Assembly: GCA_947476045.1 (NCBI GenBank)
Contig: CANJNZ010000056.1
Coordinates: 1-32,552, forward strand
Source of the DNA: Chthoniobacteraceae bacterium
GTDB lineage: Bacteria > Verrucomicrobiota > Verrucomicrobiia > Chthoniobacterales > Chthoniobacteraceae
Length of the DNA stretch: 32,552 bases
Reading direction: 5' to 3'
The notes under the pieces were generated by a model, which was given only the letters and a program-made list of their open reading frames with translations, was not told the DNA's origin and made no database searches. Below, one piece after another: positions 1-32,552 of this stretch (position 1 is the stretch's first letter; each line of letters begins with the position of its first letter). The position numbers and the translations under genes were made by a program.

Positions 1-82
1 AAGAATGTAGCGGCCGGAGTTCATGGGCCGGCATCGTCCACGGAGCCACTCCGAAATTCAAATGCGTGACATCCATTTTCAT
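1..82 (-). CDS. Possible N-terminal fragment of a gene leaving the window
   Basis: Reading the minus strand from an ATG at 82-80 gives 27 codons open to the window edge, beginning MKMDVTHLNFGVAPWTMP. The frame is closed upstream by a TAG at 109-107, so the start would lie within a short stretch, either this ATG or the upstream TTG codons. The composition is protein-like rather than Arg/Ser-rich. The layout, divergent from the plus-strand gene at 346, is sensible. I do not recognise the family, there is no clear ribosome binding site, and 27 codons can stay open by chance in GC-rich DNA. Treat it as tentative. Confidence 0.25.
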   Translation of the reverse strand, partial: MKMDVTHLNFGVAPWTMPAHELRPLHS

Positions 83-345
83 GCGCAACTCACGCAAACT
101 TCGCTGCTAACAAAACACCGACCGCGCATCAACCGGACACCCGTGACATCAACTGTAATTTCGAGCGCCTCAAGCAGGTCATTCTTCATTCAGAACGTGA
201 TGTCTAAATCGCCTATGCAATACTGCGCCTAGCTATTAAGTCTCGATACGTTGCCCGCAGGGTTGCGGGGTCTTGTGGGAGGAGACGCGGTGAAGGCCGG
301 ATGTGTTGCTTGCACTCGTTGGCGGAAGTGCGGAAAGTGTGGGCC
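1..345. other. Non-coding left edge, 5' region of the first gene
   Basis: I see no convincing complete gene here. A short plus-strand frame (23-232) has an arginine/serine-rich, low-complexity translation with no recognisable family and looks like chance. A minus-strand frame open from base 82 to the window edge is listed separately. The rest (83-345) would then be a divergent intergenic region carrying the promoter of the secreted DUF1549/DUF1553 gene. I could not pick a confident -35/-10 pair. Confidence 0.5.
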
Positions 346-2523
346 ATGCGAGCGATTGTTTTGCTTCTTGTCCTTGTCCTCTCCGCCAGTGCGGAGACGG
401 TGACTTTTCGCAATCACGTGCAGCCGATTTTGATGAAGACGGGCTGCTCGACCGGCGCGTGCCACGGGGCGGCGGCGGGGCAGGGGGGATTGCGGCTCTC
501 GCTGCGCGGCTACGATGACGAAGGCGATTTTCTCACGCTCACACGCGGCGCGTTTGGGCGGCGGGTGAACCCGAGCGAGCCTGCCAAGTCGCTCATCCTG
601 CTGAAGGCCACGAGCGCCGTGCCGCACAAGGGCGGCGAGCGTTTCAAAGTGAATTCGCCGGAGTGGCGCACGCTCGTGGATTGGATCGCCGAGGGTGCGC
701 CGGGGCCGCGTGCGGAGGATACGCGCATCGAGCGAATCGAAGTGCAGCCCGCGCAGGTGCGTCTCGCTCCGGGTGAAAAGAAGCAGTTCACCGTGCGCGC
801 GCATTTTTCCGACGGACACAGCGAGGACGTGACGCGCTGGGCGAAATACACGGCGGCGAATCAGACCGTGCTCAACGTGGACGACGCGGGCCTCGCCACG
901 GTGGTCGGCCACGGCGAGAGCGCGGTGACGGTCTGGTATTTGCAAAAGGTCGCGTTCGGCACGGCGAGCGTTCCGTTTGAAAATCAAATCGCCGAGAGCA
1001 TGTGGACGCAGGCGCCGCGCAGGAACTGGATTGACGATCAAGTGCTGGCGAAATTGCGCGAGCTGAACCTCCCGCCATCGCCGCGCAGCAAGGACGGCGA
1101 GTTCGTGCGCCGCGCATTTCTCGACACCATCGGTGTGCTGCCGACTGCAAATGAGGTGCGCGATTTCCTCGCGGATAAAAGCGCGGACAAGCGCGACCGG
1201 CTCATCGAGGCGCTGCTCGTGAGGCCGGAATTCGTGGATTACTGGACTTACAAATGGAGCGACTTGCTGCTCGTCACGAAGCGCAAACTGCCGCTGCCGA
1301 CGATGTGGTCCTACTACCGCTGGGTGCGCGATCAGGTTGCGTCGAACACGCACTGGGACGACTTCGCCACGAAGCTCCTCACCGCGCAGGGCAGCTCGCT
1401 CGACAACGGCGCGGCGAATTATTTCGTCATCACGCCCGACCCGCGCGACGTGTCGGAAAAAACCGCCGTCACTTTCCTCGGCATCTCCACCGTGTGCGCG
1501 AAGTGCCACAACCACCCGATGGAAAAATGGACGAACAACGACTACTTCGGCTATGCCAATTTATTCTCCCGCGTCCGCATCAAGAACGGAAAGAGCGAAG
1601 AGCGGATCGTCTTCGCCGCCGATGACGGCGACCTCGTGCAGCCCCTCACCGGCAAGCCCCAGCAGCCGCGTCCGCTCGGCGGACAGCCCCTCGCACTCGA
1701 TGCCGCAGGCGACCGCCGCGAGGCGCTGGTGAAATGGCTCACCGCTCCCAAGAATCCCTACTTCTCCCGCGCCATCACAAACCGTGTGTGGGCGAATTTT
1801 TTCGGCGTCGGACTCGTCGAAGCCGTGGACGACATCCGCGAGACCAACCCCGCAAGCAACGAGCAACTTTTCGCCGCCGCCGCGACATGGCTGCGCGAGC
1901 ACCGCTACGATCTCCGCGCGCTCATGCGCGAGATTTTGCAAAGCGAAACCTACCAGCGCACCAGCGCCCCGCTGCCGGGTAACAAGGACGAAACGCGCTT
2001 CTACTCGCACTACTATCCGCGCCGTCTCATGGCCGAGGTGCTCCACGACGCCATCGCGCAAGTCACCGAAGTGCCCACGCCTTTCACCACGCGCGACGTC
2101 ACCGTCGAGGGCGACAAACAAACGCCGTTCCCCCTCGGCTGGCGCGCACTCCAACTCCCCGACGCCAACACCAACAACTACTTCACCAAAACATTTGGCC
2201 GTCCCGCGCGCGAGCTGACTTGCGAATGCGAGCGCACCACCGAGTCGAACGTCGCCCAAGCCCTCCACATCGCCAACGGCGACACACTCAACGCCAAACT
2301 CCGCGCCAACGATGGCTTCATCACCAAAGTCCTCGCCGCCAAAAAACCCGCCGCCCAGTGGCTCGAAGACGCCACCCTCGCCACGCTCGCCCGCGTCCCG
2401 TCGCCCGCCGAAATCCAAGCCGTGCAAAACTCCCTCGCCGCCGCAAAAGACGAACCGCGCCTCGTCGTCGAGGACACCCTCTGGGCCCTCCTCAGCAGCC
2501 GCGAGTTTTTGTTCAACCACTGA
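346..2523 (+). CDS. Secreted cytochrome-like DUF1549/DUF1553 (PSCyt2/PSD1) protein with Ig-like domain
   Basis: A 725-residue exported protein of a family greatly expanded in Planctomycetes and Verrucomicrobia; its biochemical role is not settled. The ATG at 346 is chosen because it begins a clean signal peptide (MRAIVLLLVLVLSASA); the frame is open further upstream to 301 but those residues do not resemble an export signal. Visible parts in order: signal peptide 1-16; an N-terminal cytochrome-like segment with CSTGACH at 34-40, a C-x4-CH spacing instead of the classical C-x2-CH; a bacterial Ig-like (Big2-type) segment at about 128-205; DUF1549 at about 225-420 containing CAKCHNHP at 384-391, which has a proper C-x2-CH; DUF1553 at about 480-715. 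It stands alone, followed by a 533-base gap. A second member of the family lies at 11733-14411. Family assignment is firm; haem binding is inferred from the motifs. Confidence 0.9.
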   Translation: MRAIVLLLVLVLSASAETVTFRNHVQPILMKTGCSTGACHGAAAGQGGLRLSLRGYDDEGDFLTLTRGAFGRRVNPSEPAKSLILLKATSAVPHKGGERFKVNSPEWRTLVDWIAEGAPGPRAEDTRIERIEVQPAQVRLAPGEKKQFTVRAHFSDGHSEDVTRWAKYTAANQTVLNVDDAGLATVVGHGESAVTVWYLQKVAFGTASVPFENQIAESMWTQAPRRNWIDDQVLAKLRELNLPPSPRSKDGEFVRRAFLDTIGVLPTANEVRDFLADKSADKRDRLIEALLVRPEFVDYWTYKWSDLLLVTKRKLPLPTMWSYYRWVRDQVASNTHWDDFATKLLTAQGSSLDNGAANYFVITPDPRDVSEKTAVTFLGISTVCAKCHNHPMEKWTNNDYFGYANLFSRVRIKNGKSEERIVFAADDGDLVQPLTGKPQQPRPLGGQPLALDAAGDRREALVKWLTAPKNPYFSRAITNRVWANFFGVGLVEAVDDIRETNPASNEQLFAAAATWLREHRYDLRALMREILQSETYQRTSAPLPGNKDETRFYSHYYPRRLMAEVLHDAIAQVTEVPTPFTTRDVTVEGDKQTPFPLGWRALQLPDANTNNYFTKTFGRPARELTCECERTTESNVAQALHIANGDTLNAKLRANDGFITKVLAAKKPAAQWLEDATLATLARVPSPAEIQAVQNSLAAAKDEPRLVVEDTLWALLSSREFLFNH

Positions 2524-3056
2524 GCAGCCGAGTGATGTCGTATGACGTTTTGTTGATGGCGAATGATCAGCGAGGGAGTCTCCTCGTTGTAAACTCAATG
2601 ATCGGCCCGCGCGTCTTGTATCGAAATTCCGGATGCGCACTCACGCGCACTACAAGCGTCTCTCCGCGAGAGAAGTCATACGACTATTACAGTAGGACTG
2701 CCATATGGCGCGTAGCGCCAGCTACTACGGTAGCCGTGGGTGAAGCGACAGCGAAACCCACGGAAAGAAGGGAAGACGCAAAGCGCCGCGTAGCCGGCGC
2801 GACCGTTCACGTGACACCGTTTGTCGCACCGCATACGCGGTGCATGGCTTGCACCAGCTAGCCGTGGGCTGCGTCGCTTCGCTCCTTGCACACGGCTAGC
2901 GTTGTAGCTGGCGCTACGCGCCAATCATTTCCAGCAATGTATTTGTAGAAATCATATCATCGATTCGGAGTTGCGTATTCTGCACGTTGTTGCGGACGTT
3001 TTTTTGCGGAGACTATCACGCCAAAATGAGAGCGCCTGTCGCGTCTGTGGCGCGGA
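2524..3056. other. Gene-free interval between converging genes
   Basis: These 533 bases separate two genes pointing at each other. The only frame of any length (2220-2861 on the plus strand) overlaps the end of the preceding gene in another frame and is Arg/Pro-rich, so I reject it. The middle of the interval is occupied by the palindrome cluster described at 2706-2923. The flanks (2524-2700 and 2930-3056) show no recognised gene, RNA or obvious U-tailed terminator. Confidence 0.6.
2706..2923. repeat. REP/MITE-like cluster of palindromes bounded by a 20-bp inverted repeat
   Basis: The outer arms are exact reverse complements: tggcgcgtagcgccagctac at 2706-2725 and its complement at 2904-2923. 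Each arm is itself a hairpin, with a 6-bp stem and 3-base loop at 2706-2720 and 2909-2923. Inside lie further stems: 8 bp at 2734-2741/2756-2763, 6 bp at 2783-2788/2795-2800, 7 bp with a 4-base loop at 2827-2844, and 10 bp at 2858-2867/2891-2900. This architecture resembles clustered repetitive extragenic palindromes or a miniature non-autonomous element. No transposase is nearby, and I cannot see other copies because only this window is available. It could also act as a two-way transcription barrier between the converging genes. Confidence 0.7.
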
Positions 3057-6000
3057 TTACTTTGGCAACTCGACCTTGAGCACTCCGTAGTTGCCGAGAG
3101 GGAACCAGAATCCTTCAGCGGGAGTGCCATCGGCTGTAGCGGGATTTACCCAGAGCCATCCGGGCAGGTGATAGGTGCCGAGGTTTTTGATTTCGGCGGG
3201 ATTCGAGATATCCAGCGCAGTAAGGGCGCTTCCGTAGCCGTCATATTTCTGCGAGAGGATGACATCGCCAAATGCATGGCTGTTGTAACCGGCGTATTTC
3301 TCTTCATCGAGAAGCTTGAATTTTCCATCGTCTTCAAGCCGCCAGAGCGCGGCGAAACTTGCGTATTCGTCTTGGGTGTCGCTGAGTGACTTCCAGTCAA
3401 TGGCGAAGAACTTGTCTGCGATGGGGAATGCCTCGCCTCCGTTGTGGGGCAGCGTAGTAATGAGGTGGAGTTTTTGTCCGTCAAACGCGGAGGCGTGAAT
3501 CACCTGGCTTCCCCATAGTCCTTTTCCGCGCGAGTCGTAGTCATGTCCGCGTGTGTAGATGATTTTTCCATTGCTGCGCTGGCCGATCAATTCGCCAGGG
3601 GAACTCACGGGGTCGGATACTTTCACGCCTCCTTGCGAAGTGTAATCCAGCACATGCATCGCGTGGCGGTTTGCAAAAGCATCTTCTTCAACCGGCGGCA
3701 CAATGTCTTGTGTTTCGACGTTCTCCTCCAGGGTGATCAACTGCATGGGCCGATGATACGGGTAATACGGTCCTCCGTTCACAAAGCGCGTAATGAAGAC
3801 TTTGCCGTTTGTCGCTACAGGAGCGCTGAATTGCCCCCAGCCCTTTGCCTTGATTGTTTCTCGTCCGACGTAGGCCGGTGCTTTCGGATCTGTGACATCG
3901 AACTGGTCAAAATTTCTTTCCGTATTCGTCGGATAATACCACGGCATGAATGCTCTATCGGCGACCATCAAAGCGCTGACTGAACGAACGGGCGTGGCGA
4001 CATCGTTCATTGCATAAATCGGGTAACCCCAGCCTTCGTTGCCGCCGCCCACGAGGACCATTGTTCCGTCTTGTGGCCAGACGATGCTCGATGATCGATG
4101 TCTGTCGATGTTGATCCGGTCTGTCCGCAAAGTTCCTGTGTTGATTATGCGGGGCAGGGAGGTGAGGTCGAAAATACGGAGCGTTGCACTTGGTGGTGCG
4201 AGGGTATCGACATTCGGGGGAGTGATTTCCTGCTGAACGACGTAGAGGTATCCGTTGCGCACATCCGAGGCGACCAGTATGTCATTTCCAAGATCAAAAA
4301 TACTCAGCGAATCGTCCGGCGAATTGTCCTTGGAGACCGAGATTACAGAAGCAGCCTCGCCGATGCCTCCGCCGATTTGCACGAGATGACTGCCGATGTG
4401 CCACACGTGATCCGTGCGCCAGGCGAGTTGCAGATCATTGGTCACCACGGGTGCATCGCGGTCGGTGATGTCTGCCGTGAGCAACGAGTCCTGGGAAAAT
4501 GCGAGCACGGAGCCTTCGTGGACTGTCGCGCGGCGAGGAGCGAAGCCGTGCGGGATGCGGCCGCGCAGGGTGAGTGAATCTGCGCCGAGATCCACAAGTT
4601 GAATACCGCTCGGCTCAGCGGTGTTGCTCGAACCGCTCCACCAAGACGACCAGCCTGCGCTCACCGGCAGCATGATGAGACCTGCCTCCGGCAGCACAGA
4701 AAACGCCTTTTCGTCACACGTCGCCTCGCTCCACGCCCCGCGCTCGGTCACGGGCAATTGTGTGAGCAATTTTGGATTCTTTGCATCAGCCACATTGAAA
4801 AGCGAAACGGTCACACTGCCGTCGAGGAAGCCAACCGTCACGAGCCGGTTTCCCAGCGGTGCGAGGTAGGTGCTGAAGCCCGGCACTTCCAGTTCGCTCG
4901 CAATCGTCGGCGTATTTTTGTCGGAATTGTCCACGATCCACAGCGGGTCAATCCGGAAGAAAGTCACCACGTAGATGCGGTCGCCGTCAAAACGAGTGCC
5001 ATGCACCTGCTCGCCGAGACCGAGTTCGAGATGGCCGAGCGCTTGCGGGCTGTCGGGATGGCTCACGTCGAAATTATCCAGACGCGTTTTGCTGCGGCGT
5101 CCGTTGTTCCACCACCCTTGGTAAAATGAAATGGCGCTCAATATTCCGCCTTCCTCGCGAAGCTTGAACTTGTCCTGCACGAAACCCTCCAGCGCCACGC
5201 GCCCGCGCAGCGTCACTGTGCCGTCGGGATTGCTGATATCCACGAGCGTCACCGTCGAGCGAGTGTCGCCGATATCCCAGCGGTAGGAATTTTCCGCCAC
5301 CATGAAAAAGTGGCTGCTCGCCTGCACGGCGTCGAAATATGAGTAGCCGTCGCCCTCCGGTGTTTTGAGCGTCACTGTATTGCGAACGACCGGGTTTGAG
5401 GGAACGCTGAGGTCGAATCCGGTGATTTGGATTTTCGTGCGATAATACCATTGGCTGGTTGAAGTATCCGGCACCCTTGCTGCCACGTAGAGCGCTGTGC
5501 CGGCGAGCCGACTTTCCAATATCTGACCGGAAACGGGAAGGGTGGCGACCAGCGCAGGCGTGCCGGGTTTCGTATTGCAAATAATCACCGAACTCTCGGC
5601 CCCCGCAGGCTGATTCACATCCCAGCCGAGCATATACGGTCTATTTGCAAGCAGCGCGACATGGCCATCCGTCAGTTCGTAAAGAGCCTCACCCGAAGCA
5701 GGCAGCGACAGCGTTCCGAGCATCGCTGGCTTTGCCGGGTCCTTCACATCGAGCACCTGTAGGCCGCGATATTGGTTATAGAGATAAAGGCGGTCGCCGC
5801 TCAGCTTCCAAATATCGCTCTCGACGACCGAGCGCGGCGCGGCATCGCTGTCGGAAGCCTTCGTCCCATTCAACGCTGCACCGCTGTCGAGCGTCAGACC
5901 GCCACCCGAAGAAGTCGTAGTCGTTCCGAGCGTGATGTTTTGCGAAGACGCACCCTCCGGCGGTAGAAAATCGCTGATACCCGTAAGAAAATTCGGGGGC

Positions 6001-6296
6001 ACCTGCCCGGGCCTCGTGCCTAGAACACGCAGCATCCGCCGAGGTATCGGCTTCTTCATTCTGAAAAAGACGTGGTCCCCCGTAACCTTCGACTTGTTCA
6101 CAGCGAGAGTCTGCCAGGGTTCGCCGCGCCGTGCGGTCCTGTGTTGCAAAGTCACGCTTTCAAACCCCGCCGGCACCCTTACTCGGACGACGCGGTATTT
6201 AGCCGAGACGATTTCGGGTGCTGTGACCAAAGCAAGGGATGCCGCGTTTGAGAAAAGCAACCCTGCGAGAACTGTGAGGACGATTCGAAGATTCAT
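3057..6296 (-). CDS. Large secreted beta-propeller protein (Beta_propel/LVIVD-like)
   Basis: A 1079-residue exported protein of unknown function. The start is placed at the ATG at 6296 because it opens a signal peptide (MNLRIVLTVLAGLLFSNAAS); the ten residues upstream in the same frame look untranslated. Most of the chain consists of repeated short blades with phrases such as LQVLDVKDPAKP, VTLVDISNPDGT, FDVSHPDSP and LTALDISNPAEI. The middle resembles the secreted C-terminal beta-propeller family Beta_propel, for example GDRIYVVTFFRIDPLWIVD followed by ELEVPGFSTYL. There are no catalytic motifs and no membrane anchor. The protein reads as an extracytoplasmic binding or scaffold protein. It stands alone, convergent with the gene at 346-2523, and the 151-base upstream gap contains a perfect 14-bp palindrome. 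Fold assignment is fairly safe; ligand and role are unknown. Confidence 0.8.
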   Translation of the reverse strand: MNLRIVLTVLAGLLFSNAASLALVTAPEIVSAKYRVVRVRVPAGFESVTLQHRTARRGEPWQTLAVNKSKVTGDHVFFRMKKPIPRRMLRVLGTRPGQVPPNFLTGISDFLPPEGASSQNITLGTTTTSSGGGLTLDSGAALNGTKASDSDAAPRSVVESDIWKLSGDRLYLYNQYRGLQVLDVKDPAKPAMLGTLSLPASGEALYELTDGHVALLANRPYMLGWDVNQPAGAESSVIICNTKPGTPALVATLPVSGQILESRLAGTALYVAARVPDTSTSQWYYRTKIQITGFDLSVPSNPVVRNTVTLKTPEGDGYSYFDAVQASSHFFMVAENSYRWDIGDTRSTVTLVDISNPDGTVTLRGRVALEGFVQDKFKLREEGGILSAISFYQGWWNNGRRSKTRLDNFDVSHPDSPQALGHLELGLGEQVHGTRFDGDRIYVVTFFRIDPLWIVDNSDKNTPTIASELEVPGFSTYLAPLGNRLVTVGFLDGSVTVSLFNVADAKNPKLLTQLPVTERGAWSEATCDEKAFSVLPEAGLIMLPVSAGWSSWWSGSSNTAEPSGIQLVDLGADSLTLRGRIPHGFAPRRATVHEGSVLAFSQDSLLTADITDRDAPVVTNDLQLAWRTDHVWHIGSHLVQIGGGIGEAASVISVSKDNSPDDSLSIFDLGNDILVASDVRNGYLYVVQQEITPPNVDTLAPPSATLRIFDLTSLPRIINTGTLRTDRINIDRHRSSSIVWPQDGTMVLVGGGNEGWGYPIYAMNDVATPVRSVSALMVADRAFMPWYYPTNTERNFDQFDVTDPKAPAYVGRETIKAKGWGQFSAPVATNGKVFITRFVNGGPYYPYHRPMQLITLEENVETQDIVPPVEEDAFANRHAMHVLDYTSQGGVKVSDPVSSPGELIGQRSNGKIIYTRGHDYDSRGKGLWGSQVIHASAFDGQKLHLITTLPHNGGEAFPIADKFFAIDWKSLSDTQDEYASFAALWRLEDDGKFKLLDEEKYAGYNSHAFGDVILSQKYDGYGSALTALDISNPAEIKNLGTYHLPGWLWVNPATADGTPAEGFWFPLGNYGVLKVELPK

Positions 6297-6369
6297 GGTG
6301 TGGGATAGGGCTCGGAAACAATGCACGTGAAATACGCATTACGAAAGGGGATTATTAGCGAAAAATTAT

Positions 6370-6383
6370 TGGATGCGCATCCA
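6370..6383. promoter_or_regulatory. Perfect 14-bp palindrome upstream of the beta-propeller gene
   Basis: The sequence tggatgcgcatcca is its own reverse complement. It sits 73 bases before the ATG at 6296, in the 151-base gap separating this gene from rarA, which also runs leftward. The position suits a dimeric repressor or activator site for the beta-propeller gene. I see no second copy in the window and cannot name a regulator. Confidence 0.3.
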
Positions 6384-6447
6384 TCTCGGGGGCTCACGAC
6401 ACTAGCGATTAAATGGAACAAGGCCTGTTTTGAAATGTGAAATTATT

Positions 6448-7791
6448 TCAGGTATTTTTGGCCTGCGACTGCTCGAAGAGGGCGCGCCAGTAGTCGAGGC
6501 GTTCTTTGACGCGCTTTTCGTGGCCGTTTTCGCCGGGCTCATAGTAGCGGCGGCCTTCGGGGAGGTAGGCTTGCGGGATGTAGGCGCCTTCGCCGTCGTG
6601 GCTGTATTGGTAGCCGGTGTGGCCGAGGGTTTTTGCGCCTGCTTTGTGCCCGGTGCTGCGGAGGTGGCGTGGGACGGCGAGGGTGACGCCTTGTTTCACG
6701 TCGGAAAGCGCGGCGTTGATGGCGGCGTAGGCGCGGTTGGATTTCGGCGCGGTGGCCAGATAGACGGTGGCGTGTGCGAGCGGGATGCGGGCCTCGGGCA
6801 TCCCGATGGATTCGGCGGCTTGTTGCGCTGCGATGGCGAGCGGGAGGCCGTGCGGGTCGGCCATGCCGATGTCTTCGCTGGCGAGGATGACGATGCGGCG
6901 CGCGATGAAGCGGATGTCTTCGCCGGCGTAGAGCATTTTCGCGAGCCAGTAGAGGGCGGCGTCGGGATCGGAGCCGCGCACGCTTTTGATAAAGGCGGAG
7001 ATGGTGTCGTAGTGCTGGTCGCCCGTGGCGTCATAGACGACGGCTTTTTTCTGGATGCTCTCCTCGGCGGCGCCTTTGGTGAAATGGATCACGCCGTCTG
7101 CGCCGGGCGGTGTGGTGAGGATGCCGAGTTCGAGGGAGTTGAGAGCTTTGCGGGCGTCGCCGTCTGCGATGGTGGCGAGGTGCGAAAGTGCGTCGTCGTC
7201 GGCGAGCGTGCGATGGCTGCCGAGGCCGCGCTCAGTGTCGGCGAGTGCGCGGCGGAGGAGTATTTCGATATCCTCAGGGGCGAGCGGTTCGAGTTGAAAA
7301 ACCTGACTGCGCGAGACCAGCGGGCTGTTGACGTAGAAGAACGGATTTTCCGTCGTCGCACCGATGAGCCGCACGGTGCCACGCTCGACATCGGGGAGCA
7401 GGGCGTCCTGCTGGGCTTTGTTCCAGCGATGGATTTCGTCCACGAAGAGGATGGTCTTTTGTCCCGAAGTGCGAAGGCGGCTGGCTGCTGCGGCGACGAC
7501 TTTGCGTAGGTCGGCGATGTTGCTCTCGACGCCGCTGAGTTGCTCGAAACGGCACTTGGTGGCGTGCGCGATGATTTGCGCGAGTGAGGTCTTGCCGGTG
7601 CCGGGCGGGCCGAAAAGCAGGATGCTCGCGATGCGATCCGCCTCGATGGCGCGCCGGAGAAGTTTGCCGGGGCCGAGGATGTGTGCTTGCCCGGTGTATT
7701 CGTCGAGCGTGCGGGGGCGCATTCTTTCCGCGAGCGGGGCGGCGGCGCTGACTGCGGCGGGAGTTTCCGTGGCGAACAGATCGTCGGACAT
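6448..7791 (-). CDS. rarA: Replication-associated recombination protein A (RarA/MgsA AAA+ ATPase)
   Basis: A 447-residue clamp-loader-like AAA+ ATPase that acts at stalled replication forks and at ssDNA/SSB; E. coli RarA has about the same length. Visible features: a Walker A loop GPPGTGKT at 61-68, Walker B with ILFVDEIHRW at about 114-123, sensor 1 region RLIGATTENPFF near 141-152, and the family's characteristic C-terminal part with GLPLAIAAQQAAESIGMPEARIPLA and GYQYSHDGEGAYIPQAYLPEG. The N-terminus MSDDLF resembles the family's short SSB-like start. The gene begins 5 bases after the stop of the Rrf2-type regulator, so it is probably the last gene of a three-gene transcript. Nothing appears missing or broken. 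Confidence 0.96.
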   Translation of the reverse strand: MSDDLFATETPAAVSAAAPLAERMRPRTLDEYTGQAHILGPGKLLRRAIEADRIASILLFGPPGTGKTSLAQIIAHATKCRFEQLSGVESNIADLRKVVAAAASRLRTSGQKTILFVDEIHRWNKAQQDALLPDVERGTVRLIGATTENPFFYVNSPLVSRSQVFQLEPLAPEDIEILLRRALADTERGLGSHRTLADDDALSHLATIADGDARKALNSLELGILTTPPGADGVIHFTKGAAEESIQKKAVVYDATGDQHYDTISAFIKSVRGSDPDAALYWLAKMLYAGEDIRFIARRIVILASEDIGMADPHGLPLAIAAQQAAESIGMPEARIPLAHATVYLATAPKSNRAYAAINAALSDVKQGVTLAVPRHLRSTGHKAGAKTLGHTGYQYSHDGEGAYIPQAYLPEGRRYYEPGENGHEKRVKERLDYWRALFEQSQAKNT

Positions 7792-7796
7792 GGCGC

Positions 7797-8240
7797 TCAG
7801 ATTTCAAACGCCAGCGGTGAGTCGCCGGGCGAAAGTTTCAGCAAATCCTCGATGGTGCGCGCATCGAGCAACGCCGTGATGTCGCGGCGAAGCGCGGTCA
7901 TCATTTTGCGCAGCGGGCACGTGCGCGGGTCGGGGCACGAGCAGGGCGCGCTTGGTTTTTCGAGGGAGCAGGGGACGGGCGCAAGCGGGCCGTCGAAAAT
8001 GGCGATGACTTCGCCGACGCGGATTTCCTCCGCCGGGCGGATGAGTGTGCAGCCGCCGCCGACGCCGCGTTTACTGGCGAGAAATCCGGCGCGACGCAGC
8101 GCGAGTAGGATTTGTTCGAGGAACTTGATCGGGATACGCTCGCGTGTGGCGAGTTCCTGGATGGGCCACGATTTGCGTGGCTGCCGCGCGATGGCGGTGA
8201 GTGCGCGCAGGGCGTATTCAGCTTTTCGCGAGAGGCGCAT
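7797..8240 (-). CDS. Rrf2-family transcriptional regulator, probable Fe-S sensor
   Basis: A 147-residue regulator. The N-terminal winged helix reads MRLSRKAEYALRAL, followed by IPIKFLEQILLALRRAGFLASKRGVGGG, the wing and recognition pattern of the IscR/NsrR/CymR family. The cysteine cluster C91, C100, C102 and C108 lies in the region that ligates an iron-sulfur cluster in IscR and NsrR, and the C102-x5-C108 spacing fits. It is therefore probably a sensor of iron-sulfur status, NO or oxidative stress. The specific member (IscR, NsrR or other) cannot be decided because no isc, suf or NO-detoxification gene is adjacent. Its ATG overlaps the stop of the upstream lipoprotein gene by one base (TGATG), and rarA follows 5 bases after its stop, which suggests co-transcription. 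Confidence 0.92.
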   Translation of the reverse strand: MRLSRKAEYALRALTAIARQPRKSWPIQELATRERIPIKFLEQILLALRRAGFLASKRGVGGGCTLIRPAEEIRVGEVIAIFDGPLAPVPCSLEKPSAPCSCPDPRTCPLRKMMTALRRDITALLDARTIEDLLKLSPGDSPLAFEI

Positions 8241-8404
8241 CAGTTGTGCAATTCGCTGCCGGGGCCTTCGTCGTAGAGCTTGATGGCGGGGCTGGAGTCG
8301 CCCTCATACATGTGCACGTTGGATTTCTGTTTGCCCCGGAACAGGGAGCAGCCAGACGCACCAACGACGACGGCGATGAGCAAGAGGACGCGGAGTAGTT
8401 TCAC
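8240..8404 (-). CDS. Small lipoprotein, 54 residues
   Basis: This short frame starts at a GTG (8404-8402) and reads VKLLRVLLLIAVVVGASGC before the mature part. It has a basic start, a hydrophobic core and a lipobox GASGC with the acylated cysteine at residue 19. The mature peptide is only about 36 residues (SLFRGKQKSNVHMYEGDSSP and then an acidic tail ending ELHN). The frame is closed by TAG at 8416-8414, so GTG is the only reasonable start. The stop TGA overlaps the ATG of the Rrf2 gene by one base, a strong sign of a real, coupled gene. No family is recognised. The tail's charge suggests a periplasm-facing tether or envelope-stress lipoprotein, but that is speculation. Confidence 0.72.
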   Translation of the reverse strand: MKLLRVLLLIAVVVGASGCSLFRGKQKSNVHMYEGDSSPAIKLYDEGPGSELHN

Positions 8405-8467
8405 ACGCGCAGGCTACGAGTCCCGGCAATGACTGGCAAGGGCGGGGGAGAGTGGTTTATTATAAAA

Positions 8468-8499
8468 GAAAACCGCCGCAGTTTTCCGCGGCGGTTTTC
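8468..8499 (-). terminator. Rho-independent terminator of metK-ahcY
   Basis: A perfect 12-bp inverted repeat (gaaaaccgccgc at 8468-8479 and its complement at 8488-8499) with an 8-base loop. On the minus strand it lies 23 bases past the ahcY stop and the stem runs into a T-rich tail (TTTTCTTTTATA). It cleanly separates the methyl-cycle genes from the small lipoprotein gene downstream. Confidence 0.88.
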
Positions 8500-8522
8500 G
8501 TGAGATGCAAATGCTGGCTGGT

Positions 8523-9995
8523 TTAGTAGCGGTAGTGCTCGGGCTTGTAGGGGCCGTTCGGATTTACGCCGAGGTATTCAGCTTGAGCCTTCGTGAGTTT
8601 GGTGAGCTTCACGCCGATTTTTTCCAAATGCAGGCGGGCGACTTCTTCGTCGAGGTGCTTCGGTAGGCGATAAACTTCGGCGCTGTATTTATCTTTGTTC
8701 CGCCAGAGGTCGAGCTGCGCGAGCGTCTGGTTGGTGAAGCTGTTGCTCATCACGAACGATGGATGGCCGGTGGCGCAACCGAGGTTCACGAGGCGGCCTT
8801 CGGCGAGCATGTAAATGGTGCGGCCATTGGGCAGCGCGTAGGCATCATACTGCGGCTTTACATTGGTTCGCTTCACACCTTTGTGAGTGTTGAGGCGCTC
8901 CACTTGGATCTCATTGTCGAAGTGACCGATGTTGCAGACGATGGCCTGATCCTTCATTTTGAGCATGTGTTCGAGGGTGATGACGTCCTTGTTGCCAGTC
9001 GTGGTCACATAGATGTCTCCCCAGCCGAGCGTGTCCTCCACGGTGGTCACTTCAAATCCTTCCATCGCCGCTTGCAGTGCGTTGATGGGGTCGATTTCCG
9101 TGACGACGACGCGGGCACCGAGGCCCTTCAGCGAAAACGCGCTGCCTTTTCCTACGTCGCCGTAGCCGCAGACGACCGCGACCTTGCCAGCGATCATCAC
9201 GTCGGTGGCGCGCTTCAAGCCGTCGCAGAGTGATTCGCGGCAGCCGTAGAGATTGTCGAATTTCGACTTCGTCACCGAGTCATTCACGTTGATCGCAGGA
9301 ACGAGCAGCTTGCCCGCTTCCTTCATCTGGTAGAGGCGATGCACGCCGGTCGTCGTCTCTTCGGAAACGCCGCGCCAGTCCTTCACGATTTTCGTCCAAA
9401 TGCCGGGGTGTGTCTTTGCCACGCGCTTGAGCAAATTCTTGATCACCTGCTCCTCGTGCGAACCGCTCGGCGTGTTTACCCACTTGTCGCCGTTTTCGAG
9501 TTCGTAGCCTTTGTGGATGAGCAGGGTCACGTCACCGCCGTCGTCCACGACGAGCTGAGGGCCTTTGTCGCCGGGGTGAATGACTGCGCGCAGTGTGAGG
9601 TCCCAGTATTCTTCCAGCGTCTCGCCCTTCCACGCAAAGACTGGCGTGCCGGAAGCTGCGATGGCGGACGCAGCGTGATCCTGTGTGGAAAAAATGTTGC
9701 AGCTCGCCCAGCGCACGTCCGCGCCGAGGGCGACGAGTGTTTCGATGAGCACCGCCGTCTGGATGGTCATGTGCAGCGAGCCGGTGATGCGGACGCCCTT
9801 GAGCGGTTTTTCTTTCGCGTATTTTTTGCGCACGCTCATCAAGCCCGGCATTTCGTGCTCGGCGATGACGATTTCCTTGCGGCCCCATTCAGCGAGCGTG
9901 ATGTCTTTGACGTGGTAGTCGTGCTTTGCTCCGTTGCTGCCGTTGGTTTTCAGCGCGACCTTGGTGCGCGCGGGTGAGAGTTTGATTTTAGCCAT
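8523..9995 (-). CDS. ahcY: Adenosylhomocysteinase
   Basis: A 490-residue S-adenosyl-L-homocysteine hydrolase. It reversibly splits the product of all SAM-dependent methylations into adenosine and homocysteine, using tightly bound NAD. Visible signatures are [17 protein letters not shown] at about 99-115, the second family signature with the NAD loop [20 protein letters not shown] at 277-296, and the conserved C-terminus ending PYKPEHYRY. The length suits the longer bacterial/plant-type enzymes, which carry an insertion relative to the shorter forms; here [16 protein letters not shown] is followed by the extra segment. It lies 30 bases after metK and is followed by a strong terminator, so metK-ahcY form an operon covering two adjacent steps of the methyl cycle. 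No SAH riboswitch fits in the 30-base spacer. Confidence 0.98.
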
Positions 9996-10025
9996 GTGAG
10001 TGATTCGGTTTATTTACGTTTGAGG

Positions 10026-11204
<1,179 letters not shown>

Positions 11205-11227
11205 TGTAGGATGAAAAATGGAGGGGC

Positions 11228-11256
11228 CATATCGTGTGCGAAAGCCAATGGGTCAA
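11228..11256 (-). promoter_or_regulatory. Candidate sigma-70 type promoter of metK
   Basis: On the minus strand a TTGACC box (11256-11251; five of six consensus bases) is followed after exactly 17 bases by GATATG (11233-11228; three of six). Transcription would start near 11221, leaving a leader of roughly 17 bases before the metK ATG. The spacing is ideal but the -10 box is weak, and the region also serves the divergent DUF1573 gene. Confidence 0.35.
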
Positions 11257-11334
11257 ATCGAAACTTGGTGGAAATACGCATGGCGCATCGTCCGCCTGCT
11301 TGCCCGCAGATGAAAAACTGCGCAGCTTCGCGCC

Positions 11335-11736
11335 ATGAAATTTCTCATTTTGTGTCTGCTCCTTCCCGCCGCGCTTCATGCCGAGTTGAAATGGGAACGC
11401 ACCTCGCAGCGCATCGCATGGAAGCCGGGACAAAAGGAAAGCAGCACCGAGTTTGCCTACACGAACGCCGGAAAGTCACCCGTGAAAATCACCGACGTGC
11501 GCGGCGCGTGCGTCTGCTGCACGAGCGCCCACGCCACCAAGCTCCGCCTTACCCCCGGCGAGAGTGGCGTGGTGAAAGTGCGCGTGGATTTCCAAGGTAA
11601 AACCCTCCCCATGACCAAACCCGTCACCATCTCCACCGACGACGGAAAAATCACCGCACTCATGGTGGAAGTCACGACACCCGGCGGTCAGCCCGTCACC
11701 ATCCCGCGAGCCGCGCAGCACGGGCGCGGGCGCTAA
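11335..11736 (+). CDS. Secreted DUF1573-domain protein
   Basis: A 133-residue exported protein. Residues 1-16 (MKFLILCLLLPAALHA) form a signal peptide. The remainder is an Ig-like beta-sandwich of the DUF1573 type, with FAYTNAGKSPVKITDVRGAC followed by a C-terminal strand pattern that includes LTPGESGVVKVRVDF and KPVTISTDDG. The family usually has a Ser-Cys-Gly-Cys-Thr motif after the V; here it is ACVCCT, giving three cysteines at 59, 61 and 62. The role is unknown; such domains are common in Bacteroidetes and the PVC group and may bind other envelope proteins. It is divergent from metK, and its stop codon overlaps that of the converging DUF1549/DUF1553 gene (shared bases 11733-11736). Confidence 0.85.
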   Translation: MKFLILCLLLPAALHAELKWERTSQRIAWKPGQKESSTEFAYTNAGKSPVKITDVRGACVCCTSAHATKLRLTPGESGVVKVRVDFQGKTLPMTKPVTISTDDGKITALMVEVTTPGGQPVTIPRAAQHGRGR

Positions 11737-14411
11737 TTTAGAAAACGGAAGTCAGACGAGGCGAAGAGGGCGCGGCAGAAGCTGGTCCATGCGGCTTTGT
11801 TGTCGCTGGCGTTTTTCATGCCGGGCAGAGATTTGTCGCCTTTGCTCCAGTTGCTAGGGAATTTTTGGAAGAAATTCCATGTGGCTGTTTTTTCCGCAGG
11901 CGTGGGTGCGCGGCCAAGCGTGAGCCAGTAGGCGTAGCCGAGGCGCTGGTCGAGATTTGCCGTCGCGCCACCGGTCGGGCCGCTGGGGTATGCGCTTGCG
12001 ATGCGTTCGGCGAGTTGCGCAGCGCATTTGGCGGCAAATTCGTTATTCAAAAGATAGAGCGCCTGCGCGGGGACGTTTGTTGTTTCGCGGGCACCGGTGA
12101 CGAGGCTGGTGTCGCTGAAGTCGAACACCGCAAGCGCGTCGGGCGGCACGTCGCGCGCGACGGGCAGATACACGCTGCGGACGTTTGTGCCGGAGCCGCT
12201 GTTGATGAGTTGCTCCTCACTCACACCCATGAAGCGCGGGCCGCCGATGGGCGCGTCGCCGCTGCGGGCGATGAGCGTGGGCTCGGCTTTGTCGAGTTGA
12301 AGCTGCCCGCTCGCGGCGAGCATCGCATCGCGGATGCACTCGGCGTCGAGTCGGTGCTTGCTCATGCGCCAGACGAGCGAGTTTTCGGGATCGGCGGCGA
12401 AGTCGGCGGGATTGTATTCCGACGACAACTGGTATGCGCGGCTGAGCGTGATGTCTCGGATGAGATGCTTCACGCTCCAGCCGTAGCCGCCCTGCGCGAC
12501 GGACGTGGAAAATTTCACGGCTAGAAAATCGAGCAGCGCCTGATTGTCGGGCTTCTTTCCGGTGTTACCGAAATTATCCACACTCTCGACGATCCCGCGG
12601 CCAAACATCCAGTGCCACACGCGGTTCACGATGACTCGCGAGGTGAGGGGATTCGCCGGCGAAGCGATCCAGTCGGCAAGTTCCCTCCGTCCGCTTTCAT
12701 TGCGTGGAATGCTCGCGCTGGCGGCGGAAAGCGCCGTCGGAAAACCACGCTGCACTTTTTCGGCGGGCTTGCTCGCATCGCCGCGAGTGTAGAGCGCGCT
12801 GTCACCGATGCTCGCAAACTCCGGTGGCCTGCCCTGGCGAAATTGCGGCCCGCGCTGCATGAAATTCCGAACGCCCCGCTCGAACGCCTCGCCCTTGCTC
12901 GCCGGTAAATCCTGCGCGCCCATCGCAAGTGCCTTCTGCTTCCCGCTCAAATCGTAGTTCTTCAACTCCGCATCGATCTGGCCAAGCTGGGCTACCACCG
13001 CGAGCGCGCGCCGCTGATCCGCGCCCTGCGGCTTTGCGTCCTTGCCGTCCAAGCGCTCCTTGAATCGTGCCGCGATATTTTCCTGCTGCTCCTTCCGCAG
13101 TTCGGCGAGCTTCGCTTCTTTTTCCGCGCGCTCTTCCGCCGAAAGCGTTTTTCCCAACGTCGGCGCGGTTCCAGCGGGTAGTTCGATAAGTTCGCTGGAG
13201 TGGCGGTTTTGAATTCCGACTGCCGTGCCGTAGCGCGTTTCGGTGCTTAGAAAAATTCCGGCCATCGCGTAGTAGTCGCGCTGCGGAATGGGATCGAATT
13301 TGTGATCATGGCAGCGGGCACACGCGATGGTCATGCCAAGGAACGCCTGCGAAACCGTGTCCACCTGCTCATCCGCGAGGTCGAGGCAGAATTGCCGGGC
13401 GTTTTGCTCGTTGAGACCCTTCGGCCCGATGGCGAGAAAGCCGGTCGCCGTCAATCGCTCTGCGCGCTGAGCATCCGTGCCGGAAGGCAGCAGGTCGCCT
13501 GCAATTTGCTCGCGCACGAATTGATCAAACGGCTTGTCCGCATTGAACGATGCGATGACATAATCACGATAGCGCCATGCGTGCGGGAAGGCGATGTTCA
13601 CATCCTTCCCGCTCGACTCCGCATAGCGCGCCACGTCGAGCCAGTGCCGCCCCCAGCGTTCGCCGAATTGCGGCGAAGCAAGCAGGCGGTCCACGCATTT
13701 CGCCAGCACAGTCTGCTGCTGCGCCTTCGTCGTCGCGGACTGCCATTCCTTCCAAAAACTCAGCGCCTCCTGCGGCGATGGCGGCAGCCCCGTGAGGTCG
13801 AAATACACGCGTCGCATCAAGGTCATCCCATCCGCATCTGCGACGGGTTTCAGATTTTTCGCCTCCAGAGCCGTGAGGAGAAAACGATCCGTATCCGCCA
13901 GCGCCCACGTCGCGTCCTTCGGTTGCGGTATCTTTTGTTTCTGCGGTGGATGAAAAGACCACCATTGTTTCGCGGCCTCGTTGTCGTATTTTTTCACCAC
14001 CTTCGCTGCACCATCACGCGGATCCGGCGCACCCATCGTCACCCAGTCCTCGAAATCTTTTATAATCGCATCCGGCAGCTTCCCACCCTGCTTCTCGGGT
14101 GGCATCGCAAAATCCTTGTTGGTGTAGCGCAGCGCCTCGATGAGCACGCTGTCCTTCAAACTCCCAGGCACCACCGCCGCCCCGCTGTCACCGCCGCGCC
14201 GGATGCCCTCGCGCGTGTCGAGCACCAGACCCCCCTTCACCTTCTCCGATTTTTCCGAGTGGCACTTGTAGCATTTGTCCGCCAGCACGGGCCGGATCTT
14301 CTTTTCAAAAAAGTCGAGTTGCTCGGCAGCCGGCTTTTTCTCCGGCTCGATGGCCGCGCCCAGCGTGCCGACGGCACATATAAAGAGCGTAAGGAAAATC
14401 GGCGGTTTCAT
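11733..14411 (-). CDS. Secreted cytochrome-type DUF1549/DUF1553 (PSCyt1/PSCyt2/PSD1) protein
   Basis: An 892-residue exported protein of the same broad family as the gene at 346-2523, but with the more usual architecture. The start at 14411 is chosen because MKPPIFLTLFICAVGTLGAA is a signal peptide; the frame extends upstream to 14708 but that part lies antisense to larA. Domains in order: PSCyt1 at about 32-130 with a C-x2-CH haem motif CYKCH at 47-51; DUF1549 at about 170-380 with CARCHDHKFDPI from 364; a Lys/Glu/Ala-rich, probably helical stretch near 425-500; DUF1553 at about 600-870. Such proteins often sit beside a DUF1501 partner in Planctomycetes; none is present here. It is divergent from larA and convergent with the DUF1573 gene, with overlapping stops. 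The reaction is unknown. Confidence 0.92.
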   Translation of the reverse strand: MKPPIFLTLFICAVGTLGAAIEPEKKPAAEQLDFFEKKIRPVLADKCYKCHSEKSEKVKGGLVLDTREGIRRGGDSGAAVVPGSLKDSVLIEALRYTNKDFAMPPEKQGGKLPDAIIKDFEDWVTMGAPDPRDGAAKVVKKYDNEAAKQWWSFHPPQKQKIPQPKDATWALADTDRFLLTALEAKNLKPVADADGMTLMRRVYFDLTGLPPSPQEALSFWKEWQSATTKAQQQTVLAKCVDRLLASPQFGERWGRHWLDVARYAESSGKDVNIAFPHAWRYRDYVIASFNADKPFDQFVREQIAGDLLPSGTDAQRAERLTATGFLAIGPKGLNEQNARQFCLDLADEQVDTVSQAFLGMTIACARCHDHKFDPIPQRDYYAMAGIFLSTETRYGTAVGIQNRHSSELIELPAGTAPTLGKTLSAEERAEKEAKLAELRKEQQENIAARFKERLDGKDAKPQGADQRRALAVVAQLGQIDAELKNYDLSGKQKALAMGAQDLPASKGEAFERGVRNFMQRGPQFRQGRPPEFASIGDSALYTRGDASKPAEKVQRGFPTALSAASASIPRNESGRRELADWIASPANPLTSRVIVNRVWHWMFGRGIVESVDNFGNTGKKPDNQALLDFLAVKFSTSVAQGGYGWSVKHLIRDITLSRAYQLSSEYNPADFAADPENSLVWRMSKHRLDAECIRDAMLAASGQLQLDKAEPTLIARSGDAPIGGPRFMGVSEEQLINSGSGTNVRSVYLPVARDVPPDALAVFDFSDTSLVTGARETTNVPAQALYLLNNEFAAKCAAQLAERIASAYPSGPTGGATANLDQRLGYAYWLTLGRAPTPAEKTATWNFFQKFPSNWSKGDKSLPGMKNASDNKAAWTSFCRALFASSDFRFLN

Positions 14412-14510
14412 GATGCGTGAAACCACGGAGTCCGCCGTTGGTTGCTCGGTTTTCTTTCTTACATAAGCTCCAGCTTGCGGGCCGCGCATTCGTTGCGTAT
14501 CTCGTGGTCG

Positions 14511-15779
14511 ATGAAAATTTCTCTCGCCTACGGTCGCGGCCATTTGGATGTCGAACTTCCCGACGATCGCACCACCGTCATTGAACCTTCGCACATGGCC
14601 GAACTTCCCGATGAGCGCGCCGCGATGGTCGCCGCACTCGATGCTCCCGTGAAGTGCAAGCCGCTGCGCGAGCAGATCAGCGCGAGCACGAAAATCGTTA
14701 TCGTTCATACGGACATCACGCGCGCCACGCCGAATGACCGTCTTATCCCGTGGCTGCTTGCGTATTTGGAAAGCGCGGGCGCAACGCGCGAAAACATCAC
14801 GCTTTTAAACGGCCTCGGCACGCATCGCCCGAACACCAAGGCCGAGATGGAGCAAATGCTCACACCTGCCGTGGTGGCGAACTATCGCTGCGTCAATCAC
14901 GAGCCGGAAAATGACGACGCCCACGTGCAACTCGGCGTCACGAAAACCGGCGTGCCTGCGTTGATCAACAAGCACCTCGTCGAGGCCGATGTTCGCATCA
15001 TCACCGGCTTCATCGAGCCGCATTTCTTCGCCGGATTCAGCGGCGGGCCGAAGGGCATCATGCCCGGAGTCGCCGCGCTCAAGACCGTGATGAGCAACCA
15101 CGGCGCTGAAATGATCGGCGACCGTCGTTCGACATTCGGCGTCACCGAGGGAAATCCGATTTGGGAGGAAATGCGCGACATCGCCCTGCGCGTCGGCCCG
15201 AGTTTCCTGCTGAATGTCGCGCTCAACGAGCAGCGCAAGATCACCGGCGTCTTCGCAGGCGACCTCATCGCCGCGCACAAAGTCGGCATCGAATTCGTCC
15301 GCGCCGGTGCGATGCAACGTGTGGAGAAACCGTTCGACATCGTCATCACCACGAACAGCGGCTACCCGCTCGACATGAATCTTTACCAGGCCGTGAAAGG
15401 AATGCGCGCTGCTGATCTCATCGTGAAGGACGGCGGCACCGTCATCATCGCCGCGGAGTGCGCCGAGGGCGTCCCCGCCAACAGCCCGCACGACAAACTC
15501 CTGCGCAGCGTTGCCAGCGGCGAGGAATTGCTCTCCAAGCTGAACACCCCCGGCTTTGTCTGGCCCGAGCAATGGCAGGGCCACATCCAGAGCCTCATCC
15601 AGCGCCGCGCCGAAATCCAAATCTACACCGCGATGGACGACGCCACGGTGAAGGCCGCGCACCTCGTCCCCTGCCGCGACATCTCCGCCGCCATCCAAGC
15701 TAAACTCGGCCCGAATCCCAACGGAGCCAGAATTGCCGTCCTCCCCCAAGGCCCGCTGACAATTCCCTACATCGGGTAG
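14511..15779 (+). CDS. larA: LarA-family nickel-pincer-dependent racemase/epimerase
   Basis: A 422-residue cytoplasmic enzyme of the lactate racemase family. The start at 14511 is chosen because MKISLAYGRGHLDVELP is the family's N-terminus; the longer frame from 14442 begins with a poor leader. Residues equivalent to the Lactiplantibacillus LarA active site are all visible: R71 (in DITRATP), H105 (GLGTHRP), H171 and K181 in PHFFAGFSGGPKGIMPG, H197 (MSNHG), and the Q-x2-K pair in YQAVKG. The lysine equivalent to K181 carries the nickel pincer nucleotide and the H197 equivalent binds nickel. Family members act on many 2-hydroxyacids, so lactate is not certain. The cofactor genes larB, larC and larE are not in the window. 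A Bax inhibitor-like gene follows after 54 bases. Confidence 0.85.
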   Translation: MKISLAYGRGHLDVELPDDRTTVIEPSHMAELPDERAAMVAALDAPVKCKPLREQISASTKIVIVHTDITRATPNDRLIPWLLAYLESAGATRENITLLNGLGTHRPNTKAEMEQMLTPAVVANYRCVNHEPENDDAHVQLGVTKTGVPALINKHLVEADVRIITGFIEPHFFAGFSGGPKGIMPGVAALKTVMSNHGAEMIGDRRSTFGVTEGNPIWEEMRDIALRVGPSFLLNVALNEQRKITGVFAGDLIAAHKVGIEFVRAGAMQRVEKPFDIVITTNSGYPLDMNLYQAVKGMRAADLIVKDGGTVIIAAECAEGVPANSPHDKLLRSVASGEELLSKLNTPGFVWPEQWQGHIQSLIQRRAEIQIYTAMDDATVKAAHLVPCRDISAAIQAKLGPNPNGARIAVLPQGPLTIPYIG

Positions 15780-15833
15780 GGGGCTCAGCACTGTTGCGTG
15801 TTGAGTGTGTCGTGTTATCCTCGCGTCACTATC

Positions 15834-16571
15834 ATGCGAACATCCAATCCCACACTCGGCGAAAATACCTTCACGCAGCCCGCGCTGGTCGGTGAACAGA
15901 AGATGACGATTCAAGGAGCGGTGAATAAAACCGCCATCCTGCTCGCGCTGTGCATGGCCACGGCGATTTACTCGTGGCAGAAGTTTGAAACGAACCCGGC
16001 TTCCGCCATGCCGCTGGTTTTCGGTGGTGCGATAGCGGGATTCATTTTCGCCATGATCACCTGTTTCAAAAAAGAATGGGCTGGAGTGACTGCGCCCATC
16101 TACGCGCTCTGCGAAGGACTTTTCATCGGCGCGATCTCGGCGGTATATAATCAGAAATTCCAAGGCATCGTCCTTCAGGCGGCGATGCTTACGTTTGGCA
16201 CTCTCTTCGCATTGCTCGCGGCGTATCGCAGCGGATGGATTCGCGCGACGGAGAATTTCAAACTCGGCGTCGTCGCGGCAACGGGGGGGATTGCTGTCAT
16301 GTATTTTGTGTCGTGGATTCTCGGGATGTTTGGCGTCCACATGGGTTTCATGCACGACAGCTCGATGCTCAGTATCGGCATCAGCGCCTTCATCGTCGTC
16401 ATCGCGGCACTCAATCTTGTGCTCGATTTCGACTTCATTGAGCAGGGAGCGCAGCTCGGTGCGCCGAAATATCTCGAATGGTATGCCGGCTTCGGTCTGC
16501 TCGTGACGCTCGTCTGGCTCTACTTGGAAATCCTCCGCCTGCTCGCTAAACTCAGCTCGCGCCGCGACTAG
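15834..16571 (+). CDS. Bax inhibitor-1/YccA-like integral membrane protein
   Basis: A 245-residue inner-membrane protein. The start at 15834 matches the typical family opening MRTSNPTLGENTF. A polar N-terminal stretch of about 35 residues is followed by roughly seven hydrophobic segments, including AILLALCMATAIYSW, AMPLVFGGAIAGFIFAMITC, APIYALCEGLFIGAISAVY and GLLVTLVWLYLEILRLLA. This is the bacterial BaxI_1 branch (PF12811-type) of the Bax inhibitor-1 superfamily, whose characterised members are calcium-leak channels or FtsH-interacting proteins; the role here is not shown. It follows larA on the same strand. Its TAG stop overlaps the stop of yacG on the other strand (shared bases 16568-16571). 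Confidence 0.88.
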   Translation: MRTSNPTLGENTFTQPALVGEQKMTIQGAVNKTAILLALCMATAIYSWQKFETNPASAMPLVFGGAIAGFIFAMITCFKKEWAGVTAPIYALCEGLFIGAISAVYNQKFQGIVLQAAMLTFGTLFALLAAYRSGWIRATENFKLGVVAATGGIAVMYFVSWILGMFGVHMGFMHDSSMLSIGISAFIVVIAALNLVLDFDFIEQGAQLGAPKYLEWYAGFGLLVTLVWLYLEILRLLAKLSSRRD

Positions 16572-16792
16572 TCGCGTTCGGGCACGTCGAGTTGTTCGCC
16601 GGTCATTTCTTCGTATTCGGCGAGGTGGTCGGGGCGTAGGGGCTCGCTGACTCGGTATTCTTCGCCGAGCCATTTTCCGAGGTCCACCATCTTGCAGCGT
16701 TGTGAGCAGAAAGGACCGAGTGGTTCGGTGAAATATTCCGTCAACTTTCCGCAGATGGAGCAGGGAAGTTCGGTTTTCTTTTTCCCGCTCAT
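16568..16792 (-). CDS. yacG: YacG-type zinc-ribbon protein (putative DNA gyrase inhibitor)
   Basis: A 74-residue protein beginning at the ATG at 16792. Four cysteines in the order C11-x2-C14 and C29-x3-C33 form the zinc site typical of YacG (PCSICGK and PFCSQRCK). The family's conserved VDLGKWLGEEYRV follows at about 36-48. E. coli YacG binds GyrB and inhibits gyrase; this homologue has a longer acidic tail ending LDVPERD. The ATG overlaps the TGA of pyrC (ATGA), so it is translationally coupled to the last pyrimidine gene, an unusual position compared with the coaE neighbourhood seen in Proteobacteria. Confidence 0.9.
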   Translation of the reverse strand: MSGKKKTELPCSICGKLTEYFTEPLGPFCSQRCKMVDLGKWLGEEYRVSEPLRPDHLAEYEEMTGEQLDVPERD

Positions 16793-18072
16793 AGCGCCCA
16801 GACAGTCTGCCCGCCGACGATGGTGCGGACGGCGCGACCGCGAAGTTCCCAGCCGTGAAAGGGATTGTTCCGGCTGCGCGATGCACTCGCTTCCTTGTCC
16901 ACGGTCCATTCGAGGCCGGGGTTGATGAGGGTGACATCGGCAATTGCGCCGACGCCGAGCGTGCCGCGATCCAGCCCGAGAAGTCGGGCGGGGTTGATGG
17001 TGTAAAGCTCGACGAGGCGCGAGAGGTCTATCGCTTTGCGTTTGTGGACGAGGATGTCGAGGAAGAGGCTGAGTTCCGTTTCGAGGCCGAGGATGCCGAA
17101 GGGCGCTTGATCAAATTCGACTTCCTTTTCAAATCCGCAGTGCGGTGCGTGATCACTGGCGAGTATGGTGATGGTGCCGTCGGCGATGCCTTCGATGAGT
17201 GCTTCGACGTGTTCCTGCGAGCGAAGCGGCGGGTTCATTTTGAAATTCGTATCGAAGCCGCGGATGGATTCGTCGGTGAGCGCGATGTGGTGCGGGCAGA
17301 CTTCGCCGCTGATCGGGACTCCACGGGCGCGTGAGCGGCGTAGAATGCCCACGCTACCAGCAGCGCTGAGGTGCTGGCAGTGGATCGGCGTTCGGGTCAG
17401 TTCAGCGAGAAGGGCGTTGCGGGCGACGATGATTTCCTCGCCCACGGCGGGCCATCCGGGAAGGCCGAGTTCGGTGGAGACGCGGCCTTCGTGCATCACG
17501 CCTTTGCCGACGAGATTGTAGTCCTGACAATGGTCCATGATCGTGAGGCCAAACATCCCGGCATACTCACACGCGCGGCGCATCACTTCGTGGCTCTGGA
17601 TGCAATGTCCGTCGTCCGTGAGCGCGACGATGCCCGCTTTGCGCATCGCACCGATGGGAGCGAGTTCCTCGCCGGCGATGCCTTTTGTGAGCGCGCCGGT
17701 TGGAAAAACATTCACGCACGCCTCGGCTTTCGCTTTTTCCAAAATCCATGTTACCACGCTGGCGTTGTCCGCTGCGGGATTTGTGTTCGGCATACACACC
17801 ACGGAGGTGAAGCCGCCCGCCGCAGCGCATCGCGCGCCGCTGGCGATGGTTTCTTTTGCCGACTGCCCCGGCTCGCGAAAGTGAACGTGCAGGTCAATCA
17901 AGCCGGGCGCGACGATGAGGCCAGTGGCGTCTATCGTTTTGATTTCGGATTTCGGATTTCGGATTTCGGATTGGGGCGCGATTTTTCCATCCACGATGAG
18001 CAGGTCGGCGATTTCGTCGCGCTTGTTGGCGGGGTCGAGGATGCGGCCGTTTTTAATGAGAAGTGAGGACAT
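16789..18072 (-). CDS. pyrC: Dihydroorotase (type I, PyrC)
   Basis: A 427-residue zinc amidohydrolase that cyclises carbamoyl-aspartate to dihydroorotate, the third step of pyrimidine synthesis. Motifs: HVHFREPGQ at 62-70 (metal ligands), MPNTNP at 94-99 (substrate loop), TDDG at 152-155, HC at 181-182, HCQHLS at 231-236 and ASDHAPH at 305-311 (catalytic Asp 307). All the residues expected of a working enzyme are present, unlike the inactive pyrC' that partners some aspartate transcarbamoylases. Oddity: residues 35-45 are SEIRNPKSEIK, encoded by a tandem 7-bp repeat inserted in the surface-exposed N-terminal beta subdomain. It starts 5 bases after pyrB and is coupled to yacG by an ATGA overlap. 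Confidence 0.96.
   Translation of the reverse strand: MSSLLIKNGRILDPANKRDEIADLLIVDGKIAPQSEIRNPKSEIKTIDATGLIVAPGLIDLHVHFREPGQSAKETIASGARCAAAGGFTSVVCMPNTNPAADNASVVTWILEKAKAEACVNVFPTGALTKGIAGEELAPIGAMRKAGIVALTDDGHCIQSHEVMRRACEYAGMFGLTIMDHCQDYNLVGKGVMHEGRVSTELGLPGWPAVGEEIIVARNALLAELTRTPIHCQHLSAAGSVGILRRSRARGVPISGEVCPHHIALTDESIRGFDTNFKMNPPLRSQEHVEALIEGIADGTITILASDHAPHCGFEKEVEFDQAPFGILGLETELSLFLDILVHKRKAIDLSRLVELYTINPARLLGLDRGTLGVGAIADVTLINPGLEWTVDKEASASRSRNNPFHGWELRGRAVRTIVGGQTVWAL
17941..17972. repeat. Tandem 7-bp repeat inside pyrC (SEIRNPK-type)
   Basis: Four exact copies of gatttcg run from 17941 to 17968, followed by a partial copy (gatt). On the coding strand they give the residues SEIRNPKSEIK, in frame and without stops. 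The array falls between the beta strands LLIVDGKIAP and TIDATGLIVAPG of dihydroorotase, a loop in other type I enzymes. This fits a mobile or slippage-prone short repeat tolerated in a loop. Confidence 0.85.
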
Positions 18073-18077
18073 AGTTT

Positions 18078-19049
18078 TTATGCAATGCGTGTTTCACTGC
18101 CTCCGCGCGCTCCGGCGCAGAGATAGAGAACGGCCATGCGGACTGCGAGGCCGTTGGTGACTTGGTCGAGGATGACGCTGCGTCCGCTGTCTGCGATGTC
18201 GCTGTCAATTTCCACGCCGCGATTGATGGGGCCGGGGTGCATAATTAGGGCGTCGGGCTTGAGGAATTCGGCGCGCGCTTTGGTGAGGCCAAAGAGCGAT
18301 GTGTATTCGCCGATAGAGGGGAAGTATTCTTTGCGCTGCCGCTCGTGCTGGATGCGGAGCAAATTGACGACGTCCACCTGTGGCAGGAGCGAGTCGAGGT
18401 CGTGTGTGACGGTGACGCCGAGGGATTCGAGCGAGCGCGGGACGAGCGTAGCGGGACCGCAGAGGGTGACGCGTGCGCCAAGTTTGGTGAGTGCGTGGAT
18501 GTTTGAGCGCGCGACGCGCGAGAAGAGAATGTCGCCGATGATGGCAACGTGCAGGCCGGCGAGGTTGCCGTCCATTTTCCCCCGATGCTCGCAAATAGTG
18601 AAAGTATCGAGCAGCGCTTGTGTAGGATGTTCGTGTGCGCCGTCGCCGGCGTTGATGACGCTTGCGCCAAGTCGCTCGGCGAGAAATTGAGCAGCTCCGG
18701 CGCTGCTGTGGCGGAGGACGATGATATCGGCGAGGAGTGCTTCGAGGTTGCAGGCGGTGTCCTTGAGCGTTTCGCCCTTCGTGAGCGACGAGGTGCTGGC
18801 GGAGATGTTCACTACGTCGGCGCTGAGGCGAAACGCGGCAAGCTCGAAGCTGATGCGCGTGCGCGTGCTGGGTTCGACGAAGAAATTGACGAGCGTTTTT
18901 CCGCGAAGAGCGGGGACTTTTTTGATCTCACGCGTCCCGACATCCTTGAACGCGGAGGCGGTGGTGAGGAGGTGGCGTAGTTCGGCGACGCTGAGGTCGG
19001 CGATGGAGGTGAGGTCTTTGCGTGTCCAGTTGGTCATGAGCGTTTTCAT
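18078..19049 (-). CDS. pyrB: Aspartate carbamoyltransferase catalytic subunit
   Basis: A 323-residue enzyme that joins carbamoyl phosphate and aspartate. The ATG at 19049 overlaps the TGA of pyrR (ATGA), so I use it; a second ATG four codons later (19037) is also possible. Motifs: the carbamoyl-phosphate loop STRTR at 61-65, SLTKGET at 88-94 with the catalytic lysine donated to the neighbouring subunit, HPTQALLD at 141-148, and [12 protein letters not shown] near the C-terminus. The length is that of the stand-alone catalytic chain, and no regulatory pyrI gene is adjacent. It follows the regulator pyrR and precedes pyrC by 5 bases. Confidence 0.97.
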
Positions 19050-19606
19050 TTCGCTGAGTTGTCGAGCCACACGGCGTCTTCGCTGACCCCGTCGGTTGCG
19101 GTGAGTCGGACATAAACGCGCTCGCCAAGCGCGGTGGGGACGTTTTTTCCGACGTAGTCGGCGCGGATGGGAAGCTCGCGGTGGCCGCGATCAATGAGCA
19201 CGGCGTATTGGATGCGGGCCGGGCGCCCGAAGTCGGCGATAGCGTCCATCGCAGCGCGGCAGGTGCGTCCGGTGAAGGCGACATCGTCGGCAAGAATGAT
19301 GGTGCGGGGCTCTAGGTCGAAGGGCAGTTTCATCGGCACGATGGCCGGGAGCGGGCGGCGTGCGAGGTCGTCGCGGTGCATGGAGACATCCACGATTCCG
19401 CCTTCGATGTTTGTGCCGCTGAACTCGCTGACGAAGTGCGCAAGTCGTTCGGCGATGGCGACGCCTCGCGACGGGATGCCAACGATGGCGAGTTTGGTGA
19501 GGTCGGGATTGCGCTCGATGATTTCGTGCGCGATCCGTTTGAGGGATTTTTCGATGGCTGCTGCGTCGAGCAGCAGTCTGGCGGTTGGGCTTGGTGGTTG
19601 GTTCAT
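19046..19606 (-). CDS. pyrR: PyrR bifunctional regulator/uracil phosphoribosyltransferase
   Basis: A 186-residue member of the PRTase fold. The PRPP-binding motif [20 protein letters not shown] lies at 103-122, and the family phrases [15 protein letters not shown] (42-56), [10 protein letters not shown] (72-81) and [23 protein letters not shown] are present. In Bacillus, PyrR binds pyr mRNA when UMP is high and promotes termination; many Gram-negative homologues are known chiefly as uracil phosphoribosyltransferases. It is the first pyr gene here and its stop overlaps the pyrB start. The spacer before it is only 57 bases, too short for a full anti-terminator/terminator pair, so RNA-based control of the classical type is doubtful. 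Confidence 0.94.
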
Positions 19607-19652
19607 GTTTGCTCCTTTGCGACCTCGCAGTGTCGCTCTTAAAGGCGCGGAT

Positions 19653-19675
19653 GGCGTTTCATATCATGAAGCGCC
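19653..19675 (-). other. Short hairpin between the 66-residue gene and pyrR
   Basis: The sequences ggcgtttcat (19653-19662) and atgaagcgcc (19666-19675) form a 10-bp stem with one G-T pair and a 3-base loop. It overlaps the stop codon of the upstream small gene and lies 47 bases before the pyrR start. There is no U-tract after it on the minus strand, so I do not call it a terminator; it may be a weak attenuation or processing element, or chance. Confidence 0.35.
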
Positions 19676-19864
19676 GCCCTGCTTTGCCGCGCGCCATTTG
19701 GCACGGTGGTTGACGATCCAGTCGAGGAGCGCCTTTTCAAATCCGATATCGTGGCCGGCCTTTTCGCTCTCGAACCACTTGTGACGGAGAATTTCCTCCT
19801 TCTCAGCGAGGAAGCGCTGATAGAGCCGCGAGGATTTCATGAGGTTGGAATCGGCTTCGTTCAT
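19664..19864 (-). CDS. Small conserved-looking protein, 66 residues
   Basis: Reads MNEADSNLMKSSRLYQRFLA and continues with EKEEILRHKWFESEKAGHDI and GFEKALLDWIVNHRAKWRAA. It is charged, probably all-helical and cytoplasmic, with no cysteine and no signal or membrane segment. The segment with HKWFESEKAGHDIGFEKALLDWIV has the dense pattern of invariant-looking aromatic and charged residues expected of a conserved family; I have a sense of similar short proteins in other bacteria but cannot name a family. It lies on the same strand between the Cys/His-capped gene (70-base gap) and pyrR (57-base gap), probably in the same transcript. An alternative start at residue 9 is possible. Confidence 0.72.
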   Translation of the reverse strand: MNEADSNLMKSSRLYQRFLAEKEEILRHKWFESEKAGHDIGFEKALLDWIVNHRAKWRAAKQGGAS

Positions 19865-19934
19865 TGCGAATTGAACGTGCCGTTTGTAGCACGGACGTCA
19901 AGGGGGTGTTTCGCAGCCGTCACGTTTGTCATAA

Positions 19935-20342
19935 TTAGTGGCAACCGCAGCCTTCGCCGCATCCGCCGCCGCTGGCGTTGAGACCCTCGACGCTCAGGCC
20001 GACTCCTTGAAAGGCGATTTGCTCGCGGACTTTCGCGAGTAGCGAAACGACGGGTTCGGGCGGCGGTTCCGCGCACGCGAGTGAGATGCGCACGGGGCGA
20101 CCGGCGAGTTGTGGCAGTTGCTCGGTCATTTCGCCATCGAGGGCGAAGGAAAGGTAGGAGTTCAGTTTTTCCTGGAGTTGGAAAAGTTGCGTGTCGCCGC
20201 CGTCCCACGGGCGCGGCTCGAACATCACAAGGACGACTTCGCCCGTCGTGGGGTCCTGGCCGAGTGCGTCGAGCACGGCGGGATTGGCGACGCCGTTTTG
20301 CGCGGCGGGTTCTTCGTGATGCTGGCAGCAGTGGTCGCTCAT
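19935..20342 (-). CDS. Small protein with Cys/His-rich ends, DUF6572-like core
   Basis: A 135-residue cytoplasmic protein. Its two ends look like metal-binding tails: MSDHCCQHHEE at the start and GGGCGEGCGCH at the end. The middle (about residues 22-105) includes DPTTGEVVLVMFEPRPWDGG and LFQLQEKLNSYLSFALDGEM, which I associate, with moderate confidence, with the DUF6572 family of unknown function. The gene begins 5 bases after the stop of the secreted tandem-HbpS gene, so the two are almost certainly co-transcribed. A metal- or haem-related job is an inference from the tails and the partner, not from a known activity. Confidence 0.8.
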   Translation of the reverse strand: MSDHCCQHHEEPAAQNGVANPAVLDALGQDPTTGEVVLVMFEPRPWDGGDTQLFQLQEKLNSYLSFALDGEMTEQLPQLAGRPVRISLACAEPPPEPVVSLLAKVREQIAFQGVGLSVEGLNASGGGCGEGCGCH

Positions 20343-20347
20343 TGGAT

Positions 20348-21973
20348 TTATTTTGCAGGGTCGCGCGGGAATTTTGCGTAGGGCAGGCGTGCGCCTTTGT
20401 AGGTGTATTGGTCGGCGCGGATGTTGCGCGGCGTGGGAAAAAGGGATGCGCCACTGGCGGCGATGATGTCGTCTTGATCAATGCCGTCTCCGCTGACGCC
20501 GATGGCTCCAACGAGCATTCCTTTGCGATAAAGCGGGAAGCCGCCCGGGAAAATGGTGACGCCGTTTGGAAGGTTGGGGTTACCGGGGAAAGTGCCAGTA
20601 GTTGGGTTTAGCCCGAGGCTCACGCTTTCTTGAAAACCGAAATACGGGCCAAAAGGTCGGCCATCCAATCCCGGTGGAAAGAAACTCTGCGAGAGGAAGC
20701 CCACGGTGCGGCAGCTTTGCGCGAGCTGGGAGTTGCTGAAGAAAACGGCGGTGCGTGCCTTCTGCGCGCTCACGTCCCATGAAAACATTGTTGCTTCACC
20801 GGTGCGGAAGATGCCGAGAATCGGAGGTGGCTCGCCTGCCTTGTGAGGATTGCCTACGACGGTGATGAATACTTTCGCGCTTGTTCCCAGCGGCAGACGG
20901 ATGCCTGCGCGTGTGCGCCGAGCGCGCAGTGCGGCAGCAGTGATGATGCGTTTCACGTCCTTCTCGCTCAGGCGTGCCGCTTTTCCGATTCTTCCCGGCG
21001 TGGGGTCGGCGCGGATGGGGAAACGAATTTCACCCTCGAAGCCTCCGAACGTTGCACGCTCGTAGGGATACGGCGCAGGCGAGGTTTGAATCGGATAGTC
21101 AGCCACCTCCTCGCCTGCGCTGCCGAGGGTATCGGCGGATGCTTCCGGGAAATCCTCGGGCCGCTTGTCGGTGTAAGCGAGCCGCACGCCGCCAGCGAGC
21201 ACATCGGTGGCTAGGATGTCTTCGTCAGGGCGATAGCCGGTTTGCGCGGCGAGCGCGATTTCCTCATCGGTGTCCGCACCAAATTTAAATCCCGGCGTGG
21301 AGTCCTTCTGCGTTTCGTTTGCGATGATCGCGGCAGCCGCACTGAGATTCGTCGGCGAGCCGTCGCCTGTGACGCCAACGCCACCGACGAGTTCGCCATT
21401 TTTATAAAGTGGCACGCCTCCTGGGCTGTCCTGCAATGATGTGAAAATGACACCCGGCGCTCGTGCTCCCGGCGACACGTTCGATGCGACGGGCGCGCTT
21501 CCATCAAATCTAGTCGGGATTTGTTTGATGCGGTTCACGTCGGAGTAAAAGAGATTGGAAAATCCAACGCCAACGAGTGGGCCGGGCGGGGTGTTTTTCA
21601 CGCCGGGCGGAAAGTGTTGCTGGATGATCCACCCCGCCGTGCGGCTGGTGAAGGCATTTTGATTACTGCTCAGCAATGCTGCCGAACCAGCGCGCCCAAT
21701 CGCCCCGGATAGCACTTCGTCCGATGGTCGAGCACCGCCGCCGACATCCCAGACTCCAAGCACAAACGCCTCCCGATCCACCACGGCAATCACAGAGTTT
21801 TGCGAACGGCTCCGTGCTGCATGGACTGCTTGCCCGATGACGCGTTCAACGTCCTCCTTTGTCAGACGCTCGCTGGCAACGCACGGCAGCGCGAGGCAGA
21901 ACGAAGCATATACGAGGGTGGTGATTTTCACGGACAAGAAATTGCAAAGCTTCCGCGAAAAAGTCGAGCACAC
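20348..21973 (-). CDS. Secreted protein with two HbpS/GlcG-like (DUF336) domains
   Basis: A 541-residue exported protein. Two related halves are visible. The first (about 35-265) has RLTKEDVERVIGQAVHAAR, SVIAVVDREAFVLGVWDVGG and GVPLYKNGELVGGVGVTGDG. The second (about 325-535) has RLSEKDVKRIITAAALRARR, FITVVGNPHKAGEPPPILGI and GFPLYRKGMLVGAIGVSGDG. The final glycine-rich phrase of each is the hallmark of the HbpS/GlcG family, which includes the haem-binding redox sensor HbpS of Streptomyces. The signal peptide is either the whole N-terminus from the ATG at 21973 or begins at an internal GTG at 21931 (VKITTLVYASFCLALPCVAS). It is 22 bases after the pseudouridine synthase gene and 5 bases before the Cys/His-capped gene. 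Haem binding is inferred from the family only. Confidence 0.85.
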   Translation of the reverse strand: MCSTFSRKLCNFLSVKITTLVYASFCLALPCVASERLTKEDVERVIGQAVHAARSRSQNSVIAVVDREAFVLGVWDVGGGARPSDEVLSGAIGRAGSAALLSSNQNAFTSRTAGWIIQQHFPPGVKNTPPGPLVGVGFSNLFYSDVNRIKQIPTRFDGSAPVASNVSPGARAPGVIFTSLQDSPGGVPLYKNGELVGGVGVTGDGSPTNLSAAAAIIANETQKDSTPGFKFGADTDEEIALAAQTGYRPDEDILATDVLAGGVRLAYTDKRPEDFPEASADTLGSAGEEVADYPIQTSPAPYPYERATFGGFEGEIRFPIRADPTPGRIGKAARLSEKDVKRIITAAALRARRTRAGIRLPLGTSAKVFITVVGNPHKAGEPPPILGIFRTGEATMFSWDVSAQKARTAVFFSNSQLAQSCRTVGFLSQSFFPPGLDGRPFGPYFGFQESVSLGLNPTTGTFPGNPNLPNGVTIFPGGFPLYRKGMLVGAIGVSGDGIDQDDIIAASGASLFPTPRNIRADQYTYKGARLPYAKFPRDPAK

Positions 21974-21995
21974 TCAAAGCAGGTGGATGCTTGGT

Positions 21996-22865
21996 TCATA
22001 CGAGGCTCGCCAGTTTTTTGGGCAGGGGGGAGGTGAAGCTCATTTCTTTTCCGGTTTCGGGATGCGGGAAGCGCAGGAAGCTGGAGTGGAGGCCGAGGCG
22101 TTTGGCGGGGTCGGTTTTGGCTTTGTATTTTTCGTCGCCGACGATGGGGTGGCCGAGGTCTGCGAGTTGAACGCGGATTTGGTGGCGGCGTCCGGTTTCG
22201 AGCGTGAGTTCGACGAGCGTGCGCGTGGGTTTGCGGGCGAGGACGCGGTAGTGCGTGATGGCGTGGCGTGTGAATTCCGTCGGCGGCGAACTGAATACTT
22301 TGAATGGATTCGTTTCGTTGAGATCGGATTCCATGGTTCCGCTGTCCTCGGGCAGGCGGCCTTCGACGACGGCCTCGTAGCGTTTCTCCGCTTTGTCCCA
22401 ACCGGCTTGCAGCGTCTCCTTCGCCTGCGCGGTCTTTGCAAAAACCATGAGGCCGGAAGTTTCGCGGTCGAGACGATGGACTATCCAGACGCGCTCGCGG
22501 GCCTTTTGCTGGCCCTGACGGAGGTAGTCGGTGAGTTGAAAATACGCGGTCTTTTCCTGTTCCGCCTCGCTCGCGATGCTGAGGAGATTCTCGGGTTTGT
22601 TGATGACGATGATGTCGGCGTCTTCGTAGTGAACGGTGATTCCACACGCGAGCACCGAACGCGGCGCTGCAAAGCGATCCGTGCGAATGGAGACAACGTC
22701 GCCGGGGTAAAGCGGATGATCGAATTGCGTGATGGGTCGGTCATTCACCATGACGGACTGAAACTTCAGCCAAGTGCGAATTTGCTTTTTCTTTTCGTTC
22801 GGCCACGTGGCGAAAAGATATGCGAGAAGTTCTGCGGGTGCTTGGACGGTGGATGGCTTTGGCAT
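21996..22865 (-). CDS. RluA-family pseudouridine synthase
   Basis: A 289-residue RNA-modifying enzyme that isomerises uridine in rRNA or tRNA. An S4-like RNA-binding segment occupies about 9-62 (ELLAYLFATWPNEKKKQIRT onward, ending YPGDVVSI). The catalytic motif HRLDRETSG is at 130-138, with Asp 133 as nucleophile. The later family phrases TLETGRRHQIRVQLADLGHPIVGDEKY and the C-terminal FRFPHP-like segment (LRFPHPETGKEMSF) follow. The exact target (RluA, RluC or RluD type) cannot be fixed from sequence alone; the S4 domain argues for an RluC/RluD-like enzyme. It lies 9 bases after the exporter gene, on the same strand. Confidence 0.94.
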   Translation of the reverse strand: MPKPSTVQAPAELLAYLFATWPNEKKKQIRTWLKFQSVMVNDRPITQFDHPLYPGDVVSIRTDRFAAPRSVLACGITVHYEDADIIVINKPENLLSIASEAEQEKTAYFQLTDYLRQGQQKARERVWIVHRLDRETSGLMVFAKTAQAKETLQAGWDKAEKRYEAVVEGRLPEDSGTMESDLNETNPFKVFSSPPTEFTRHAITHYRVLARKPTRTLVELTLETGRRHQIRVQLADLGHPIVGDEKYKAKTDPAKRLGLHSSFLRFPHPETGKEMSFTSPLPKKLASLV

Positions 22866-22874
22866 GGTGATGAA

Positions 22875-25493
22875 CTACGCGCGAGGTGTGCTGGCTTTCG
22901 CGCCCAGCGCGCAGGCAGGAAGCACAAAAAGAAATGTAACGAGGATGCACCAGCCAACGCCGATGCCGCAGAGAAGCCCGAGGCCGCGCAGTGCGGGGTT
23001 TTGCGCCCACGCGAGCGAGCCAAAGCCGACGACGGTGGTGAGTCCGCTGAGCAGGACGGGTTTCATGATGGTGGTGAGTTCGCGCAATGGATCGGGTGTG
23101 CGCATGGCGAGTGCGACGTAGATGCCGTAGTCCACACCGACGCCAAGGACGAGCGGGAAAGCGAGGACGTTGAAAAGATTCAGCACGATGCCGGTGGCTT
23201 TCAGTGTGACGCATAGAGCGCCGACGCTGAGTGCGAGGCCGAGCATGAGTATGATGACGGGGCGCGCCTGACGCAGGAGCAGGGAGAGTAGGACGATGTT
23301 TAGGCCGACCATGAGGCAGGTGAGTTCGGTGAGTTTGTGTTTAGCCCACGGTTCCAATTCCGTGAGCGTGAAGCTCCAGCCGGAGACTTTGGTTTCAACG
23401 CCGGGAACTACGAGTGCACTGCGAAGCGCGGCAGCTTGAGTGGCGTTGGTGATTTTCTCCGGTGGCCAAAGAAACGCGACGCCGGTGTGGCCGTCGCTGC
23501 CGAGAAAGCGTTCGAGGAGAAACCACCATGCGCTGTTGAATGGGAGATTGTGTCGCCACTCTACGACGCTGAGATCCCCCGCTGCTGCCTTCGAGAGGGT
23601 GTCGAGTAAACCGAACGCGCTGGCGAACGTGGCTTGATTCAGTTCCTCGTGTTGGATGGCGCTGGTGAGCGCGGTGCGCGTGGCTTCGAGTTTCGGGAGG
23701 CGCGTGGCGTTGGCGGCCATGCGGCTTGGTGAAAATGCGAAGGCTGCGGGAGTGGCTGCGGATTTAAGTGTGCCGTTGGAGACGAGCGCAGCCCACGCGC
23801 TCTGCGCTTTATCCCAGCGTTCGGAAAATACTTCGGGATCATCGGCGGAGATGACGACGAGCAGGGGCTCCACGTTTCGCTGAAGCTTCGCAACGATCGT
23901 GCGCATCGCGTGGCCCGCGTTGCTGTCACGTGGTTCGAGCGACTTGGGATTGATGTCGAAAATAATTTGCCCGAACGGTGCGAGCGCGATGGCTGATAAT
24001 GCCAGCAATACCAGTGTGCTCGGAACAAGGAGTCGCGATGGCTTTGCCAGCACGAATGCGGGGAGACGCGTGATGTATTTGCAGAGAAAGTGCGCGACGA
24101 ACATCGAGGCGACGGCGAGACCCGCGCCGGATGCGATGTTTTGCCAAACATTCGCACTCCACGATGTGATGCTGCGTGCGATGAACCAAACGCCAACTGC
24201 ACCAGCCGTAGCCAGCAGGACGAGGATTGCTTTATAAAGCAGGCGTGGGAGTCGGATGCCGAGGAAGAGCCAGAAAAGCGTGAGCATCGTCGCGGCGGCG
24301 ATGAGGATGCCGCAGGCGATGAGCGTGCCGAGTTGGACAAAGCCAGGTGATTCGCTGCGCAGCAGGCAAAGAAATGCGCCAGCGGTGGTGAGCGCGCCAA
24401 ACCAAATGCCGCGCCCGTGTGTGTGCACGGCTCCGGCGATGGCTCGTTCGTGATCCATTCCAGCTTCGCGCTCGGCGAGATAAAGGCCGTAGAGCATCAT
24501 TGCAAAATCCACGCCTAGGCCGACGAGTATCGCACACAAGCCGATGGTGATCATATTGAGCTGTCCAAAAAACGCCGCACCGCAAGCGACCGACATGACG
24601 CAGCAAAAAAGCAACGCATCCACGATGGCGCGCAGTGGCCTCCAGCGCCGGAAGCCCGCGTAAAACACGAGCGCAACGAGAACGATGCTGCTGATGACAG
24701 TGCTGGAAATATCGCCCTTCAATTTACCCGACATTTCCGCGACATAGGGAGTGCGTCCCGTGCAAAGGATTTGCGGACGCGGGCCGTCCCACGCAGCAAG
24801 GACGCGGGTTTTGAACGCTTCGACTTTTTGCATGGTCGCCGCGCACGCCGGTTCATCGAGGCTGGACTGTCGTGCGCAGGCGAATAGGACGCGCAGCGTT
24901 TGATCGGCGGAGGCTGTCGGGCGTGTGCGTTCGAGATTCATCGAAGTCGCGAGCGGTTTCAGCGCGGGGAAGACGATGCCGAGAGGATCGTATTCAAGCT
25001 GCTGGGCGGCGAGGTCGGAGCCGGAGCGGAGTTTTTCCGCAAGCTCGTGGACCCGTGCGGTGACGGCGTCTGGTTGGAGTTGGGCGAGGGTGGGGGTGAT
25101 GTCGGATTGATTGAGAAGGAGCGGGAGTGCGACGGCGCGGAGTTCGTCGAGTGCGCCGGGTGCATCTATAGGTGAGCGTTCCATTACGCGCTCGACCCAC
25201 GGCTCTGCGCGTAGGGCGTTGGCGAAGTGCTCGGTGAAAGCATCGAGATCCACGGTGCCACTTTCATCGAGCAGGCCGAACATCAGCTCGCGCGCCTGGC
25301 TGAATTCGCGGTCGTAGATTTTATAGACGCCGACGCTTTCCAATTTCCCCGGCAGCATATCGAGCACGTCGCTGTTCAGCTTCGCGCGTTTTGCAATGAT
25401 GCCCGCAGCAAGCGCGACCAGCACGACCACTACAGCCCAAAGTCGTCGCGGGTGGTGGACGATGAGTTTAGCGATGCGGTCGAAAAGGCGCAT
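22875..25493 (-). CDS. MMPL/RND-superfamily exporter
   Basis: An 872-residue inner-membrane transporter. It has the classic two-half layout: TM1 near the N-terminus (LWAVVVVLVALAAGIIA), a periplasmic domain of about 200 residues, a bundle of five to six TM segments (from STVISSIVLVALVFYAGF, with the conserved GLGVDFAMMLYGLYLAEREA), a central TM (LVPSTLVLLALSAIALAP), a second periplasmic domain, and a last bundle containing LGVGVDYGIYVALAMR. The two Gly-Val-Asp-Phe/Tyr motifs are the proton-relay sites of the family. The start is ATG at 25493, or GTG one codon earlier at 25496; both overlap the stop of the lipoprotein gene. MMPL proteins of this type export lipids, hopanoids or polyenes; the substrate is inferred only from neighbours. 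Confidence 0.93.
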   Translation of the reverse strand: MRLFDRIAKLIVHHPRRLWAVVVVLVALAAGIIAKRAKLNSDVLDMLPGKLESVGVYKIYDREFSQARELMFGLLDESGTVDLDAFTEHFANALRAEPWVERVMERSPIDAPGALDELRAVALPLLLNQSDITPTLAQLQPDAVTARVHELAEKLRSGSDLAAQQLEYDPLGIVFPALKPLATSMNLERTRPTASADQTLRVLFACARQSSLDEPACAATMQKVEAFKTRVLAAWDGPRPQILCTGRTPYVAEMSGKLKGDISSTVISSIVLVALVFYAGFRRWRPLRAIVDALLFCCVMSVACGAAFFGQLNMITIGLCAILVGLGVDFAMMLYGLYLAEREAGMDHERAIAGAVHTHGRGIWFGALTTAGAFLCLLRSESPGFVQLGTLIACGILIAAATMLTLFWLFLGIRLPRLLYKAILVLLATAGAVGVWFIARSITSWSANVWQNIASGAGLAVASMFVAHFLCKYITRLPAFVLAKPSRLLVPSTLVLLALSAIALAPFGQIIFDINPKSLEPRDSNAGHAMRTIVAKLQRNVEPLLVVISADDPEVFSERWDKAQSAWAALVSNGTLKSAATPAAFAFSPSRMAANATRLPKLEATRTALTSAIQHEELNQATFASAFGLLDTLSKAAAGDLSVVEWRHNLPFNSAWWFLLERFLGSDGHTGVAFLWPPEKITNATQAAALRSALVVPGVETKVSGWSFTLTELEPWAKHKLTELTCLMVGLNIVLLSLLLRQARPVIILMLGLALSVGALCVTLKATGIVLNLFNVLAFPLVLGVGVDYGIYVALAMRTPDPLRELTTIMKPVLLSGLTTVVGFGSLAWAQNPALRGLGLLCGIGVGWCILVTFLFVLPACALGAKASTPRA

Positions 25494-25921
25494 CACGGAT
25501 TCAAACGGCAGGTGATCACTTCGTTGCCACCGGACGATTTAAACTCGCGCCGCGTCTGTGCCTGCGCTGTGTGAAACGCAACCGGCAGCGCAGCCCATGC
25601 TCTCAATTTTTCAGGAGCATCAGCCGCTTTCCCTTGGTAAGAGCTTCCAGCAAGCGGACCTCGGATTTGCACTTCTTCACTGAGTGCGCCATGCGCGTAG
25701 ATAGTGAGCAGTTGCAGGCCGGGGCCCTTGGTGATCTCGGCTAGAAAATTTTCGCGGTCTGCACGGATGGTGATTTCACCTACGATATTCCTCGCTCCTC
25801 CACTCGTCTGGATTTGCCCCGTGTGCTGCGCCCAGGATTTTGCAGGCGTTGGCATCGGCGAAATATTTGAGCACGCGCAAACTGCGAATGCGGCGGTGAT
25901 GAAAATGAGCGACTTGATCAT
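25493..25921 (-). CDS. Small lipoprotein, possibly LolA/LolB-like carrier
   Basis: A 142-residue exported lipoprotein. The start is taken at 25921 because MIKSLIFITAAFAVCAC is a lipoprotein signal with the acylated cysteine at about residue 17 (VCAC); the frame extends to 25963 with non-signal residues. The mature part has alternating beta-strand character (VGEITIRADRENFLAEITKG, LQLLTIYAHGALSEEVQIRG), which brings to mind the half-barrel of LolA/LolB-type carriers. It is shorter than typical LolA, and I would not insist on it. It ends by overlapping the start of the MMPL exporter, so the pair is translationally coupled; exporter plus lipoprotein carrier is a known pairing in aryl-polyene loci. 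Confidence 0.78.
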   Translation of the reverse strand: MIKSLIFITAAFAVCACSNISPMPTPAKSWAQHTGQIQTSGGARNIVGEITIRADRENFLAEITKGPGLQLLTIYAHGALSEEVQIRGPLAGSSYQGKAADAPEKLRAWAALPVAFHTAQAQTRREFKSSGGNEVITCRLNP

Positions 25922-25981
25922 GCGATGGCGGATAACGAGTCGCTGACGAATGGGGAATGGCAAAGTGGTTTTGCAGCGCGC

Positions 25982-27250
25982 CTACTTCGTGGCAGTCGGG
26001 GCAGGGTCGCTTTCATTCAGTGGCTCCAGTTTACCCACGATGGGGTGTCGCTTTTGCACCCATAGGACGAGGTAGAAAAGCTGGAGACGCCACCACACGC
26101 TGAAGTTTGGATGGATGTTTCCGCCGAGGACGCTGTTGACGGCTTGAGGGATGCGGCAGGGTGGTTTTGGTGTGGTGAAAACGTCCACAAACTCCTCGGA
26201 ATACCATGCGCTAACGAAGCGGAGGTAGCGGTTCATCAATGATGTGAGTCCGCGTGAATACCACGAGAAACGAAGTGCGCGGAGCCACGGGCGACGCAGC
26301 GCGCTGTCAATTGCAGCGGCGGCCTGCTCGGCGCTGTGGATGGCGAGGAAGACGCCGGTGGAAAAAATCGGATCAATGAAACCAGCCGCATCGCCAGCGA
26401 GGAGCCAGCGCGATCCTTGGAGGCGGGTGTTGCGGTAGCTGTAATCACCGACGGCGTGAATGGAAGTGATGCGTTGTGCGCCCGCCATGCGCTCGCGCAT
26501 GAGCGGGCTTCGTGCGATGGCGGCGTCGAGCGATTCTTCGGGCGATTGTTTTGCAGCGCGGTAGTCGGCGATGTCCATCACCACGCCGACGCTGGTGCGC
26601 TTGTCGTCGAGCGGAATGAGCCAGAACCACTCGCGCTTACCGCGCACAAGGCGGGTGAGCGTTGCGTCGCGCCCGTCGTCGCGTTGCACCCCTTCAAAGT
26701 GCGCGAAGACGCTGAATTTTTGCAGATGCTCGTAGCGGCGCTTGAGATCCAGTTGCTGGCCGACGACGGCGTTGCGGCCCGAGCAATCAAGGAGGTAGCG
26801 CGCACGGATTTCACCGGTGCTTGTTTTCAAAGTGACGCCGTCGTCGTCGAAGGCGACGCTTTCAATGCTCGCAGGCTGGCGGATTTCCGCCCCGTTTTCT
26901 GCTGCGTGCTCGATGAGCATTTTGTCGAACCACGCCCGCTCGACCTGATAGGCGCTGCTGTGGTTGAGCTGGATGGCGGAGTCGAAGTAAAAACGCGTGA
27001 TGCGTCGTCCGCAGGCAGTGGCAATTTCCCCGCCGTATTTTTTGAAAGCATGGGCGTCGAGTTTTGCCCGAACGCCGAGGCGGTCGAAGGTTTCCAGCGA
27101 ATGCGGCAGGAGCGACTCGCCAATTTTGAAACGCGGAAACTCCTCCTTTTCGCAAACCACGACGCGCCGGCCTTTGCGGGCGAGCAGCGTGGCGGCAGTC
27201 GCACCAGCCGGGCCGCCGCCAATGATGGCTACATCGTAGATTTCTGACAT
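25982..27250 (-). CDS. FAD-dependent oxidoreductase (halogenase/geranylgeranyl reductase-like)
   Basis: A 422-residue flavoprotein. The start at 27250 is chosen because MSEIYDVAIIGGGPAGATAA begins the FAD-binding Rossmann fold (GGGPAG at 11-16) directly; the longer frame from 27364 overlaps the divergent gene. Further motifs: FPRFKIGESLLPHS at about 38-51, a variant of the GESTLP signature of flavin-dependent halogenases and related enzymes, and WLLAGDAAGFIDPIFSTGVFLA, the second FAD/ribityl site. The C-terminal end, with FTTPKPPCRIPQAVNSVLGG and WWRLQLFYLVLWVQKRHP, resembles the oxidoreductases annotated as tryptophan-7-halogenase-like in flexirubin/dialkylresorcinol clusters. The halogenase Trp-x-Trp-x-Ile motif is not evident, so I do not call it a halogenase. 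It heads the long leftward gene run. Confidence 0.85.
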   Translation of the reverse strand: MSEIYDVAIIGGGPAGATAATLLARKGRRVVVCEKEEFPRFKIGESLLPHSLETFDRLGVRAKLDAHAFKKYGGEIATACGRRITRFYFDSAIQLNHSSAYQVERAWFDKMLIEHAAENGAEIRQPASIESVAFDDDGVTLKTSTGEIRARYLLDCSGRNAVVGQQLDLKRRYEHLQKFSVFAHFEGVQRDDGRDATLTRLVRGKREWFWLIPLDDKRTSVGVVMDIADYRAAKQSPEESLDAAIARSPLMRERMAGAQRITSIHAVGDYSYRNTRLQGSRWLLAGDAAGFIDPIFSTGVFLAIHSAEQAAAAIDSALRRPWLRALRFSWYSRGLTSLMNRYLRFVSAWYSEEFVDVFTTPKPPCRIPQAVNSVLGGNIHPNFSVWWRLQLFYLVLWVQKRHPIVGKLEPLNESDPAPTATK

Positions 27251-27339
27251 CGCGCAGATTTGTGCCGTGGAGCGTTCGACTGCGCAATCACAGAGCGATT
27301 TTGCTTTTTGCTGCGGATGTTTTCCTGCCTTCTCACGCA

Positions 27340-28125
27340 ATGCTTTGGAGCCGACATCGTTCATGGTTCCGCCGCGCTCTGCTCGCGGCGAATGTGATGC
27401 TGCCGCCGATTGCGCTCGCTCGGTTACTGGTGCCCGAGTTGGGAGGGAAGTGGGATTTGCTGGCGGTGCTTTTTGCCGTCCATCTGCTGCTGCTGCTCGC
27501 GGTTCTGCACCCGAGGTGCGCGTGGCTCGGGCCGTTGGTGTCGCGCTTTCGCACTACAAAAAAGGAGGTATGGCTGACACTCGACGATGGTCCTGACGGT
27601 AAGCGCACGCTTCAGCTTTCCGAGCAGCTCCGTGTGCGAGGTGTTTGCGCGACGTTTTTTGTCATCGGTGAAAAAGTGCGCGGGCAGGGGGAAGTGCTCC
27701 GCGCTTTAATATCTGCCGGCCACACGCTCGCAAATCACACGGAGAAGCATCCGCAGATGTCTTTCTGGCGACTCGGCTCTGCGAGTATCGTGGCGGAACT
27801 CGATGGTGGCGCGCAAGCGCTCTGCGAGGCTGACTTAGAATGGCGCTGGTTTCGCGCCCCGGTTGGGCACAAGCCGCCAGCGCTGCATCCGGCACTCGGA
27901 AAGCGGGGCTGGCGACTCATAGCGTGGACCGTTGGAGGACGCGACGGATGGAGTAAGGATTCCAGCGCAATCGTTCGTCGCGTGCTGGCAAAGGTGAAGC
28001 CCGGATCGATCGTGATGCTTCATGAATCGCGCATGTTCAGCATCGAGACAGTGCTCGCTGTCGTGGATGCCCTCATCAATGCCGGCTATAAATTCGTTAT
28101 CCCGGACGACGCGGTTTTGGAGTGA
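27340..28125 (+). CDS. Membrane-anchored polysaccharide deacetylase (NodB domain)
   Basis: A 261-residue protein. The start at 27340 gives MLWSRHRSWFRRALLAANVM, a basic start before two hydrophobic segments (about 13-31 and 38-57); the longer frame from 27262 is in the divergent promoter region. The NodB catalytic domain follows: LTLDDGPD at 79-86 (catalytic base and metal Asp), NHTEKH at 132-137 (the two metal histidines 133 and 137), RAPVGHKPP and the final IVMLHESRMF with the last catalytic histidine. It is an active-looking metal-dependent deacetylase facing the periplasm, probably on peptidoglycan, LPS or another glycan. It is divergent from the FAD oxidoreductase gene and 51 bases upstream of the LptF/LptG gene. 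Confidence 0.9.
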   Translation: MLWSRHRSWFRRALLAANVMLPPIALARLLVPELGGKWDLLAVLFAVHLLLLLAVLHPRCAWLGPLVSRFRTTKKEVWLTLDDGPDGKRTLQLSEQLRVRGVCATFFVIGEKVRGQGEVLRALISAGHTLANHTEKHPQMSFWRLGSASIVAELDGGAQALCEADLEWRWFRAPVGHKPPALHPALGKRGWRLIAWTVGGRDGWSKDSSAIVRRVLAKVKPGSIVMLHESRMFSIETVLAVVDALINAGYKFVIPDDAVLE

Positions 28126-28176
28126 ATTGCACAGCGCGCTTGCATTGGCGGTGATTGAAACGGCAACGTTCGCGCT

Positions 28177-29298
28177 GTGCGTCTTCTGGATCGATACATA
28201 GGTCGGCAACTGCTGGTCACTGCGCTTTTTGCCATTGTTGTGCTCAGCGTCGTGCTGGTGCTGGGGAATATTTTCAAAAAACTGCTCGATTTGCTCGTGA
28301 ACCAAAACGCTCCCACGAGCCTCATCCTGAGTTTTATTGCATACGTGCTGCCATTTTCACTCACGTTCACGATTCCGTGGGGGTTTCTCACTTCGGTGCT
28401 GCTGGTTTTTGGCCGGATGTCGGCGGAGAATGAACTGACGGCCTTGCGTTCCAATGGCATAAGCATCCCGCGCACTTGCATGCCTGTCTGGGGACTGGCG
28501 GCGGTGTTCACAGCAATCTGTCTTTGGATCAATATGGACGTTGCACCGCGAGCGCAGCAGCAGATGAAAAATGCGCTTTTTAACATCGCGACAAGCAATC
28601 CACTGGCTATGTTTGGAACGGACAAGGTAATAGAGGACTTTCCCGGCCACGTCATCTACGTGGAAAAAAGCTCGGGCGATAGGCTGACCAACCTGCTCGT
28701 ATATAAAATTGACGCAGACACGAAGGATCTAAAAAGCGTGATGTTTGCCCGTGAGGGAAGGCTGGAGTTGGGGACGGCAATGGTGAAAAACTCCAAGGGA
28801 AAGATGGAGGAAGAGAAGCAGCTCATTCTTAAATTGATCGATGGTCGCTACGAAGAGCGGGATGAAAATCACCCGGATGAGCTATCGCGGCTGCGTAATG
28901 GCATTGTTGTCGCTGAAGGCAGCGTCGCCATTTCACTCAAGGAGCTTTACGAGAAAAAACAGAAGGCTGGTGGTGTGAGCAGCATGGCACTTGGTGAGTT
29001 GCTTGCCACGGAAAAGTCCGAAAGGACGATTGAGATCAACAAGCGTCTCTCGAACGCGCTCGCGACGCTCGCGTTTGCCTTGCTCGCCGTGCCGCTGGCT
29101 GTCACTGCGCAAAGAAAGGAAACCTCTGTAGGTTTCGCAATCTCGTTGGCGATAGGTCTGGTTTACTATCTGTTTTTCTTTCTTACCGACATGGCGCGTA
29201 ACCGCCCGAATTTGCACCCCGAACTGCTCGTGTGGCTGCCAAACATCGTTTTTTTTGCCATCGGTGCTGTGCGGTTCACGAAGCTTTCGCGCAGATAA
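28177..29298 (+). CDS. LptF/LptG (YjgP/YjgQ) family permease
   Basis: A 373-residue inner-membrane component of the LPS export machine. The start is a GTG at 28177 (V/M-RLLDRYIGRQLL), the canonical family opening. TM segments: about 12-34, 51-75 (SFIAYVLPFSLTFTIPWGFLTSVLLVFG), 99-115, then a periplasmic jellyroll domain of about 170 residues, and three C-terminal TM segments (ALATLAFALLAVPLAVTA, VGFAISLAIGLVYYLFFFL, LVWLPNIVFFAIGAVRF). The coupling-helix phrase SAENELTALRSNGISI, which contacts the LptB ATPase, is clear. Whether this is LptF or LptG cannot be settled by eye, and no partner is beside it. It implies an outer membrane with LPS or a related lipid. Confidence 0.93.
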   Translation: MRLLDRYIGRQLLVTALFAIVVLSVVLVLGNIFKKLLDLLVNQNAPTSLILSFIAYVLPFSLTFTIPWGFLTSVLLVFGRMSAENELTALRSNGISIPRTCMPVWGLAAVFTAICLWINMDVAPRAQQQMKNALFNIATSNPLAMFGTDKVIEDFPGHVIYVEKSSGDRLTNLLVYKIDADTKDLKSVMFAREGRLELGTAMVKNSKGKMEEEKQLILKLIDGRYEERDENHPDELSRLRNGIVVAEGSVAISLKELYEKKQKAGGVSSMALGELLATEKSERTIEINKRLSNALATLAFALLAVPLAVTAQRKETSVGFAISLAIGLVYYLFFFLTDMARNRPNLHPELLVWLPNIVFFAIGAVRFTKLSRR

Positions 29299-29300
29299 AC

Positions 29301-29435
29301 ATGAAGCCAGTCAATTTGCTGAAACTGGCATCTTTGGTGGCCCATATGATGCAGCATGCAGGGACCTGTTCATCAGATTTTGGCTTTGTAAATTCGCGGG
29401 AAATTTCACGACTCATCCAAGGGAGCGATGTCTGA
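29301..29435 (+). CDS. Candidate 44-residue small gene between permease and phosphatase
   Basis: A frame beginning with ATG two bases after the permease stop reads MKPVNLLKLASLVAHMMQHA and ends SRLIQGSDV, overlapping the phosphatase start by 8 bases. It fills an otherwise unexplained 129-base gap between two co-directional genes, and the overlap would suit translational coupling. It has no evident ribosome binding site and no known family, and a frame of this size can arise by chance. It may equally be an untranslated leader of the phosphatase gene. Confidence 0.3.
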   Translation: MKPVNLLKLASLVAHMMQHAGTCSSDFGFVNSREISRLIQGSDV

Positions 29436-30216
29436 AAAAAAGATGATATACACTGCCAGTGGTGCGTGGATTTCGCACATGGGTCGTGTGAGGAAGGTGA
29501 ATGAGGACGCCTGTCTTTTCGGTTCTACCTTCAGCGGAGCCAGCACATCTGCGCCTATGCGCGCCGTGCTGGACTCGCGGCAATGGGTGATCGCGCTGGC
29601 GGACGGAATAGGCGGACACAAGGCAGGTGCCTACGCGAGCCGAAAAGTGGTGGTGGACCTTTCGGTTTGCACTGATATTTCGCCGAAGGGAATTAATAGA
29701 AAGTTGCTGGAGACGCATTTTAATCTGCACCAATCAGGCACAAACAATCCGGATTTGGCGGGCAGTGGCGCGGCGGTGGTTGGCATGTTTGCCAGCGAAG
29801 GTAAGCTTTATGGATTTAACGTAGGCGATGCGCGAATTTATCGACAGGAGGGAGGGCGGCTTCGCCAGATTACAGAAGATGACTCGGTGGAGCAGATGCT
29901 TGTGAATGAGGGCGTCAAAAAAGCGGATGTGGAAATTCGTCCGGCGAACATGCACGCACTCACGCAGAGCATCGGCGGTTCCACCGAGTTCATGAGCATA
30001 GAGCCGCACTTTTATCTGCTCTCGGTGACGCGGGAGGCGCGTTTTATCATCTGCACGGACGGGCTCACGGACATGGTTTCCACGCGGGATATCGAGCGAC
30101 TAGTCGTGCCGGTGTTGAATCCCGTCTCTGCGGTGCAGGCGCTCTTCGCAGCTGCAATGGAGGCCGGCGGGCGGGATAACATCACCATTGCAGTGGTGGA
30201 TGTCGAAAAGGCGTAG
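29428..30216 (+). CDS. PP2C-family serine/threonine phosphatase
   Basis: A 262-residue cytoplasmic Mn/Mg-dependent phosphatase (Stp/PrpC type). The core motifs are all recognisable: VRKVNEDACL at 21-30, ADGIGGHKAG at 58-67 with metal ligand Asp 59, GSGAAVVGMF at 112-121, NVGDARIYR at 131-139, ALTQSIGG at 177-184, ICTDGLTDMV at 208-217 with Asp 211, and GGRDNITIAVV at 247-257 with Asp 250. The usual Gly-Thr-Thr of motif 5 is Gly-Ser-Gly here, a tolerated change. An AAGG with short spacing precedes the ATG. No partner Ser/Thr kinase is in the window. It converges, with no gap, on the response regulator gene. Confidence 0.93.
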   Translation: MSEKKMIYTASGAWISHMGRVRKVNEDACLFGSTFSGASTSAPMRAVLDSRQWVIALADGIGGHKAGAYASRKVVVDLSVCTDISPKGINRKLLETHFNLHQSGTNNPDLAGSGAAVVGMFASEGKLYGFNVGDARIYRQEGGRLRQITEDDSVEQMLVNEGVKKADVEIRPANMHALTQSIGGSTEFMSIEPHFYLLSVTREARFIICTDGLTDMVSTRDIERLVVPVLNPVSAVQALFAAAMEAGGRDNITIAVVDVEKA

Positions 30217-30900
30217 CTACGGCTCGAATTTATAGCCGAACTCGCGGACTGTGCGGATGTGCTTCGGCTCAGTCGGGTCGGGCTCGATTTTATTGCGCAA
30301 TGCGTTCACAAAACGGTCAATCGAGCGCGTTGTTACCATCGCATCGTAGCCCCAGACGCTCGTCATAATGAGATCGCGGCTGAGCGCCTGACCAGGGCGG
30401 CTTGCAAAGAAGCGCAGCAATTCAAACTCTTTTGGCGACAGCGCGACCTCTGTGCCTGCGCGAGTGAAAGTGCGCGCCTCGGAGTCTAGCCGGCAGTCAC
30501 CAAACTCAAAAACTTCCGCCTGCGTGTGTTTCCTGCGGCGGAGGAGCGCCTCAGCGCGGGCGAGGAGTTCTTTGATCGAGAACGGCTTTGTGACGTAGTC
30601 GTCGGCGCCAAGCTTAAGGCCGAGCACGATGTCACTTTCGTTCCCTTTCGCTGTGAGCATGAGGATGGGCATCTCCAGCTTTTCCTCACGCAGAAAACGG
30701 CACACTTCATAGCCGTTCACCTTCGGCAGCATAAGGTCGAGGATGATGAGGTCGGGCAGGTTGCGGAGCGCGGCTTGCAGCCCGGCATCGCCGTCCGTCG
30801 CTGTAACGACTTTGTAGCCTTCAAATTCAAAATTGTCCTTCAATCCGCGCATCATGGCGGCGTCGTCTTCCACGATCAGGACGGTCGCGTTCGTTTTCAT
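30217..30900 (-). CDS. OmpR/PhoB-family response regulator
   Basis: A 227-residue DNA-binding regulator. The receiver domain (about 5-118) has the acidic pair E11-D12-D13, phospho-acceptor Asp 55 (LIILDLMLPK), Thr 83 and Lys 105 (YVTKPFS). The C-terminal winged helix (about 130-225) shows the family pattern ELLRFFASRPGQALSRDLIM and VTTRSIDRFVNALRNKIEPD. All switch residues are present. The ATG overlaps the TGA of the kinase gene (ATGA), so it is the cognate partner. The pair resembles PhoR-PhoB/ResE-ResD-like systems, but no pho genes are near and the regulon is unknown. Confidence 0.95.
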   Translation of the reverse strand: MKTNATVLIVEDDAAMMRGLKDNFEFEGYKVVTATDGDAGLQAALRNLPDLIILDLMLPKVNGYEVCRFLREEKLEMPILMLTAKGNESDIVLGLKLGADDYVTKPFSIKELLARAEALLRRRKHTQAEVFEFGDCRLDSEARTFTRAGTEVALSPKEFELLRFFASRPGQALSRDLIMTSVWGYDAMVTTRSIDRFVNALRNKIEPDPTEPKHIRTVREFGYKFEP

Positions 30901-32096
30901 AGGGTTGGTATTTTCACACGAAACACGCTGCCTTTACCGTGCACGCTCGTAACGGTGATATCTCCGCCGTGGGCTTCGACAATGCGTTTTACGATGGCAA
31001 GGCCGAGGCCGCAGCCCTCGCGTGTGCGCGAGAGTTTTTGGTCTGCCTGGTAGAAAGGGCGGAACACCGCACGGCGCTCATCATTTGTCAGGCCGATGCC
31101 GTTGTCTTCGAGCGCAAAGAGGACGCTGTCTGCGACCGCCTTGATGCGAAGGGCGATGCGTTTTTCTTCGCCGGTGTATTTGAGGGCGTTGTCCAGAAGG
31201 TTTGTTAGCACTTGCACGAGTGCATCCTTGTCGGCCAGGACTGGTGGGAGATTTTCCGGCGCGTCGAAAGTGAACGTTGCTGTGTCCAGTCGCGGACGTA
31301 GAGTTGCCACGGCCTGCTCCGCGATGTCGCGCGCCGAGGCAGGCATGAGGTTTAGAGATAAATCGTTCCGGTCGTAGCGCGAGAATGTCAGGAAATTTTC
31401 AGCAAGTTTGTGAAGTCGCTCGTTTTCGGCGGCGATCAGGTCAAGATACTCGCGTGTTTGTTTTTCTCCGTTCACACGGCCCTCGCGCAGTGTATCCACC
31501 AGCATCCGCATGGAAGCGAGAGGGGTGCGTAGTTCGTGCGCAACGGTGGCCACGGAGGTATTTTTGAATTCGTGCAGCGCGAGCTGTCGGCTCACTGTAA
31601 CAGCGGCCAATCCTGCGATGAGCAGCACGGCAAAGGCGGTGAGTGCGCCCGTCCAAATCAGAATCTGGCGTTGCTCCTTGACCTCCTCATCAATCACCTG
31701 TGGCCCGATGAGGTGCAGTTGCAAAGTCGCACCCGGAATGCCGGGCGCAGCAGCCTGGGCCAGAATCTGGCCCCACGGATCGGCTTCGCCTGCGATGAGA
31801 TTACCATCCGCATCCACAATGCGCGTGGTGACCTTGTGGTCCGACGACTTTTCCAGATGCGCCAAAATATCAGATGCCCGCTCGGCAGTCGTTCCTTCAT
31901 TCTTTGGCACAAAGCGAAGCATGGGAGTGATGGCGTTGGTGTAGAGTTGCTGCGTGCGATCGAAAGCAAGAAGCCGTTCGCTTTTCAATGTATCCGACAT
32001 GAATCGAGCCATGAGCGCGGTGGGGATGAGGGGAACAATGACGAGCAGGAGCAACAGCGCTCGCAGTTGCTTTGGGCGGATTTCGTGGCTGCTCAT
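30897..32096 (-). CDS. Membrane sensor histidine kinase
   Basis: A 399-residue kinase. I use the ATG at 32096 (MSSHEIRPKQ); an in-frame ATG at 32108 lies inside the stem of the upstream hairpin and is less likely. Layout: TM1 about 11-30, a periplasmic sensor region of about 115 residues (31-145) with a Cache/PAS-like TTRIVDADGNLIAGEADPWG, TM2 about 146-168, then directly the dimerisation domain with H187 in VATVAHELRTPLASMR. The ATPase domain has N303 (NLLDNALKY), DNGIGL at 331-336 and GCGLGLAI at 361-368. There is no HAMP domain between TM2 and the phospho-acceptor helix, which is less common. It is coupled to the response regulator by an ATGA overlap. Confidence 0.94.
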   Translation of the reverse strand: MSSHEIRPKQLRALLLLLVIVPLIPTALMARFMSDTLKSERLLAFDRTQQLYTNAITPMLRFVPKNEGTTAERASDILAHLEKSSDHKVTTRIVDADGNLIAGEADPWGQILAQAAAPGIPGATLQLHLIGPQVIDEEVKEQRQILIWTGALTAFAVLLIAGLAAVTVSRQLALHEFKNTSVATVAHELRTPLASMRMLVDTLREGRVNGEKQTREYLDLIAAENERLHKLAENFLTFSRYDRNDLSLNLMPASARDIAEQAVATLRPRLDTATFTFDAPENLPPVLADKDALVQVLTNLLDNALKYTGEEKRIALRIKAVADSVLFALEDNGIGLTNDERRAVFRPFYQADQKLSRTREGCGLGLAIVKRIVEAHGGDITVTSVHGKGSVFRVKIPTL

Positions 32097-32103
32097 GTCA
32101 TTC

Positions 32104-32148
32104 AACATAACGGCGGGCACCCGTGATAGCGAGCGCCCGCCGCATGTT
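32104..32148 (-). terminator. Hairpin, probable terminator of the pilin-like gene
   Basis: The arms cggcgggc (32111-32118) and gcccgccg (32135-32142) are exact complements, and the stem can continue past a 2-base bulge with aacat (32104-32108) and atgtt (32144-32148). It lies 18 bases after the stop of the pilin-like gene and just before the kinase start. The U-tract on the minus strand is poor, so termination may be partial or Rho-assisted. Confidence 0.5.
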
Positions 32149-32165
32149 TTCAATAATACAGGCGA

Positions 32166-32552
32166 TTACAGCTTCGGGAAAAGAACCTTGATATCCGAGC
32201 CGCTCAGCCAGTCGCCATCCACGACAAATGCGTTTTTAGTGGGCTGGTCCGTGCGTTTCACAAAGTAGTTGTTGCCGTCCTTCTTGGTGGCGCCGACCTC
32301 GCCGTTGCCACCATGATAGATGACCACCGCTTTGGTGCCCTTCCACACGCCGCCTTTTTTACCCGGGTCCGTCACGTAGGTGGGATTGCTGTCTGTGCCG
32401 TCTGCAAATGCATTCGCCAGCACCGGCCAGCGCGAGCTGGACGTGTCGCCAATGCCGACCACATAGACCCAGTCCGATTCACGCACCTGCACCTTTTTGG
32501 CCGTGGCGTCGGTGTTGGCCTGCGGCGGCTTGCACCACTCGGAGGCGCGATT
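32166..32552 (-). CDS. Prepilin-like (type II secretion/pseudopilin) protein, C-terminal part
   Basis: The frame is open through the right window edge, so only the last 128 residues are seen. The visible part begins NRASEWCKPPQANTDATAKK and contains DWVYVVGIGDTSSSRWPVLANAF, then a GGVWKGTKAVVIYHGGNGEVG segment, and ends SGSDIKVLFPKL. This ending, with a calculated-surplus pattern of Trp-Pro-Val-Leu-Ala-Asn and Gly-Gly-Val-Trp-Lys-Gly, is what I recall from the many prepilin-type proteins of Verrucomicrobia. Those start with a type IV methylation motif, which here would lie outside the window. The assignment therefore rests on the C-terminus only. Confidence 0.6.
   Translation of the reverse strand, partial: NRASEWCKPPQANTDATAKKVQVRESDWVYVVGIGDTSSSRWPVLANAFADGTDSNPTYVTDPGKKGGVWKGTKAVVIYHGGNGEVGATKKDGNNYFVKRTDQPTKNAFVVDGDWLSGSDIKVLFPKL

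Follow-up and report, generated by a model that had tools for sequence, protein, structure and literature searches.

The locus considered here raises the question of what a dense cluster of palindromes is doing between two converging genes and how it came to be there. The window, that is, the whole 32,552-nt stretch analyzed (positions 1 to 32,552 of contig CANJNZ010000056.1), belongs to a Chthoniobacteraceae genome (G000) of 4,368,658 bases in 123 contigs, 96.8% complete. The neighboring genes, one with PSCyt2/PSD1 domains (301-2523, + strand) and the other with a Beta_propel domain (3057-6326, − strand), converge on the interval, as the initial annotation had stated; farther along, Pfam placed an MgsA/RarA-type AAA+ ATPase gene at 6448-7791 (− strand). 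The sequence also bears out two other statements of that annotation: that the outer 20-bp arms, at 2706-2725 and 2904-2923, form a perfect inverted repeat and that six stems lie within 218 bases, found here as six local hairpins from 2706-2720 to 2909-2923. The boundaries that it drew, 2706 to 2923, were too narrow, as the repeated unit is a gene-less element of 278 bp (2679-2956) with TCA on each side. We consider it likely that this unit is a composite non-autonomous mobile element, in which a TIR shell encloses a gene-less core derived from a Y1 transposase unit.

Read from the left, the element is preceded by one copy of the target duplication, the flanking triplet TCA at 2676-2678, and opens with the left shell TIR, TACGACTATTACAGTA (2679-2694, + strand), which has 3 mismatches to the family pattern. 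The 218-bp core that follows has its six hairpins in a symmetric layout, three per side. Its left half, on the + strand, begins with the outer hairpin TGGCGC-GTA-GCGCCA (2706-2720) and continues with a REP-like hairpin, CCGTGGGT...ACCCACGG (2730-2763; stem-loop 2734-2763), tagged by GTAG at 2730-2733, and an inner hairpin, GCGCCG-CGTAGC-CGGCGC (2783-2800). A center of 19 nt (2804-2822) lies between the inner hairpins. The right half, on the − strand, consists of the inner hairpin GCACCGC-ATAC-GCGGTGC (2826-2843), the inverted REP-like hairpin (2862-2899; stem-loop 2862-2895), and the outer hairpin TGGCGC-TAC-GCGCCA (2909-2923), with which the core ends. The GTAG-tagged palindromes are in inverted orientation; the right tag is a mutated CTAG in the window copy and CTAC, i.e., GTAG on the other strand, in most copies. 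The right shell TIR (2941-2956, − strand; 4 mismatches to the family pattern) and the second TCA (2957-2959) complete the unit.

At up to 3 mismatches, the arm had two matches in the window against 0.01 expected, none beyond the two arms themselves, and the inverted repeat reaches 33 nt at 94% complementarity. The interval 2690-2935 was predicted to fold at −143.9 kcal/mol as RNA (z = −9.7) and at −82.8 kcal/mol as DNA (z = −8.2), with 0 of 200 shuffles as good in either case. No Rfam family was found at gathering score within the window. Pairing of the outer hairpin was kept while its stem letters differed between species: in a set of nine 15-mers, hand-chosen and hand-registered, 94.4% of 54 cells were paired and the covariation score was 0.620, values that none of 500 shuffles attained, and two other measures were attained by 45 and 81 of the 500. 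Among close copies, compensatory changes were nearly absent, with changes on both sides in 2 of 71 pairs and an unfavorable covariation term.

The initial annotation had held that a single occurrence of the arm in the genome would speak against a mobile family. The interval has 12 copies in its own genome, the 11 others being 84 to 90% identical to the window copy; three of the 12 begin where their contig begins, one of these three being a fragment. Matches were obtained in 5 of the 97 genomes searched, all from the same genus: G000, the sister species G001 and G006, and, with weaker matches, G003 and G007. Each sister species has at least seven copies, a lower bound since the search scored seven candidates in each genome out of as many as 30, and an additional G001 copy lies at a contig end (L208). 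An exact 21-mer from the core, one whose sequence differs from that of the window copy, occurred in 11 stretches of genome_contigs, six of them from the Umea MAG and four from a Prosthecobacter debontii MAG. The eleventh, a single exact match in the actinobacterium Nocardioides agariphilus (L171, NZ_JADKPO010000027.1), is probably due to chance. The same 21-mer had 0 stretches in viral_contigs, and the full-length element had no match among phage and plasmid records in a distant blastn search. All 20 matches to the exact GTAG-repeat pattern in the own genome fall inside element copies, in a count confined to exact hits.

When the copies were aligned with their flanks, similarity extended beyond the arms to imperfect 16-bp TIRs (consensus TACGATTTCTACAGTC), with equal triplets outside. 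A rule-based scan recognized both TIRs in 19 of 27 loci. Flanking 3-mers were identical in 10 of these 19 elements, a number reached by 1 in 20,000 shuffled pairings, and unequal in 9. The triplets conformed to TNA on the left in 14 of 19 elements and on the right in 15 of 19, and 9 of the 10 equal pairs were TNA (TCA, TGA, TTA, TAA, and their complements), 8 of the 10 in either reading; the equal pair at L066 is CTA/TAG. The 3-bp duplication of the window copy, TCA, is of the form usual in the family. Being short and non-coding, with TIRs and a target duplication of fixed length, the element has the features of a MITE, and its 3-bp TNA duplication is that of MITEs derived from the IS1031 group of IS5, a group that inserts at TNA with a 3-bp repeat according to the accessible text of PMC12016507. 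The shell TIR is nevertheless unlike that of the IS1031-group example in the same text, and no IS with the shell TIR was found in the loci scanned.

Evidence of movement came from joined-flank searches for 17 sites, six in nine genomes of the genus and eleven in four. Seven of the 17 sites had a contiguous counterpart in a relative; because the joined flanks match contiguously there, we take these counterparts to be empty. They were found in G006 for L003 and L011, in G001 and G006 for L005, in G001 for L065, in G006 and G000 for L066, and in G000 for L069 and L087. A single triplet was readable at the empty sites of L011 and L066 only. For L011, TGA is present once at the empty site and twice at the occupied one; for L066, the triplet at the occupied site is CTA, present twice, and each of the two empty sites has a single TTA. 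The junction is blurred for L003, L065, L069, and L087, and at L005, G001 and G006 lack the core with no evident 3-bp duplication. In three cases, two species share an occupied site (L010/L078, L011/L086 with a shortened core, and L071/L074). At the window's own site, the G001 match ends at 2529 and the G006 match starts at 3058, and neither sister has the flanks together.

The origin of the core is suggested by its likeness to the surroundings of Y1 genes. Pfam Y1_Tnp genes were present in all five genomes searched (2, 4, 6, 3, and 11 matches). In two of the congeners (G006:C27 and G007:C8), a 148-aa Y1 gene, at the place corresponding to the 19-nt center, has on either side the GTAG-tagged hairpin of the element (the repeat at 2730-2763), with the inner and outer palindromes beside it in the same order as in the element. 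The left half of the core, including its inner hairpin, aligns with the upstream flank of the Y1 gene (74/96 positions in G006; 70/99 in G007) and the right half with the downstream flank (78/103 in G006; 80/112 in G007). These alignments run end to end at 71 to 77% identity, each with a score above all 300 dinucleotide shuffles, and, at the right inner hairpin, the sequence TTTGTCGCACCGCATACGCGGTGCAT is identical at 26 of 26 positions to the 3′ flank of the G007:C8 gene. Because its halves align end to end with the flanks of Y1 genes, the core resembles a Y1 unit without the gene. Its near-terminal palindromes are like those of an IS200/IS605 unit, as in PATEs. The succession of outer palindrome, REP-like hairpin, and inner palindrome was seen by eye on both sides of 7 of 14 translated Y1 loci. 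No Y1 gene with the element's REP was found in the 123 contigs of the 96.8% complete own genome, where the best Y1 gene (C26) has different repeats and occupies the same location as its 97%-identical G001 counterpart.

Four of the 14 Y1 proteins were tested against NCBIfam models. All four passed the IS200/IS605 model (59 to 74 bits; cutoff, 55); with the REP_Tyr_transpos model, three scored 20.6 to 29.4 bits (cutoff, 80) and one was unlisted, and none of the four was assigned to the REP-associated family. Among solved structures, those nearest to the G006 Y1 protein (8 sequences at E ≤ 0.01) were transposases, such as 2a6m, the ISHp608 enzyme, and 2xm3. The tyrosine motif Y-x-x-x-Q was present in 12 of the 14 Y1 translations, the remaining two being out of frame; in the accessible text of PMC6006769, Q131 of Helicobacter pylori TnpA is contrasted with N119 of Escherichia coli TnpA_REP. 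Since the IS200/IS605 model was passed, the REP-associated model remained below its cutoff, and the motif is Y-x-x-x-Q, the Y1 protein is IS200-like, in an arrangement that is REPtron-like. The initial annotation had proposed that a transposase such as a RAYT is supplied from elsewhere. A supply from elsewhere is a fair idea, because the internal GTAG hairpins flank a Y1 gene in two congeners, but the protein matches the IS200 model in place of the RAYT type.

Shell and core also occur apart. Among 26 cores of G000, G001, and G006, a TIR (up to 5 mismatches of 16; background, 34 of 1,000 random window stretches) was present at both ends in 10, at the sole readable end in 4, at one of two ends in 3, and at no readable end in 9. 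These nine TIR-less cores may reflect decay or insertion of the core alone. All four of the G003 cores examined had TIR matches at background level only. TIR pairs with TNA flanks surround other hairpin-rich interiors, in elements of 76 to 385 bp, in G008, G005, G002, and G007; several of these elements fold almost wholly into one hairpin, and their interiors match none of the Y1 loci compared, a comparison that leaves out those of G002, G005, and G008. A composite structure is supported by the presence in the genus of cores lacking a shell as well as shells lacking this core. Such foldback elements, with the same type of TIR and unrelated interiors, are spread genus-wide (L240, L243, L244, L247, and L209 in G008; L248 and L249 in G005; L251 in G002; L252 in G007). 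Short forms holding one palindrome measure 75 bp (L218, G001) and 76 bp (L247, G008); the former (L218:1501-1575, G001:C171) retains both TIRs and linkers and, between them, nothing of the core other than one GGCGCGTAGCGCC-type palindrome. Both L037:868-883 (G000:C9) and L253:1217-1232 (G006:C208) have TAA followed by a left TIR with its linker, which break off immediately before the core; this truncated left end, common to both species, is old.

The shell implies a second transposase, probably of the DDE type. No gene with the shell TIR was present in the scanned loci of PF01609 (5 genomes) or PF13358 (10 genomes, with matches in 6), and the shell TIR at up to 4 mismatches had three chance-like single matches beside Y1 and DDE loci, 22 loci in all. 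For an IS5-like mover, the sole PF01609 match in G000 (C110) has other ends by eye. For an IS630-type mover, no shell TIR lay beside 10 PF13358 loci, a weak negative because the TIR-pair scan also overlooked the IS known from L297, for which the contig end removes the left flank. The resident high-copy IS of G000 was rejected as the source of the shell's TIR, as its end (TACCACATTCC...) and that of the shell (TACGATTT...) agree only in TNA and the first TAC. TNA precedes the sampled end of this IS (e.g., L292:1-149 and L291:1879-2027) at all 22 distinct junctions. In G033, a related IS encodes HTH_29 and DDE_3 domains and is of the IS630 type; IS630-type elements are known for TA duplications.

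Most likely, a DDE-type transposase supplied in trans would act on the shell TIRs and move the element, by cut-and-paste or by copying, into TNA sites with a 3-bp duplication. The core would represent two inverted halves matching the flanks of a Y1 (HUH) unit, with 19 nt in place of the gene. We infer that the DDE enzyme moved the shell-bearing copies; the core may have arisen through loss of the Y1 gene and been moved, once or still, by Y1 on single-stranded DNA, and the 75- to 76-bp one-palindrome forms may be deletions between outer palindromes. The TIR-less copies and L005 hint that a Y1 enzyme may still move the core. More tentatively, the element might be a two-tier replicator, a gene-less palindromic unit of the IS200/Y1 (HUH) type carried as cargo of a DDE miniature transposon and copyable by two unrelated transposases; genus-wide, shells of one type enclose differing interiors rich in hairpins, as if long hairpins were favored as cargo.

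It seems rather unlikely that the element is a plain DDE-type foldback MITE whose interior is passive hairpin DNA, its likeness to Y1 flanks being a relic with no role in movement. The TIRs and triplet duplication fit such an account, as do the congeneric shell elements, which fold into long hairpins with interiors unlike the Y1 loci compared (G002, G005, and G008 left out). However, the G003 cores without a shell (4 of 4 examined) and the shell-less copies elsewhere run counter to it, since they suggest that the core is able to spread alone. The same shell-less cores (those of G003 and the nine TIR-less ones among 26 copies), the GTAG-tagged inverted hairpins beside Y1 genes in G006 and G007, and the absence of the L005 core from both sister species, with no evident 3-bp duplication, would suit a REP/BIME/REPIN family moved only by a RAYT-type Y1 enzyme in trans, with the outer repeats as incidental co-copied flanks. 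We regard that reading as improbable, considering the TIRs at both ends of 10 of 26 copies, the significant match between flanking triplets, the recurrence of the TIRs around other interiors in other species, the confinement of all 20 exact GTAG-repeat matches of the own genome to the element, and the lack of a cognate Y1 gene among those found in that genome. Of the initial comparison with a REP/BIME cluster or a miniature element, the dispersed mobile palindrome family stands, but the TIRs, the 3-bp duplication, the confinement of exact GTAG repeats to the element, the IS200-model matches of the four Y1 proteins tested, and the different repeats at the best Y1 locus of the own genome are at odds with a plain REP/BIME. 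A bidirectional terminator or RNA-stabilizing structure of the two converging genes would suit the strong fold and the position between them but is very improbable in the face of 12 dispersed copies, empty sites, and a terminator scan of 2500-3080 that gave two sites, both outside the element. A secondary effect of the element on transcripts is possible.

The composite element that we favor shares traits with several described systems, each known to us here from the accessible text of the papers cited. Like the PATEs of Haloquadratum (PMC3119063), it is gene-less and has near-terminal palindromes in common with IS200/IS605-type units, and its one-palindrome short forms (L218 and L247) resemble terminal-only PATEs, which that text attributes to deletion between near-terminal palindromes. 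PATEs are described there as having neither TIRs nor target duplication, whereas the element has a TIR shell, a 3-bp duplication, and three hairpins per side of the core; the G003 cores, taken alone, lack a TIR, as PATEs do. Target duplication is likewise not described for transposition of the IS200/RAYT type in the accessible text of PMC2817692 and PMC3119063. With REPINs and REPtrons and their RAYT (TnpA_REP), the element shares paired, inverted GTAG palindromes of a kind also present on the two sides of a Y1 gene (PMC3116915, PMC2817692, PMC6006769, PMC3733652), but it is low in copy number, its exact matches all lie within one larger element with TIRs and target duplication outside, and the Y1 protein is of the IS200 type rather than the RAYT type. 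TIRtrons also combine Y1 genes with flanking inverted repeats that are found dispersed (PMC3733652); in contrast, the shell TIR was not seen around the Y1 loci scanned here. The ingredients, a PATE-like core, a REPtron arrangement, and a MITE-like shell, are all known. A limited literature search, itself no proof of absence, found no description of a Y1-derived core within a TIR shell in the accessible texts.

The element offers a concrete possible route for the origin and spread of REP-like palindrome clusters, in which the flanks of a single-strand (HUH) transposase unit, free of their gene, would be enclosed by a shell whose insertion duplicates its target in the ordinary way. As one genus contains the core alone, the shell alone, and the two combined, and close relatives have empty sites, these bacteria provide a natural series in which to look for the enzyme that moves palindromes lacking a gene.
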